Shown: positions 1-64,000 of the stretch, piece by piece
Numbering within the stretch: position 1 is the stretch's first letter
Layout: each line of letters begins with the position of its first letter
DNA from: Aromatoleum toluolicum
GTDB taxonomy: Bacteria; Pseudomonadota; Gammaproteobacteria; Burkholderiales; Rhodocyclaceae
Reading direction: 5' to 3'
Assembly: GCF_012911005.2 (NCBI RefSeq)
Contig: NZ_WTVS01000010.1
Location: 1 to 64,000 of the forward strand
Length of the DNA: 64,000 nt
Made by a program: the position numbers and the translations under genes
Notes under the pieces: model-generated
Seen by the model: the letters and a program-made list of their open reading frames with translations, nothing else
Told to the model about the DNA's origin: nothing
Databases searched by the model: none

Positions 1-2
1 CC

Positions 3-449
3 CCGCCAGTCTCCCCCGCCCGTCTCCCGCGCCACGCCGCACTGCCCGCCCTCGCGCTGGTCGCCGCGCTGCTGGGAGCCTGCAGCCAGCCGCAGGAAGG
101 CGACCCGGAAGCCCGCGCCAGCCGTATCGAACCGGTCGCGAAAATCTCGCTGAAGGTGCAGAAGGTCGCGCCGGGCAGCCGCAGCGGCGAACAGGTCTAC
201 CAGGGCACCTGCGCCGGCTGCCACGCCGCGGGCGCACTCGGCGCACCGAAGACGGGTGACGCCGCCGCGTGGGCGCCGCGCATCGCGCAGGGCTTCGACA
301 CGCTGACGAAGAACGCGATCGGCGGCATCCGCCAGATGCCGCCGCGCGGCGGCGGCGCCGATCTCACCGATACCGAGGTTCAGCGAGCGGTGGCCTACCT
401 GGCGAACAGCGGCGGCGCGAAATTCGCCGAGCCGCCGGTCGCGAAATAA
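3..449 (+). CDS. Class I c-type cytochrome (cytochrome c5-like), 5' end outside the window
   Basis: The frame is open from the first base, so the start lies upstream and this is the C-terminal part. The early residues form a hydrophobic stretch ending in a lipobox-like LLGAC, suggesting a lipoprotein anchored in the periplasm. A haem-binding CAGCH motif follows, and the methionine in RQMPPRGG is the likely sixth iron ligand, as in cytochrome c5 family proteins. The chain ends TEVQRAVAYLANSG, the usual C-terminal helix of small monohaem cytochromes. Its likely role is electron transfer in the periplasm; its partner cannot be told from this fragment. A GTG at 156 would cut off the signal sequence and is not favoured. 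Confidence 0.82.
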   Translation, partial: PPVSPARLPRHAALPALALVAALLGACSQPQEGDPEARASRIEPVAKISLKVQKVAPGSRSGEQVYQGTCAGCHAAGALGAPKTGDAAAWAPRIAQGFDTLTKNAIGGIRQMPPRGGGADLTDTEVQRAVAYLANSGGAKFAEPPVAK

Positions 450-504
450 GACGAGGAGTGCCGCGGGGCAGGGCGTTGCCGCCCCCCGCGCCGTCTGCGC
501 TGCC

Positions 505-1062
505 TCAGTAGACGAGACAGACCTCGCCGGCGATCTTCATGTCGACAGCACCGGCGCAATTGACGGTGCCCTCGACTTCGAGGCGGCCCCCGCCGGTCGG
601 CGCGAAGATGCCGCGTCCGCTCTGCGGTTCGGTAATCTCGCGGAAGCTGCCGTACTGCATGTCCATGCCCGGAATGCCGCAGCTCGTGAATTGCGGCATG
701 CCGTCGTAGCGGCTGAGCGCGACGACCTGAGAGTGCACGGTCTGCCCGAACTCCGAGATTGTGTCGCTGCACACCAGCGTGTGCGTGAAGCCCCCGAAAG
801 TGCCGTCCGGGTTGAAGAAGGCCTTGCCCTGGATACCGCAGTTGAGCTTGAGTTTGTCATCGATCTTGCCGGCGAGGACGCCCAGCGTCTCGCCCGGTCC
901 GATGGCGTTCGTCGTGACCTTCCCGCTGATCGGCGCGAGCCGCCCCAGGCAGGCACGTTCTTCGGCGCTCGCTGCGCCGGACGAGAGGGCCAGGACGGCG
1001 ACCGTCGCCGCCGCCGCGCCCCGAACCAGGGACTTCACCAAACCCGAATACTCTTTGTTCAT
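505..1062 (-). CDS. Secreted protein of unknown function
   Basis: This encodes 185 residues. I start at the ATG at 1062 because it gives a clean Sec signal peptide (positive MNKEYSGLVKSLVRG, hydrophobic core, AASA cleavage site before EER) and has GGAG upstream on the minus strand. An upstream in-frame start would add 61 residues with no signal-like character. The mature part has six cysteines and is rich in Gly and Thr, so it is probably a disulphide-stabilised beta protein in the periplasm or outside the cell. I do not recognise the family. It converges on the cytochrome gene with a 55-bp gap. Confidence 0.7.
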   Translation of the reverse strand: MNKEYSGLVKSLVRGAAAATVAVLALSSGAASAEERACLGRLAPISGKVTTNAIGPGETLGVLAGKIDDKLKLNCGIQGKAFFNPDGTFGGFTHTLVCSDTISEFGQTVHSQVVALSRYDGMPQFTSCGIPGMDMQYGSFREITEPQSGRGIFAPTGGGRLEVEGTVNCAGAVDMKIAGEVCLVY

Positions 1063-1377
1063 CAGTTCAGCTCCACCGGAAATGTCGATTTGAAGGCCCG
1101 CATCTGTCGTCCAGGCGATGGCAGTCGGGCAGGCAGAATCCTGCGGGGCATTGTACGGAGATGCATTATGAGTGGGTGAAAATGCGCAGTGCGCTGCGGA
1201 AACCGTCACGGCGGACGGCTGCGCGCCATGCTCCACCACCCGCACACACCGGTCTCCATGACGGCGGCTTGACCGGCCACGACGAACGCGGGATGCTTGC
1301 CCGATGCCGGCACACCCCGGCGTGCGGCGCCTGCTCGGCGGTTCCTTCTCGCCGCAATCGGCGGGTTCAGGACGGCC
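1063..1377. other. Intergenic stretch without a supported gene
   Basis: This 315-bp gap lies between the 5' end of the secreted-protein gene and the 3' end of rep. On the minus strand TACAAT (1150-1155) could be a -10 box for the secreted protein, but no convincing -35 lies 16-18 bp upstream. The rest is GC-rich; short frames here have no ribosome site or family signature. Confidence 0.4.
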
Positions 1378-3360
1378 TCAGCGCCCTTCCAGCATCGCCA
1401 TCAGGTTCGCGATGCGCGCCCGCCCCTCTTCCTTCGACACCGGCGCATTGGTCTTGCGGTCGCTCATCCTGATGTCGCCGCCCATCTCGGCGATGAAGCG
1501 CGACGGTTCGCAGGTGCGCGTCTCCTTGCCCGCCTTGCGCCGCTCGCACCACGTGATGTTGAGCGTGCGCTGCGCGCGCGTGATGCCCACGTACATCAGG
1601 CGGCGCTCCTCATCCACCTTGTCCTCGTCGATCGACGACTGGTGCGGCAGCAGGCCTTCCTCGACGCCGACCAGGAACACGTGCTTGAACTCCAGCCCCT
1701 TCGACGCGTGCAGCGTCGCGAGCTGCACGCCGTCGAACTCGGCGTCGTCCTTATCCAGCATCGAGATCAGCGCGATCGTCTGCGTCAGCTCGATCAGATT
1801 CTTGCCGTCCGCCTCGCCCTTGCGGCCCAGCCAGCCGACGAAGTCGCGCACGTTGCTCCACTTCGACTCCGCCTCGCGCGTGTCGAGGTGCTCGAACAGC
1901 CACGCCTCGTAGCGGATCGCCGCGAGCAGGTCCTCCAGCACGCGCGCGGCCGGCTCGCGGTGGGCACGGTACTGCATGCGGTTGATGAAGTTGCCGAACT
2001 CCTGCAGCTGCTCGAGTTGGCGCGCGTTGAGCGCATGCGCCACGCCTTCCTCGAACACCGCCGCGAACAGGCTCACGTGGCGACGCCCGGCGTAGTTGCC
2101 GATCGCCTCGATCGTCGCCGCACCGACCCCGCGCCGCGGCGTCGTGATCGCGCGGATGAAGGCAAGGTCGTCGTCCTCGTTCATCAGCAGGCGCAGCCAC
2201 GACATCAGGTCGCGGATCTCCGCCTTGTCGAAGAAGGACTGCCCGCCCGACATCACGTAGGGGATCTTCTGGTTCCTGAGCTGCTGCTCGATCACCCGCG
2301 CCTGGTGATTGCCGCGGTACAGGATCGCGTAGTCGGAGAACTTGGTGCGGTGCTCGAACTTGTGCGCGCTGATCTTCGACGCGATCCACTCCGCCTCGTG
2401 GTCCGCGTCGCGGCACGCCGTCACCGCGATCTGCTCGCCGTCGCCGTGCTCGGACCACAGCTGCTTCTCGAAGAGCTTCTCGTTGTTTGCGATGACCGTG
2501 TTCGCCGCGGTGAGGATGCGCCGCGACGAGCGGTAGTTCTGCTCCAGCTTGATGACCTTCAGCTTCGGGTAATCCTGCTGCAGCAGCTTCAGGTTCTCGA
2601 CGTCCGCGCCGCGCCACGCATAGATCGCCTGGTCGTCGTCGCCCACCGCGGTGAACGCCCCGCGCACGCCGGAGAGCTGGCGCAGCAGCCGGTACTGCGC
2701 CTTGTTCGTATCCTGGTACTCGTCGACCAGCAGGTAGCGCAGCTTGTTCTGCCAGCGCTCGCGCACGTCCGGGTTCTCCTCCAGCAGGCGCACCGGCAGC
2801 GAGATCAGGTCGTCGAAATCCACCGCCTGGTAGGCGCGCAGCGTGCGCTCGTACTCGGCGTACAGCATCGCCGCGGCCGACGAGATCTCGTCGTCGGCAA
2901 GCTGCGCCGCCTCCGCCGGCGTGATCATCGCGTTCTTCCAGCCCGATATCTGCCACTGCATCGCCTTCGAGCGTGCCTTGTCCGAATCGCGCGAGATGTC
3001 GGCGACGATCTGCACCGTGTCGGACGCGTCGAGGATCGAGAACTGCGGCTTCAGCCCGCAGTGCACCGCCTCCTGGCGGATCATCCGCACCCCCAGCGCG
3101 TGGAAGGTGCACACCGTCAGGCCGCCCGGTGCGCGCCCGCCCATCAGGCCCGCTACGCGCTCCTGCATCTCCTTCGCCGCCTTGTTGGTGAAGGTGATCG
3201 CCGCGATGTTCGACGGGTTCATGCCGCACTCGTTGATCAGGTAAGCGATCTTGTGCGTGATCACCCGCGTCTTGCCGCTGCCCGCGCCGGCCAGCACGAG
3301 GCTCGGTCCGTCGAGGTAGCGGATCGCTTCGCGCTGCGGAGCATTCAGGAGAGCGGACAT
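1378..3360 (-). CDS. rep: ATP-dependent DNA helicase Rep
   Basis: This is a superfamily 1A 3'-5' DNA helicase of 660 residues, close to the usual Rep length. Walker A is AGAGSGKT at residues 24-31, and motif II/III residues occur in LVDEYQDTN and VGDDDQAIYAWRGA. Later motifs include LEQNYRSS, a glutamine/arginine-rich motif V region (LATLHASKGLEFKHVF) and motif VI (ERRLMYVGITRAQ). Rep removes proteins ahead of the replisome and helps restart replication. The short C-terminus and the overall sequence favour Rep over UvrD, which usually has a longer tail. It starts with ATG; no strong Shine-Dalgarno is visible. Confidence 0.93.
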   Translation of the reverse strand: MSALLNAPQREAIRYLDGPSLVLAGAGSGKTRVITHKIAYLINECGMNPSNIAAITFTNKAAKEMQERVAGLMGGRAPGGLTVCTFHALGVRMIRQEAVHCGLKPQFSILDASDTVQIVADISRDSDKARSKAMQWQISGWKNAMITPAEAAQLADDEISSAAAMLYAEYERTLRAYQAVDFDDLISLPVRLLEENPDVRERWQNKLRYLLVDEYQDTNKAQYRLLRQLSGVRGAFTAVGDDDQAIYAWRGADVENLKLLQQDYPKLKVIKLEQNYRSSRRILTAANTVIANNEKLFEKQLWSEHGDGEQIAVTACRDADHEAEWIASKISAHKFEHRTKFSDYAILYRGNHQARVIEQQLRNQKIPYVMSGGQSFFDKAEIRDLMSWLRLLMNEDDDLAFIRAITTPRRGVGAATIEAIGNYAGRRHVSLFAAVFEEGVAHALNARQLEQLQEFGNFINRMQYRAHREPAARVLEDLLAAIRYEAWLFEHLDTREAESKWSNVRDFVGWLGRKGEADGKNLIELTQTIALISMLDKDDAEFDGVQLATLHASKGLEFKHVFLVGVEEGLLPHQSSIDEDKVDEERRLMYVGITRAQRTLNITWCERRKAGKETRTCEPSRFIAEMGGDIRMSDRKTNAPVSKEEGRARIANLMAMLEGR

Positions 3361-3548
3361 GGGCGTTGCGGACGGGACTGCGGTGGTGAAAAAGACAGCG
3401 CCACCCGTGGGCGGCGCCAGGCTGGATTTTACCGCATCGCCTCCGACGCATCGGCGCGCTTACAACCCGACGCGGGCGCGGTCCGTCTGCGCGTGGATGG
3501 GCCGACTCTGTGGGGGCACACCGCAATGCGCCGGGCGTGTCCGGCCCG

Positions 3549-4232
3549 CTACTGCCCCAGCATCCCGAACACCTTCTGCGCCAGCGAACCCGCCGCCTGC
3601 ACCGGATTCCGGCGGATCGCGCGCTCCTCCTCGCCGATCATCAGGTACAGGCCGTCGAGCGCCTTGCGCGTCACGTAGCCCTCGATCTGCGCGTCCTCGC
3701 CCTTCACCAGCCCGAAGCTCGCGGCCTGGCCGGCGAGCTTGTTGTACTGCTCGGCGAGCGCCAGCCGGTCGGTGCTCTGCTTCACGACGGGCAGGAATTT
3801 CTCCGCGAGGCGCGCCTGCGTCTTGGACTTGAAGTAACGCGTCGCCGCATCGTCGCCCCCGGTCAGGATGCCGCGCGCGTCCTCGACCGACATCTGCCTC
3901 ACCGCATCGACGAGCAAGGTCTTCGCCTCGGGCACCGCCGCTTCGGCGGCGCGGTTCATCGCCGTCACGAGCTTGTCGAAATCCTTGCCGCGGCCGGCCA
4001 TGCGCATCACCGGCTCGACCTGCGCGAGCCCGTCGGGCAGCGGGATCTTCACCTTCTTGTTGGCGAGGAAACCGTCCTTGCGGCCCAGCATCTCGACCGC
4101 GCGCCCGGCGCCCTGCGTCAGCGCCTCGCGCAGGCCGCCGGAGGCCTCCGAGTCGGTGATGTTCCCCAGTCCGGCCGCCCAAGCCGGCATACAGATGACA
4201 AGCAGGGCGAAAGCTCGCAGAATGCAACGCAT
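3549..4232 (-). CDS. DUF4197 family exported protein
   Basis: This 227-residue protein has a short signal peptide (MRCILRAFALLVICMPAWAAG). The mature helical domain matches what I know of DUF4197: an early GLREALTQGAGRAVE block, a VKIPLPDGL segment, TRYFKSKT in the middle, and a C-terminal GLYLMIGEEERAIRRNP block. DUF4197 proteins are predicted periplasmic proteins without an agreed function. It lies between rep and dksA, is transcribed like rep, and is divergent from dksA. The family call is from memory of the pattern. Confidence 0.8.
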   Translation of the reverse strand: MRCILRAFALLVICMPAWAAGLGNITDSEASGGLREALTQGAGRAVEMLGRKDGFLANKKVKIPLPDGLAQVEPVMRMAGRGKDFDKLVTAMNRAAEAAVPEAKTLLVDAVRQMSVEDARGILTGGDDAATRYFKSKTQARLAEKFLPVVKQSTDRLALAEQYNKLAGQAASFGLVKGEDAQIEGYVTRKALDGLYLMIGEEERAIRRNPVQAAGSLAQKVFGMLGQ

Positions 4233-4380
4233 GATGGTCTCCAGGGACGGGTTTCACTCGAAGCGCCCGTGAGCATACCCCCGTGACGGGTAACGTGTGC
4301 GTGCCGGAGTTACCCTTTTTTCATTTATTGGACTTGGCCCCGAGGCACTGTGGTGCAAGGGGTGGCAACACGGAGAACTC

Positions 4381-4812
4381 ATGATGACGGCAACTGCCAC
4401 ACGCAACGGCACACTCTCCGAAGCCGAACTGCTGGCGATGCCGGCGGACGACTACATGAACGCCGCGCAGCTCGAATTCTTCCGCCGGCGCCTGCTCCAG
4501 CTGCAGGCCGAGCTGCGCGAAAACAGCGAGGAAACCCGCTCGCACCTGCGCGAAACCGTCGCGACCCCGGACGAGGCCGACCGTGCGACGCAGGAAGAGG
4601 AGCAGGTGCTGGAACAGCGCATCCGCGACCGCGAACTGAAGCTGCTGCACAAGGTGGAAGCCGCGCTGCGCCGCATCGAGGACGGCAGCTACGGTTACTG
4701 CGAGGTCAGCGGCGAGCCGATCGGCGTCGGCCGCCTGCTCGCGCGCCCGACCGCGACGCTGAGCATCGAGGAGCAGGAACGACACGAGCGCGAGGAACGC
4801 CTCTACCGCTAA
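4381..4812 (+). CDS. dksA: RNA polymerase-binding transcription factor DksA, zinc-less type
   Basis: This 143-residue DksA/TraR protein binds in the secondary channel of RNA polymerase and works with ppGpp. The coiled-coil tip has the expected acidic residues in PDEADRA (D64, D67, A69). The C-terminal zinc-finger region aligns with the Escherichia coli protein (YGYCE...GEPIGVGRLLARPTATL), but only Cys107 remains of the four zinc ligands; the others are Ser110, Ser128 and Glu131. It is therefore probably a zinc-independent DksA, as known in many proteobacteria. The ATG at 4381 is preceded by GGAGA, so I prefer it to the upstream start at 4297. Confidence 0.9.
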   Translation: MMTATATRNGTLSEAELLAMPADDYMNAAQLEFFRRRLLQLQAELRENSEETRSHLRETVATPDEADRATQEEEQVLEQRIRDRELKLLHKVEAALRRIEDGSYGYCEVSGEPIGVGRLLARPTATLSIEEQERHEREERLYR

Positions 4813-4827
4813 AGGGGAAGTGCGCGG

Positions 4828-4846
4828 CCGGGGGGCTTCCCCCCGG
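4828..4846 (+). terminator. GC hairpin after dksA
   Basis: CCGGGGGG and CCCCCCGG form a perfect 8-bp stem with a CTT loop, 15 bp after the dksA stop. No clear U-tract follows, so termination may be weak or need other factors. Confidence 0.45.
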
Positions 4847-4882
4847 TTCCGCGCCCTTCCTCGCTAACGGCCAAGTTCGGGG

Positions 4883-4998
4883 CTTGTGAAGAAATCGTAG
4901 CGAGCGGCCCGAGTTCGGCCCGAGAAGCGCAGCCGTACAAGCGGTACGGCGAGCATCACAGGGGCGAAATCGGGTCGCGCAGTAGATTTATTCGCAAG
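4883..4998. repeat. 116-bp imperfect palindrome between the dksA and lipA 3' ends
   Basis: The outer arms CTTGTGAAGAAAT (4883-4895) and ATTTATTCGCAAG (4986-4998) are complementary at 11 of 13 positions. A perfect 7-bp hairpin GCCGTAC/GTACGGC (4932-4938, 4944-4950) sits at the exact centre. Between them the two 55-base arms can be aligned at roughly 70% identity. It fills the gap between two convergent genes, so it could act as a two-way terminator, or be one copy of a dispersed palindromic repeat. Confidence 0.6.
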
Positions 4999-5001
4999 CT
5001 C

Positions 5002-5949
5002 TCAGACCACGCCAGCGCCGTGGGCCTGTTGGTCGGCCCAGTAGCTCGACCGCACCATCGGGCCGCAGGCGGCGTTCTTGAAGCCCATCTTCAGCGCTTC
5101 GGTCTCGAACATCTTGAAGGTGTCCGGGTGCACGTAGCGCAGCACCGGCAGGTGGCCGGTCGAGGGCTGCAGGTACTGGCCGATCGTCAGCATCTCGACG
5201 TCGTGCGCGCGCAGGTCGCGCATCACCTCGAGGATCTCCTCGTCGGTCTCGCCGAGCCCCACCATCAGGCCCGACTTCGTCGGCACCTCCGCGTGGCGCG
5301 CCTTGAATTCCTTGAGCAGCTTCAGCGAATAGGCGTAATCCGCACCCGGACGGGCCTGCTTGTACAGGCGCGGCACCGTCTCGAGGTTGTGGTTCATGAC
5401 GTCGGGCGGCGCCTGATCGAAGATTTCCAGCGCGATCTCCATGCGGCCGCGGAAGTCCGGCACCAGTACCTCGATCGCGGTCTTCGGCGACGCGGCGCGC
5501 GTCTCGCGGATGCAGTCGACGAAGTGCTGGGCGCCGCCGTCGCGCAGGTCGTCACGGTCGACGCTGGTGATCACGACGTAGTTGAGGCGCATCGCGGCGA
5601 TCGTCGCCGCGAGATCCTTCGGCTCGTCGGGATTGAGCGGCTCGGGCCGTCCGTGGCCGACGTCGCAGAACGGGCAGCGGCGCGTGCAGATGTCGCCCAT
5701 GATCATGAAGGTCGCCGTGCCCTTGCCGAAGCATTCATGGATGTTCGGGCAGGAGGCTTCCTCGCACACCGTGTGCAGCTTGTGGTCGCGCAGCGTCGCC
5801 TTGATCTCGTTGAAGCGCTCGGCTTCCTGGCCGGCGCCGAGCTTGATGCGGATCCACTCGGGCTTCTTCAGCCGCTCGGCGGGCACGATCTTGATCGGGA
5901 TGCGCGCGGTCTTCTCGGCGCCACGCTGCTTGCGGTTCTCGTTGTCCAT
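5002..5949 (-). CDS. lipA: Lipoyl synthase
   Basis: This radical SAM enzyme inserts two sulphur atoms into octanoyl groups on lipoyl-dependent enzymes. The auxiliary cluster cysteines occur as [12 protein letters not shown], the radical SAM cluster as CTRRCPFC, and the C-terminal RSSY serine motif is present. I start at the ATG at 5949 (MDNENRKQ), giving 315 residues, a normal length; a longer frame to 6054 has no family resemblance. It is the last gene of the leftward mre-lip group and follows lipB after 52 bp, so the two lipoylation steps are co-transcribed. Confidence 0.95.
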
Positions 5950-6001
5950 CTGATGTCTCTCGTCTCTTCGGGGGTAGCGGGCGCTTGTGGCGCCCGCCGC
6001 A

Positions 6002-6649
6002 TTATGGCCTGTCGGTGGCCGGTCGGGGTGCGAGCAGGCGCTCGAGATGGGCAAGCAGGCGCTCCCCCACGTCGGCGACGCCGTTGGTCACGCCGAAATC
6101 CTTCATCCTGATCGTCTGCAGCCCCTCGTAACCGCAGGGGTTGATCGCCGAAAACGGCGCGAGGTCGACATCGACGTTGAGCGCTAGGCCGTGGTAGCTG
6201 CAGCCGTTCCTGACGCGCAGGCCCAGCGCCGCGATCTTGTCGCCATTGATATACACGCCCGGCGCGCCGTCCTTGCGCGCGGCCGCGAGGCCGTAGTCCG
6301 CGAGGCAGTCGATGAGCGCCTGCTCCATCAGCGTCACCATCTCGCGCACCTTGAGGCGGCGGCGGTGCAGGTCGATGAGCAGGTAGACGACGATCTGGCC
6401 GGGGCCGTGGTAGGTGATCTGGCCGCCGCGGTCGATCTTCACCAGCGGGATGCCGGTCTCGCGCAGGAGGTGCTCGGGCTTGCCGGCCTGGCCCAGCGTG
6501 AACACCGGCGGGTGCTCCAGCAGCCACAGCTCGTCAATCGTCGCGTCCGTGCGTGCGTCGGTGAACGCCCGCATCGCCGCCCAGGTCGGCTCGTACTCGA
6601 CCAGGCCGAGACGGCGCACGACCAGCGGCACGGCGCCCACCACCTGCAC
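6002..6649 (-). CDS. lipB: Octanoyl-[acyl carrier protein]:protein N-octanoyltransferase
   Basis: LipB moves the octanoyl chain from acyl carrier protein to the lipoyl domain, supplying the substrate for LipA. The 215-residue chain has the family motif [12 protein letters not shown], the catalytic cysteine in INPCGYEG and the catalytic lysine in GDKIAALG. Its start codon shares one base with the ybeD stop, so the two are probably translationally coupled. Confidence 0.94.
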
Positions 6650-6921
6650 TACAGCACCACCTTCACCAGCGGGTGGGCGGACAGCTCGCGGTACAGCGCA
6701 TCGAGCTGCGCCTTCGACTCGGCGCGCACGGTGCAGGTCAGGGAAAGGTAGTTGCCCTTGCTCGACGGCCGCATCTGCACCGTCGCGGGATCGAAATCCG
6801 GCGCGTGCCTGCGCACGACGTCGACGACGACCTGCGCGAACTCGTCCACGCGCGCGCCCATGATCTTGATCGGGAAATCGCAGGGAAATTCGAGGAGGGT
6901 TTCGGGGTTCTGGTCAGCCAA
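6649..6921 (-). CDS. ybeD: YbeD/DUF493 family protein
   Basis: This 90-residue protein has the DUF493 pattern: [14 protein letters not shown] at the start, [17 protein letters not shown] in the middle and LVKVVL at the end. The fold is an ACT-like alpha/beta domain. In many proteobacteria this gene lies just before lipB, as here, and a regulatory role linked to lipoate has been proposed but not settled. It overlaps the end of the upstream transaminase gene by 8 bp and the lipB start by one base. Confidence 0.88.
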
Positions 6922-7771
6922 CGCGCATCACCGTGTTCTTGAATTCCTGGTACCAGGCATGCATCTCGCGCCCCACCGGCCCGGGCCTGCCGTCGCCGAC
7001 CGGGCGGCCGTCGAGGCTGGTGATCGCGAGCACTTCCTTGGTCGACGAGGTGAGCCACAGTTCGTCGGCCGTGCGCACCTCGTCCTCGAGGATCTCGCGC
7101 ACCCGGTGTTCGAGTCCGTGCGTGGCGGTCAGTTCCAGCACCACGTCGTAGGTGATGCCGGGCAGCATGAGGTGGCTCTTGGGCGGCGCGAGCAGCACGC
7201 CGTCGCGCACGACGAAGATGTTGGAGGCCGCGCCTTCGGTGAGGAAGCCGTCACGGAACAGCACCGTCTCGGCGCAGCCCTTGTCGATTGCGACCTGGCG
7301 CAGCAGGCAGTTCGCCAGCAGCGCGGTGGTCTTGAGGTCGCAGCGCGCCCAGCGGAAATCGGCTGCGCTCACGGCTGCGACGCCGTTCGCCAGCACCTCG
7401 GCCGACGGCGTCACGAGCGCCTCGCTCATCAGGAACACCGTCGGACGCATCACCGCCGGGAAGGCGTGGTTGCGCCGCTCGTCGGGGCCGCGCGACACGT
7501 GCAGGTAGATCGACTGGTCCACCCAGGCGTTGCGCGCGACGAGCTCGTTCACGATCGCTTCCCAATCCGCGGCCGTGTGCGGGTTCGGGATGCGCACCGC
7601 GTCCAGCGTGCGCCCGAGGCGCGCGATATGTTCGGCGATGCGGAAGGGACGGCGCGAATACACCGGGATCACCTCGTAGGCGCCGTCGCCGAAGAGGAAA
7701 CCACGGTCCATCGGCGAGATGCGCGCCTCGGTCAGCGGCAGATAGGTGCCGTCGAGGTAACAGATGCTCAT
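6914..7771 (-). CDS. dat: D-amino-acid (D-alanine) transaminase, fold type IV PLP enzyme
   Basis: This 285-residue class IV aminotransferase has the RGFLFGDGAYEV motif near the start, the PLP-binding lysine at K147 (RCDLKTTALL) and the phosphate-binding FLTEGAASNIF region. These match D-amino-acid transaminase better than branched-chain aminotransferase. It would interconvert D-alanine and D-glutamate, both peptidoglycan precursors. The gene follows dacC and precedes ybeD in the cell-wall/lipoate operon, which fits a wall role. Substrate is inferred from similarity and context; 4-amino-4-deoxychorismate lyase belongs to the same fold. Confidence 0.85.
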   Translation of the reverse strand: MSICYLDGTYLPLTEARISPMDRGFLFGDGAYEVIPVYSRRPFRIAEHIARLGRTLDAVRIPNPHTAADWEAIVNELVARNAWVDQSIYLHVSRGPDERRNHAFPAVMRPTVFLMSEALVTPSAEVLANGVAAVSAADFRWARCDLKTTALLANCLLRQVAIDKGCAETVLFRDGFLTEGAASNIFVVRDGVLLAPPKSHLMLPGITYDVVLELTATHGLEHRVREILEDEVRTADELWLTSSTKEVLAITSLDGRPVGDGRPGPVGREMHAWYQEFKNTVMRVG

Positions 7772-7787
7772 GAGCGCCTCCGCGGGC

Positions 7788-8915
7788 TTACAGGCTCTTG
7801 ATCCACATCACGATCGTATCCCACAGGCGGCCGAAGAAGCCGGCGACGGGAACGTCCTGCAGCGCGACGACCGGGTATTCGCCGATCGGCTGGCCGTCGA
7901 GCGTGAGCTGCAGCGTGCCGACCTGCTGGCCCTTCTGCAGCGGCGCGACCACCGGCTGCTGGCTGGTGAGCTGGCTCTGGATCTTCTCGGCCTGGCCCTT
8001 GGGTAGGGAAATGACGAAATCGTTGAGGAATCCGACCGGCAACTCGTTGGTCTCGCCCTTCCACACGCGGAAGCGCGACAGCTCCTGGTTCGCGGAATAC
8101 AGCCTGGCGGTGTCGAAGAACTGGAAGCCGTAGTTCAGCAGCTTGAGCGATTCCTGCGCGCGGATGGTGTCGGAATCGGTGCCCAGTACCACCGACACGA
8201 GGCGACGCTGGCCGCGCAGGGCCGACGCGATCAGGCAGTAGCCGGCCGCCGCGGTGTGGCCGGTCTTCAGACCGTCGACGGTCGGATCGAGCCACAGCAG
8301 GCGGTTGCGGTTCGGCTGCGTGATCTTGTTGTAGGTGTATTCCTTCTGCGAGTAGTAGCGGTAGTACTCGGGGAAGTCGCGCGAGATCGCCGACGCGAGC
8401 AGCGACAGGTCGCGCGCGGTGGTGTAGTGGTTGGGGTCGGGCAGGCCGGACGAGTTCATGAAGCTGGTGTTCTTCATGCCCAGGCGCTGCGCCTCGCGGT
8501 TCATCAGGTGGGCAAAGGATTCCTCGCTGCCGGCGATCAGCTCCGCGAGCGCGACGCAGGCGTCGTTGCCCGACTGGATGATCATGCCCTGCACCAGCTC
8601 CTCGACCGTGACCGGCTTGTCGGGCTGGATGAACATGCGCGAACCTTCCATGCGCCAGGCCTTCTCGGACACGGGCACGGTCTGCTGCAGCGTGATGCTG
8701 CCGCTCTTGAGCGCCGCGAAGGTCAGGTAGGCGGTCATCAGCTTGGTCAGCGACGCGGGCTCGATGCGCGCGTCGGCCTCGCGCGCGGCGAGCACCTGGC
8801 CGGTGGCCTGGTCCATCAGCAACCAGCTGCGGGCGGCGAGCGTGGGGGGCGGGACGTTCTGGGCGGAGACTGCGAAGGAGACGACGGCAAACAGCAGGGC
8901 AACGAGGAAGCGCAT
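7788..8915 (-). CDS. dacC: D-alanyl-D-alanine carboxypeptidase (PBP5/6 family)
   Basis: This low-molecular-weight penicillin-binding protein trims the terminal D-alanine from peptidoglycan stem peptides. It has 375 residues with a signal peptide (MRFLVALLF...AVSA). The active-site motifs are SLTK at 55-58, SGN at 115-117 and KTG at 217-219. The C-terminal domain and a final helix (FFGRLWDTIVMWIKSL) resemble the membrane-tethering tail of PBP5. I start at the ATG at 8915, which puts the signal peptide at the N-terminus. It sits between rlpA and dat. Confidence 0.93.
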   Translation of the reverse strand: MRFLVALLFAVVSFAVSAQNVPPPTLAARSWLLMDQATGQVLAAREADARIEPASLTKLMTAYLTFAALKSGSITLQQTVPVSEKAWRMEGSRMFIQPDKPVTVEELVQGMIIQSGNDACVALAELIAGSEESFAHLMNREAQRLGMKNTSFMNSSGLPDPNHYTTARDLSLLASAISRDFPEYYRYYSQKEYTYNKITQPNRNRLLWLDPTVDGLKTGHTAAAGYCLIASALRGQRRLVSVVLGTDSDTIRAQESLKLLNYGFQFFDTARLYSANQELSRFRVWKGETNELPVGFLNDFVISLPKGQAEKIQSQLTSQQPVVAPLQKGQQVGTLQLTLDGQPIGEYPVVALQDVPVAGFFGRLWDTIVMWIKSL

Positions 8916-9048
8916 GAGGATCGGCTGGCGGGTGGCAGTGGGCAGACAGAGGCGGCAAGGCCTCAGGGCCGGGGCAAAGGTTCGATTATAAAGGCTTGCC
9001 CGGTCCCCGGCAGGAGACTGATGCATGCCGCAATTGGTTCAGATTGCA

Positions 9049-10056
9049 TCAGCGCGTAACGACGAAGGGGCGGAACTTCAGCTCCCGCGCGATGCGCTCG
9101 GCCTCGCCCTTCGCCTCCTCGACCGACGCGAAGGGACCCAGGTGCAGGCGGTAGCGCTTGCCGTCGGCAAGGACTTCGAGGCGGTCGGCATGCTCGGCGA
9201 AGGCGTCGCGCACCATGCCGCGGAAGCCTTGCGCGCTCGCGGCGGTGGAAAACGCGCCGAGCTGCAGGAAGATGCCGCGCGTCGCATCGGTGAGCGTGGA
9301 CGGCTCGGCCAGCGCGAGCTGCACCGGCGGTTCGGCCGGCGCCGGCGTCGGCGGCACCAGGGCTGCCGGCCGGCGGCCGGGCAGCGGCGGGACGGGTTTT
9401 TCGGTCGCGACCATCTCGACCCCGTCGGGCACGATGGCCTCGACCTCGACCTCCGCACTGCCCACGTTCACATAGCCCAGGCGGTGTGCAGCGGCGTAGG
9501 AAAGATCCATGATGCGGCCCTTGTGGAAGGGCCCGCGGTCGTTGATGCGCACGACCACCGAGCGCCCGCTCGCGCGGTGCGTGACGCGCGCGTAGCTCGG
9601 GATCGGCAGCGTCGGGTGGGCGGCAGTCATCGAGTACATGTCGTAGGGCTCGCCGCTGGACGTCGGCTTGCCATGGAAGCGCTTGCCGTACCAGCTCGCG
9701 CGTCCGAGCTGGCGGAACGGCATCACCGCCTTCGCCGGCACGTAGTCCGCGCCGAACACGTTGTAGGGGCGGTTGGCGAAGCGGTGCAGCGGCTCCGCAC
9801 GCGGCTGCGCATCGGGAATGTCGTCGAGGTTGGCCGGCGGGTTGTCGCCCGGGCCGTCATCCTTGTAATAGGCGCCGCCGCGCTTCTGCACGACGGCGCT
9901 CTGGCCCGGCGCCGGATCGGCCTGGGGTTGTGTCGCGGCGGTGCCGGCCAGCGGCGGCGTCGTGCTGCACCCGGCCAGCGTCAGCACCGCGGCGGCGAGG
10001 CCCGCGAACAGCAGCTGGTAGCCGGACGGGCCGGCTTGCAGGGAATGCGTCGGCAT
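9049..10056 (-). CDS. rlpA: RlpA family septal ring lytic transglycosylase with SPOR domain
   Basis: This 335-residue lipoprotein has a lipobox (LTLAGC). The double-psi beta-barrel catalytic domain shows GRASWYGKRFHGKPTSSGE and VVVRINDRGPF, where RlpA carries its acid and histidine/aspartate residues. A C-terminal SPOR domain (GIFLQLGAF...YRLHLGPF) should bind denuded glycan strands at the septum. In Pseudomonas RlpA cleaves such strands and aids daughter-cell separation. The gene follows rodA by 16 bp in the rod-shape operon. Confidence 0.92.
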   Translation of the reverse strand: MPTHSLQAGPSGYQLLFAGLAAAVLTLAGCSTTPPLAGTAATQPQADPAPGQSAVVQKRGGAYYKDDGPGDNPPANLDDIPDAQPRAEPLHRFANRPYNVFGADYVPAKAVMPFRQLGRASWYGKRFHGKPTSSGEPYDMYSMTAAHPTLPIPSYARVTHRASGRSVVVRINDRGPFHKGRIMDLSYAAAHRLGYVNVGSAEVEVEAIVPDGVEMVATEKPVPPLPGRRPAALVPPTPAPAEPPVQLALAEPSTLTDATRGIFLQLGAFSTAASAQGFRGMVRDAFAEHADRLEVLADGKRYRLHLGPFASVEEAKGEAERIARELKFRPFVVTR

Positions 10057-10072
10057 CGGTCTGTCTCCGTAT

Positions 10073-11215
10073 TCACGCCTGCGCGAGCACGCGGCTGCGC
10101 TGGATGCTCATCAGTATCCCGATCCCGAGACACAGCGTGACGAGCGCGGTTCCACCGTAGCTGATGAAGGGCAGCGGCACGCCCACGACCGGCAGGATAC
10201 CGCTGACCATGCCCATATTAACGAAAGCATAGGTGAAGAAGATCATCGTGATGGCCCCGCCGAGCAGGCGCGTCGCGAGCGTCGGCGCCATCGCCGCGAT
10301 GTAGAAGCCGCGCAGCAGCAGCAGCACGTAGATCGCCAGCAGCACGACGATGCCGATCAGGCCGAATTCCTCGGCGAGCACCGAGAAGATGAAGTCGGTG
10401 TGGCGCTCGGGCAGGAAGGCGAGGTGGGTCTGCGTGCCGTCCATCCAGCCCTTGCCGAGCACGCCGCCGGAGCCGATCGCGATCGTCGACTGGATGATGT
10501 GGAAGCCCTTGCCGAGCGGATCCTGCGTCGGATCGAGCAGGGTGCACACACGGTGCTTCTGGTATTCGCGCAGGCCCGGCCAGTCGACGCCGGGCTGGCA
10601 GATCTGGTCGCCGAAGCCGACGATCGCGACGATGCCGATCACGCCGACCGCGACGACCGGCACGATCAGCTTCCACGACAGGCCGGCGAAATAGATCACA
10701 TACACGCCCGCGGCGGTCACGAGCAGGCTCGTGCCGAGATCGGGCTGCACCATGATCAGGCCGACCGGCACGACCAGCAGCAGGCCCGCGACGATGAACT
10801 CGCGCAGGCCGATCTGGCCCTCGCGCTGCTGGAAGTACCACGCCAGCATCAGCGGCATCGCGATCTTCATGATCTCGGAGGGCTGGATGCGCGTCACGCC
10901 GACGTCGAGCCAGCGTGTCGCCCCTTTCGAGGTCTCGCCGAAGAGATCCACCGCGACCAGCAGGAGCACGCCGATCAGGTACAGCGGCAACGCGAGGCTC
11001 AGCAGGCGCTGGGCCGGCAGGCGCGCCGTCGCCCACATCGCCGCGAGCGCGACGGCGGTGTTCACCTGCAGCGACGGGATGCGCTCCGGCGATGCGCTCA
11101 TCATCACGACGAAGGCGTAGGCGAGCAGCAGGCCGAGCAGCAGCAGCAGCGGCAGGTCGATCGGGCGCAGGAAGCCGCGGAGCAGCTCGCGCGGGTGGAA
11201 ACGCGTGTCGGTCAT
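10073..11215 (-). CDS. rodA: Rod shape-determining peptidoglycan glycosyltransferase RodA
   Basis: RodA is a SEDS-family inner-membrane glycosyltransferase that polymerises lipid II with PBP2 during elongation. The 380-residue chain has about ten membrane segments and SEDS motifs such as QPDLGTSLL, LPERHTDFIFSVLAEEFG and VPLPFISYGGTAL. I start at the ATG at 11215, which overlaps the mrdA stop by 4 bp (ATGA). A longer frame to 11503 lies wholly inside mrdA and is not used. Confidence 0.95.
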   Translation of the reverse strand: MTDTRFHPRELLRGFLRPIDLPLLLLLGLLLAYAFVVMMSASPERIPSLQVNTAVALAAMWATARLPAQRLLSLALPLYLIGVLLLVAVDLFGETSKGATRWLDVGVTRIQPSEIMKIAMPLMLAWYFQQREGQIGLREFIVAGLLLVVPVGLIMVQPDLGTSLLVTAAGVYVIYFAGLSWKLIVPVVAVGVIGIVAIVGFGDQICQPGVDWPGLREYQKHRVCTLLDPTQDPLGKGFHIIQSTIAIGSGGVLGKGWMDGTQTHLAFLPERHTDFIFSVLAEEFGLIGIVVLLAIYVLLLLRGFYIAAMAPTLATRLLGGAITMIFFTYAFVNMGMVSGILPVVGVPLPFISYGGTALVTLCLGIGILMSIQRSRVLAQA

Positions 11216-13209
11216 TCGGAAGGAGGCTCCCGGTCTTGTCCGCCCGCTTCCGGCGCTGCGGGTTCCGCGGCCGCCGCGGGCGCCCCCGCGTGCGGATGGC
11301 CGGCATGCTCGTCGCTCTCGTCGCTCTCGTCGGCCGCGTCGGCATCCTCGCCGGCCGGCTGGTCGCGGCGCTTGCCGAGCAGGTGGAAATCGATGACCTG
11401 GCGTGCGATCGGCGCCGCCGACTGCGCGCCGAAGCCGCCGTTCTCGACCAGCACCGCGAGCGCGATGGTCGGCTTGTCGGCCGGCGCGTAGGCGATGAAC
11501 CACGAATGGTCGCGCAGGCGTTCGCTCACGCGCCCCTCGACGTAGCGCTGGCCGCGCAGCGAGAACACCTGCGCCGTGCCGGTCTTGCCGCCGGACGAGT
11601 AGGGCGCGCCGGCGAAGGCGCGCGCGCCGGTACCGGCCTTGTTCACGTCCACCATCGCCTGACGCACCGCGGCCGCATGCTCGGGCCTGAACGGGATGGT
11701 GCGGATCGGCGCAGGCTCGACGACGCGCCGTTCGCCGGTCGCGGGATTGACGACATGGCGCACGACGTGCGGCCGGAACAGCTTCCCGTCATTGACCAGC
11801 GCCGCCACCGCGTTGGCCATCTGCAGCGGCGTGTAGGCGTTGTAGCCCTGGCCGATGCCGACCGAGATCGTCTCGCCGCCGAACCACTTCTGGTGCTCCT
11901 TCTTGCGGAAGCGCTTCTTCTTCCATTCCGGTGTCGGCAGCACGCCCTCCGCCTCGCCGGGCACATCGATGCCGGTGCGCGAACCGAAGCCGAAGGGGCG
12001 CATGAAGTTCGCGATGCCGTCGATGCCCAGATCGTTGGCGAGCTGGTAGTAGTAGGTGTTGCACGACACGACGATGGATTTGGGCAGATCGACCATGCCG
12101 TGCCCGCCGATCTTGTCGTCCATGAAGCGGTGGCCGCCGAACATGAAGTAGCCCGGATCGGCGATCGTCTGCGTGATCGTGCGCTTGCCCGCCGACAGGC
12201 CCGCCATCGCCATGAAGGGCTTGAAGGTCGAGCCGGGCGGGTAGGCGCTGAAGATCGCGCGATTGACCAGCGGGTGGTCGGGCGATTCGTTGAGCGACTT
12301 CCAGTCCTCGGTCGAGATGCCGTCGACGAACAGGTTGGGGTCGTACCCGGGCTTGGACACCAGCGCCAGCACGCCGCCGGTCGCGGGCTCGATCGCGACG
12401 AGCGCCCCGCGGCGCTTGCCGAAGGCCTCCTCGGCGACCTTCTGCATCTCGATGTTCAGCGTGAGCTCGAGGTCGTTGCCGGCCACCCCGGGCGTGCGCG
12501 CGAGCTGACGCACCGCGCGCCCGCCGGCATTCACCTCGACCTGCTCGGCGCCGGTGATGCCGTGCAACACGGCCTCGTAGCTCAACTCCAGGCCGCTCTT
12601 GCCGATGTACTCGGAACCGCGGTAGTTCGCCTCGTCGCCCGATTCCTCGATGCGTTCGCGGTCGCGCTGGTTGATGCGGCCGATGTAGCCGATCACGTGC
12701 GACGCGAGTTCGCCATGCGGATAGTCGCGGAACAGGCGCGCCTGCACCTCGACGCCGGGGAACTGGTAGCGCCGCGCGATCACCCGCGCCACCTCCTCCT
12801 CGGTCAGGCGTGTGCGGATCGGCACGCTCTCGAAATTCTTGCTCTCTTCGAGCAGCTTCTTGAAGCGGCGCCGGTCGCGCGCGTCGATCTCGACGATCTC
12901 CGCCAACCCGTCTATCGTCGCCTCGAGGTCGCGCACGCGCGAGGGCGTGATCTCCAGCGTGTACGCGGCGTAATTGCGCGCCAGCGGAATGCCGTTGCGA
13001 TCCGTGATCGAACCGCGCCCCGGCACGATGGGCAGCAGCGCGATGCGGTTGTCCTCGGCGCGGGTGTGGTAGTAGTCGTAGCGCACGACCTGCAGGAACC
13101 AGAAGCGCGCCACCAGCAGGCCGAAGCACACCGCGATGAAGACGCCCGCGATCACGACGCGGCGGCGGAAGCGCCCCAGTTCCTCGTCGGGGGTACGAAA
13201 TTCCATCAT
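11212..13209 (-). CDS. mrdA: Penicillin-binding protein 2, transpeptidase of the elongasome
   Basis: PBP2 crosslinks new peptidoglycan in the elongation complex with RodA and MreBCD. The 665-residue chain has one N-terminal membrane helix (about residues 17-38) and a pedestal domain. Transpeptidase motifs are STFK at 327-330, SCN at 382-384 and KTG at 542-544. A low-complexity tail rich in Asp, Glu and Ala follows the catalytic domain. Translation probably starts at the first of two consecutive ATG codons (13209), overlapping the mreD stop by one base. Upstream frame to 13857 is mreD read out of frame. Confidence 0.95.
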   Translation of the reverse strand: MMEFRTPDEELGRFRRRVVIAGVFIAVCFGLLVARFWFLQVVRYDYYHTRAEDNRIALLPIVPGRGSITDRNGIPLARNYAAYTLEITPSRVRDLEATIDGLAEIVEIDARDRRRFKKLLEESKNFESVPIRTRLTEEEVARVIARRYQFPGVEVQARLFRDYPHGELASHVIGYIGRINQRDRERIEESGDEANYRGSEYIGKSGLELSYEAVLHGITGAEQVEVNAGGRAVRQLARTPGVAGNDLELTLNIEMQKVAEEAFGKRRGALVAIEPATGGVLALVSKPGYDPNLFVDGISTEDWKSLNESPDHPLVNRAIFSAYPPGSTFKPFMAMAGLSAGKRTITQTIADPGYFMFGGHRFMDDKIGGHGMVDLPKSIVVSCNTYYYQLANDLGIDGIANFMRPFGFGSRTGIDVPGEAEGVLPTPEWKKKRFRKKEHQKWFGGETISVGIGQGYNAYTPLQMANAVAALVNDGKLFRPHVVRHVVNPATGERRVVEPAPIRTIPFRPEHAAAVRQAMVDVNKAGTGARAFAGAPYSSGGKTGTAQVFSLRGQRYVEGRVSERLRDHSWFIAYAPADKPTIALAVLVENGGFGAQSAAPIARQVIDFHLLGKRRDQPAGEDADAADESDESDEHAGHPHAGAPAAAAEPAAPEAGGQDREPPSE

Positions 13210-13730
13210 CAAATGGGCCGGTTGTCGTCCCGGTCCACCGGCTGGTACTGCGGCAGCAGCAACAGGTAGTTCAGCGGCACCCACAGCGCCGCGCTCGTCA
13301 GGCTGGACAGGAAGTACCACCACCCGGGGAATTCGGCGCCGGCGACGAGGCGCACGACGACCATGATCACCTGCGTCAGCAGCAGCAGCGGGAACATCTG
13401 CAGCGCCTGCTGCGTCGGCGGGAACCACAGCACGCGGCGCGACACCGAGGTCGCCAGATAGCACAGCACGACGTAGGCGAGGGCGTGCTGCCCCATCGCG
13501 GCGCCGTGGCCGATATCGACCAGCACGCCGAACAGAAAGCCCGCCCCCATGCCGACGCGCAGCGGCTCGCGGATCGACCAGAAGGCCAGCACCAGCGCGA
13601 CCCAGTCGGGCACGCCGGGGGTGAGGCCGGTCGGGATGTAGCTCAGCGCGAGCGCGACCAGCAGGCTCAGGTAAGCGAACCAGGTCTTGGCCGGCAGCAG
13701 GATGCGGCTGGAACGGTGGGTCGGTTGCAT
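13209..13730 (-). CDS. mreD: Rod shape-determining protein MreD
   Basis: This 173-residue integral membrane protein has five or six hydrophobic segments and the MreD signature around LVDIGHGAAMGQHALAYVVL. MreD helps assemble MreB, MreC, RodA and PBP2 in the inner membrane. It lies 3 bp after mreC, and its stop overlaps the mrdA start by one base, so the set is translationally coupled. Confidence 0.92.
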   Translation of the reverse strand: MQPTHRSSRILLPAKTWFAYLSLLVALALSYIPTGLTPGVPDWVALVLAFWSIREPLRVGMGAGFLFGVLVDIGHGAAMGQHALAYVVLCYLATSVSRRVLWFPPTQQALQMFPLLLLTQVIMVVVRLVAGAEFPGWWYFLSSLTSAALWVPLNYLLLLPQYQPVDRDDNRPI

Positions 13731-13733
13731 CGC

Positions 13734-14630
13734 TTACCCCTTGAGGCCCTTGCGCGGCTCGGGTTCCGGCTCCGGCGCAGGGCGCGGCGGCGGCGGCTCG
13801 GCGCGCCCCAGCAGGCGCACCTGGGTCGTGCGCTCGACCCCGGCGACCGGTTCGCACACGATCACCGCGAACGTCTGCGCATCGCGGTCGACGCTGACGA
13901 CGTCGGCCACCGGCAGGCCGGCGAGGAAGAGCCCGTCGAGGCCCGACGTCACGAGCCGGTCGCCCACACGCACGTCCGCGCCCGACAGCGTGAAGCGCAG
14001 CTCCAGCCGTCCCTGGCCGGCACCGGCGAGCACGCCGCGCAAACCGTTGCGCGCGACCTGCACCGGTACCGCCTGGTCCTTGTCGGTCAGCAGCGTGACC
14101 TCGGCCTGCACCGGGTACACGCGTGTGACCTGGCCGATCATGCCCTGTTCATTGACCACCGCCATGCCGGCCTCGACGCCGTGCTGGCTGCCGCGGTTGA
14201 GGATCACCTTGAGGTCGAACGGGTCCGGCGCGTCGTAGAGGATCTCGGCGGCGATGCTCTTCGCCGCGACCGCAGGGCCCATGTCGAGAAGCCCGCGCAG
14301 GCGGCGGTTCTCCTCCTCGAGCTGCTCGAAGCGCAGCAGGCGCTGCGCCGCTTCCAGCTCGCGCCCGCGCAGCGCGGCGTTATCCTTCTGCACCTCGACG
14401 AGGGTGCCGAAATACACCGCCGCGTTGCGCACGAAGTCAGCCGGTGCGGCAGCCGCCATCTGCAGCGGCCAGGTCGCCACCGACAGCGCCTGGCGCACCA
14501 CTTCGAGGTAGCGGAACTTCAGGTCGGCGACCAGCATCGCCAGGCACACCGACACGAGCACCAGCAGCCGCACCAGCGGCGTGGGTCCCTGCTTGAAGAT
14601 GGGCGGAGACGGATGACCGGCGAGGGACAT
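13734..14630 (-). CDS. mreC: Rod shape-determining protein MreC
   Basis: MreC is a bitopic inner-membrane protein that activates PBP2. From the ATG at 14630 it has 298 residues: a short cytoplasmic tail, one membrane helix (about 20-37), a coiled coil (about 75-115) and a periplasmic beta domain containing VILNRGSQHGVEAGM and VGDRLVTSGLDGLF, typical of the family. The tail is rich in proline and glutamate. An in-frame start at 14678 is less likely because it lengthens the cytoplasmic tail without matching the family. Confidence 0.94.
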   Translation of the reverse strand: MSLAGHPSPPIFKQGPTPLVRLLVLVSVCLAMLVADLKFRYLEVVRQALSVATWPLQMAAAAPADFVRNAAVYFGTLVEVQKDNAALRGRELEAAQRLLRFEQLEEENRRLRGLLDMGPAVAAKSIAAEILYDAPDPFDLKVILNRGSQHGVEAGMAVVNEQGMIGQVTRVYPVQAEVTLLTDKDQAVPVQVARNGLRGVLAGAGQGRLELRFTLSGADVRVGDRLVTSGLDGLFLAGLPVADVVSVDRDAQTFAVIVCEPVAGVERTTQVRLLGRAEPPPPRPAPEPEPEPRKGLKG

Positions 14631-14687
14631 CGTGAGGCGTGTGTGGCGGAGCGCGACAGACCCGGAAGCCCGCCGCAACTGCGCGAC

Positions 14688-16137
<1,450 letters not shown>

Positions 16138-16140
16138 GCC

Positions 16141-17604
16141 ATGATCAACGCCAGCCTCACTGAACTGCGCGCCGCACTCGACGCGAAGCGGATCTCCAGC
16201 GTCGAGCTCGCGACGCTCTTCCTCGACCGCATCGCCGCGCACAACCCGACGCTCAACGCCTTCATCACCGTCGATCGCGACGGCGCGCTTGCGGCCGCCC
16301 GTGCCGCCGACGCGCGCATCGCCGGCGGCAACGCCGGCCCGCTCACCGGCATCCCGCTCGCGCACAAGGACGTGTTCTGCACCGAAGGCGTGCTCACGAC
16401 CTGCGGCTCGAAGATGCTGTCGAACTTCGTCAGCCCCTACGACGCCCACGTCGTCTCGCTGCTGAAAGCCGCCGGCGCGGTGAACCTCGGCAAGACCAAC
16501 ATGGACGAGTTCGCGATGGGCTCGTCGAACGAGAACTCGCACTACGGCCCGGTGAAGAACCCGTGGGACACCGCCCGCATCCCGGGCGGCTCCTCCGGCG
16601 GCTCGGCCGCTGCGGTGGCCGCGCGCCTCGCGCCGATCGCCACCGGCACCGACACCGGCGGTTCGGTGCGCCAGCCCGCCGGCCACACCGGCATCACCGG
16701 CATCAAGCCCACCTACGGCGTTGTCAGCCGCTACGGCATGATCGCCTACGCCAGCTCCCTCGACCAGGGCGGCGCCTTCGGCGCGTCCGCGGCCGACTGC
16801 GCGCAGCTGCTGACCGCGATGGCCGGCTTCGACGAGCGCGACTCCACGAGCCTCGAACGCCCCGCCGAAGACTACGCACGCGAGATCGCCGCGCCGGCGA
16901 ACGACAAGCCCCTCGCGGGCCTGCGCATCGGCCTGCCGCGCGAATTCTTCGCCGAAGGCATGGCCGAGGACGTACGTGCCGCCGTCGAAGCGGCGCTCGA
17001 CCAATACCGCAAGCTCGGTGCGACCACCGTCGAGGTGAGCCTGCCCAACGCCAGGCTGGCGATCCCCGCCTACTACGTGATCGCCCCGGCCGAGGCGTCG
17101 AGCAACCTGTCGCGCTTCGACGGGGTGCGCTACGGCCACCGCGCCGCCGAATACCGCGACCTCGCCGAGATGTACGCGAAGAGCCGCGCCGAAGGCTTCG
17201 GCGCCGAGGTCAAGCGCCGCATCCTCGTCGGCACCTACGTGCTGTCGCACGGCTATTACGACGCCTACTACCTGCAGGCGCAGAAGCTGCGCCGCCTGAT
17301 CGCGCAGGACTTCCAGGCCGCCTTCCGCGAATGCGACGTGATCGCCGGCCCGACCAGCCCGACCACCGCGTGGGCGATCGGCGAGAAGGCCGACGATCCG
17401 GTGCAGATGTACCTGTCGGACATCTACACCATCGCCGTGAACCTCGCCGGCCTGCCCGGCCTGTCGCATCCCTGCGGCTTCGGTGGGGGGAATCTCCCGG
17501 TCGGCCTGCAGCTCATCGGCGACTACTTCGGCGAAGCGCGCCTGCTGGGCACCGCGCACCAGTACCAGCAGGCGACCGACTGGCACCTGCGCCGGCCGGC
17601 CTGA
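16141..17604 (+). CDS. gatA: Asp-tRNA(Asn)/Glu-tRNA(Gln) amidotransferase subunit A
   Basis: GatA hydrolyses glutamine and passes ammonia to GatB. The 487-residue amidase-signature protein has the catalytic triad Lys76 (IPLAHKDVF), cis-Ser151 in [12 protein letters not shown] and nucleophile Ser175 in [10 protein letters not shown]. Length and sequence are standard. It is followed by a lipoprotein gene 7 bp downstream and then gatB. Confidence 0.96.
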
Positions 17605-17611
17605 GCGTCCC

Positions 17612-18148
17612 ATGCGCCGCCTTCATCCCGCCCTCCGCGCCGCGGCGCTCGCCGCCGCCGTGCTGCTCGGCGCCTGCGCGACCCCGCCCGAGCGCAAGCC
17701 CGAGCCCGCCGCGACCGCTCCCTCATCGACCCAATCCGCCGCGCAGGCCGCCGCCGAAGCCGAACCCGAACGCGCGCTGCAGCGCGGCCGGCTCAAGCCC
17801 ATGCCGGTGCGGCCGCTGACGATCAAGACCGACTGCCGCTTCAAGGACGAGGTCGGCTACGGCGGCAGCGCCGTGCTCGACATCAGCTACTCCGAGGTGC
17901 GCGCCTTCGCCGCCACGGTCGACGTCCCCAAACGCGGCAGCTGCAAGTTCGAACTCGCGGACTTCAAGCAGGTGCTCAAGGTGCCGCACGTCGAACTGCA
18001 GGCGCGCGACGGCTGCACGGTGCGCATGTGGGAACAGGGCGAACAGGTCACCGTCGCATTCTCCGAATGCGCGAAACGCTGCACCCGCGGCACGTTCGAA
18101 TACGTATGGCCGATCCTGGTGGACCGGTCGAGCGGCCAGTGCACCTGA
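17612..18148 (+). CDS. Predicted lipoprotein of unknown function, between gatA and gatB
   Basis: This 178-residue protein has a type II signal with lipobox LLGAC followed by a Pro/Ala/Glu-rich linker. A compact domain of about 110 residues then contains six cysteines (TDCRF, GSCKF, DGCTV, SECAK, KRC, GQC), which suggests disulphides in the periplasm. I do not recognise the family. I start at the ATG at 17612, 8 bp after gatA; a frame from 17483 is gatA read out of frame. Its position inside the gatCAB operon suggests co-transcription, but nothing links it to tRNA amidation. Confidence 0.75.
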   Translation: MRRLHPALRAAALAAAVLLGACATPPERKPEPAATAPSSTQSAAQAAAEAEPERALQRGRLKPMPVRPLTIKTDCRFKDEVGYGGSAVLDISYSEVRAFAATVDVPKRGSCKFELADFKQVLKVPHVELQARDGCTVRMWEQGEQVTVAFSECAKRCTRGTFEYVWPILVDRSSGQCT

Positions 18149-18175
18149 CCGCGTCAAGAATCTAGAGATACGCAC

Positions 18176-19633
18176 ATGAGCAGATCGGATTGGGAAGTCG
18201 TCATCGGGCTGGAAGTGCATGCCCAGCTCAACACCGCGTCGAAGATCTTTTCCGGCGCCAGCACCGCCTTCGGCGCCGCGCCGAACGTGCAGGCCTGCGC
18301 CGTCGACATCGCCCTGCCGGGCGTGCTGCCGGTGCTCAACCGCGGCGCCGTCGAGCGCGCGATCCGCTTCGGCCTGGCGATCGGCGCGAACGTCGCCTCG
18401 AAGAGCGTGTTCGCGCGCAAGAACTACTTTTACCCCGACCTCCCCAAGGGCTACCAGATCAGCCAGTTCGAGCTGCCGGTGGTGCAGGGCGGCGAAATCA
18501 CGATCCGCGTCGGCGAAGGTGACAAAGCCTACGAGAAGACCGTGCAACTCACCCGCGCCCACCTCGAGGAAGACGCCGGCAAATCGCTGCACGAAGACTT
18601 CCACGGCATGAGCGGCATCGACCTCAACCGTGCCGGCACGCCGCTGCTGGAAATCGTCTCCGAGCCCGACATGCGCTCCTCCGCCGAGGCCGTCGCCTAC
18701 GCCCGCGCGCTGCACGCGCTGGTGCGCTGGATCGACATCTGTGACGGCAACATGCAGGAAGGCTCCTTCCGCTGCGACGCCAACGTCTCCGTGCGCCGCC
18801 CCGGCGGACCGCTCGGCACGCGCCGCGAGATCAAGAACCTGAACTCCTTCCGCTTCCTGCAGCAGGCGATCGATTTCGAGGTGCAGTGGCAGATCGACAC
18901 CATCGAAGACGGCGGCAGGATCCAGCAGGCGACCGTGCTGTTCGATCCCGACACCGGCGAGACGCGCATGATGCGCTCGAAGGAAGACGCGCACGACTAC
19001 CGCTACTTCCCCGACCCGGACCTGCTGCCGCTGGTCATCTCGCCCGAGTGGAAGGCGCGCGTCGCTTCGGAGATGCCCGAATTGCCCGGCGCGATGAAGG
19101 CACGCTTCATGGAGCAGTGGGGCCTCTCCGCCTATGACGCGACGACCCTCACCGCGTCGAAGGAAGTCGCCACCTTCTACCAGGCGACCGTCGACGCCGC
19201 CGGCGTGGCGCTGGCGAAGCCCTGCGCCAACTGGGTCATGGGCGATCTCGCCGCGCGCGTGAACAAGGCCGAAATGGACATTTCGGCGTCACCCGTAACG
19301 CCCGCCCAGCTCGCCGGCCTCGTGGCGCGCATCGCCGACGGCACAATCTCCAACAACATCGGCAAGAAGGTGTTCGAAGCCTTGTGGAACCGCGAGGGCG
19401 AGAGCGCCGACGCCATCATCGAGGCCCAAGGTCTGCGCCAGACCAACGACGCCGGCGCGATCGAGGCGATGATCGACGAAGTGCTCGCGGCCAACCAGAA
19501 GTCGGTCGAGGAATTCCGCGCCGGCAAGGACAAGGCCTTCAACGCGCTCGTCGGCCAGGTCATGAAGGCGAGCAAGGGCAAGGCCAACCCGGCGCAGGTC
19601 AACGAACTCTTGAAACGCAAGCTAGAAGGCTGA
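18176..19633 (+). CDS. gatB: Asp-tRNA(Asn)/Glu-tRNA(Gln) amidotransferase subunit B
   Basis: GatB binds the misacylated tRNA and activates its carboxylate for amidation. The 485-residue chain has the opening [13 protein letters not shown], the [11 protein letters not shown] and [12 protein letters not shown] motifs, and the C-terminal YqeY-like tail domain (NKKSVEEF-type [14 protein letters not shown] and [12 protein letters not shown]). The gene lies 27 bp after the lipoprotein gene. The integrated element begins 38 bp after its stop. Confidence 0.96.
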
Positions 19634-19671
19634 AACCACCCTTTCACCGCCACACCCTCGGGGGACGCGCG

Positions 19672-19699
19672 ATGTGCCAGCTCCTCGGAATGAACTGCA
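19672..19699 (+). repeat. Left 28-bp direct repeat (attL)
   Basis: It runs from ATGTGCCAGC to TGAACTGCA and is identical to 24152-24179. The flanking bases differ (G before and C after here; T before and A after in the right copy), so the identity is exactly 28 bp. Upstream lies what should be the gene's original leader, including a GGGGGA ribosome site at about 19660-19665. Confidence 0.9.
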
Positions 19700-19710
19700 C
19701 ACGCAGGTAA
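19672..19710 (+). pseudogene. Detached 5' end of the amidotransferase gene, now a 12-codon minigene
   Basis: Reading from the original start gives MCQLLGMNCTRR and then a TAA supplied by the element. The first nine codons are those of the intact gene at 24152; the rest is element DNA. The original ribosome site is still in front, so the peptide could be translated from gatB read-through. It is a by-product of integration and has no expected function. Confidence 0.8.
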
Positions 19711-19749
19711 ATTTTATTACTTATCAACGGCTTAAACAAGCCTGCGTGT
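19699..19749. repeat. Inverted repeat at the inner edge of attL
   Basis: ACACGCAGG (19699-19707) and CCTGCGTGT (19741-19749) form a perfect 9-bp inverted repeat across a 33-bp AT-rich spacer. It begins on the last base of the direct repeat. It could be part of the integrase recognition sites, or a hairpin after the minigene. No matching copy was found at the right end. Confidence 0.45.
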
Positions 19750-19936
19750 CCCTCTGTGTTACCTCATAGGGGTAATGTCGTGTCGCCCGGAAGTGCCACC
19801 TGCAACTTGCGCCCTTCCGGCGTACCCTGCATGCGCATGTAAATGCGCCGCACTCGCGCGAGACTCCCTCCCATAAGGCAGGCAGGACGATTTCCCCCGT
19901 ACCCCTGCCTTTCTGGGTCTCGGGGCTTACCAGCGG

Positions 19937-20500
19937 TCAGGCTGAAGGCTTGCATGCTCTCTTCACCGATGCAGAAGAGATCCCGAAATGCTCTGCCGTG
20001 GCCCTGATGCTGGCCTGATTCTCCTTCCGCCACGACACCACCGCTGCATCATCGATAACCTTCTCGCGGCCTAGGTTCTTCCCCTCTGCTCTCGCTCGTT
20101 CGATGCCAGCCATCTGCCGGGCCTTGATGTTGTCCCTCTCTAGCTCCGCCACTGCGGCAAGCATGGTGAGCATCAACTTACCTGCAGGGGTAGCGAGGTC
20201 GAAGCCCTCCCGCATGGACACCACCGACACCCCCTTGGCTCTCAGAGCTTCCACCGTGGTAAGGACATCGATCGTGTTTCGCCCAAGCCGGTCTATGGCC
20301 ACGACGACCACCGAATCCCCATCCCTGACATAGCTCAATAGCGCGCCCATAGCGGGCCGCTGGGCAGCCGGAATACCTCCGGAGACCCCCTCCTCCGAAA
20401 ACCACTTCGAGACGGCATAGCGGGCCTGTATGGCCCTGCGCTGGTTCTCCGTGGTCTGGTCATCACTGCTGACCCGGACGTATGCGATCACGCTCGACAT
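19937..20500 (-). CDS. Serine recombinase, resolvase/invertase family
   Basis: This 187-residue small serine recombinase has the catalytic serine at about S11 (YVRVSSDDQ), active-site arginines in IDRLGRNT (R71, R74) and the long E-helix start LAAVAELERDNIKAR. A short C-terminal helix-turn-helix (ASIRATAEHFGISSASVKR) should bind DNA. It starts with ATG and has AAAGGGG 6 bp upstream. Beside a tyrosine integrase it may resolve multimers, invert DNA or regulate the element. Close relatives are typical of Tn3-type resolvases and plasmid recombinases. Confidence 0.9.
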   Translation of the reverse strand: MSSVIAYVRVSSDDQTTENQRRAIQARYAVSKWFSEEGVSGGIPAAQRPAMGALLSYVRDGDSVVVVAIDRLGRNTIDVLTTVEALRAKGVSVVSMREGFDLATPAGKLMLTMLAAVAELERDNIKARQMAGIERARAEGKNLGREKVIDDAAVVSWRKENQASIRATAEHFGISSASVKRACKPSA

Positions 20501-20519
20501 GTTTTGCCCCTTTGTGCAT

Positions 20520-20615
20520 AGCTCACAACCTATGGCTCATATGCTAACGCTAGCTCACATTTAAATCAACACAAATGAGCCATCACTGCACGGTGTCGTG
20601 GAGCATGGCTCAAAT
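20520..20615. promoter_or_regulatory. Cluster of five GCTCA motifs between divergent element genes
   Basis: GCTCA cores occur at 20521-20525, 20535-20539, 20553-20557 and 20608-20612 on the plus strand and at 20576-20580 on the minus strand. Three lie in a longer shared word: ATGGCTCATAT, ATGGCTCATTT (minus) and ATGGCTCAAAT. The other two read AGCTCACAA and AGCTCACAT. They fill the region before the serine recombinase start, so they may be its crossover/accessory sites or operators. The rest of the 306-bp gap (20501-20806) holds a weak 70-codon frame that I do not support as a gene. Confidence 0.5.
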
Positions 20616-20806
20616 GGCAAACCTTATGCGCCACATTCAACCGTGAGCACCTACAGCCTAGGAGCCTCCCGCAAAGAGTTGCAGGTAATGGACAGGAACG
20701 CGACTCGCACTCGCCCTTGTTTCCCACTTCACCAAGTCAATCCCGCTGATTCTTCTGCCGTGATCGCTGGACCAACCCTAGCTTTGGGATTGGGCCTTGT
20801 GGTTGG

Positions 20807-21691
20807 GTGAGAACCAGCAGTCACCGCAGAGGAATCAAATTGAGATTCAATGAGAAAGAGATATGCACGCGCAGTGATTTTGCTACTCAAATGCAGCGTG
20901 AAAATCATTCGCTAGTCAAGGAAGCCTTGAAGGAATTGCAGAACGGCAAGTCGCTCGAAGAACTGTCGTCCAAGTATGGGTTTGATCGCGCACTCAAAGC
21001 ACAGGAACTTCAGAAACAATCAACCCCCACTCGGCAACAAGTTCTTATGAGGCATCAACGCCGAACCCGCGAAGTCAATGCGGAGTTCGGAAAAGAATTA
21101 TGGCAGGCGGGGATGGCCGTGCATCAGCATAGCGTTGAAGACTTCAAGCATGTGCTGATAACCGCATTGGATTTGGTGAAAGCTAGCGAATGCGTCTCAG
21201 CCTCCGCCGCTTTGACGCAAGCATTCCCAGACAGCGACGGCAAAGCGAAAAGCATCGGGAATAGCAGACATCACCGGCGAATCACCGAAGCATTGATATC
21301 CACCGAGATCATGGAGCACCCAGCCCTTGCGACTTTCGTGTCACGTAGCATGCGCGAGTACAGGCGTTGCACTCGCGTGAAATGCTTTCGGGATGCGCTC
21401 GGATTCGTCCTTGAAGGAGTCCGCATCCATAATCGGATTGCGACACTGGAAGCATCCAATGCCCGGAAGGACAAAACGATCACGGAGCTAGAAGCACGAA
21501 TTTCCATTCTTGAAGCTCAGATCGGCGCACCTAGGATGACCGATACCGTTGATGACGTTGAGCCCTACACAATCAAGGCAAGAGTTCTTGCGTTGCGCGA
21601 CCTTGGATACAAACCTCAGCAGATCGCGACAACTCTTAAGGTCGAATACGAACGAGTGAAAAGCATCATACGCCGGGGGAAACAGAACTAG
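20807..21691 (+). CDS. Element protein of unknown function with coiled coil and C-terminal HTH-like segment
   Basis: Up to 294 residues, mostly helical and rich in charged residues. Residues about 219-248 have the heptad pattern of a coiled coil (IATLEASNARKDKTITELEA). The last 45 residues (KARVLALRDLGYKPQQIATTL...VKSIIRRG) look like a helix-turn-helix ending in a basic helix. I do not recognise the family; DNA binding is inferred. The start is uncertain: GTG at 20807 has no ribosome site, while TTG at 20840 follows AGAGGA at 7 bp and may be the true start (283 residues). Candidate roles are replication, excision control or regulation. Confidence 0.6.
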   Translation: MRTSSHRRGIKLRFNEKEICTRSDFATQMQRENHSLVKEALKELQNGKSLEELSSKYGFDRALKAQELQKQSTPTRQQVLMRHQRRTREVNAEFGKELWQAGMAVHQHSVEDFKHVLITALDLVKASECVSASAALTQAFPDSDGKAKSIGNSRHHRRITEALISTEIMEHPALATFVSRSMREYRRCTRVKCFRDALGFVLEGVRIHNRIATLEASNARKDKTITELEARISILEAQIGAPRMTDTVDDVEPYTIKARVLALRDLGYKPQQIATTLKVEYERVKSIIRRGKQN

Positions 21692-21822
21692 CGACGCGGG
21701 GGACAAACCGGGGAGGGGAATGATGACCCGGTTTTGCCCCCTCCCACCGTGCGATTTTCTATTACTTCGTAAAGAAGTAATCGAACTTCGAAAAGCACCC
21801 GTTACCACGCTCCGACGCCAAC

Positions 21823-22464
21823 TTACCCTTTGATACGACCGTACTTCACAAAACGAAATATTGAAGCAAGGAACGCACAAAACGTCCAGATCAGAATGAC
21901 TGCAATAGACGGGACAAAGAACGCCACCCACGTGACGATTTGCTGACGTGACACGAACTCATCATTCAACTCCGATGCGCTCGTAAATATATCTTCCATA
22001 CTTTTTTGAATGGTCTGATCCTTAAAGTAAACGGGCCCAGCGCTAAAATAATCACAGTTAATAATAAATTCAAACATCCCGCCCGCACCCCGCGGCCATG
22101 AGTCTATGCGACAGCTACTTCGTACATGCTCCGTCGGCGCGGACCCGACCAAATGAATTTTTTGTTCCTTCTTGGTATTTTGATCAACGATCGTCCCAAC
22201 TAAATCGCCACGCAGACGGTGTCCCCAAAAACCCCTGCCACCCTTAAATGTTGATATGCTTATACCATTACCAGAAACGAAGTCCCATTTTTGTGCTTCA
22301 GAGCCTAAACCGACCTCATGACAGCGCCCTTCTGACAAATTGCAATAACCGAAATAATCCATAGGGTAAAAATAGCGGTACCCGTCACTTGACAGCCACA
22401 ATCCCGCTAACCCAGAAATCACCGCAAGTACAATTGCAAGACGTTTCTTCTGCTGACGATCCAA
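21823..22464 (-). CDS. Element-encoded two-TM membrane protein of unknown function
   Basis: This 213-residue protein has a positively charged N-terminus, a membrane helix at about 9-26, a domain of some 150 residues, a second helix at about 180-204 and a short basic tail. The positive-inside rule puts the middle domain in the periplasm. That domain holds four cysteines (GYCNLSEGRCHE, SSCRID, INCDYF), enough for two disulphides. Translation probably starts at TTG 22464, with GGGGA 7 bp upstream; no ATG would keep the first helix. It is the most AT-rich gene in the window, and looks like the cargo gene. No family is recognised. Confidence 0.6.
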   Translation of the reverse strand: MDRQQKKRLAIVLAVISGLAGLWLSSDGYRYFYPMDYFGYCNLSEGRCHEVGLGSEAQKWDFVSGNGISISTFKGGRGFWGHRLRGDLVGTIVDQNTKKEQKIHLVGSAPTEHVRSSCRIDSWPRGAGGMFEFIINCDYFSAGPVYFKDQTIQKSMEDIFTSASELNDEFVSRQQIVTWVAFFVPSIAVILIWTFCAFLASIFRFVKYGRIKG

Positions 22465-22557
22465 GGCTTATCCCCACCCAAAGAGTGACAAAATCATTGT
22501 TTCACAAGTGTCTCGCAATCTGTCTATTGCCTAGACATCTCACACTAGCACGCCATA

Positions 22558-24021
22558 TCACCTTCCCTCGATCTCTGCCCTTACGCACATGAGCGCATCA
22601 AGCCCCCCTTCCAAAGGAATACCAGAGCCGTATATCGCCGCCACACCTTGGACGTTATGCCCCAATATCCGCTCTCGAATTTCGAAATCAATGCCTACAT
22701 GCTGCGCAACGTCCTTCCATGAATGACGCATTTGATACAGAGTATATCCTCGCGTGATCTTCTTAAAACGCGTATTCAGCGACGTCACGAGGCCGCGTAC
22801 AGAGCGGATATTCTGTCCGAGCCATACAAGCAGTTCCCTCAAGGCATCGACATCTACAGCACTTCGCACGCCATCACTCAACGGAATGTCTCGCTCTGAA
22901 CTTTTATTCTTCCCGTTTTGAATACGAAAGTAGAGCCCGGACACCCCACGAAAATCTTGCTTCTGGGCCAATGCCGCTTGATTGGCTCCGAACAACTCAG
23001 CGGGCCTCATGCCGGTGTATGCGAGCATCTGGACCACAATACAATCGAATTGCGAGGCTCCCCCGTCGTAGCCCTTACGGACCTTTGAACTGCGAGGCCT
23101 TTCGGCTAGAGCTGCCAAGGCTGCGCGAATGCTTTGCACTGGCATGCTCTCCTTGTCCCCGACACGTGGTTGCATGACCCCCTTAAGTTCGCGTATGGGA
23201 CGAGGTCTCAAGTCGGTTAGAACTTTCCTCAATGCTGATAAAGCAGCATCCTGTTGTCCCTTTACAGTGCGAGGTTGAACACGCTTCAGGTGCTCAAGGC
23301 TATGCGCCTGCAGGGCGTCTTGAATGTCTCTCGCAGACGTTCCCGACACTCGCAGCTTCGACAGCACCCGCTCTGCCACCTTGTAACGAGCCTCGCTTAC
23401 TTCGTGCTTGTATAGCGCCAGTGCTTCCCGCCGCAATGCTTCCCAGCTTTCAAACTGGGCCTGACCTTCATTGGTTGGCAAGATCGCACCGTGCGCACTC
23501 CCCCTCACAAGTTCCGGGATGCTCTCCGCATTTAACACCGCATCGATTCCGCGGACGTATGCCTTAGCTTCAGCACCAATTGCGGGGCCGGGGTAACCCA
23601 TAGGTCGGTCGATCTGGGATTCGTAGACATCCCGCCACCGCATGACCCTCTCCCGCCATCCGCTCGGGTTGTTTTGCTGTTCCTCGATCACTCTGTGCGC
23701 GGCAAGCCTGACCTGCTTGGGCAACCGGGCAAGGATGTCCTGAGGAGAGCTTCCCGGAGGATGTATGGCCTCTTCGTATGGTCCTGCGGTCAATTCGTCG
23801 TGCTGAGTACAAAGCTCCTGAGTGGCTCGCAATGCCCCTTCACACGCCGAATCAAACTCGACCGAGACCTGACGGGCCAACCGCTGGGCTTCTCGCTTTA
23901 CATGAGTTCTCAAACTTTTCATGAAGCACGCCTTACCCAGCACGATGGACACAGCTTTCGGGTATCGCCTGCGGTAGTACCATAGGCCAGATTCTTTCTT
24001 CTGATGTAAGAACTCGGTCAA
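22558..24021 (-). CDS. int: Tyrosine recombinase (site-specific integrase)
   Basis: This 487-residue phage-type integrase has an N-terminal GLWYYRRRYPKAV segment typical of integrases of small genomic islands and a C-terminal catalytic domain: Arg339 (YTGMRPAEL), Lys373 region (NGKNKSSERDIPL), Arg432 in YQMRHSW, His455 in ILGHNV and nucleophile Tyr464 (AAIYGSG). The usual His of the HxxR box is Tyr429 here, a tolerated variant. It starts at TTG 24021 behind an excellent GGGAGGTGA site. It lies 130 bp from attR and reads away from it, so it should make the element's integration and excision reaction. Confidence 0.92.
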   Translation of the reverse strand: MTEFLHQKKESGLWYYRRRYPKAVSIVLGKACFMKSLRTHVKREAQRLARQVSVEFDSACEGALRATQELCTQHDELTAGPYEEAIHPPGSSPQDILARLPKQVRLAAHRVIEEQQNNPSGWRERVMRWRDVYESQIDRPMGYPGPAIGAEAKAYVRGIDAVLNAESIPELVRGSAHGAILPTNEGQAQFESWEALRREALALYKHEVSEARYKVAERVLSKLRVSGTSARDIQDALQAHSLEHLKRVQPRTVKGQQDAALSALRKVLTDLRPRPIRELKGVMQPRVGDKESMPVQSIRAALAALAERPRSSKVRKGYDGGASQFDCIVVQMLAYTGMRPAELFGANQAALAQKQDFRGVSGLYFRIQNGKNKSSERDIPLSDGVRSAVDVDALRELLVWLGQNIRSVRGLVTSLNTRFKKITRGYTLYQMRHSWKDVAQHVGIDFEIRERILGHNVQGVAAIYGSGIPLEGGLDALMCVRAEIEGR

Positions 24022-24151
24022 AGTATCACCTCCCTGTGTTTCGGTTCACGGAGTCTCGTGTGTAACCTACCGCAAGGAACCATATCATTCGCAGATTGCC
24101 CATGAACAAAGGCTCTAAGCACGACACGATATCACGCGACGAGGCTGAAAT

Positions 24152-24179
24152 ATGTGCCAGCTCCTCGGAATGAACTGCA
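24152..24179 (+). repeat. Right 28-bp direct repeat (attR), inside the intact gene
   Basis: It is identical to 19672-19699 and forms the first 28 bases of the intact amidotransferase gene. Upstream sequence belongs to the element and supplies a new ribosome site, GAGG 7 bp before the ATG. Confidence 0.9.
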
Positions 24180-24973
24180 ACGTGCCGACGGACATCTGCT
24201 TCTCGTTCGCCGGCTTCCAGGCGCGCGGCGGCGCCACCGACGTGCACGCCGACGGCTGGGGCATCGCCTTCTTCGAGGGACGCGGCGTGCGCCTCTTCCT
24301 CGACCCCCAGCCCAGCGCCTTGTCGCCGGTCGCGGAACTGGTGCGCAGCTACCCGATCCGCTCGCTCAACGTCATCGCGCACATCCGCAAGGCCACCCAG
24401 GGTCAGGTCACGCTCGACAACACCCACCCCTTCCAGCGCGAACTGTGGGGGAGCTACTGGATCTTCGCGCACAACGGCAACCTGCTCGACTACGCACCGC
24501 ACTTCGACGGCCGTTTCCTGCCGGTCGGCAGCACCGACTCGGAGTCCGCGTTCTGCGACCTCCTGCAGCACCTCGCCGCCGAATTCCCCGACGGCCCGCC
24601 GCCGGCCGAAGCCCTGTTCGCCGCCCTGCGCCGGCTCGCGATCCGCATCGGCGCGCACGGCCCGTTCAACTTCCTGCTGTCGAACGGCGAATACCTCTTC
24701 GCCCATTGCTCGACCAAACTCACCTACATCATCCGCCAGGCACCGTTCGCGACCGCGCACCTCTCCGACCAGGACCTCAGCGTCGATTTCAGCCGGCTCA
24801 CGACCCCGGCCGACCGCGTCGCCGTGATCGCGACCGCGCCGCTGACCGACAACGAGGTGTGGCACGCGATCCCGCCCGGCACCCTGCTCGCGTTCCGGCA
24901 CGGCGCAATCGAGACCCTGGGCGAAGCGACGACCATCGCCGGCAATCCCGCCGCGGGCGCGGGCAGCGTGTAG
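24152..24973 (+). CDS. Class II glutamine amidotransferase (YafJ-like)
   Basis: This 273-residue Ntn-hydrolase releases ammonia from glutamine. After Met removal Cys2 becomes the nucleophile (MCQLLGMNC). Other active-site blocks are AHIRKATQG, the oxyanion-hole WIFAHNGNL and STDSESAF. No second catalytic domain is attached, so the partner or product is unknown. The protein is complete, but its leader now comes from the element. Before integration it would have lain 38 bp after gatB, probably in the same operon, with the HIT gene and the next gene behind it. Confidence 0.92.
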   Translation: MCQLLGMNCNVPTDICFSFAGFQARGGATDVHADGWGIAFFEGRGVRLFLDPQPSALSPVAELVRSYPIRSLNVIAHIRKATQGQVTLDNTHPFQRELWGSYWIFAHNGNLLDYAPHFDGRFLPVGSTDSESAFCDLLQHLAAEFPDGPPPAEALFAALRRLAIRIGAHGPFNFLLSNGEYLFAHCSTKLTYIIRQAPFATAHLSDQDLSVDFSRLTTPADRVAVIATAPLTDNEVWHAIPPGTLLAFRHGAIETLGEATTIAGNPAAGAGSV

Positions 24974-25042
24974 ATTTCACTTCGCAGTCTCATGCCGAAA
25001 GGCTACATTCCGACTTTCACCATATCGCCGAAGGGGAAACCC

Positions 25043-25465
25043 GTGTCCGATTGTCCACTGTGTCCGGCTGCCAACGAGACCTTGGTCTGGCGCGACGGCA
25101 GCTGCCGTGTCATCCTCGTCGATGAGCCCGGCTATCCGGGCTTCTGCCGCGTCGTGTGGAACCACCACGTCGCCGAAATGACCGACCTCAACGGCGGCGA
25201 ACAGCGCCACCTCCTCAACGTCGTGCTAGCGACCGAAGCCGCGCTGCGCCAGCTGATGCGTCCGGACAAGATCAACCTCGCGAGCCTCGGCAACATGGTT
25301 CCGCACCTGCACTGGCACGTGATCCCGCGCTTCGCCGACGATGCCCACTTCCCGCAGTCGGTGTGGAGCGCGCCGCAGCGCACCGGCGCGCAGCGCGCGG
25401 CCCCGCCGGTGGAAACCCTCGCCGCGACGCTGGTCGCGATGCTCACCGAACAGACCGCCGGATGA
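25043..25465 (+). CDS. HIT family nucleotide-binding protein
   Basis: The histidine triad motif HLHWHV, extended as VPHLHWHVIPRF, marks the HIT family of nucleotide hydrolases and transferases. An N-terminal DCPLC pair may bind zinc. I prefer the GTG at 25043 (140 residues) because AAGGGGAA lies just upstream, whereas the ATG at 24992 has no ribosome site; the longer form would be 157 residues. The substrate cannot be told from sequence. It follows the amidotransferase gene closely and precedes the possible PilZ-like gene. Confidence 0.88.
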   Translation: MSDCPLCPAANETLVWRDGSCRVILVDEPGYPGFCRVVWNHHVAEMTDLNGGEQRHLLNVVLATEAALRQLMRPDKINLASLGNMVPHLHWHVIPRFADDAHFPQSVWSAPQRTGAQRAAPPVETLAATLVAMLTEQTAG

Positions 25466-25503
25466 CCGCTGCACGCACGGACCGAACGCACCACGGAGAA
25501 CCC

Positions 25504-27144
25504 ATGGGTTATCACGATCCCGTCGAGTGCCTGGCGCTGCTCGACAGGCTGCATCCGCTGAATGTCGACGAGACCCACAGACTGCTGTCGGAGATGGTGC
25601 AGGCGCTGCTGCGCAACCCTCCACCCCCGGAACGGCATCTCGAGATCCTCGAAGCGGCGCGCCCGCACATCGCACTCGCCCAGTCCGCGATGGCCAGCCG
25701 TTATGCCGCCCATCCGCTGCCGCCCGACAGCGTCGAGAACGAAACGCTGCGCAGCGTCGTCGCGTTGTGGCAGGCCATGACCCGGTCCTACGGGCAGGTC
25801 GCACGCACGAGCGGCGCCGAGAGCCTGCCGGCCGACCAGCGTGCACTATTGGCGCAACGGCGCATCCACTATGCCGGCATGGTCCCGCTCGAATACTTCC
25901 GCGCCCATCGCGCCATCCCCAAGGGGACGTGGACCGCGCTGCACGACGGCTTCTGCGCGGCCGAGGCGCTGGGCGTCGCCACGGTACGCATCCCCGATGC
26001 GCTCAACGACATCTGGAAGGCGCAAAGCCCGGCCGAGGCCTTCGTCGCCGTGCTGCTCGTCGACCTCGCCAACCCCTATGGCCGAAGCGAGCGCGACCTC
26101 GGCTGGGTGTGCCGCTGGGCGCAGCGCTTCGCCCCTTACTGCGAGCTGCTCGGCGGACCCGACGGCGAAACCCCGCAGCCCGCGGCCTACGGACTCGATC
26201 TGGGCGCCGACCACGGCCTGCGCCCGCTCGGCGTGCTCACGCCGTCCGCCGCACGGCGCCGCTTCGACGGCAGCAAGCTCGCCGGACAGATCCAGGCCGT
26301 ACTCAAACAGTTCAAGCAGGGCGTCACACCCTCCTCGCTCGGGCTCGGCGCCGACTGCCCCATCGACGCCTGCGCCAAGCTGCTGCTGTCGCTGTACCGC
26401 CCCTGGGGCCTCGCCTCCGCCGGACGCCGCTTCCCGCGGCGCGGCACACAGGGGCGCGCCGAACTCACCGCCGGCTGGTCGTCCATCGCCTTCCACGTCA
26501 GCGGCAAAACCTTCGAACAGCCCCCGATCTACGCGACGCAGCGCAGCCTGCGCAGCGACATCTCGCTGCTCACCTTCGGCGAGCGCGTCACCCAGGCCGA
26601 GAACCCGCGCTGGAACGAAAACGAACGCCGGCGCGCGGCCGCGCGGCTCGGCTTCACCTGCGCGCACTGGCAGGTCGCGGACCATTCGGTCAGCGGCTTC
26701 CGCCTGTTCCAGGATCCCCACACGCAGCGCCTCGAACACCACCAGCTCGTCGGCGTACGCCCGCCCGACGGCGAGCACTTCCTGCTCGCACAGCTCAGCT
26801 GGCTGATGTACCGCGCCGACGGCGTCATGGAAGCGGGCGTGCAGGTGCTCCCGGGCCTGCCCCGGGTCGTCGCGATACGCCCCTTCGGCCTCACGGGCAA
26901 TCTGCACGAAGCCTTCCTCGAAGCCTTCCTGCTGCCCCCGACGCCGGCACTCAAGGCGGACGCCTCGCTGATCCTGCCGGCCAAATGGTTCCAGCCGCAA
27001 CGGGTCATCGATGTCGTCGATGGCCGCGAGCGCTATCAGCTGCGGCTCACGAAGGCGATCCTGCGCGGCCCCGATTTCGTCCAGGTCAGCTACGAGGCGC
27101 TGGAATCGCAGGCCCCAGGCGCGAAGCCGGGAAGCACGCGCTGA
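25504..27144 (+). CDS. Uncharacterised protein, possibly with a C-terminal PilZ-like domain
   Basis: This 546-residue soluble protein has no signal peptide or membrane helix. The N-terminal two thirds are helical. Around residues 400-460 the pattern HWQVADHSVSGFRLF, then VGVRPPDGEHFLLAQLSWLM and GVQVLPGLPRVVAIRP, resembles a PilZ-type beta barrel (NxS-G-like turn, then a W near the end). Cyclic-di-GMP binding is therefore possible, but the RxxxR motif is not evident, so this stays an inference. The start at 25504 has CGGAG upstream. Its end overlaps phoR on the other strand by 59 bp. Confidence 0.65.
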   Translation: MGYHDPVECLALLDRLHPLNVDETHRLLSEMVQALLRNPPPPERHLEILEAARPHIALAQSAMASRYAAHPLPPDSVENETLRSVVALWQAMTRSYGQVARTSGAESLPADQRALLAQRRIHYAGMVPLEYFRAHRAIPKGTWTALHDGFCAAEALGVATVRIPDALNDIWKAQSPAEAFVAVLLVDLANPYGRSERDLGWVCRWAQRFAPYCELLGGPDGETPQPAAYGLDLGADHGLRPLGVLTPSAARRRFDGSKLAGQIQAVLKQFKQGVTPSSLGLGADCPIDACAKLLLSLYRPWGLASAGRRFPRRGTQGRAELTAGWSSIAFHVSGKTFEQPPIYATQRSLRSDISLLTFGERVTQAENPRWNENERRRAAARLGFTCAHWQVADHSVSGFRLFQDPHTQRLEHHQLVGVRPPDGEHFLLAQLSWLMYRADGVMEAGVQVLPGLPRVVAIRPFGLTGNLHEAFLEAFLLPPTPALKADASLILPAKWFQPQRVIDVVDGRERYQLRLTKAILRGPDFVQVSYEALESQAPGAKPGSTR

Positions 27145-28405
27145 AGCGGCTCCCCCGGCCGGGCTCGCTGGCGATGCGCAGCTCGGCCTGGTGGCGCGAC
27201 AGGATGTGCTTGACGATCGCCAGCCCCAGGCCGGTGCCGCCGGTCTCGCGCGAGCGGCCGCGGTCGACACGGTAGAAGCGCTCCGTCAGGCGCGGGATGT
27301 CCTCCGCGGCAATGCCGATGCCGTTGTCCTCGACTGCGAACTCCCCGCGGCCGTCGGTGCAGCTCCAGCTCAAGCGGATGCGTCCGCCGGACGGCGTGTA
27401 GCGCACCGCGTTGCTGGCGAGGTTCGCAAACGCCGAGCGCAGCTCCTTCTCGCTGCCCAGCAGCGTTGCACAGTCCGCGCGCGCGTCGATGGCGGCGTCG
27501 ATCGCGTGCCGGCCATTGGACAGCAGACGCGTGTCCTCGGCGATGCTGTGCACCAGCGCGGCGACGTCCACGCGCTCCTCAACCGCCGCCGGCGCGCCCG
27601 TCTCCAGCGCCGACAGGGTCAGCAGGTCCTCGATCAGCGTCTGCATGCGCAGCGACTGGTCCAGCGCGAGCTGCAGGAAATTCGTCACGTCCACGGGCGC
27701 GAAGTCGTCGCGGCCGTCAATCAGCGTCTCGAGGAAGCCCGTCACCACGGTCAGCGGCGTGCGCAGCTCGTGCGACACGTTGGCGATGAAGTCGCGCCGC
27801 ATCGTCTCCAGCTTCTCCAGCTGGCTGACATCACGCGACACCACCATCTTCTGCTCGTCGCCGAAGGGCACGACCTGCAGCAACAGCGTGAGGCCCGCCC
27901 GGCGCGTCGAATGCAGCACCAGCGGATCCGCGTAGTCGCCCGCCTGCAGGAAACGCACGAACTCCGGCTCGCGCACCAGCGTCGTCACCAGCACGCCGTG
28001 GTCGCGCCGCCCGTCGATGCCGAAGTGCTGCTCCGCCTTGCGGTTGAGCCACTCGATGCGGTCGTTCGCCGACAGGTACAGCACCCCGTCCGGCATCGCC
28101 TGGCTCGCCTCGTGGAAGCGGTCGAGCGCGCCGGTCAGACGCTCGCGCAGGTCGACCGAAGTGCGCGAGCGCCGGTCCAGGTCGTAGAAAATGTGCGCCC
28201 AGATGCCGACCCCGGCAGGCAGCGCGGTGCCGGCCGGCGCGTGCATCCATACGACCAGGCGCTGCAGGTTGAGCAGCTGCCAGGCGAGCATCGCCAACAG
28301 GCCGGCAAACAGCATCGCCAGTGCCGCGACCTTGCCGCCGATCGCGCCGACGATCAGTGCCAGCAGGGCGACCAGGCCCAGCATGCGCACCGCCTGCCAC
28401 CACAC
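27086..28405 (-). CDS. phoR: Phosphate regulon sensor histidine kinase PhoR
   Basis: This 439-residue membrane kinase has two N-terminal hydrophobic helices (about 8-20 and 26-46), a PAS domain (about 100-195), the phosphoacceptor His212 in NVSHELRTPL and the ATP-binding boxes NAVRYTP, DNGIGI and GGTGLGLAIVKH. It pairs with phoB 56 bp upstream and senses phosphate limitation through the Pst transporter. The start is GTG at 28405, with ATG at 28384 as an alternative; neither has a strong ribosome site. Confidence 0.93.
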   Translation of the reverse strand: MWWQAVRMLGLVALLALIVGAIGGKVAALAMLFAGLLAMLAWQLLNLQRLVVWMHAPAGTALPAGVGIWAHIFYDLDRRSRTSVDLRERLTGALDRFHEASQAMPDGVLYLSANDRIEWLNRKAEQHFGIDGRRDHGVLVTTLVREPEFVRFLQAGDYADPLVLHSTRRAGLTLLLQVVPFGDEQKMVVSRDVSQLEKLETMRRDFIANVSHELRTPLTVVTGFLETLIDGRDDFAPVDVTNFLQLALDQSLRMQTLIEDLLTLSALETGAPAAVEERVDVAALVHSIAEDTRLLSNGRHAIDAAIDARADCATLLGSEKELRSAFANLASNAVRYTPSGGRIRLSWSCTDGRGEFAVEDNGIGIAAEDIPRLTERFYRVDRGRSRETGGTGLGLAIVKHILSRHQAELRIASEPGRGSRFSACFPASRLGPAIPAPRS

Positions 28406-28461
28406 GTATCGCGCTTCGGGTCTGATGAGGGACTCCCGCTCGAGGCTGCCAGTCCGGAATC

Positions 28462-29166
28462 TTACACGCCGGCCACGGCCGGCTGCGCCGACAGGCGATA
28501 GCCGCTGCCGCGCACGGTCTGGATCAGCCCGTCATGGCCGACCGGCTCCAGCGCCGCGCGCAGCCGCCGCACGTGCACGTCCACCGTGCGCTCCTCGACG
28601 AAGACATGGTCACCCCACACTTGGTCCAGCAGCTGCGCGCGCGAATGCACGCGCTCGGGATGGGTCATCAGGAAATGCAGCAGGCGGAACTCCGTCGGAC
28701 CCAGCGTCACCGGCCGTTCGCCCGCGGCGACCCGGTGCGTCGCCGGATCGAGGCTCAGCCCGCCCAGCTCCACCGGGTCTTCGGTCGCCTGCGGCGCGCG
28801 CCGGCGCAGCACCGCCTTGATGCGCGCGACCAGCTCGCGCGGGCTGAAGGGCTTGGTGATGTAGTCGTCCGCGCCCATCTCCAGGCCCGCGACCTTGTCC
28901 TGCTCCTCGCCGCGCGCCGTCAGCATGATGATCGGGATGGTGCGCGTGCGCTCGTCCGCCCGCAGGCGGCGCGCCAGCTCGATACCCGACATCCCGGGCA
29001 GCATCCAGTCGAGCAGCACCAGATCCGGCAGCGCGTCGCGCACGATGCGCTGCGCCGTCTCGGCATCGCCGGCGCGCACCACGTGATGCCCGGCACGTCC
29101 GAGGTTGGCGGCAATCAGCTCCTGGATCGCCGGTTCGTCTTCCACAAGCAGGATGTTCGCGGCCAT
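28462..29166 (-). CDS. phoB: Phosphate regulon response regulator PhoB
   Basis: This 234-residue OmpR-type regulator has the receiver phosphorylation site Asp53 ([10 protein letters not shown]), Lys105 in YITKPF and a winged-helix domain with [22 protein letters not shown] and VRGSGYRL. I start at the ATG at 29166, with GGAG 7 bp upstream; a frame from 29184 adds six residues. A Pho box lies just upstream, so phoBR is probably autoregulated. Confidence 0.95.
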
Positions 29167-29191
29167 ATTCACACTCCATGTCATCGCACGC

Positions 29192-29225
29192 AGTGTATTG
29201 CAGGAAATTGACGATTTTGTGACAG
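29192..29225 (-). promoter_or_regulatory. Pho box and -10 element before phoB
   Basis: On the minus strand CTGTCAC-AAAA-TCGTCAA (complement of 29208-29225) matches the two 7-bp halves and 4-bp AT spacer of the Pho box. TACACT (complement of 29192-29197) follows 10 bp later as a -10 box, the usual spacing for PhoB-activated promoters that lack a -35. Confidence 0.7.
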
Positions 29226-29328
29226 GTCACGATCCCGCAACAAGCGCTTCGCCGACCGCCCGCAGGGCACGGGCGCGCGCCGATTCGGGTATGATTGACA
29301 CCCCCTCCATCCGCAAGCAGGGGCAAGC

Positions 29329-29751
29329 ATGGCCGGCCTCGACGACGACACCCCCATCCCCACCGCACTCACGCTGCACCGGAAGTCGCGCGTGCTCGAA
29401 ATCGCCTTCGGCGAAGACCGGCAATACGCGCTGCCCTTCGAATTCCTGCGCGTGTATTCGCCGTCCGCCGAAGTCCGCGGCCACGGCGTCGGGCAGGAAA
29501 CCCTGCAGGTCGGCAAGCGCGACGTCGAGCTCCTCGACATCGAGCCGGTCGGCCACTACGCCGTGAAGCTGGTGTTCTCCGACGGCCACGACAGCGGCCT
29601 GTACTCGTGGGACTACCTCCACATGCTCGCCACGCAGCACGAGACGCTGTGGCAACAGTACCTCGAGCGCCTCGCCGCCGCCGGGGCGAGCCGCGATCCT
29701 GCCGACAACCCACCGCCCGCGCCCACGCACGGCTGCGGCCACAAGCACTGA
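29329..29751 (+). CDS. DUF971 domain protein
   Basis: This 140-residue protein has the DUF971 pattern ([53 protein letters not shown]), the domain also found at the N-terminus of gamma-butyrobetaine hydroxylases. Here it stands alone, with a His/Cys-rich tail (THGCGHKH) that may bind metal. Stand-alone members have been linked to iron-sulphur cluster assembly; that role is not shown by the sequence. It ends 2 bp before ubiE, so the pair is probably one operon. Confidence 0.85.
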
Positions 29752-29753
29752 AC

Positions 29754-30491
29754 ATGAACGACAAGACCACCCACTTCGGCTTCCAGACCGTCGCCGAAGG
29801 CGAGAAGCAGCAGCGCGTCGCCGAGGTCTTCTCCTCGGTCGCGACCAAGTACGACGTCATGAACGATCTGATGTCCTTCGGCCTTCACCGGCTGTGGAAG
29901 GCGTTCACGATCCAGATCTCCGGCGTCGGCCGCGGCGACCGGGTGCTCGACGTCGCCGGCGGCACCGCCGACCTCTCGCTCGCCTTCGCCAAGCGCGTCG
30001 GGCGCGAAGGCCAGGTGTGGCTCACCGACATCAACCACGCCATGCTCTCGGTCGGCCGCGACCGCGTGCTCGACCGCGGCTACGCCCTGCCGGTCGCGCA
30101 GTGCAACGCCGAGAAGTTGCCTTTCCCCGACAACTGGTTCGACTGCGTGACGGTCGCCTTCGGCCTGCGCAACATGACGCACAAGGACGCCGCGCTGGCC
30201 GAGATGCGCCGCGTGCTGCGTCCGGGCGGCCGCCTGCTGGTGCTCGAATTCTCCAAGGTTTGGGGCCCGCTTTCGCCCGTCTACGACCTCTACTCGTTCA
30301 AGATCCTGCCGTGGATGGGCCAGAAGGTCGCCGGCGACGCCGACAGCTACCGCTACCTCGCCGAGTCGATCCGCATGCATCCGCCCCAGGAGGAACTCAA
30401 GGCGCTGATGGAACAAGTCGGTTTCAAGCGGGTCGACTACTTCAACCTCAGCGCCGGCATCGTCGCGCTGCATCGCGGCTACAAGGTCTGA
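29754..30491 (+). CDS. ubiE: Ubiquinone/menaquinone biosynthesis C-methyltransferase UbiE
   Basis: This 245-residue SAM-dependent methyltransferase carries out the C-methylation of the quinone ring. It has the family motifs [18 protein letters not shown], the SAM-binding [21 protein letters not shown] and [17 protein letters not shown]. The start at 29754 is 2 bp after the DUF971 stop. ubiJ lies further along the same strand, supporting a ubiquinone gene cluster. Confidence 0.95.
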
Positions 30492-30561
30492 CACCCGGCG
30501 CATTCCGCACCGGCCCTGCCGTGCGGAGCGGAACACGGCGCACAATGGAGTGACACGAGCC

Positions 30562-31419
30562 ATGAACAAGTTCGTCCTCTGCCTCATCGCGATCGTCTTC
30601 ACCCTCGGCCTGGGCGTCACCGACGTCGAGGCCAGACGCCTCGGCGGCGGCAGCAGCCTCGGCATGCAACGCCAGATCAGCCCACCGCAGGCGCCGCGGC
30701 CATCCGCGACACCCGCGCCGGCACCGTCGCCGACCGCCGGCGCAACGACGCAGCCCCGGCGCTCGTGGATGGGCCCGCTCGCGGGTCTCGCCGCGGGCCT
30801 CGGCCTCGCCGCGCTGTTCTCGCACCTCGGCCTGAGCGAGGAACTCGCGTCCGTCATGCTGATCGCCCTGCTCGTCTTCGCCGCCTTCGCGCTCTTCCGC
30901 ATGCTCACACGCCGCACGGGCGACTCCCGCGCCAGCCCCGGCATGCAGTACGCCGGCGCCGTGCATGGCGGCGGCGCCACGCCGGCCCCCGCGTCGCCCG
31001 CGGCGGTCCTCCCCGGCGGCAGCGGCGGTCCCGGCGCCCGGGCGTTCCCGCACGACTTCGACGCCGAGGCCTTCGCCCGCCAGGCCAAGGTCAATTTCAT
31101 CCGCCTGCAGGCGGCCCACGACGCCGGCAACCTCGACGACATCCGCGAGTTCACGAGTCCCGAGATGTACGCCGAAATCCGCCTGCAGATGGCCGATCGC
31201 GGCATGAGCGAGCAGCGCACCGACGTCGTGGAACTCAACGCCCAGGTGCTCGAGGTCGCGGAGGAGGCGCAGCGCTACATCGTCAGCGTGCGCTTCACCG
31301 GCCTGCTGCGCGAGGAGCCCGCCGCCCCGCCCGCGCCCTTCGACGAAGTCTGGCACCTCACCAAGCCGCTGAGCGGCGCGGGGGGCTGGGTCGTCGCCGG
31401 CATCCAGCAGGTCGCCTGA
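30562..31419 (+). CDS. Tim44-like domain membrane protein
   Basis: From the ATG at 30562 it has 285 residues. There is a signal-like N-terminus (MNKFVLCLIAIVFTLGLG) ending in DVEARR, a low-complexity Pro/Ala linker, two hydrophobic segments (about 70-105) and a C-terminal domain with FARQAKVNFIRLQAAHDAGNLDDIREF, typical of Tim44-like proteins of bacteria. Mitochondrial Tim44 tethers a chaperone to the import motor; the bacterial function is not known. It lies between ubiE and ubiJ on the same strand, an arrangement I associate with beta-proteobacteria. Confidence 0.85.
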   Translation: MNKFVLCLIAIVFTLGLGVTDVEARRLGGGSSLGMQRQISPPQAPRPSATPAPAPSPTAGATTQPRRSWMGPLAGLAAGLGLAALFSHLGLSEELASVMLIALLVFAAFALFRMLTRRTGDSRASPGMQYAGAVHGGGATPAPASPAAVLPGGSGGPGARAFPHDFDAEAFARQAKVNFIRLQAAHDAGNLDDIREFTSPEMYAEIRLQMADRGMSEQRTDVVELNAQVLEVAEEAQRYIVSVRFTGLLREEPAAPPAPFDEVWHLTKPLSGAGGWVVAGIQQVA

Positions 31420-31453
31420 TCACGCGCAGCGCCGCCGCATCCCCTTCGAGAAC

Positions 31454-32056
31454 ATGTCCGCACTGAATTTCGGCACTCGCGGCGCCCTCGCCGCCATCAA
31501 TCACCTGCTTGCGCGCGCTGACTGGGCACGCGAGCGCCTCGCCCCGCACGCCGGCCGCTGCGCGCGCCTGCGCGCCGAACCGGTCGAGTTGCTGTTCGCA
31601 ATCGACAGCGACGGCTACCTCGGCGACGCAGAGGGCGGCGAGGAGCCCGGGGTCACGCTGTCGCTCCCGCTTTCGGCCCTGCCGGGCCTCGTCGGCGGCG
31701 ACGCCAACAAGGTGATGAACGCGGTGCGCATCGAAGGCAATGCCGAGCTCGCCGACACGCTCGGCTTCGTGTTCCGCAACCTGCGCTGGGATGCAGAGGA
31801 AGACCTGTCGCGCGTGTTCGGCGACATCGTCGCGCACCGCATCGTGCAGAGCGCCGGCAGCCTGCGGCAGATGCATGCGCGCGCGTGGGCCGGCCTCACC
31901 GGCAACGTAGCCGAATACCTGACCGAGGAACAGCAGGCGCTGGTCACCCACGGCGCGCTCGCCGCCCTCGGCGACGAACTGCGCACGTTGCGCGACGATC
32001 TCGCGCGCCTCGACAAGCGCCTCGGCCGGCTCACTGCGGCCGGACGCTGCGGCTGA
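31454..32056 (+). CDS. ubiJ: Ubiquinone biosynthesis accessory factor UbiJ (SCP2 domain)
   Basis: This 200-residue protein has an N-terminal SCP2-type lipid-binding domain (ELLFAIDSDGYL, VRIEGNAELADTLGFVFRNLRWDAEEDL) and a C-terminal helix predicted to coil (ALGDELRTLRDDLARLDKRL). UbiJ binds ubiquinone intermediates in the Ubi complex in Escherichia coli. The gene is 34 bp after the Tim44-like gene. ubiB, which usually follows, is absent; the ATP synthase operon arrives from the other side instead. Confidence 0.9.
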   Translation: MSALNFGTRGALAAINHLLARADWARERLAPHAGRCARLRAEPVELLFAIDSDGYLGDAEGGEEPGVTLSLPLSALPGLVGGDANKVMNAVRIEGNAELADTLGFVFRNLRWDAEEDLSRVFGDIVAHRIVQSAGSLRQMHARAWAGLTGNVAEYLTEEQQALVTHGALAALGDELRTLRDDLARLDKRLGRLTAAGRCG

Positions 32057-32076
32057 TCCCGCACACCATCCCGACA

Positions 32077-32097
32077 CCCCTCTGCACGCCAGAGGGG
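32077..32097 (+). terminator. Hairpin 20 bp after ubiJ
   Basis: CCCCTCTG and CAGAGGGG make a perfect 8-bp stem with a 5-base loop. No U-tract follows, so it is only a candidate terminator or RNA end. Confidence 0.4.
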
Positions 32098-32180
32098 ACG
32101 TCCCCAAGCCCTGCACGGCCTTTGCTTAACGAGCACGCGCAGCGAATCAAGAGCCGCGTCGTTGGGTCGCAGGCATAAAT

Positions 32181-32212
32181 AAGAAGGGCAGTCCTCGCGG
32201 ACTGCCCTTCTT
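32181..32212 (-). terminator. Rho-independent terminator of the atp operon
   Basis: AAGAAGGGCAGTCC and GGACTGCCCTTCTT form a perfect 14-bp stem with a TCGC loop, 35 bp after the atpC stop. Read leftward it is followed by ATTTATGC, a modest U-rich tail; read rightward there is none. Confidence 0.85.
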
Positions 32213-32246
32213 GCTTCATGCTCGCCGCGGACGCGGCGAACGCCGA

Positions 32247-32672
32247 TCAGTGACCGCGCTTGCGCAGCTTCTGGATCGCGGCGATCTGGGCGATCGCTTC
32301 GGCCAGTTCTGCCTGAGCCTTCGCGTAGTCCAGCTCCGACGACTTGTTCTGCAGCGCCTCTTCCGCCATACGCTTGGCTTCGAGGGCCTTGGCCTCGTCG
32401 AGATCCTTACCCCGGATCGCGGTGTCCGCCAGAACGGTGACCAGCCCCGGCTGAACTTCCAGGATGCCGCCGGCGACGAAAATCAGCTCTTCTTCCGCCT
32501 GATCCGGCACCTTCACACGCACCGCGCCCGGCTTGATCCGGGTCATCAGCGGCATGTGGCCGGGCAGGATCCCGAGTTCGCCCGCTTCGCCCGGAAGCGC
32601 AACGAACTCCGCCAGGCCGGAAAAGATCTGCTCTTCCGCGCTGACGATGTCCACGTGGACCGTCATTGCCAT
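32247..32672 (-). CDS. atpC: F1Fo ATP synthase epsilon subunit
   Basis: The 141-residue epsilon subunit couples the gamma shaft to the c-ring and can inhibit ATP hydrolysis. It has the N-terminal beta domain ([39 protein letters not shown]) and a C-terminal helical hairpin. It is last in the operon, before the strong terminator. Confidence 0.95.
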
Positions 32673-32725
32673 GTTGACTCCTTTTCAAGGCCGCGCGACA
32701 GCGGACTGCCGCGCGGCGGGCCAGA

Positions 32726-34141
<1,416 letters not shown>

Positions 34142-34152
34142 TCAATATTCCG

Positions 34153-35022
34153 TTACACCGCGGCGGCGCCGCCGACGATCTCCGACAGCTCCTTCGTGAT
34201 CGCGGCCTGGCGGGTCTTGTTATAGACCAGCTGCAGATCGCCAATCACGGTCTTGGCATTGTCGGAGGCGGCCTTCATTGCCACCATTCGCGCACTCTGT
34301 TCGGAAGCCATGTTCTCGGCGACAGCCTGGTACACCAGCGCCTCGACGTAACGCACGAGCATTTCGTCGATGACCACCTGCGGGTCCGGCTCGTAGAGGT
34401 AGTCCCACGAGCTGTCGGGGGTGCCGAGCTGCTCGCCCGACAGCGGCAGCAGCTGCTCCAGCACCGGCTCCTGCTTCATCGTGTTGACGAAGCGCGTGTA
34501 GGCAACGTACACCGCATCGAGCTCGCCGTTCTGGAACGCATCGAGCATGACCTTGACCGGGCCGATCATCTTTTCCAGGTGCGGCGTGTCGCCCATCTGC
34601 ACGACGTGCGACACGACGTTCGCGCCCATCCGCTGCATGAAGCCGAAACCCTTGTTGCCGATGCAGCAGGCACGGATATCGGAAACGCCGTTGGCGCTCC
34701 ATTCCTTCATCGCGTTCAGCGCGACACGCTGGATGTTGGTGTTGAGACCGCCGCACAGACCCTTGTCGGTGGTGACGAGGATCAGGCCCACCCGCTTGAC
34801 CTGGTCCTTGTGGACCAGGAAGGGGTGCTTGTAGTCGGTCACATTGGCCTGGGACAGGTTCGCGGCGAGTCGGCGGATCTTGTCGGCATAGGGACGGGCA
34901 GCACGCATCCGGTCCTGCGCCTTGCGCATTTTGGATGCGGCCACCATTTCCATGGCCTTGGTGATCTTGCGCGTGTTTTGCACGCTCTTGATCTTGGTAC
35001 GGATTTCCTTACCGCTAGCCAT
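34153..35022 (-). CDS. atpG: F1Fo ATP synthase gamma subunit
   Basis: The 289-residue central shaft protein has the two terminal helices of the coiled coil ([23 protein letters not shown] and [20 protein letters not shown]) around a Rossmann-like domain ([13 protein letters not shown]). It rotates within the alpha-beta hexamer. Confidence 0.97.
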
Positions 35023-35043
35023 ATTCCGTCTCCGTCCGCGGCC

Positions 35044-36582
<1,539 letters not shown>

Positions 36583-36594
36583 CTGGGTATGCTC

Positions 36595-37131
36595 CTAGTT
36601 CTTTAGCGCAGCGGCCATGTTCGCGAGTTTGCCGCGGACCGAGGCGTCGATCACTTCGTCGCCGATGGCGATACGGACCCCCCCGATGAGTTCGGGGTCG
36701 AGGCTCACGCTGATGTTCAGCTTGGTCTTGAAACGGCTTTCAAGATCGCCTTTCAGCGTTGCCAGGGTCGCATCGTCGAGCGGGAAGGCGGAGGCGATTT
36801 CCGCCTCCTTGACGCCCTCATGTTCGTTCTTGAGATCGACGAACAGGTCACGGATCTCCGGAAGCACCTGCAGGCGTTCGTTGTCCACCAGGACGCGGAC
36901 GAAATTCTGCAGTTCGGGGGTCAGGCCCTGACCCGAAACGTCGAGGAACAGCTGGTACAGCTGCTGCGCCGACAGTTTCGGATCACTGATGCAGGCCCGC
37001 ATCGAGCTGTCCGCGGCAATCGCGGCCAGCCGATCGAGTGCTTCCGACCAAGGCCCCAGCGCACCTGCCCCGCGGGCCAGCTCGAAGGCGGCATCCGCAT
37101 AGGGGCGCGCGATGGTGACGTTCTCGGCCAT
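36595..37131 (-). CDS. atpH: F1Fo ATP synthase delta subunit
   Basis: This 178-residue peripheral-stalk protein joins the b subunits to the top of F1. It has the typical opening [14 protein letters not shown] and the C-terminal block [25 protein letters not shown]. It lies 3 bp after atpF. Confidence 0.95.
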
Positions 37132-37134
37132 GAC

Positions 37135-37608
37135 TTATTGCAGTTCCTGTTTCAGGTTGGCGAGCAGATCGGCATGCACCTGGGCGTTGATCTCGCGACG
37201 CAGGATGCGCTCGGCACCGGCGACGGCGAGGTTGGCGACCTGGTCGCGCAGGGCTTCCTTGGCACGCTGTGCAGCGGCACCGGCTTCACCTTGGGCGGCT
37301 TCACGCGCCTGGGCAATGATGCGGGCGGCTTCGGCACGGGCCTCGTCGAGGACGGTCGCTGCCTGCTTCTCGGCAGCACCGCGCACGTCACCCGCGGATT
37401 CGCGGGCCTTGCGCAGTTCCTCGACGACCTTCTTCTCGGCGAGAGAGAGGTCGGCCTTTGCCTTGTCCGCAGCCGCGAGCCCGTCCGCGATCTTCTTCGC
37501 GCGCTCGTCGAGTGCCTTCACGATGGGGGGCCACACGAACTTCATCGTGACCCACGCCAGAATGAAGAACACAACGAGCTGGGCAATCAGGGTTGCGTTC
37601 AAATTCAC
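37135..37608 (-). CDS. atpF: F1Fo ATP synthase b subunit
   Basis: The 157-residue b subunit has one N-terminal membrane helix ([20 protein letters not shown]) and a long Ala/Glu/Lys-rich helix forming the peripheral stalk dimer. Only one b-type gene is present, so the stalk should be a homodimer. Confidence 0.95.
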
Positions 37609-37666
37609 TGTTCTTGCTCCTCAGTTGTGTTCAATGAGGCCAATGGAGGCCAAATGAGCGAACCGA

Positions 37667-37921
<255 letters not shown>

Positions 37922-37971
37922 TTAGTAAAGAGATTGAAGTTAAAGAGAAACCAGTTACTACAAATAAATCG

Positions 37972-38802
37972 TTAGTGACTTTCGTGCGCCTGGCCGATGT
38001 AGACCAGCGTCAGCATCATGAAGATGAAGGCTTGCAGCGCAACGATCAGGATATGGAACACGGCCCAGATCGAGCCCGCGACGATGTGGCCGACGAAACC
38101 GAAGACGGTGGCAGTGCCGCCAAGCAGCGCGATCAGCATGAAGATCAGCTCGCCGGCGTACATGTTGCCGAACAGTCGCATGCCGTGCGAAACGGTCTTG
38201 GCGAGGAACTCGATCATCTGCATCAGGAAGTTGATCGGATACAGCAGCGGGTGGCTGCCGAAGGGCGCGGTGAAGAGCTCGTGCACCCAGCCCGAGAAGC
38301 CCTTGATCTTGATGTTGTAGTAGAGGCACAGCAGCAGCACGCCGATCGACATGCCGAGCGTGCCGTTGAGGTCGGCGGTCGGCACGACGCGCAGGTAGGA
38401 GTGCGAGTCACCGGTGATGGCTTGCCAGATGCGCGGCAGCAGGTCGACCGGCAGGAAGTCCATCGAGTTCATGAGGAAGATCCACAGGAACACGGTCAAC
38501 GCGACCGGCGCGACGAACTTGCGCGATTCGGCGCTATGCACGATGCCCTTGGCCTGGTCGGCAACCATCTCGACGAGGATCTCGACGGCAGCCTGGAAGC
38601 GGCCGGGAACGCCTGCGGTGGCCTTGTTGGCGGCGCGGATCAGGAAGAACAGCGCGATGACGCCCAGGGAAACCGAGAAGAACAGGGTGTCGAGGTTCCA
38701 CACGCTCCAGTCGATGACCGCCTTCTGGGCGTGACCGGTGGAGTTGAGGTGGGTGAGGTGGTGGACGATGTACTCGCCTGCGGTGGGTGCTTCGGTAGCC
38801 AT
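37972..38802 (-). CDS. atpB: F1Fo ATP synthase a subunit
   Basis: The 276-residue stator protein has five to six membrane segments. The essential arginine lies in [17 protein letters not shown]. It forms the proton half-channels against the c-ring. It follows atpI by 2 bp. Confidence 0.96.
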
Positions 38803-38804
38803 AT

Positions 38805-39146
38805 TCAGGTCTTCACCAAAAATGCAAATAAATTCGCCTTCAGCGCCAGAATCAGGCCGATGAAGAGGCCACCCCAGTGGACGTCTTCATACTGCAGCCC
38901 GACCAACGCCAACAATCCCACTATCGACGCGACCTTGAGGAACTCGCCGACAAAAAAAGCTGCCACATGGCCAGACCCGCCGCGCTTGGCGACGAGGTGC
39001 AACCGCAGCGCGAACAGGGCGCTGGGCAGCACGCAGGAAAGACCTCCGAGTGCTGCGGAGATCGCTCCGGCCGGGCCGAAAAAAACGGCCGCAATGGCCG
39101 TTGCAACGATCGTTGCGCCCAACTGCAGTAAAACCATCTTCAGCAT
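38805..39146 (-). CDS. atpI: ATP synthase subunit I
   Basis: This 113-residue membrane protein has four hydrophobic segments and a Lys/Arg-rich loop ([13 protein letters not shown]), as in AtpI, which helps c-ring assembly. Sequence conservation in this family is low; the call rests on topology and on its place as first gene of the atp operon. Confidence 0.88.
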
Positions 39147-39201
39147 GGATCTGCCGTCGCGCTGCGCCTTTCAGGCGCCGACCGCCTCAAAAATTTCGCG
39201 A

Positions 39202-39230
39202 ATACTAGGGGTTAACCGTAACAAAGTCAA
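39202..39230 (-). promoter_or_regulatory. Sigma-70 promoter of the atp operon
   Basis: On the minus strand TTGACT (complement of 39225-39230) and TAGTAT (complement of 39202-39207) are exactly 17 bp apart. The -10 lies about 55 bp before the atpI start codon. Confidence 0.65.
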
Positions 39231-39272
39231 ATAGGTATCGCAGTGCAGCATGGATTTTTCGAGCAGTCCTGC

Positions 39273-39301
39273 ATCTTATACAAGATACGCAGTTCTGCGT
39301 A
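39273..39301. repeat. Two adjacent small palindromes after parB
   Basis: ATCTT-ATAC-AAGAT (39273-39286) abuts TACGCAG-TT-CTGCGTA (39286-39301). Both are perfect inverted repeats between the parB stop and the atp promoter. They may end parB transcription or bind a regulator; no U-tract follows. Confidence 0.45.
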
Positions 39302-39345
39302 GGGAACAGGCCCCACGGACGCGCCGCGCGGCCGCGCTGCCGGGG

Positions 39346-40206
39346 TCAGTCGAGGGGGCCGCGCAGACGCGCGAGAAGGCCGTCGAGCTGGTCGAGACTG
39401 CCGAACTGCAGGGTGATTTCCCCCGCTCCCTTGCGATTGGCCCTGATGCGGACCGTCGCGCCCATGACGTCGGCAATTTCCTCCTCGAGGCGCTGGAGAT
39501 CGCGGTCGGGGGGCACGGCGGTCTTCTTCGGACGCGGGTTGACGGTCTGCTGGACGAGGCGCTCGGTGTCGCGTACTGACAGCCCGCGCGCGGCGACCTG
39601 ATTCGCAAGCTGGATCTGGCTTGCGCCGTCGAGCGGGAGGATGGCGCGCGCGTGCCCCATGTCGATGTCGCCGGCCATGAGCAGTTCCTGCACGGGGCGT
39701 GCGAGGTTGAGCAGGCGCAGCAGGTTGGAGGCGGCCGGGCGCGAGCGGCCGACGGCGTCGGCGGCCTGCTGGTGGGTCATGCCGAATTCGTCGATGAGGC
39801 GCTGGATGCCGCTCGCTTCCTCGAGGGGGTTGAGGTCCTCACGCTGGATGTTCTCGATCAGCGACATCGCGAGCGCGGCTTCGTCGGGGATCTCGCGCAC
39901 GAGGCAGGGCACTTCGGCGAGCTCGGCGATCTGCGCGGCACGCCAGCGGCGTTCGCCGGCGATGATCTCGTAGCCGCTGCCATCGACGGGGCGCACGAGG
40001 ATGGGCTGCATGACGCCCTGGGCCTTGATCGAGGCGGCCAGTTCCTCGAGCGAGCCGGGGTCCATGCGCGTGCGCGGCTGATACTTGCCGGGCCGCAGCG
40101 TGACAACGTCGAGGGTCTGCAGTTCGCCGACGGCGTCGTCGTCGTTGTTCGCCGCGAGCAGGGCGTCGAGGCCGCGGCCTAGGCCTTTGAGTTTGGGTCG
40201 GGACAT
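39346..40206 (-). CDS. parB: Chromosome partitioning protein ParB
   Basis: This 286-residue protein has the CTP-binding/sliding-clamp motifs YQPRTRMDPGSLEELA, GERRWRAAQ and the ENIQREDLNPLEEA block, then a helix-turn-helix (MTHQQAADAVGRSRPAASNLLRLL) and a C-terminal dimerisation helix. It binds parS sites near the origin and works with ParA in the next upstream gene, 28 bp away. Confidence 0.95.
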   Translation of the reverse strand: MSRPKLKGLGRGLDALLAANNDDDAVGELQTLDVVTLRPGKYQPRTRMDPGSLEELAASIKAQGVMQPILVRPVDGSGYEIIAGERRWRAAQIAELAEVPCLVREIPDEAALAMSLIENIQREDLNPLEEASGIQRLIDEFGMTHQQAADAVGRSRPAASNLLRLLNLARPVQELLMAGDIDMGHARAILPLDGASQIQLANQVAARGLSVRDTERLVQQTVNPRPKKTAVPPDRDLQRLEEEIADVMGATVRIRANRKGAGEITLQFGSLDQLDGLLARLRGPLD

Positions 40207-40234
40207 GGGCTTTGCCTGCTGGATCGTGGGCGGG

Positions 40235-41005
40235 TTACAGCGTCTTCACGCGTTCGATCATTTCGTTCGCGAAGGCCATGTAGGCCTGCGCCCCCTTGGC
40301 GGCGCGATCGAACACGACGCCGGGCATGCCGTGGCTGGGCGCCTCGGCGAGGCGCACGTTGCGCGGCACGATGGCGTCGAACACCTTGTCGCCGAAGTGG
40401 CTCTCGAGCTGGGCGGAGACCTGCTGCTGCAGCGTCATGCGCGCATCGAACATGACGCGCAGCAGGCCGATGATCTTGAGGTCGCGGTTGAGGTTGGCAT
40501 GGACCTTCTTGATCGTGTTGACGAGATCGGACAGGCCTTCGAGCGCGTAGTACTCGCACTGCATCGGGATGATGACGCCGTGGGCGGCGCACAGGCCGTT
40601 GAGCGTGAGCATCGACAGCGAAGGCGGACAGTCGACGAGGACGAAGTCGTAGTCGGCGTCGAACTGCTTGAAGGCGTCGCGCAGGCGGTTCTCGCGGCGC
40701 TGGAGGTCGACGAGCTCGACCTCCGCACCGGCCAGGTCGCGGTTCGCCGGCAGGACGTCGTAGCCGCCGGACGGGGAGCTTGCGCGCACTTCGTCGAGCG
40801 TCGCGAGGCCGACGAGGACGTGATACACGGACTTCTGCAGCGCGCGCTTGTCGATGCCGCTGCCCATCGTCGCGTTGCCCTGCGGGTCGAGGTCGACGAG
40901 CAGGGTGCGTTGCCCGGCGAGCTGCAGCGCGGCGGCGAGGTTCACGCAGGTGGTCGTCTTGCCGACTCCGCCTTTCTGGTTGGCGACGCAGAAGATTCGT
41001 GCCAT
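40235..41005 (-). CDS. parA: Chromosome partitioning ATPase ParA
   Basis: This 256-residue deviant-Walker ATPase has KGGVGKTT near the start, LLVDLDPQGNATMGSG and FVLVDCPPSLSMLTLN. It drives ParB-parS segregation on the nucleoid. No N-terminal DNA-binding extension is present, as for chromosomal ParA/Soj. It directly abuts rsmG. Confidence 0.95.
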   Translation of the reverse strand: MARIFCVANQKGGVGKTTTCVNLAAALQLAGQRTLLVDLDPQGNATMGSGIDKRALQKSVYHVLVGLATLDEVRASSPSGGYDVLPANRDLAGAEVELVDLQRRENRLRDAFKQFDADYDFVLVDCPPSLSMLTLNGLCAAHGVIIPMQCEYYALEGLSDLVNTIKKVHANLNRDLKIIGLLRVMFDARMTLQQQVSAQLESHFGDKVFDAIVPRNVRLAEAPSHGMPGVVFDRAAKGAQAYMAFANEMIERVKTL

Positions 41006-41641
41006 TCAGCTCTTTTCCACGATGATCAGGTGTCGTTCGGCGCCGAGTCCCGGCACCGTCAGCGGCACGGCCTCGACGACGCGGAAGTCGGCGGGCAGGC
41101 GCGCGATTTCGTCATGAGGATACACGCCCTTCATGGCAAGGAAGCGACCGCCGGGGCGCAGCAGGTGCTGCGTGAGGCCGACGAAATCGGCGAGTTCGGA
41201 GAAGGCGCGCGATACGATGGCGTCGAACGGGGCGTCGGGGTGCACGTTCTCGACGCGTTCATTCACGACGGTGAAGTTCGCGAGCCCGAGCTCGATCTTC
41301 GCCTGCTGCTGGAAGCTCGCCTTCTTGTTGACGGTCTCGATCGACGAGATCGCGAGCGCGGGTTGGCGGCCTGCCGTCGCGATCGCGAGCGGGATGCCGG
41401 GGAGTCCGCCGCCCGAGCCGACGTCGGCGAGGCGTTCGATGCCCGTCAGCTGCGGCAGGAGCGCGAGCGAATCGAGCAGGTGATGCGTGACGATCTGGCC
41501 GGGATCGCGGATCGACGTGAGGTTGTAGACCTTGTTCCACTTCTGCAGCAGCGCGGCGAAGGCGAGGAGCCGCGTCTGCACGTCGACCGGCAGGGTGAGG
41601 CCCATCTGGGCGAGGCCGCGCTCCAGCGTCATCGCGCTCAC
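41006..41641 (-). CDS. rsmG: 16S rRNA (guanine527-N7)-methyltransferase RsmG
   Basis: This 211-residue methyltransferase (formerly GidB) has the SAM-binding LADVGSGGGLPGIPLAI, YNLTSIRDPGQIVTHHLLDSLAL and VSRAFSELADFV motifs. The start is GTG at 41641, with AGGAGGG 7 bp upstream, so I prefer it to the ATG three codons later. It sits between mnmG and parA, the classic gid arrangement. Confidence 0.94.
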   Translation of the reverse strand: MSAMTLERGLAQMGLTLPVDVQTRLLAFAALLQKWNKVYNLTSIRDPGQIVTHHLLDSLALLPQLTGIERLADVGSGGGLPGIPLAIATAGRQPALAISSIETVNKKASFQQQAKIELGLANFTVVNERVENVHPDAPFDAIVSRAFSELADFVGLTQHLLRPGGRFLAMKGVYPHDEIARLPADFRVVEAVPLTVPGLGAERHLIIVEKS

Positions 41642-41654
41642 TGGACTACCCTCC

Positions 41655-41705
41655 TGTCGCTACGCGACATCCTCCCCAAGGGAGGAAGAGCGCCCCCTTC
41701 GGGCG
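41655..41705. repeat. Three consecutive hairpins between mnmG and rsmG
   Basis: TGTCGC-TAC-GCGACA (41655-41669), CCTCCC-CAA-GGGAGG (41671-41685) and CGCCC-CCTTC-GGGCG (41691-41705) are perfect stems in a row. They lie next to the rsmG ribosome site, so folding may affect rsmG translation. The cluster looks like a dispersed intergenic repeat of high-GC beta-proteobacteria. Confidence 0.5.
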
Positions 41706-41720
41706 GCCGCGCGTGGGCGC

Positions 41721-43652
41721 TCATGCCGACTTCGCCTGTGGCGGCTCATCGCCCGCGCTGCTGCGGCCGCGCGCGACGAGTTCGCGGCGCTTGAGCCACA
41801 CCAGCAGCAGCGAGATCGCGGCCGGCGTGATGCCCTGGATGCGACCGGCCTGGCCGATCGTCTCGGGCTTGTGCAGGTTGAGCTTCTGCTGCACTTCCTT
41901 GGACAGGCCGCGCACGTCGGCGTAGTCGAGGCCGGCCGGCAGGCGCGTCGATTCGGCCTGTAGCTGCTTGGCGACCTCGTCCTGCTGACGGTCGATGTAG
42001 CCCTGGTACTTCGCGGCGATCTCGAGCTGCTCGATGACCTGCGGGTCGGTCTCGGGGGTCTCGGGCGCGCCGGGCAGCGTCATGAGCTCGACGTAGCGGG
42101 TGTTCGGGCGGCGCAGCAGCTCGAAGAAGCGGTATTCGCGTTCGAGCGCCTTGCCGACGACGCGCTCGGCGTCGGCCGCGGGCACGCGTTCGGGATTCGC
42201 CCAGGTGGCTTTGAGGCGCGCGGTTTCGCGCTCGATCGCTTCGCGCTTGCGGCAGAAGGCGTCCCAGCGCACGTCGTCGACGAGACCCAGTTCGCGGCCC
42301 TTTTCGGTGAGGCGCAGGTCGGCGTTGTCTTCGCGCAGCGAGAGGCGATATTCGGCGCGCGACGTGAACATGCGGTAGGGCTCGGCGACGCCGCGGGTGA
42401 CGAGGTCGTCGACGAGCACGCCGAGGTAGGCCTCGTCGCGGCGCGGGCACCAGGCTTCGCGCCCCTGCACCTGCAGCGCGGCGTTGGCGCCGGCGAGCAG
42501 GCCCTGCGCGGCGGCTTCCTCGTAGCCGGTGGTGCCGTTTATCTGGCCGGCGAAGAAGAGGCCGTGAAAGGTCTTGGTCTCGAGGCTGCTCTTGAGGTTG
42601 CGCGGGTCGAAGTAGTCGTATTCGATCGCGTAGCCGGGACGCAGGATGTGCGCGTTCTCGAGGCCGCGGATGGAGCGCACGACGGCGAGCTGGACGTCGA
42701 AGGGAAGCGAGGTGGAGATCCCGTTCGGGTAGATCTCGTGCGTCGTGAGGCCTTCGGGCTCGAGGAAGATGTTGTGGCTGTCCTTGTCGGCGAAGCGGTG
42801 GATCTTGTCCTCGATCGACGGGCAGTAGCGCGGGCCGACCCCTTCGATGACGCCGGAGTACATCGGCGAGCGGTCGAGGTTGGCACGGATGATGTCGTGG
42901 GTGCGCTGGTTGGTGTGCGTGATCCAGCACGGCAGCTGCGCGGGGTGCTGGGCGGCCGAGCCGAGGAAGCTGAACACCGGCACGGGGTCGTCGCCGGGCT
43001 GCTCCTGCATGACGGAGAAATCGATCGTGCGCGCGTCGAGGCGCGGCGGGGTGCCGGTCTTGAGGCGCCCCTGCGGCAGCTTGAGTTCCTTCAGGCGCTG
43101 GCCGAGGGAGATCGCGGGCGGGTCGCCGGCGCGGCCCGCGGAGTAGTGTTCGAGGCCGACGTGCACGAGGCCGTTGAGGAAGGTGCCGGCGGTGAGCACG
43201 ACGGCGGGGGCCTCGAAGGCGAGGCCGATCTGCGTGACGACGCCGGTGACGCGGTCGCCCGCGACGGTGATGTCGTCGACCGCCTGCTGGAACAGCCACA
43301 AGTTGGGCTGGTTTTCGAGGCGCCCGCGGATCGCGGCCTTGTACAGCACGCGGTCGGCCTGGGCGCGGGTGGCGCGCACGGCAGGGCCTTTCGATGCGTT
43401 GAGGATGCGGAACTGGATGCCGCCCTCGTCAGTGGCGGCCGCCATCGCGCCGCCGAGCGCGTCGACTTCCTTGACGAGGTGGCCCTTGCCGATGCCGCCG
43501 ATCGACGGGTTGCAGCTCATCTGCCCGAGCGTCTCGATGTTGTGCGTGAGCAGCAGCGTCTTCGCACCCATGCGCGCGGACGCGAGGGCGGCTTCGGTGC
43601 CGGCATGGCCACCGCCAACAACGATGACATCGAAACGGGAGGGATAGAACAT
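41721..43652 (-). CDS. mnmG: tRNA uridine 5-carboxymethylaminomethyl modification enzyme MnmG (GidA)
   Basis: This 643-residue FAD protein works with MnmE at the wobble uridine of certain tRNAs. It has the FAD motif [41 protein letters not shown], the [12 protein letters not shown] block and the C-terminal helical domain starting near [16 protein letters not shown]. It starts at ATG 43652. The 248-bp upstream gap (43653-43900) contains a single parS-like half site (TGTTTCAC) but no DnaA box that I can see. Confidence 0.96.
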
Positions 43653-43900
43653 GGCGCACCCCGGCGCGGATGGAGCGGGAAGGCCCGCGATTTTACGCTG
43701 TTGCAGTGCAAAAGCCTAGTGTTTCCCGCTCATGTTTCACAGAAAAATGTTTTCCAAACAGTTACTTGTCTCGATTTGCGAAGGGAAGATCGGTAGCGGC
43801 GCGGTCGGGCCGGGGCAACTATACTGATGAGCGTAAAGCCGACGTCGGTCACGTCGCTCGGCCGTCACCCAGACATCCAATCGCAAGAGGGGGAATGCAA

Positions 43901-44269
43901 ATGGTCAAAGTGAGTGTGCTGTACCCGTATGCCGACGCCTTCCGCTTCGACTTTGACTATTACTGCACCAAGCACATGCCGATGGTAAAGGACAAGCTTG
44001 GCGACGCATGCCAGGGAATTGCCGTGGATCGCGGCATCGCCGGCGGTGCGGCAGGTTCGCCACCGAGCTTCGTCGCGATGGCGCACCTGTATTTCCACAC
44101 GGAGGCGGATTTCCAGGCTTCATTCGGCCCGCACACGGCGGAGATCATGGACGACGTGCCGAACTACACGGACATCACGCCGGTAATCCAGATCAGCGAG
44201 GTGCTGATCAATGCGCGGCGCAGCGATCCCGGACCGTTCCACCTGCATCTGTCGAGCAGCGCGAACTGA
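43901..44269 (+). CDS. EthD family protein
   Basis: This 122-residue protein has the ferredoxin-like EthD fold pattern: VSVLYPYADAFRFDFDYYCTKHMPMVKD, and later AHLYFHTEADFQASFGPHTAEIMDDVPNYTD. EthD was named from an ether-degradation cluster and most members have no known role. I start at ATG 43901 because GAGGGGGA precedes it by 7 bp; an earlier ATG at 43895 overlaps that site. It is a single gene with its own upstream region. Confidence 0.85.
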   Translation: MVKVSVLYPYADAFRFDFDYYCTKHMPMVKDKLGDACQGIAVDRGIAGGAAGSPPSFVAMAHLYFHTEADFQASFGPHTAEIMDDVPNYTDITPVIQISEVLINARRSDPGPFHLHLSSSAN

Positions 44270-44298
44270 ACCGTCGGACGGCCCTGGCGCCCATTACG

Positions 44299-44517
44299 TC
44301 ACTTCACGCGCTTGGACGTGTATTCGTCCTCGATGGTGTCGCGGTAGTAGCTCACCGGCGAGCCGCTCGCGAGAAAGCGGCGTGCGATCTCTTCGCCGAC
44401 GCCGCTGTGCTGGACGATGCTGCCGTTGTCGAATTCGATCTCGAGGATGCGCGCGCCGCGATCGTAGCCGGCGGAACGGATGCCGCCGCGGCGAATGGGT
44501 TTGCGTTCGATGCTCAT
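44299..44517 (-). CDS. KTSC domain protein
   Basis: This 72-residue protein has the KTSC-like pattern: IRSAGYDRGARILEIEFDNGSIVQHSGVGEEIARRFLASGSPVSYYRDTI (in short: a beta strand with IEF.NG, then YYRD.I). KTSC domains are small, uncharacterised, often in modular proteins with lysyl-tRNA synthetase C-terminal links. I start at ATG 44517, with AAGGAG just upstream; a frame from 44604 is not needed. It converges on the EthD gene. Confidence 0.75.
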   Translation of the reverse strand: MSIERKPIRRGGIRSAGYDRGARILEIEFDNGSIVQHSGVGEEIARRFLASGSPVSYYRDTIEDEYTSKRVK

Positions 44518-44649
44518 CGTCGCTCCTTCATGGACGGGGGAAGGGCCATTGCACTGCAAGACGCCCGTCGAGTAAAGCGGGCGCGAGACGCCCCTCCGAC
44601 TCATCGCGATGGCCCGGCTGGTTTCTCCTGGATCGCCGGGATCCGCGGG

Positions 44650-46038
44650 TCATTCCTGGCGCAGTTGCCGATGGACGGCGTCGACGTCGGGATTTCCCGG
44701 AAGGACCTTGCCGTTCACTTCGAGCACCGGCAGCTGGATGCGGGCGTCCCCGTTGCCCGCCACGATCGAGTGCAGGCGCTCGGCGGCAGACTGGTCCTTG
44801 TCGACTGCATACACGGTGTAGCGCAGCCCGTTGCCGTCGAGCCACTCGCGCATGTCGTCGCAATCGGTGCATCCCGTGATCACGTAGATGTCGACGCGGT
44901 TGCTGCTGGCATAACTCGCCTGGGAGAGGGCTCCCGCCCCCCCGGTGTCGTCGGCATGGGCGGTGCCGTCCTCGCCGGCGCTCATCGCGGCAAGGAAGCG
45001 GGCCGCGTTCTCGGGGTCCCCGGCGATGTTGCGGTAGCTCAAGGTACCGAGAGCGAGCACGGCGGCGAGCGCGACGAGCGCCCGCCTTCCGCCACCGTCG
45101 GCAGGAACCGGGCCGTATTCGTTATCGTCGTGATCCCCGCCGATGAATAACAGCGCAAGCGCCATCAGGCCGCCGAGCACCGGCACGAAGAGGATCAGCG
45201 AAAGCCAGCCGTTGCGCCCGGTGTCGTGCAGTCTCAGGGCGATGCAGCGGACGCCGTAGATCGCTGACAGGAACATGCCGAAGCCGGCGAAGGCTGCCTT
45301 GCCCGTCTTGACCGCGAGCAGCACGAAAGCGAGCCAGAGCAGCGTGCTGACGAGCGAACTCGTAAAGTAGTCGAGCCTGCCCAGCCGCCCCGAGAATCCG
45401 ACGCCCAGCACTCCCGCAGTCGCCTCGTCTGCGGGCCGCCGCCCGCGGGCTGAGGACTGCGTGCGCGCCGCGACCTCGGCGGCACGCTGCTCGCGCGCCT
45501 CGCGCTCGAGCGCCTCCTGGGCGGCCGCGTAGCGCGGCATGTCGAGTCCGCATTTGCGGCACAAGGTGCGTTTGGGCTGCGCTTCGCCGCACTTGGGGCA
45601 CAGCACCTCGGCATCGGCCCCCTGGAGTGCGGGGACCTGCGGGAGGACATCCGGGGCAGCCACGGTCGGGCGGGCCAGGGCGAAGAGTTCGTTGGGTTGC
45701 GGAGCCGCGGCCCGCGGGGTCTCAACGGGCGCGACCAAGGGTTTGGACTCCCGGGGCTCCGGTGCAACAACCGGCGTGGTGGGCTTAACCGGCGTCCCAC
45801 TCACGGCGGGGGGCGATTCGACGTACGCCTCGAGGTCCAGCGCGCGCAGGCGGGCGACGAGCTTTTCGGCCACGTCCGGCGTCGCACTGCGCGAAACCGC
45901 GACGGGTTTGCCACACAGCATGCGGTCGAGTTGCCCATCCTGCAGCTGGAAGGCGAGACCGACCGTGTCCCGCACGTCGGCGAGCGGCGCGCCCGAGAGC
46001 GTGCGTCCGGAAATCATCACCCTGCAATGGTCTGTCAT
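44650..46038 (-). CDS. Zinc ribbon, DUF805 membrane and glutaredoxin-like fusion protein
   Basis: This 462-residue protein joins four parts. An N-terminal domain of about 75 residues is followed by a Pro-rich linker, then a zinc ribbon (C147, C150, C160, C163) and a DUF805-type membrane region at about 220-305 (GRLGRLDYF, RCIALRLHDTGRNGW). A further helix comes at about 318-334. The C-terminal 80 residues resemble glutaredoxin/thioredoxin: VDIYVITGCTDCDDMREWL (CTDC at 390-393) and LPVLEVNGKVLPG with the cis-Pro. Whether the redox domain faces the cytoplasm or periplasm is not settled by the sequence. It diverges from the rhomboid gene. Confidence 0.75.
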   Translation of the reverse strand: MTDHCRVMISGRTLSGAPLADVRDTVGLAFQLQDGQLDRMLCGKPVAVSRSATPDVAEKLVARLRALDLEAYVESPPAVSGTPVKPTTPVVAPEPRESKPLVAPVETPRAAAPQPNELFALARPTVAAPDVLPQVPALQGADAEVLCPKCGEAQPKRTLCRKCGLDMPRYAAAQEALEREAREQRAAEVAARTQSSARGRRPADEATAGVLGVGFSGRLGRLDYFTSSLVSTLLWLAFVLLAVKTGKAAFAGFGMFLSAIYGVRCIALRLHDTGRNGWLSLILFVPVLGGLMALALLFIGGDHDDNEYGPVPADGGGRRALVALAAVLALGTLSYRNIAGDPENAARFLAAMSAGEDGTAHADDTGGAGALSQASYASSNRVDIYVITGCTDCDDMREWLDGNGLRYTVYAVDKDQSAAERLHSIVAGNGDARIQLPVLEVNGKVLPGNPDVDAVHRQLRQE

Positions 46039-46154
46039 GAGTCGAATGGAACGGCGGGCAAAGGCGGCATTCTGCCTGCAAAGCGCGCGCTCCGTGCGGC
46101 GGGGACCATGCGCCTCGTATAATTCGCGGCTTCCGGCTGCTTTCCCAGGTCCCG

Positions 46155-47564
46155 ATGCTGATCCTGCCCCTTCCCGCGCGGCCCGACTGGAGCCGGCCCC
46201 CGCTCGCGACCCTGGCGATCATGCTGCTGTGCCTGATCGCGTTCCTGCTGCAGGGCGGCGACGCAGGGCGGGCCGAGGCGGCGTGGCGCTATTACCAGCA
46301 GTCCGGACTGGCCAGGATGGAGGCTGCCGCGTACCGGGCTGAACTCGCCCGGCGCGACGCCAAGGCGTCCACGCGCAACGGTGCCGCGCTGCTGCAGGAG
46401 ATGGAAGCCGATCGAGGCTTCATGACAGCGCTGCGCGAGGGCCAAATAATCACGCGCGAGAGTCCCGACTACCCGACATGGCGGGCACAGCGGAGCCATT
46501 ACGAGACGCTGCGCCAGCGCGTGCTGACGGAGCGCTTCGCGCTCGAAGGGCAGGCGCCGCGCCCGGCGACGCTGCTGACGCACATGTTCCTGCACGGCGA
46601 CATCCTGCATCTGAGCGGAAACATGGCGGTCCTGTTCGTCGTCGGCTACACGGTGGAAGCCGCCCTCGGGCCGCTCGGCTTTGTCGCCCTCTACCTCCTC
46701 GGCGGGCTGGGGGCGGCGCTGCCCGATCTGCTTCTCCCCGTGACCGGGCACCGCTTGTCGCTGGGCGCCTCAGGGGCGATCTCGGCGGTGATGGCGGCCT
46801 ACCTCGGCTTGTTCGGACGCCGCCGGATCGAGTTCTTCTACTGGCTCGTGTTCTTCTTCGGCACGGTGCGCGGGCCGGCACTCGCGATCCTGCCGCTATG
46901 GCTGGGCAACGAGCTGCTGCAGAACTTCGTCCTCGACCGCGACGGCAACGTGAACTACCTGGCGCACTTCGCGGGCCTGCTCAGCGGCGCGCTGCTGATC
47001 GCCGTGTACCGTTGGCGCAGGCACGGCCGGAGTGCGGAGCTCGTCCATCGGCAGGACGCCGACGAGGCGATCGCCGCCCTGCGCGCGCGGGCGGAGAAGC
47101 ACGTCGCGACGATGCAGTTCGGGCCCGCCGCGCTGCTCTACCGCAAGCTGTTCGACGAGCACCATGATCCGAGTGCCGCACTCGCGGCGGAATACTGGCG
47201 GGTCGCCCGCCTCGCGCGACAAGGCGAGCTGGAGCACGACGCGCGTCGTCGGCTACTGGAATGCGCTGCAATGCGCCCTGCCGCCGTCGATTCGAAGCTA
47301 TTGGCCGAGGTGCTGGGCGGGGAGGCCGAGGGTTTGCCGATGCTTGACCCCGCGAAGTGGGAGGCGCTGACCGGGCGCCTGATCGACGCGGACGAACTGG
47401 ACGTCGCCGAACGCCTCGTGCTGCACTTCTTCGCCCGCCGCGAAAAACTGGGCATCGCGCTGCGCCTTGCCGGTCGACTCGCACGCGCTTTCGACGCCCG
47501 GGGCCTTGCCGACCGGGCGGTCCCACTGCGGCGGCTGGTCGCGGCCCTCGAACCGTCCCGCTAG
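46155..47564 (+). CDS. Rhomboid intramembrane serine protease with helical C-terminal tail
   Basis: This 469-residue protein has a first membrane helix (about 17-33), a charged loop of about 100 residues and a rhomboid core with HLSGNM (H152, N156), catalytic Ser206 in LGASGAISA and His271 in NYLAHFAGLLSG. About 180 residues after the core form amphipathic helices like degenerate TPR repeats. Rhomboids cut transmembrane helices of substrates; the tail may select them. It overlaps the next gene on the other strand by 4 bp. Confidence 0.88.
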   Translation: MLILPLPARPDWSRPPLATLAIMLLCLIAFLLQGGDAGRAEAAWRYYQQSGLARMEAAAYRAELARRDAKASTRNGAALLQEMEADRGFMTALREGQIITRESPDYPTWRAQRSHYETLRQRVLTERFALEGQAPRPATLLTHMFLHGDILHLSGNMAVLFVVGYTVEAALGPLGFVALYLLGGLGAALPDLLLPVTGHRLSLGASGAISAVMAAYLGLFGRRRIEFFYWLVFFFGTVRGPALAILPLWLGNELLQNFVLDRDGNVNYLAHFAGLLSGALLIAVYRWRRHGRSAELVHRQDADEAIAALRARAEKHVATMQFGPAALLYRKLFDEHHDPSAALAAEYWRVARLARQGELEHDARRRLLECAAMRPAAVDSKLLAEVLGGEAEGLPMLDPAKWEALTGRLIDADELDVAERLVLHFFARREKLGIALRLAGRLARAFDARGLADRAVPLRRLVAALEPSR

Positions 47565-48862
47565 CCGGCGGCCGAGGGATTTGCGGCAGTTGCGAGCCGG
47601 TCGAGCAATTCGCCCAGACGCCGCGCCTCCGTTGCCGCGGGACTGTCGGGGTAGTGCTCGCGGATCGCCGCCAGCACCCGACGCGCCTGCGTTTCGTCAC
47701 GCTGGTGTTCGATCAGCAGGCGGGCGCCCAGCAGGTACACCGCGGGGGTGTCCGCGTGGCCGGGGAAGCGCCGGTCGAAGCCCTTGATCAGGCACGCCGC
47801 GCCGGCGTAACGCCGGGCATCGAAGAAGGCCTGCGCGAGGGGAAGGATGAACGCGCCAAGCGGAAGGCTGTACGCGGGCTCGTGCTTCCAGACGGCCTCA
47901 ATGACATCGACCGCGACACGCTCCCTGCCCTTCCGCATCAGTGCCGGCAGCCATTCCGCCGCGTGAGCCAGCATCGCGCGCTCCTCCCCCGGCACCGCGC
48001 ACAACAGGCGGTGCAGCCGCAGGTTGGCCGCCTGATCGCCCGGGTTCTCCGCCAGTTCGGTGCGCGCGAGGGCGATCGCTTCGGCGAAGCGGCCTTCCCT
48101 GATCAGCGCCGCGGTCTCGGCGGCGCGCCGGGCGGCGGGGTCGGGACGCGCGACGGAGGCCGTCTGGCGCTCGAACCCGACGTCGACCGCCAGCCCGAGC
48201 ACGTCGTGGTACTGGTACAGCGCGTAGCCCATCAGGCGGAACATCGCGACCATGAAGTAGGCACCGAGGAAGCCGCCGAGTGCGCCGACGAGCATAGGCG
48301 GCACGACCGGCACGAGCCAGCCGAGCAGCGCCGCGCTGCTCGACGACAACAACAGCAGGCAGGCGCAGAGGCCCAAGTAAGGCATGCCGATGCCGTGGAT
48401 CAGCGCCCACAGGCGCGGCGGGGCGATCGACTCGCCGAGGTCGTTCGTCAGGGCCAGCAGCATCGTGTTCGCGGGCAGCAGCAAGCCAAGGAACACGAGC
48501 AGGACCATCGCGAGGTGCACGCCGCCGATGCTCGCCGCGTACGCGCTCAGGCTGAGGCCGATTGCGATGACGACGAACTGCTTGTAGGGAAGGTACTTGC
48601 CGCCGTGCCCCGGGTGCACGAGCAGCTGGGCATCGTCCAGGTGGCCGCGCGCGGTGCGCTCCAGCACCTTGTAGCCGTAGCGCAGCGTCCCCACCAGCAC
48701 GCCAAGTTGCAGGAGCAGGTTGGCGGGAAAGAAGACGGCGCCCGCCAGGCCGGCGAGGACGCCGAATCCGAGGCATGCGAGCAGCGGCTCGAGCGAGAGC
48801 GGATAGAGGAAGAAGCTGCCGAAGCGGCGCCAGTAAGGTTGGATCGGTGGCAGGGAAGGCAT
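47561..48862 (-). CDS. Polytopic membrane protein with C-terminal TPR-like repeats
   Basis: From ATG 48862 it has 433 residues. Residues about 20-240 hold five or six membrane segments, including a DUF4013-like LVGTLRYGYKVLERTARG. Residues about 250-425 form helical pairs resembling TPRs (AALIREGRFAEAIALARTELAENPGDQAANLRL). The function is unknown. Both it and the convergent rhomboid combine membrane cores with similar helical tails, so a joint role is possible but unproven. GTG at 48886 is an alternative start. Confidence 0.7.
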   Translation of the reverse strand: MPSLPPIQPYWRRFGSFFLYPLSLEPLLACLGFGVLAGLAGAVFFPANLLLQLGVLVGTLRYGYKVLERTARGHLDDAQLLVHPGHGGKYLPYKQFVVIAIGLSLSAYAASIGGVHLAMVLLVFLGLLLPANTMLLALTNDLGESIAPPRLWALIHGIGMPYLGLCACLLLLSSSSAALLGWLVPVVPPMLVGALGGFLGAYFMVAMFRLMGYALYQYHDVLGLAVDVGFERQTASVARPDPAARRAAETAALIREGRFAEAIALARTELAENPGDQAANLRLHRLLCAVPGEERAMLAHAAEWLPALMRKGRERVAVDVIEAVWKHEPAYSLPLGAFILPLAQAFFDARRYAGAACLIKGFDRRFPGHADTPAVYLLGARLLIEHQRDETQARRVLAAIREHYPDSPAATEARRLGELLDRLATAANPSAAG

Positions 48863-49049
48863 CGTGGATGCAGGTCGCGGGAGCACAGCCCGGAGTCTAT
48901 TCCACGGTCCTGCGCCGGGGACAGCGGAATATGCCGAAGCCCGTCATTCCGCGCCCGCACGGAGGTCGCCAACGTGCCCCGAGGTTGCCAACCCTTCGCG
49001 CGACGCGGATACTCGCCCGCTTTGCTCGTCCGCGAGCCGCGAGGAAATC

Positions 49050-49391
49050 ATGTCGACTGTCCCGCCCTGCCCCCAATGCACCCTGGAGAACACCTACCCG
49101 GACGGCGCGAACTACGTGTGCGCCGACTGCGGCTACGAGTGGCCGATGGCCGAGGCCGCAGTGGCCGACGACGAGGGCGAGACGGTCGTCAAGGATGCCA
49201 ACGGCAATGTGCTGCAGAACGGCGACGCGGTGGTGCTGATCAAGGACCTGAAGGTGAAGGGCTCGTCGATCACGCTGAAGGTCGGCACCAAGGTGAAGAG
49301 CATCCGCCTCGTCGGCGGCGACCACGAGGTCGACTGCAAGATGGATGCCGGCAACTTCATGCTGAAGGCCTGCTACCTGAAGAAGGTGTGA
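49050..49391 (+). CDS. phnA: PhnA/YjdM zinc-ribbon protein
   Basis: This 113-residue protein has an N-terminal zinc ribbon (CPQC...CADCGYEW) and the PhnA domain (VVKDANGNVLQNGDAVVLIKDLKVKGSS, LVGGDHEVDCKMDAGNFMLKACYLKKV). Despite the name, this small PhnA/YjdM protein is not phosphonoacetate hydrolase and its role is unclear. ATG 49050 follows GAGG. Confidence 0.9.
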   Translation: MSTVPPCPQCTLENTYPDGANYVCADCGYEWPMAEAAVADDEGETVVKDANGNVLQNGDAVVLIKDLKVKGSSITLKVGTKVKSIRLVGGDHEVDCKMDAGNFMLKACYLKKV

Positions 49392-49419
49392 GCGTCGGGG
49401 CGCCGCGCGCCCCGATGTC

Positions 49420-50148
49420 TCAGTGGTTGAGGATCTTCGCGAGGAAGGCCTGCGCGCGTTCGGAGCGCGGCTGGCCGAAGAAGTCTTCCTTGGCGGCGTC
49501 CTCGACGATGGCGCCGCGGTCCATGAAGATCACGCGGTTGGCAACCTTGCGCGCGAAGCCCATCTCGTGCGTGACGCACATCATCGTCATGCCTTCGTGG
49601 GCGAGCTGGACCATGACGTCGAGCACCTCGTTGATCATCTCGGGGTCGAGCGCAGAGGTCGGTTCGTCGAACAGCATGCAGATCGGATCCATCGCGAGCG
49701 CGCGGGCGATCGCGACGCGCTGCTGCTGGCCGCCCGAGAGCTGGCCGGGAAACTTCGCCGCCTGCGCCTTGAGGCCGACGCGGTCGAGCAGCTTCAGGCC
49801 CTTGTCGACGGCCTCGTCGCGGCTGCGGCCGAGCACCTTGATCTGCGCGATCGCCAGGTTGTCGGTGATCGTCATGTGCGGGAACAGCTCGAAGTTCTGG
49901 AACACCATGCCGACCTTGGCGCGCAGCTTGGGCAGATCGGTCTTCGGATCCTGAACGGCGATGCCATTGACGACGATGCTGCCCTGCTGGAAGGGTTCGA
50001 GCGCATTCACGCACTTGATCAGCGTCGATTTGCCCGAGCCCGAGGGGCCGCACACCACCACCACTTCGCTCTTGCTGACCTGCGTCGTGCAGTCGGTCAA
50101 CACCTGAAAGCTGCCGTACCACTTCGAAACGTTGTTGATCTCGATCAT
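49420..50148 (-). CDS. gltL: Glutamate/aspartate ABC transporter ATP-binding protein
   Basis: This 242-residue ATPase has Walker A GPSGSGKS (34-41), signature LSGGQQQR, Walker [16 protein letters not shown] and the H-loop [12 protein letters not shown]. It closely follows the polar amino acid transport pattern and powers the GltJ-GltK permease. It is last in the gltIJKL operon. Confidence 0.93.
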
Positions 50149-50167
50149 CGTTCAGGACTCCGGAAGG

Positions 50168-50848
50168 TCAGCGGATGATGGCGATGTGCGACTGCAACCA
50201 TTTCACCAGACGCGAAAGGGTAAAGCAGATGATGAAATAGACGACCGCGACGGTCGTGTACATCTCGACCGGGCGCAGGTCGCGCTGGGTGATCTTGTCG
50301 GCCGCGCCGAAAAAGTCGGTGGCGCCGATCGCATACACCAGCGACACGTCCTGGAACAGGATGATGGTCTGGGTCAGCAGCACCGGCAGCATGTTGCGGA
50401 AGGCCTGCGGCAACACCACGTAGCGCATCGCCTGGCCATAGGTGAAGCCCAATGCGTAGCCCGCGCCGACCTGCCCGCGCGGCACCGACTGGATGCCCGA
50501 GCGCATGATCTCGGAGTAGTACGCGGCCTCGAAGATCGTGAAGGTGAAGTAGGCCGAATTCGCCGCGCCGATGGGGATCTGCTTGCCGGTGATCATCTGC
50601 AGCACCAGCGGCAGGATCAGGTAGAAGGCGAGGATCACCTGCACCAGCGGCACGCTGCGGAATATATTGACGTAGCCGGCGGCGAACCACTGCAGCGGCG
50701 TGATCGAGGACAGGCGCATCAGCGCGAGCACCGTGCCGATGAGGATGCCGCCGATCATGGCGGTGACGGTGACCTGCAGCGTGTAGCGCAGGCCCTCGGC
50801 GAGGAAGGCCCAGTTCTGGACGATGACGGAGAAGTCGAAGTCGCTCAT
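50168..50848 (-). CDS. gltK: Glutamate/aspartate ABC transporter permease GltK
   Basis: This 226-residue inner-membrane permease has about five membrane segments and the HisM-type EAAYYSEIMRSGIQSVPRGQ coupling-helix motif. It pairs with GltJ. It lies 13 bp after gltJ. Confidence 0.92.
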   Translation of the reverse strand: MSDFDFSVIVQNWAFLAEGLRYTLQVTVTAMIGGILIGTVLALMRLSSITPLQWFAAGYVNIFRSVPLVQVILAFYLILPLVLQMITGKQIPIGAANSAYFTFTIFEAAYYSEIMRSGIQSVPRGQVGAGYALGFTYGQAMRYVVLPQAFRNMLPVLLTQTIILFQDVSLVYAIGATDFFGAADKITQRDLRPVEMYTTVAVVYFIICFTLSRLVKWLQSHIAIIR

Positions 50849-50861
50849 GTCCGGGGCCTCC

Positions 50862-51599
50862 TCACTTGCTGCCTTTGGTGCCGACGATCAGGCCCGGCAC
50901 GCGCGTGCGGGCCTCGACGAAGGCGAGGATGCGGTTCATGACGAAGGCGAGGACGAAGTAGCACAGGGTCACGACGATCGTGATCTCCAGCACCTGCGAG
51001 GTCTTCTCGATGATCTGCTTGTACTGGAAGTAGAGCTCGAGGATGCCGACCGCGTAGGTCACGGCGGAGTTCTTGAAGATGTTCATCGCCTCCGACGTGA
51101 GCGCCGGCAGCACGATGCGGTAGGCCATCGGCAGGCGCACGTAGCGGTAGGTCTGCCATTCGGTGAAGCCGAGCGCGAGGCCGGCGAAGCGCTGGCCGCG
51201 CGACAGCGAGTTGATGCCGGCCTTGACCTGCTCGGCGATGCGCGCGGCGGTGTAGAGGCCGAGGCCGACGATCGCGATGACGAAGTAGGGCAGGTCCTGC
51301 TTCATCCACAGGCCGATGTTCTCCGGCACCAGCTCGGGCACGACGAAGAACCACATGAAGAGCTGGACGATCAGCGGGACATTGCGGAAGAGGTCGACGT
51401 AGGCGTCGCCGAGGCCGACGAGCCAGCGCTTCGGGGTCGTGCGCATGACGCCCAGCACCGAGCCGAGGATCAGCGCGACGACGAGCGAGGCGAGCGACAC
51501 GAAGGTGGTCCAGCCGAGGCCGGACAGGATCCAGTCGTAGTACTTGAGACCGTCGTCGGTCTCCTGGAAGAAGAACATCCAGTCCCAATGGTAGTTCAT
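50862..51599 (-). CDS. gltJ: Glutamate/aspartate ABC transporter permease GltJ
   Basis: This 245-residue permease has the opening YDWILSGLGWTTFVSLASLVVALILGSVLGVM and the coupling motif AARIAEQVKAGINSLSRGQR. It forms the heterodimeric channel with GltK. Confidence 0.92.
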   Translation of the reverse strand: MNYHWDWMFFFQETDDGLKYYDWILSGLGWTTFVSLASLVVALILGSVLGVMRTTPKRWLVGLGDAYVDLFRNVPLIVQLFMWFFVVPELVPENIGLWMKQDLPYFVIAIVGLGLYTAARIAEQVKAGINSLSRGQRFAGLALGFTEWQTYRYVRLPMAYRIVLPALTSEAMNIFKNSAVTYAVGILELYFQYKQIIEKTSQVLEITIVVTLCYFVLAFVMNRILAFVEARTRVPGLIVGTKGSK

Positions 51600-51690
51600 G
51601 CGAACTCCCCTCCCTGGGCGGCGCGCGGGCGCCGGCTTGTTCGGATGTCGGGGCGCGGCGGCCGGACACGGGCCGCCGCGCGCGGGCCGC

Positions 51691-52587
51691 TTACTCGACG
51701 CCCTTGTCGGTCGGGTTCTGGAACGCGGCCTTCACCGCCGGGCTCATCGGGAAGTTGAGGTTCACGTTGCGCGGCGGGATCGGGTTCATGAACCACTTGG
51801 CGTACAGCTTCTCGGCTTCGCCCGACTTCATCAGGCCGGTGAGGGTCTTGTCGACCATGGCCTTGAGCGGCGCGTCGTCCTTGCGCATCATCACCGCATA
51901 GGGCTCGTCGCGCAGCGAGGGGCCGACGATCTCGAAGTTGGCCGGGGTCTTGGAACTGGCGATGAGGCCGGCGAGCAGGATGTCGTCCATCACGAAGGCG
52001 GCGGCGCGGGCGCTCTCGACCATCAGGAAGGAGTCGGCGTGGTCCTTGCCGTAAATGTTCCTGACGTCGATCGTCTTGCCCTTCTCGTTCTGCTTGATGA
52101 GCTGGTCTGACGTGGTCCCGGTGGTCGTGACCACGGGCTTGCCGTTGAGGTCGCCGATGTCCTTGACGCCGGAGTCCTTGCGCACCGCCATGCGCACGCT
52201 GGTGATGAAGTAGGCGACGCTGAAGCCGACCTGCTGCTGGCGTGCGACGCTGTTGGTCGTCGAGCCGCACTCGAGGTCGATCGTTCCGTTCTGCATCAGC
52301 GGGATGCGGTTCTGCGAGGTCACCGCCTGGTAGTTCACCTGCAGGCTGGACATCTTGAGCTCGGCCTTGATCGCATCGACGACCTTCCCGCACAGGTCCA
52401 TCGCATAGCCGATGGGCTTCTGGTTCGCGTCGAGGTAGGAGAAGGGCACCGAGGACTCACGGTGGCCGATCGTGATCGCGCCGGAATCCTTGATTTTCTG
52501 CAGCGTGCCGGTGAGCTGGGCATGGGCGGGCGCGGCGAGACCGGCGATGGACAGGCACAGGGCGACGGCGGTGAGTGACTTGCGCAT
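51691..52587 (-). CDS. gltI: Glutamate/aspartate ABC transporter substrate-binding protein
   Basis: From ATG 52587 it has 298 residues and a clear signal peptide (MRKSLTAVALCLSIAGLAAPAHA). The mature family-3 binding fold contains ITIGHRESSVPFSYLD, LECGSTTNS, VVTTTGTTSDQLIK and YAVMMRKDDAPLK. GGAG lies 7 bp before the ATG; a frame extending to 52887 lacks support. It is the first gene of the operon and 91 bp separate it from gltJ. Confidence 0.93.
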   Translation of the reverse strand: MRKSLTAVALCLSIAGLAAPAHAQLTGTLQKIKDSGAITIGHRESSVPFSYLDANQKPIGYAMDLCGKVVDAIKAELKMSSLQVNYQAVTSQNRIPLMQNGTIDLECGSTTNSVARQQQVGFSVAYFITSVRMAVRKDSGVKDIGDLNGKPVVTTTGTTSDQLIKQNEKGKTIDVRNIYGKDHADSFLMVESARAAAFVMDDILLAGLIASSKTPANFEIVGPSLRDEPYAVMMRKDDAPLKAMVDKTLTGLMKSGEAEKLYAKWFMNPIPPRNVNLNFPMSPAVKAAFQNPTDKGVE

Positions 52588-52998
52588 GAACGGACTCCAC
52601 TTGTGTTGGTTCGGAAATGCGGAGGACGGCTCTATTGCCCGGTCAGGCAGGGGCAGCCGGCGGGTGACGGCCGCCCGCGTCCATCGTAAGGCATGGCGCA
52701 GCGCGCGGGCATAGGGATCAACCCGAGTCCCCGCTCGTGCGCGCCGCCGGGCGGATTTACACATTGTAACCGGCACGCACACCATGTCCGCGGCATTGTA
52801 TGGACAGCCTGCCGGGGGAGGCTGCCGCGCCGCGGACGCAGCAGCGGATTGCCGGCCCGGACGCGATGGACGGTTGTCGGGGAACACGTGACGGAACTCC
52901 TTCGAACGGGAGCGTGCTTCAAATATAGTTCAGCAGCGGAGGCGCGCGCCAGATCGCGTAACGGCGGGCCTTGCGACGATTCGGCATGGAGGACGGCG
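52588..52998. other. 411-bp region between divergent gltI and the WD40 gene
   Basis: Two TACAAT boxes occur on the minus strand near 52765 and 52793 and might serve gltI, but neither has a good -35. On the plus strand TTCGAA-17 bp-TATAGT lies close to the WD40 gene (next entry). The region stays open in the WD40 frame from 52693, but its codons do not look like a conserved domain. Confidence 0.4.
52901..52929 (+). promoter_or_regulatory. Candidate promoter of the WD40 gene
   Basis: TTCGAA (52901-52906) and TATAGT (52924-52929) are 17 bp apart. If used, transcription begins near 52936, which would rule out starts upstream of that point and support GTG 52999. Confidence 0.3.
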
Positions 52999-55257
52999 GT
53001 GGCATCATCCCCTGATGGCGTGATCTCGGAACTGCTGCAGGACGAGCGTCCCGCGGGCGGAAGGGAAGACCGCATCGCCGCCGCGCAGGCACGCGCCGCG
53101 GAACAAGCCGCTCTCGCCCGGCGCATGCGGCGGCGCGCCGTCGGGCTGGGCATCCTCGCCTTCCTGTTGGCGGTCGCGGCCATCGCCGCGCTGGTCGCGC
53201 AGCAGGTCGCGGAACTGCAGCGCCGCCAGCAAGCCGATGTCGTGCTGTCGCTCCAGCTCGTCGCCACGGCCCTGCGCCATCTCGACACCGACCCGGACCT
53301 CGCCGCGCGCGCGGCGTCCGAGGCGCTGCGCCGCACCGCGGACGCCGCGCCCTTCGTGCGCGGCCAGGCCGAGGACGCGGCACGGCGCGCGCTCGACGCA
53401 AGCCGCCTGCGCCTGACGCTGCGCGGACACGCGAACCGCGTGAATGCGATCGCCTTCAGCCCCGACGGGGCGCTCATCGCGTCGGCCGGGCAGGATGGCA
53501 CGGTACGCATCCGCAATGCCGCCGACGGCGCGGCGCCTGTCGAGCTGCACGGACACGAGGGAGAGGCCCGCGATCTTGCCTTCGGCCCGGACGGGAAGAC
53601 GCTCGCATCGGTAGGCGAGGACGGCCGGATCATCCTGTGGGACGCTGCGCGCGGCGAACGGCTGCGCGAGCTGCCGCGCCAGCCGGAGCCCCTCAACGGC
53701 GTCGCGTTCGGGCGGGACGGGGAGATCGTGGCGACGGTGGGGAGGAGCCCGGTCGTGCGGCTGTGGGACGCGGATACGGGCGGCCTGCTCGCGAACCTCA
53801 CCGGCCACAGGGCCCCGCTGCACGCCGTCACCTTCAGTCCCGACGGGCGACACCTGGCGACGGCGGGCGGCGATGCCGTGCTGCGCGTGTGGGACCTGTT
53901 GAGCGGCCGGGCGCTGCATGTGCTCGAAGGCCATGCAGGCGCGGTCCTCGCGCTCGCATTCAGTCCGGATGGGCGCTGGCTGGCGAGCGCGGGCGAGGAC
54001 CACCGGGCGCGCCTGTGGGATGCCGGCAGTGGCGCGCCCGTGCGCGAGCTGCCCGAACAGCCCGACACCATCCGTGCCGTCGCCTTCAGCCCGGACGGCA
54101 GTCTGCTGGCGACCGGAGGTAACGACGGCTCGGCGCGGCTGTGGGACGCGGCAGGCTGCACGCTTCCGACCGGCGAATGCCAGCCGCTCGCGGCGCTCGC
54201 CGCGGAGGGCAACCCCGTGACCGACCTCGCCTTCGACACCGCCGGCGCACGACTCGCGACAACCGGCGCCGACGGCAGCGTGAAGCTGTGGGACATCGCC
54301 TTCGGCCACGCGGGGGCGATCCGCAGCCTCGCCTACAGTCCGGACGGCAGGCGGCTCGCAACGGCTGCAACCGGCACGATCGCCGCCGTGTGGGACATCG
54401 AAAGCGGAAAAATCCGGCACCGGCTCGCGGGGGAGGCGAGCGCCGCATCGCGCGTCGCATGGAGCCCGGACGGCAGTCGCATCGCGACCGCGCAAGACGA
54501 CGGCAGCGCAACGGTATGGGACGCCGCCGGCGAGCGGCCGCCGCTCATGCTGCGCGGGCACACGGGGCGCATAAGTGGCATCGCCTTCAGCACCGACGGG
54601 CACCACGTCGTCACGGCCGGACGCGACGGGATGGTGGGCGTATGGGACGCCGCCAGTGGGGCGCGACGGCTGTGGCTGCGCACCGGTGCGGCCCCGCTGA
54701 ACTGCGTGATCTTCAGCCGCGACGGGCGCAGCGTGCTGACGGCCGGTGCCGACGGCGCCCTCACGGAATGGAAGGCTGCGGACGGCAAGCGGCTGCGCAG
54801 CCTGCAGGAGCGCGGCGACGGGATCCTCGACCTCGCGCTGAGTCCGGACGGCTCGCTGCTCGCGACCGCCGGCACGGACCGCGTCGCGCGCCTGTGGGGC
54901 ATGACGGGCGGAAAGCCGGTGCGCAGCCTCGCGGGTCATGCGGGCGCGATCGGCGCGCTCGCCTTCAGCCCCGACGGCCGCCTGCTCGCGACCGCCGGAC
55001 GCGACCGCAGCGCGCGCGTTTGGGAGATCGCCAGCGGTGCGGAGCGCCTGGTGCTGCCGCCACAGGATGGCGCCGTGAATGCCGTCGCCTTCTCGCCCGA
55101 CGGGCGCCTGCTCGCGACCGGCGGCGACGGCCGGCGCGTGCATTTCCATCCGCTCGACCCGGGGCAAGTCGCGACCGCGCTGCACGAACGCGTCGGCAAC
55201 GGCTTCACGGACGCGGAATGCGCGCGATACCTCAACCGCACCCCCTGTCCGCCCTGA
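52999..55257 (+). CDS. Membrane-anchored WD40 protein with fourteen repeats
   Basis: From GTG 52999, which has GGAGGA 5 bp upstream, it has 752 residues. The N-terminus is a charged helix, then a membrane helix at about 47-67, a helical linker, and fourteen WD40 repeats (about 136-735) marked by AFSPDG and LATAGxD...LWD. Fourteen blades would make two seven-bladed propellers. The tail DAECARYLNRTPCP resembles the end of STAND NTPase-WD40 proteins, and the helical linker is also typical, but the NTPase and effector domains are absent. It may be a separate scaffold or a shortened member. The repeats probably face the periplasm or cytoplasm depending on orientation, which is unresolved. Confidence 0.75.
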   Translation: MASSPDGVISELLQDERPAGGREDRIAAAQARAAEQAALARRMRRRAVGLGILAFLLAVAAIAALVAQQVAELQRRQQADVVLSLQLVATALRHLDTDPDLAARAASEALRRTADAAPFVRGQAEDAARRALDASRLRLTLRGHANRVNAIAFSPDGALIASAGQDGTVRIRNAADGAAPVELHGHEGEARDLAFGPDGKTLASVGEDGRIILWDAARGERLRELPRQPEPLNGVAFGRDGEIVATVGRSPVVRLWDADTGGLLANLTGHRAPLHAVTFSPDGRHLATAGGDAVLRVWDLLSGRALHVLEGHAGAVLALAFSPDGRWLASAGEDHRARLWDAGSGAPVRELPEQPDTIRAVAFSPDGSLLATGGNDGSARLWDAAGCTLPTGECQPLAALAAEGNPVTDLAFDTAGARLATTGADGSVKLWDIAFGHAGAIRSLAYSPDGRRLATAATGTIAAVWDIESGKIRHRLAGEASAASRVAWSPDGSRIATAQDDGSATVWDAAGERPPLMLRGHTGRISGIAFSTDGHHVVTAGRDGMVGVWDAASGARRLWLRTGAAPLNCVIFSRDGRSVLTAGADGALTEWKAADGKRLRSLQERGDGILDLALSPDGSLLATAGTDRVARLWGMTGGKPVRSLAGHAGAIGALAFSPDGRLLATAGRDRSARVWEIASGAERLVLPPQDGAVNAVAFSPDGRLLATGGDGRRVHFHPLDPGQVATALHERVGNGFTDAECARYLNRTPCPP

Positions 55258-55319
55258 GCCGCACTGCGTGCTAAGCTGGACGGCCATGCCGGATTCATTG
55301 CCTGCGGAGCCCGAAGAAG

Positions 55320-56453
55320 ATGCCCAGCCTGCTGCCCCAACCCGATCCCGACGGTTTGCTCGAATACTCGGTCGTGTATACCGACCGCGCGCTCAATCAC
55401 ATGTCGCAGCGTTTCCAGGGCGTCATGCGCGACATCTCGCGCGTGCTGAAGAAGGTCTATGGCGCGCACGCGGCGGTCGTCGTGCCCGGCAGCGGCACCT
55501 TCGGCATGGAGGCGGTCGCGCGCCAGTTCGCGACCGGGAGGAAGTGCCTGGTGATCCGCAATGGCTGGTTCAGCTACCGCTGGACGCAGATCTTCGACAT
55601 GGGCGGAATCCCGTCCGAATGCACGGTGCTGAAGGCGCGACCGGTCGCAGCCGGTCCGCAGGCAGCGTTCGCACCTGCGCCGATCGCCGAGGTCGTCGCG
55701 GCGATCCGCACGCACAAGCCTGATGTGGTGTTCGCCCCGCACGTCGAGACCGCGGCCGGCATGATCCTGCCCGACGACTATCTGCGCGCCGTCGCCGATG
55801 CCGTGCATGAGGTCGGCGGCCTGTTCGTGCTCGACTGCATCGCCTCCGGCACGATCTGGGTGGATATGGCCACGAGCGGCGTCGACATCCTGATCAGCGC
55901 GCCGCAGAAGGGTTGGAGCGCGCAGCCGTGCTGCGCCCTCGTGATGCTGGGCGAGCGCGCGCGCGCGCGGATCGAGGCGACGACCAGCACCAGCTTCGCG
56001 TGCGACCTGAAAAAGTGGCTGCAGATCATGGAAGCCTACGAGAAGGGCGGCCATGCCTACCATGCGACGATGCCGACCGATGCGCTGACCGCGCTGCGCG
56101 ACGTGATGCTGGAGACCGAGGCCTACGGCTTCGACAAGGTGAAGGCGGAGCAGCAGGAGCTGGGCCGGCGCGTGCGCGCGCTGCTCGCCGCACGCGGCTT
56201 CCGCAGCGTCGCCGCACCGGGCTTCGAGGCGCCGGGCGTGGTCGTGTGCTACACGGACGACCCCGAAATCCAGTCCGCGCGGAAATTCATCGCGCAGGGC
56301 CTGCAGACCGCCGCCGGCGTGCCGCTGCAGTGCGACGAGCCGGCGGACTTCCGCAGCTTCCGCATCGGCCTGTTCGGCCTCGACAAGCTGCATGCGGTCG
56401 AGCGCAGCGTGGCCTCGCTGGAAGCAGCGCTCGACGCGATCCGCCCCGCGTAG
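55320..56453 (+). CDS. Class V PLP-dependent aminotransferase
   Basis: This 377-residue enzyme resembles alanine-glyoxylate/serine-pyruvate aminotransferases: VVPGSGTFGMEAVARQF near the start, Asp172 (FVLDCIASG) to hold the PLP ring nitrogen, and Schiff-base Lys197 in SAPQKGWSAQP. The substrate is not clear from sequence alone; a closely related group acts on 2-aminoethylphosphonate. No phosphonate genes are nearby apart from the misnamed phnA, so I give no substrate. Confidence 0.85.
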   Translation: MPSLLPQPDPDGLLEYSVVYTDRALNHMSQRFQGVMRDISRVLKKVYGAHAAVVVPGSGTFGMEAVARQFATGRKCLVIRNGWFSYRWTQIFDMGGIPSECTVLKARPVAAGPQAAFAPAPIAEVVAAIRTHKPDVVFAPHVETAAGMILPDDYLRAVADAVHEVGGLFVLDCIASGTIWVDMATSGVDILISAPQKGWSAQPCCALVMLGERARARIEATTSTSFACDLKKWLQIMEAYEKGGHAYHATMPTDALTALRDVMLETEAYGFDKVKAEQQELGRRVRALLAARGFRSVAAPGFEAPGVVVCYTDDPEIQSARKFIAQGLQTAAGVPLQCDEPADFRSFRIGLFGLDKLHAVERSVASLEAALDAIRPA

Positions 56454-56553
56454 CCGACACGGCCTGACACGACCGCCGCTGTATCCCTGCCTGCCCGGGG
56501 AACTCTCCGAGTTCCTCGGTTACAATTCCTTCCGCATATAACGGGGGAATTGC

Positions 56554-59500
56554 ATGCGGTTCGGAAAGGCAGGATCGAGGGGTTTCGGCGTTGCGCCGGT
56601 GGCGCTCGTCATCGTTCTGGTGGCCGCACTCGGCGGCTACTTCTTCGCCACGCGCGACCGGACGGGCGCGGACGCCGAGGCCGGCAACGTGCCCTTCGAG
56701 GTCGTGGACGGCGCCCCGCGCGAGCTCGACGGATCGCCCGCCCTCGCGCTGTCGTTCAGCCTTCCGCTCGACGCCCGCGGCGATCACGACAAGTTCCTCC
56801 AGGTGCTGGAGATGCCGTCTCCCGCCCACGCGGCAGAAGGTTCGTCGGCGGGCGTGCACTACGAAGAAGAGGAAGACGGAAGCACGACGGCCGGGGTCAG
56901 CAACGCGAGCAGCCGCGAGCCGGTCGACACGGTGACCGAGGGCGGCACGCCGGTCGCGGGCGCCTGGGTCGTCGGCGAAAACCCGCGACTGCTGTTCTTC
57001 CCGCACGTCAAGCCGCAGACCCGCTACGTCGTGCGCGTGTTGGCCGGCCTGCCGGCGAAGGACGGCAGCAAGCTCGATGCGGAAGCGCGCTTCTCGATCC
57101 GCATGGGCACGGTCGCCCCGGCGTTCTACTTCGCCAGCCGCGGCATGGTGCTGCCTGCCGGGCAGAACGGCGGCCTGCCGGTCACGACCGTGAACGTGCC
57201 CGAAGTCGACATCCAGTTCCTCAAGGTCAAGCCGGAGCACCTGTCCGAATTCCTCGACCAGGTCGTGGCCGGTCCGGCCGGCCAGCCGACCCGCGACGCG
57301 TCCGCCGACGCGGAAGGCGGCGAAGCCGACGACGAGGAAAGCTACTACTACGGCGATGCGGGCACCCGCCTCAAGGGCGCCGTCGACGGCTGGCAACTCG
57401 ACCAGCTGCACCGCCTCACGACCAGCGCCTTCATCGGGCGCTTCGTCACCGAACAGAAGTCCGATCGGCGCCGCGTAACCTTCATTCCCGTCGAGGACAT
57501 CCCCGCGCTGCGCGAACCGGGCGTCTACGTCGCGGTGATGTCGCAGCCGAACCGCTTCCGCCACGAGTTCCAGACCACCTATTTCTACGTCAGCGATCTC
57601 GGCCTGCACGTGCGCCAGTACGCCGCCGGAGCCGACGCCTACGTGAGTTCGCTGGCCAGCGGCAAGGCCGTGAGCGGCGCCGAGCTGAGCTGGATCGACG
57701 GCGAAGGCAAGACCCTGGCGCGCGGCGAGACCGACGGCGACGGGCGGGCGAACTTCGCCGAACGCCCCAAAGGCGCGCGCGTGCTGACGGCACGCAAGGG
57801 CGAGCACCTGTCGCTGATCGCCCTCAAGGAGCCGGCGCTCGACCTCGGCGAGTTCGACATCGCCGGCACGCCCTTCGTCCCGGTGCGCCTGTTCGCCTAC
57901 AGCGGACGCAACCTGTACCGCCCGGGCGAGCGCTTCGACGTGTCGGTGATCGCCCGCGACGCCGACGGACGCGCCGTGCCGCCGCAGCCGATCCAGGCCG
58001 CGCTGCGCCGGCCGGACGGCAAGCTGCAATGGACGCGGACGTGGAAGCCGCTCGAACTCGATCCCGGCTACTACACCCAGGCGATCGAGCTGCCGATCGA
58101 CGCCGCGACCGGCTCGTGGGCGCTGGAATTGCGCACCGACCCTGCGGCCAGCACGGCGGCGGCGGTGATGCGCTTCGGCGTCGAGGAATTCCTGCCGGAA
58201 CGGATGAAGCTCGACCTGACCAGCACCGAGGCCAGTCTCGCGGACGGTGCGAGCTGGCGCATCGACGTCAGCGGGCGCTACCTGTACGGCACCCCCGCCG
58301 CCGGCAACAGCCTCGTCGGCGTCGTGAACACCGAGCGCAACCGCAATCCGCTCGCACACAAGCTGCCCGGCTTCGTATTCGGCGATGCGGACGAGGATAC
58401 GGTCAAATCGCGCACCGAGCTGTCGGAAACCGCGCTCGACGACGCGGGCAAGGCGAGCATCGACGTGGATCTCGAACCGGTCGCCGGCCGGCGCTCGCCC
58501 TTCACCGTGCGCGCCACCATCGGCCTGCTCGAGAGCGGCGGCCGGCCGGTCATCCGCAGCATCGAGCGCGTGCATTGGCCCGCGCCGGTGCTGGTCGGCG
58601 TCCGCCCGCTGTTCGTCGGCGCCTATGCGCGCGAAGGCGCCGCGGCGGAGTTCGAAGTGGTGCGCGCCGACACCGCCGCCACCCTCAAGGCGGGCACCGC
58701 GCTGCCGGTGCGGCTGTTCCGCGAGAACCGCAACTACTACTGGCGCTTCGACGACCAGCGCGGCTGGAATTCGGGTTTCACCGAAACCGATGAGCTGGTG
58801 TCGACCACGCAGGTGTCCATGCCCGCCGGCGGCCGCGGCAAGCTCGCGCTGCCGGTCAAGTACGGCCGCTACCGGCTCGAGGTGTTCGACCCGGAAACGC
58901 AGCAGACCGCACGCTACCGCTTCTACGCCGGCTGGTACGCTCAGGACGACGAAACCCGGGGCGTGCGCCCGGACCTCGTCGCGCTGAAGCTGGACAAGGC
59001 GGGCTACGCCGACGGTGAAACGGCGCGCCTGACGATCACCCCGCCGCATGCCGGCGAGGCGCTCGTGACCGTCGAGGGCGACAGGGCGCTGTGGGTGCGC
59101 CGCCTCTCGGTCGGCGCCGACGGCACGACGATCGACATCCCCGTCGACAAGGAATGGAAGCGCCACGACCTGTATGTGTCGGTCATGGTGCTGCGGCCGG
59201 GCAGCAGCGGCGACACGGTCACGCCGGCGCGCGCGCTGGGCCTGATTCACCTGCCGCTCGAACGCAGCCAGCGCAAGCTCGACGTGGCGCTCGAAGCGCC
59301 ACAGAAGATGAAGCCCGAGCAGCCGCTGAAGGTTCGCGTGAAGGTGCCGGAGGCCAAGGGCCAGAAGGCGATGGTCACGCTGTCCGCGGTCGATGCCGGC
59401 ATCCTCAACATCACCGCGTTCAAGAGCCCCGACCCGTTCGGCTTCTTCTTCGCCAAGCTGCGCTACGGCGCCGACGCGCATGACGTGTACGGGCGCCTGA

Positions 59501-61698
59501 TCGAGAAGATGGCGGGCGACAAGGGACGGCTCAAGTTCGGCGGCGACGCGGCGCCCAAGCCGACCAAGAGCCTGCCCAAGAAGGTGCGCCTGGTCGATCT
59601 CTTCAGCGGCCCGGTCGCGCTCGACGACAAGGGCGAGGCGGAGATCTCGCTGCCGGTGCCGGACTTCAACGGCAGCCTGCGCCTGATGGCGGTGGCGACC
59701 AGCGGCGAACGCTTCGGCATGCAGGAGGCCGAGGTCGTCGTCGCGGCGCCGTTGGTCGTCGAACTCGCGACCCCGCGCTTCCTGTCGGTCGGCGACAGCG
59801 CCGTGCTCGCGATGGACGTGCAGAACCTCTCCGGCGCCGCCCAGGACGTGCGCATCAGCGTGACCAACGGCGACGGCCTTGTGATCCAGGCCGGCGAGCA
59901 GCGCATTGCGCTCAAGGACCAGCAGAAGCGCATCCTGCGCATCCCCGTCGAAGCCGGGACGGCGCTGGGACTCACGGAGGTGCGCGTGCATGTCGAAAGC
60001 GAGGCGCTGAAGCTCGACCGCAGCTTCCCGCTGCAGGTGCAGGCACCGACGCCGCGTCAATCGGTGATGAAGCGCGTCGTCGTCGCACCGGGCGAAACGG
60101 TGGAATTGCGCGACGCCGAACTGGGCGGATTCCTGAAGCACAGCGTCGCGGCGACGCTGGCAGTATCCGACAAGGCACCGATCGACGTGCGCGGCGCCGT
60201 GCGCGGACTGCTGACCTACCCCTACGGCTGCGCCGAGCAGACGACGAGCACGGCATATCCGCACGTATTCATCGACGAGACGGCCGCGAAGCAGTTCGGC
60301 CTGAAGCCCTACACGCAGGCCCAGCGCGCCGAAATGCTCGAAAAGGCGATCGGGCGGCTGGCCGGGATGCAGGCGCCGAACGGCGGCTTCAGCCTGTGGG
60401 GCAACGTCGGCAACTACGAGTACTGGTTGTCGGCCTACGTCACGAACTTCCTGCTCGACGCGCGCGAACAGGGCTTCAACGTCCCGCCCGAGATGGAGAA
60501 GCGCGCCGTCGAGTTCCTGCTGAAGGGCCTGCAGGAAGGCGTCGCCGGCCTGCCGCGCGAAGCGGTGAGATACAGCGCCGATTCGGTGTGGGCCGACCAC
60601 CGCTACGCCGGATCGGGCCGCTTCGCGGTGCTCGCCTACGGCGCCTACGTCCTCGCCCGGCAGGGCAAGGCCCCGCTAGCGACGCTGCGGCAGCTGCACG
60701 AGTCGCAGGCCGCGGCGCACTCGGGCCTCGGCCTGGTGCACCTCGGCATCGCACTGAAGCTCATGGGCGACGAGGCGCGCGCAACGAGCGCGGTCGAAGC
60801 CGGCATCCGGAAGAACCGTCCGGACAATTACTGGTGGGGCGACTACGGCAGCACCCTGCGCGACTGGGCGCTGATGTACGTGCTGCTCGAGAAGCACGGC
60901 CTCAAGCCCGAAGGCCGCGAGAACCTCGTGAACCTCGTCGCCGGCGAGCTGGAGCGCGGCCGCCACCATTACCACAGCACCCAGGAGAAACTCGCACTGT
61001 TCCTGCTCGGCCGCAGCTTCGTGACCGGAGCCGGCGGCAACTGGACGGCCGAAACGGCCAGCGGCGGCAGGACGCAGGCGATCGGCGGCAAGGGCACGCA
61101 GTTCCTGTCCCTGTCCGCCGAGGACGTCGCCGGCGGCGTCCGCCTCACCAATACCCATCAGGAAAAGCTCTTCGCCGAGTTCAATCTCGCGGGCAACCCC
61201 GCGGCGATGCCCGCGGCACGGCGCGATGCCTTCGACCTCAGGCGCGAGTGGTACACGCCGGACGGGCAGCCGCTCGGCAAGCGTCCGCTGCGCGTCGGCG
61301 AGACACTGGTCGTCCGCGTGCGCGTCAGCACAGCCGGCCGCCACGCCAACGGCCTGGTCGTCGACTACGTGCCGGCCGGGGTCGAGATCGAGAACGCCAA
61401 CATCGTGCAGGGCGAGCAGTCGGCGATCAGCATCGGCGGGATCGACCCGCGCCAGGCGATGCAGGACGGCGCGATCCAGCACGTCGAGTTCCGCGACGAC
61501 CGCTTCGTCGTCGCCGCGCGGCTGCGGGGCGAGATGAACTTCTTCTACCGCGTGCGCGTCGTCACGCCGGGACGCTTCGTCGTGCCGCCGACCTACGCCG
61601 AGGACATGTACCAGCCGCACATCTACGGCATCGCCGGAGGCGAGGAAACGCTGCAGATCAGCGACGGACACGGCGACGGAGCCGGCAGCGGGCAATGA
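56554..61698 (+). CDS. Bacterial alpha-2-macroglobulin with thioester motif
   Basis: This 1714-residue protein has an N-terminal membrane helix (about 15-33) without a lipobox, then a long series of beta domains (MG1-MG7-like) with DGDGRANF and LYRPGERFDVSVIARD. A thioester Cys1226 lies in YGCAEQTTS, within an alpha-helical domain (LAGMQAPNGGFSLWG). A bait region would lie in the middle. By analogy with Escherichia coli YfhM it should trap proteases that enter the periplasm. Its stop overlaps pbpC by 4 bp, the known pairing of these two genes. Confidence 0.93.
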   Translation: MRFGKAGSRGFGVAPVALVIVLVAALGGYFFATRDRTGADAEAGNVPFEVVDGAPRELDGSPALALSFSLPLDARGDHDKFLQVLEMPSPAHAAEGSSAGVHYEEEEDGSTTAGVSNASSREPVDTVTEGGTPVAGAWVVGENPRLLFFPHVKPQTRYVVRVLAGLPAKDGSKLDAEARFSIRMGTVAPAFYFASRGMVLPAGQNGGLPVTTVNVPEVDIQFLKVKPEHLSEFLDQVVAGPAGQPTRDASADAEGGEADDEESYYYGDAGTRLKGAVDGWQLDQLHRLTTSAFIGRFVTEQKSDRRRVTFIPVEDIPALREPGVYVAVMSQPNRFRHEFQTTYFYVSDLGLHVRQYAAGADAYVSSLASGKAVSGAELSWIDGEGKTLARGETDGDGRANFAERPKGARVLTARKGEHLSLIALKEPALDLGEFDIAGTPFVPVRLFAYSGRNLYRPGERFDVSVIARDADGRAVPPQPIQAALRRPDGKLQWTRTWKPLELDPGYYTQAIELPIDAATGSWALELRTDPAASTAAAVMRFGVEEFLPERMKLDLTSTEASLADGASWRIDVSGRYLYGTPAAGNSLVGVVNTERNRNPLAHKLPGFVFGDADEDTVKSRTELSETALDDAGKASIDVDLEPVAGRRSPFTVRATIGLLESGGRPVIRSIERVHWPAPVLVGVRPLFVGAYAREGAAAEFEVVRADTAATLKAGTALPVRLFRENRNYYWRFDDQRGWNSGFTETDELVSTTQVSMPAGGRGKLALPVKYGRYRLEVFDPETQQTARYRFYAGWYAQDDETRGVRPDLVALKLDKAGYADGETARLTITPPHAGEALVTVEGDRALWVRRLSVGADGTTIDIPVDKEWKRHDLYVSVMVLRPGSSGDTVTPARALGLIHLPLERSQRKLDVALEAPQKMKPEQPLKVRVKVPEAKGQKAMVTLSAVDAGILNITAFKSPDPFGFFFAKLRYGADAHDVYGRLIEKMAGDKGRLKFGGDAAPKPTKSLPKKVRLVDLFSGPVALDDKGEAEISLPVPDFNGSLRLMAVATSGERFGMQEAEVVVAAPLVVELATPRFLSVGDSAVLAMDVQNLSGAAQDVRISVTNGDGLVIQAGEQRIALKDQQKRILRIPVEAGTALGLTEVRVHVESEALKLDRSFPLQVQAPTPRQSVMKRVVVAPGETVELRDAELGGFLKHSVAATLAVSDKAPIDVRGAVRGLLTYPYGCAEQTTSTAYPHVFIDETAAKQFGLKPYTQAQRAEMLEKAIGRLAGMQAPNGGFSLWGNVGNYEYWLSAYVTNFLLDAREQGFNVPPEMEKRAVEFLLKGLQEGVAGLPREAVRYSADSVWADHRYAGSGRFAVLAYGAYVLARQGKAPLATLRQLHESQAAAHSGLGLVHLGIALKLMGDEARATSAVEAGIRKNRPDNYWWGDYGSTLRDWALMYVLLEKHGLKPEGRENLVNLVAGELERGRHHYHSTQEKLALFLLGRSFVTGAGGNWTAETASGGRTQAIGGKGTQFLSLSAEDVAGGVRLTNTHQEKLFAEFNLAGNPAAMPAARRDAFDLRREWYTPDGQPLGKRPLRVGETLVVRVRVSTAGRHANGLVVDYVPAGVEIENANIVQGEQSAISIGGIDPRQAMQDGAIQHVEFRDDRFVVAARLRGEMNFFYRVRVVTPGRFVVPPTYAEDMYQPHIYGIAGGEETLQISDGHGDGAGSGQ

Positions 61699-63992
61699 GC
61701 CGCCGCCTGCGCCTTGCGCTCGCGGCGGCGCTGGCCCTGCTGCTGCTGGCGGACCAGCTCTTCCCGCCGCCCCTCCCCGGGCGCGCGGCACCGCATGCGC
61801 AGGTGGTGCTGGCGCGCGACGGCACCCCGTTGCGCGCCTTCCCCGACCGCACCCACATCTGGCGCCATCCCGTCCGTAAGGACGAGGTGTCGCCACGCTA
61901 CCTCGAGGCCGTGATCGCCTACGAGGACCGCTTCTTCCACTGGCATCCCGGCGTGAATCCGCTGGCGCTGCTGCGCGCCGCGGGGCAGTGGGCCACCAGC
62001 GGCCGCGTCGTCTCGGGCGGCTCGACGCTGACGATGCAGGTCGCGCGCATCCTCGAGCCGACGCCGCACACGCTGCGCGGCAAACTGCGCCAGATGGTGC
62101 GCGCGCTGCAGCTGGAACTGCGGCTGTCCAAGCACGAGATCCTCGAGCTCTACCTCGGCTACGCGCCGATGGGCGGCGTGCTCGAAGGGGTCGAGGCGGC
62201 CAGCCGGGCCTATCTCGGCAAACCGGCGGCACGCCTGACGGAATCCGAGGCCGCGCTGCTGACGGTGCTGCCGCAGGCCCCTTCGCTGCTGCGCCCGGAC
62301 CGCTATCCCGAACGCGCGCGGGCGGCGCGCGACAAGGTGCTGGCGCGCATGGCGCCGCACTGGGGCGCCGACGTCGTGCGCGAGGCGCGCCAGGAACCGG
62401 TGATCGCGCAGACGGTGCGCGAACCGCTGCTCGCGCCGCTGTTCGCCGAGCGCGTGCGCCGCGAGCACCCCCGTCAGCTGCGCGTGGAGACGACCCTGGA
62501 TGCGGGCATGCAGGGCATGGTCGAACAGCTCCTCGCGTCGCGGCTGTCGGTGCTGCCGCCGCGCGTGTCGATGGCGGCGCTGGTGGTCGACAATGCGACG
62601 CTGGAAGTGCTCGCGTACGCGGGCTCCGCCGACTTCGCCGACGAAAGCCGCTTCGCGCACGTGGACATGGTGCGGGCGATGCGCTCGCCCGGCTCGACGC
62701 TGAAGCCTTTCCTGTACGGACTGGCGCTCGACGAGGGCCTGATCCACTCCGAATCGCTGCTGGCCGACGTGCCGCAATCCTTTTCCGGCTACCAGCCGGG
62801 CAACTTCCAGGCGAACTTCAGCGGCCCGGTCGGCGTGTCGCAGGCGCTGCAGAAGTCGCTGAACGTGCCGGCCGTGGAGGTGCTGGACCATCTCGGGCCG
62901 CAGCGCTTCGTCGCGCAGCTGCGCCGTGGCGGCCTCAGGCTCGAGCTGCCGCGGGGCGCCGGGCCCAACCTGAGCGTGATCCTGGGCGGCGCCGCGACGA
63001 GCCTGGAAGGCCTGGTCGGCGCCTATACCTCGTTCGCGCGCGGCGGCATCGCCGCCCGGCCGCGCTACGCGCAGGACGCCCCGCTCGAGGAGACGCGCAT
63101 GATGAGCGCGGGCGCGGCCTTCATCGTACGCGACATCCTCGAATCGGGCGGACCGCTGGCGCGCGCGGTCGAAGGCGGCGTCGGGGTGCGCCGCGGCATC
63201 GCCTTCAAGACCGGGACGAGCTTCGGCTTCCGCGACGCCTGGTCGGTCGGCGTCAGCGACCGCCTGACGGTGGGCGTGTGGGTCGGCCGACCCGACGGCA
63301 CGCCCAACCCGGGCTTCTTCGGCGCGAACATCGCCGCGCCGCTGCTGATCGACGTGTTCGCCGCGGTCGATGGCGCGCCGCCCGGACCGCGCGTCCCGCC
63401 CGAGGGGGTATCGCAGGCGAAGATCTGCTGGCCGCTGGGCACCTGGAGCGCGGACCTCCCGCCCGGACTGTGCCACGAACAGCGCACCGCCTGGATCCTC
63501 AACGGCGCCGCGCCGCCGACCTTTCCCGACCGCCTGCGCGGCGGCACGCCGCGTTACACGGACTACCGCGACGCGGAAAGCGGCCTGCGGGTGCGTGCCG
63601 GCTGCGCGCCGGGCGAGATGCGCGCGGTGGAGATGGCGCGCTGGCCGGCCGCGCTCGAACCCTGGCTGGACAGCGGAACGCGGCGGCACGCCCTGCCCCC
63701 CGCATGGGCGCCGGCGTGCAGGGACGCCGTCGCGCCCGAGGCGGGACTGAAGATCGTCGGCGTCACCGACGGCGAGACGATACGCCGCGCCGGCACCGGC
63801 CCCGCCCCCGAGCTGCGGCTGGAGGCCCGCGGCGGGCAGGACAGCCTGACCTGGCTGGTGAACGGCGTGCAGGTCGGGCGCGTGGCGGCCGGCCGCTCGC
63901 TGCTGTGGCAGTTTCCTGTCGCCGGCCCGCACCGGATCACCGCGATGGACGACGCGGGCCGCTTCGACAGCGTGGAGATCAGCGTGCGCTAG
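61695..63992 (+). CDS. pbpC: Penicillin-binding protein 1C
   Basis: This 765-residue class A PBP has a signal-anchor, a GT51 glycosyltransferase domain with catalytic Glu77 in YEDRFFHWHPG and GGSTLTMQVAR, and a transpeptidase domain with STLK at 334-337, SLN at 388-390 and KTG at 505-507. A C-terminal BiPBP_C beta domain follows (about 670-765). It starts at ATG 61695, coupled to the macroglobulin gene. Together they may repair peptidoglycan and guard against proteases after wall damage. The gene is complete, ending 8 bases before the window edge. Confidence 0.94.
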   Translation: MSRRLRLALAAALALLLLADQLFPPPLPGRAAPHAQVVLARDGTPLRAFPDRTHIWRHPVRKDEVSPRYLEAVIAYEDRFFHWHPGVNPLALLRAAGQWATSGRVVSGGSTLTMQVARILEPTPHTLRGKLRQMVRALQLELRLSKHEILELYLGYAPMGGVLEGVEAASRAYLGKPAARLTESEAALLTVLPQAPSLLRPDRYPERARAARDKVLARMAPHWGADVVREARQEPVIAQTVREPLLAPLFAERVRREHPRQLRVETTLDAGMQGMVEQLLASRLSVLPPRVSMAALVVDNATLEVLAYAGSADFADESRFAHVDMVRAMRSPGSTLKPFLYGLALDEGLIHSESLLADVPQSFSGYQPGNFQANFSGPVGVSQALQKSLNVPAVEVLDHLGPQRFVAQLRRGGLRLELPRGAGPNLSVILGGAATSLEGLVGAYTSFARGGIAARPRYAQDAPLEETRMMSAGAAFIVRDILESGGPLARAVEGGVGVRRGIAFKTGTSFGFRDAWSVGVSDRLTVGVWVGRPDGTPNPGFFGANIAAPLLIDVFAAVDGAPPGPRVPPEGVSQAKICWPLGTWSADLPPGLCHEQRTAWILNGAAPPTFPDRLRGGTPRYTDYRDAESGLRVRAGCAPGEMRAVEMARWPAALEPWLDSGTRRHALPPAWAPACRDAVAPEAGLKIVGVTDGETIRRAGTGPAPELRLEARGGQDSLTWLVNGVQVGRVAAGRSLLWQFPVAGPHRITAMDDAGRFDSVEISVR

Positions 63993-64000
63993 CGAGGCGC

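What the first reader, a model, noticed from the sequence alone, without database searches (positions are those of the whole stretch)
19672..24179. Small integrative element inserted at the first codons of a glutamine amidotransferase gene
Seen: a 28-bp perfect direct repeat at 19672-19699 and 24152-24179, a tyrosine integrase and serine recombinase between them, AT-richer DNA, and only one full copy of the amidotransferase gene. Known: tyrosine integrases leave such repeats. Inference: this integrase uses a protein-coding start, not a tRNA gene, as attB. I do not know of a described element family with this target; it may be new.
Basis: partly seen in the sequence, partly recalled or inferred. 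Interest (0 to 1): 0.85.

Follow-up and report, generated by a model that had tools for sequence, protein, structure and literature searches.

The report
Small integrative element at amidotransferase start
A 4.5-kb piece of mobile DNA has slotted itself, with a tyrosine integrase, exactly at the start codon of a glutamine amidotransferase gene and rebuilds that start; distant relatives in other bacteria of the same family sit at the same spot, so this looks like a small family of site-specific elements that we did not find described.

Summary
A 28-bp exact direct repeat (19672-19699, 24152-24179) brackets a 4,480-bp, G+C-poorer segment with a tyrosine integrase and a serine recombinase. Three integrases, 48-51% identical to this one (genus g62, same family), also sit at the start of the same gene. 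Two of those elements have 37- and 38-bp exact repeats that again begin at the ATG; the third has only one end assembled. New anatomy: TGTGTNACCT occurs only twice in the 64-kb window, once near each end of the element, and at matching offsets in the relatives; these are probably integrase arm sites. A helix-turn-helix/coiled-coil protein is also conserved. Protein-coding 5' ends are known integration targets (dusA, prfC), so the kind is known; this integrase subfamily and target were not found in our literature searches. Mobility, excision and a replacement promoter are inferred, not shown.

The parts
19672..24151 (.). Integrative element, 4,480 bp (equally 19700-24179; the crossover lies somewhere in the 28-bp repeat)
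   Evidence: 28-bp exact repeat; empty sites in relatives
19672..19699 (+). attL core repeat; remains of the original gene start (12-codon stub)
24152..24179 (+). attR core repeat = codons 1-9 of the amidotransferase, including Cys2
19755..19764 (+). Candidate arm-type integrase site, left end (TGTGTTACCT)
19792..19801 (+). Weaker outer candidate arm site, left end (2 mismatches; matches this weak also occur by chance)
24022..24031 (+). Weaker outer candidate arm site, right end, directly upstream of int (2 mismatches; same caution)
24059..24068 (+). Candidate arm-type integrase site, right end (TGTGTAACCT)
19937..20500 (-). Small serine recombinase (resolvase/invertase type), 187 aa
   Evidence: PF00239, phrog_125
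20807..21691 (+). Conserved element protein: long coiled coil and C-terminal helix-turn-helix, 294 aa (start codon uncertain)
   Evidence: homologues in 3 relatives, 31-34% identity; weak HTH hits; low-confidence model
21823..22464 (-). Hypothetical protein, 213 aa, probable membrane segments by eye; no obvious counterpart in the relatives by eye (cargo slot)
   Evidence: no family hit
22558..24021 (-). Tyrosine integrase, 487 aa, DUF6538 N-terminus
24152..24973 (+). Target gene: class II glutamine amidotransferase (GATase_4; YafJ-like by recall), start rebuilt by the element
18176..19633 (+). Left flanking gene, gatB by recall; ends 38 nt before the original start of the target

Best explanation
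A small site-specific integrative element whose tyrosine integrase recombines an attP carrying the first codons of the gene with the matching start of a chromosomal class II glutamine amidotransferase gene. SHOWN from sequence: the repeat, the precise empty site, the same target for homologous integrases in another genus, two conserved motif copies at near-fixed distances from the core, and an unchanged protein start after insertion. INFERRED: Int binds the core through its catalytic part and the TGTGTNACCT sites through its N-terminal DUF6538 part; excision gives a circle; the element's right end replaces the promoter and ribosome-binding site cut away with gatB; the helix-turn-helix protein acts as directionality factor or regulator; the serine recombinase resolves multimers or inverts DNA. 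Passage between cells would be by borrowed means, since no transfer or packaging gene was recognised.
For: Repeat and genes. Empty site through the join in 8 of 16 genus genomes, 15 of 16 clearly uninserted. Same target in G752 (38-bp exact repeat, spacing 6404), HGW-Betaproteobacteria-6 (37-bp, spacing 7737) and UBA5582 (right end only). For the G752 join one alignment crosses the junction in 2 of 3 uninserted relatives, and the third has a different spacer; for the HGW-6 join one crosses it in 3 of 3. Integrase residues R339, K371, R432, H455, Y464 are invariant in 4 of 4 (their role as catalytic set is recalled; the usual first His position holds Tyr429). Motif TGTGTNACCT: exactly one exact copy near each end in 3 of 3 complete elements and one at the available right end of the fourth, at -91 to -93 and +82 to +83 from the ATG; only 2 in 64 kb, both in the element, 0.13 expected; 0.13-0.28% of resampled 200-bp ends hold one. 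Patchy: integrase in 2 of 395 family genomes (own included), 3 of 76 of genus g62.
Against: No circle or excision data. The sigma-70 scan found 0 promoter-like sites in 19600-24250 (2.7 expected by chance), so the replacement promoter is unproven. No excisionase recognised, also not among six small frames of the element scanned. The motif was found by eye and then counted; the G752 and HGW-6 integrases are 92% identical, so the independent lineages are three. One-mismatch copies also lie away from the ends (1 of 4 in G752, 3 of 7 in HGW-6) and two-mismatch copies are common (7 of 13 away from the ends in the window element), so the outer sites are weak. Only four elements known plus one integrase fragment without context (L025). 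Structure models were poor (pTM 0.40 and 0.32), and no solved structure matched the integrase profile.
Confidence: 0.9

Rival explanations
1. The repeat arose by duplication or homologous recombination of the gene start (for example from a passenger DNA carrying an amidotransferase fragment), and the integrase is a bystander.
For: Perfect identity over 28, 37 and 38 bp with cores that differ between hosts at third codon positions is more than a tyrosine recombinase overlap needs (recalled).
Against: Homologous integrases flank the same start codon in a different genus with the integrase in the same place and orientation and the same motif offsets; empty sites are precise.
Confidence: 0.04
2. 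A decayed or domesticated remnant: once mobile, now a fixed insertion whose main effect is to change expression of the amidotransferase.
For: No recognised transfer, replication or packaging gene; no Pfam, NCBIfam, PHROGs or PADLOC hit at E 0.001 for two of the four proteins; no promoter-like site recognised.
Against: Integrase frame intact with conserved residues, exact repeats, element absent from 15 of 15 other species of the genus whose site can be read, low G+C, relatives with different cargo.
Confidence: 0.2
3. A phage satellite that borrows a helper phage for transfer, the helix-turn-helix/coiled-coil protein acting in packaging or helper control.
For: Small size; integrase plus DNA-binding protein; a stretch of that protein resembles, by eye only, phage small-terminase segments; weak sub-threshold hits: 'terminase small subunit' in 1 of 4 members, E 0.03, Terminase_5 in 2 of 4, best E 0.0056, both of which may only reflect the helix-turn-helix. 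An AriA/Gabija/OLD-like ATPase is cargo in one relative.
Against: Window integrase has no match in the phage collection; 3 viral-contig scans found no relative; viral fold search has no match at E below 0.001; no capsid, packaging or replication gene recognised.
Confidence: 0.1

Closest known systems
dusA-specific genomic islands (Farrugia et al. 2015, PMC4482086: passages and section 18; IMEVchUSA3, PMC8409611: passages, abstract among them, and section 13)
   Same: Integrase, attB in the conserved 5' end of a housekeeping gene, direct repeats of about 21-28 bp, element supplies the new 5' end, cargo variable; promoter replacement shown by lacZ fusion for IMEVchUSA3.
   Different: Target here is a class II glutamine amidotransferase; the repeat begins at the start codon itself so the protein start does not change; complete elements here are 4.5-7.7 kb, against 23.5-37.2 kb for the dusA elements in Table 1 of PMC8409611; no PrtN-type factor or conjugation gene recognised. 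Sequence relation of the integrases not tested.
SXT/R391 elements at the 5' end of prfC (statement in the discussion of PMC8409611, passage)
   Different: Large conjugative elements (about 100 kb for SXT, abstract start of PMC2654960 in a listing); different target.
TIGER/Islander genomic islands (PMC12424338, whole text read)
   Same: Integrase-bearing islands mapped precisely, by TIGER through comparison with reference genomes; 43.4% in coding sequences; 58% of islands not readily put in the prophage or ICE categories.

Membership tests
Integrative elements specific for a protein-coding 5' end (dusA/prfC kind) | Exact or near-exact direct repeat, one copy at the gene's 5' end | tested here: met
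   28, 38 and 37 bp in 3 of 3 complete elements; the fourth has one end only
Integrative elements specific for a protein-coding 5' end (dusA/prfC kind) | Single-copy empty site in relatives | tested here: met
   8 of 16 align through, 7 of 16 uninserted with another spacer, 1 of 16 at a contig edge
Integrative elements specific for a protein-coding 5' end (dusA/prfC kind) | Reading frame rebuilt by the element | tested here: met
   273-aa frame from 24152 intact, first 9 codons within the repeat
Integrative elements specific for a protein-coding 5' end (dusA/prfC kind) | Element brings a working promoter | tested here: inconclusive
   0 sigma-70-like sites found; needs a reporter assay
Integrative elements specific for a protein-coding 5' end (dusA/prfC kind) | Excision to a circle | not testable with these tools
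   needs PCR or reads
dusA-specific islands | Integration in dusA | tested here: not met
   target is a PF13230 amidotransferase
dusA-specific islands | Integrase of the dusA-specific family | not tested
   no such integrase was fetched for comparison
ICE or IME | Relaxase or conjugation genes | tested here: not met
   no such Pfam hit among 4 window element proteins, 9 proteins of L023 and L024 and 4 of G752
Prophage | Phage structural or packaging genes | tested here: not met
   PHROGs hits at E 0.001 of the 4 window proteins are recombinases and DNA-binding only; the relatives' proteins were checked with Pfam only, save the helix-turn-helix protein
Tn3-like or IS element | Short target duplication and terminal inverted repeats | tested here: not met
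   repeat is native gene sequence present once in empty sites; no inverted repeat of 24 nt or more with an 18-nt exact seed in the window; shorter or imperfect ones not excluded by that search

The most novel reading that the evidence does not exclude
A previously undescribed family of minimal integrative elements defined by a DUF6538 integrase subfamily, an attachment core that begins at the start codon and holds the codon of the N-terminal Cys of a class II amidotransferase, a near-symmetric attP with directly repeated arm sites about 36 bp apart on each side, and a conserved coiled-coil/helix-turn-helix protein. By swapping the upstream region on entry and exit it would switch the amidotransferase between its gatB operon and element control.
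Probability: 0.4. Interest if true: 0.55.

Novelty: new member of a known kind. Interest (0 to 1): 0.42.

Why it matters
It adds a target that we did not find reported to the list of protein-coding start sites used by integrases, and gives a compact, testable integrase/att pair whose core lies in a gene start common in the bacterial family (a core-like pattern with up to one mismatch in 90 of 199 genomes, own included). It also offers a small system for asking whether element entry changes control of a housekeeping gene.

Tried and rejected
Weak integrase hits L002, L003, L004 (25-38% over parts: 4 of 369 class genomes matched, own included) were not counted as family: no amidotransferase match lies in the stretches held, including the longer L030 and L031. 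A first family search with the window integrase alone matched only the own genome, 1 of 199 at E 1e-10. L025 (Acidovorax integrase fragment, 60% over 159 residues, beside an IS21-like pair by recall) has no context and was left out of the target count. Seven genomes besides G000 have two core-pattern matches (G013, G086, G130, G161, G169, G174, G198), on different contigs or, in G086, about 3.5 Mb apart; I took them for second genes but did not check, and for those on different contigs a split insertion is not excluded. One search used a pattern with a wrongly guessed spacing and says nothing. No second core copy is in the held assembly of UBA5582 (G768, identified with L024 by equal coordinates), so its repeat is untested. 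Structure models of the helix-turn-helix protein and of the integrase were too poor to name a fold. Rfam: nothing at gathering threshold at 19300-24500. Plasmids: no match for the window integrase, the L023 integrase or the L023 helix-turn-helix protein; phages: no match for the window integrase (other proteins not tried). Literature: yafJ with genomic island and integrase 0 papers, DUF6538 0, amidotransferase with integration terms 1, yafJ with integrase and attachment 1 on cloning strains, listing only; a wider search held 1,667 papers of which 15 were listed. None of those listed describes this element, judged by title and abstract start. PMC5126054 (an island that carries an amidotransferase) was checked by passages; its repeats are at attL and PYCH_t170, by its label a tRNA gene. 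PMC12884075 and PMC8138268 were seen in passages only. The paper on precisely mapped targets (PMC7192596) is not held.
Full report
OBSERVATION. The window holds a 28-nt exact direct repeat at 19672-19699 and 24152-24179, 4,480 bp apart; no other direct repeat of 24 nt or more is reported for the 64 kb with an 18-nt exact seed. Between the copies the G+C is 0.533 against 0.681 elsewhere in the window. Four genes lie inside: a small serine recombinase (19937-20500, minus), a 294-aa protein without family (20807-21691, plus), a 213-aa protein without family (21823-22464, minus) and a 487-aa integrase (22558-24021, minus) with a DUF6538 N-terminus and an integrase-like C-terminal part. The right repeat copy is the first 28 bases of a 273-aa class II glutamine amidotransferase, PF13230 at 8.7e-126. 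The left copy opens a 12-codon stub. There is no tRNA gene.

EMPTY SITE. A search of the 17 genomes held for the genus (own included) with the left flank hit 17 of 17, and in the relatives the match often ran to the last base of the repeat. I joined window 19300-19671 to 24152-24700 in a script. In 8 of the 16 other genomes this join is matched by one alignment across the junction, at 86-96% identity. In 7 more, gatB and the amidotransferase lie next to each other with a different spacer (about 95-140 nt between the two alignments) and no insert; in 1 (G575) the contig begins about 135 bases before the core. So 15 of 16 are clearly uninserted and none shows the element. The repeat begins exactly at the ATG: upstream bases differ at once between the two ends.

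RELATIVES. One scan of the collection of 84,980 species genomes with the integrase gave 11 pattern matches and three relatives (six short peptide patterns, so close relatives only). HGW-Betaproteobacteria-6 (L023) and UBA5582 (L024) have the integrase divergent from an amidotransferase start; Acidovorax GW101-3H11 (L025) has a fragment only. A profile search of 395 family genomes matched 2: the window's own and one new one, G752, a single-contig genome of another genus. Searching that genus gave 3 of 76: G752, and two whose coordinates equal those of L023 and L024. The three integrases are 50, 48 and 51% identical to the window's (L023, L024, G752); L023 and G752 are 92% identical to each other, and L024 is 57% identical to both. 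The repeats are 37 bp in L023 (spacing 7737) and 38 bp in G752 (spacing 6404), again starting at the ATG. UBA5582's other end was not found in its assembly. The G752 join is crossed by one alignment in 2 of 3 uninserted relatives, and the third has a different spacer; the HGW-6 join is crossed in 3 of 3, with 13-62 gap positions. Thus three integrase lineages use the same start codon in two genera: 4 of 4 elements with context, 3 of 4 with both repeats.

ANATOMY. Aligning the ends shows TGTGTNACCT once near each end: in the window at 19755-19764 and 24059-24068, that is +83 and -93 from the ATG; in G752 and HGW-6 at +82 and -91; in UBA5582 at -92. All copies point the same way. It occurs nowhere else in the 64-kb window (0.13 expected), and a resampled 200-bp end holds it in 0.13-0.28% of trials. 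Weaker copies lie 36-37 bp further out on both sides in the three complete elements and at the right end of UBA5582. Against this: copies with one mismatch also lie away from the ends (1 of 4 in G752, 3 of 7 in HGW-6), and two-mismatch copies are common, so the outer sites are weak. I noticed the motif by eye before counting it, and two of the four elements are close kin, so I treat the inner pair as strong but not blind evidence. Fixed, repeated sites on both sides of the core are what arm-type sites of tyrosine integrases look like (recalled), and the DUF6538 N-terminus is the natural candidate to bind them (inference). The outer right site abuts the start of int.

GENE CONTENT. The integrase, the coiled-coil/helix-turn-helix protein (31-34% identity to the window's) and some serine recombinase are present in 4 of 4 elements; those of L023 and L024 are 33 and 31% identical to the window's and 25% to each other. 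The helix-turn-helix protein was found in 2 of 390 family genomes, the same two as the integrase. Other genes differ: L023 adds an AAA ATPase with AriA/Gabija/OLD-like hits. No relaxase, replication or phage structural gene was recognised by Pfam in 4 window, 9 L023/L024 and 4 G752 proteins; six small frames of the window element had no hit.

MECHANISM. Most likely the integrase recombines an attP that carries the first codons of the gene with the gene start, leaving the protein unchanged, Cys2 (the N-terminal nucleophile of class II amidotransferases, recalled) included. Before insertion the gene lies 38 nt after gatB and is probably read with it; after insertion it depends on the right end of the element. 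A scan found no sigma-70-like site in the element, so a replacement promoter is an inference by analogy with dusA, where it was shown (PMC8409611, section 13). The cores differ between hosts at third codon positions, yet each complete element's two copies are identical, which suggests recent movement only among close strains, or conversion of one copy by the other; I cannot tell which.

STANDING. Integration in coding sequences is common (43.4% of islands, PMC12424338), and 5'-end cases are known (PMC4482086; PMC8409611). So the kind is known. This target and integrase subfamily did not appear in searches (15 of 1,667 listed) and 74, but the main catalogue paper and data were not available.

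Noticed in passing
L023:13390-15195: The HGW-Betaproteobacteria-6 element carries an AAA ATPase with hits to AriA, GajA and Old models, a possible phage-defence cargo.
   Followed up: partly
window 19937-20500; L023:10497-11129; L024:10677-11393: The three element lineages have serine recombinases only 25-33% identical, with different C-terminal domains by Pfam, as if the gene were needed but exchangeable.
   Followed up: partly
window 19672-19699 / 24152-24179; L023 and L028 repeats: Attachment cores differ between hosts at third codon positions, but the two copies in each complete element are identical over 28-38 bp, more than an integrase overlap requires.
   Followed up: no
window 19700-19747: The left end has an inverted pair CACGCAGG ... 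CCTGCGTG just inside the core; not seen in the relatives by eye.
   Followed up: no
L025:534-3581: In Acidovorax GW101-3H11 an IS21-like pair of genes (by recall) lies next to a truncated related integrase; no attachment site was seen on the short contig.
   Followed up: no
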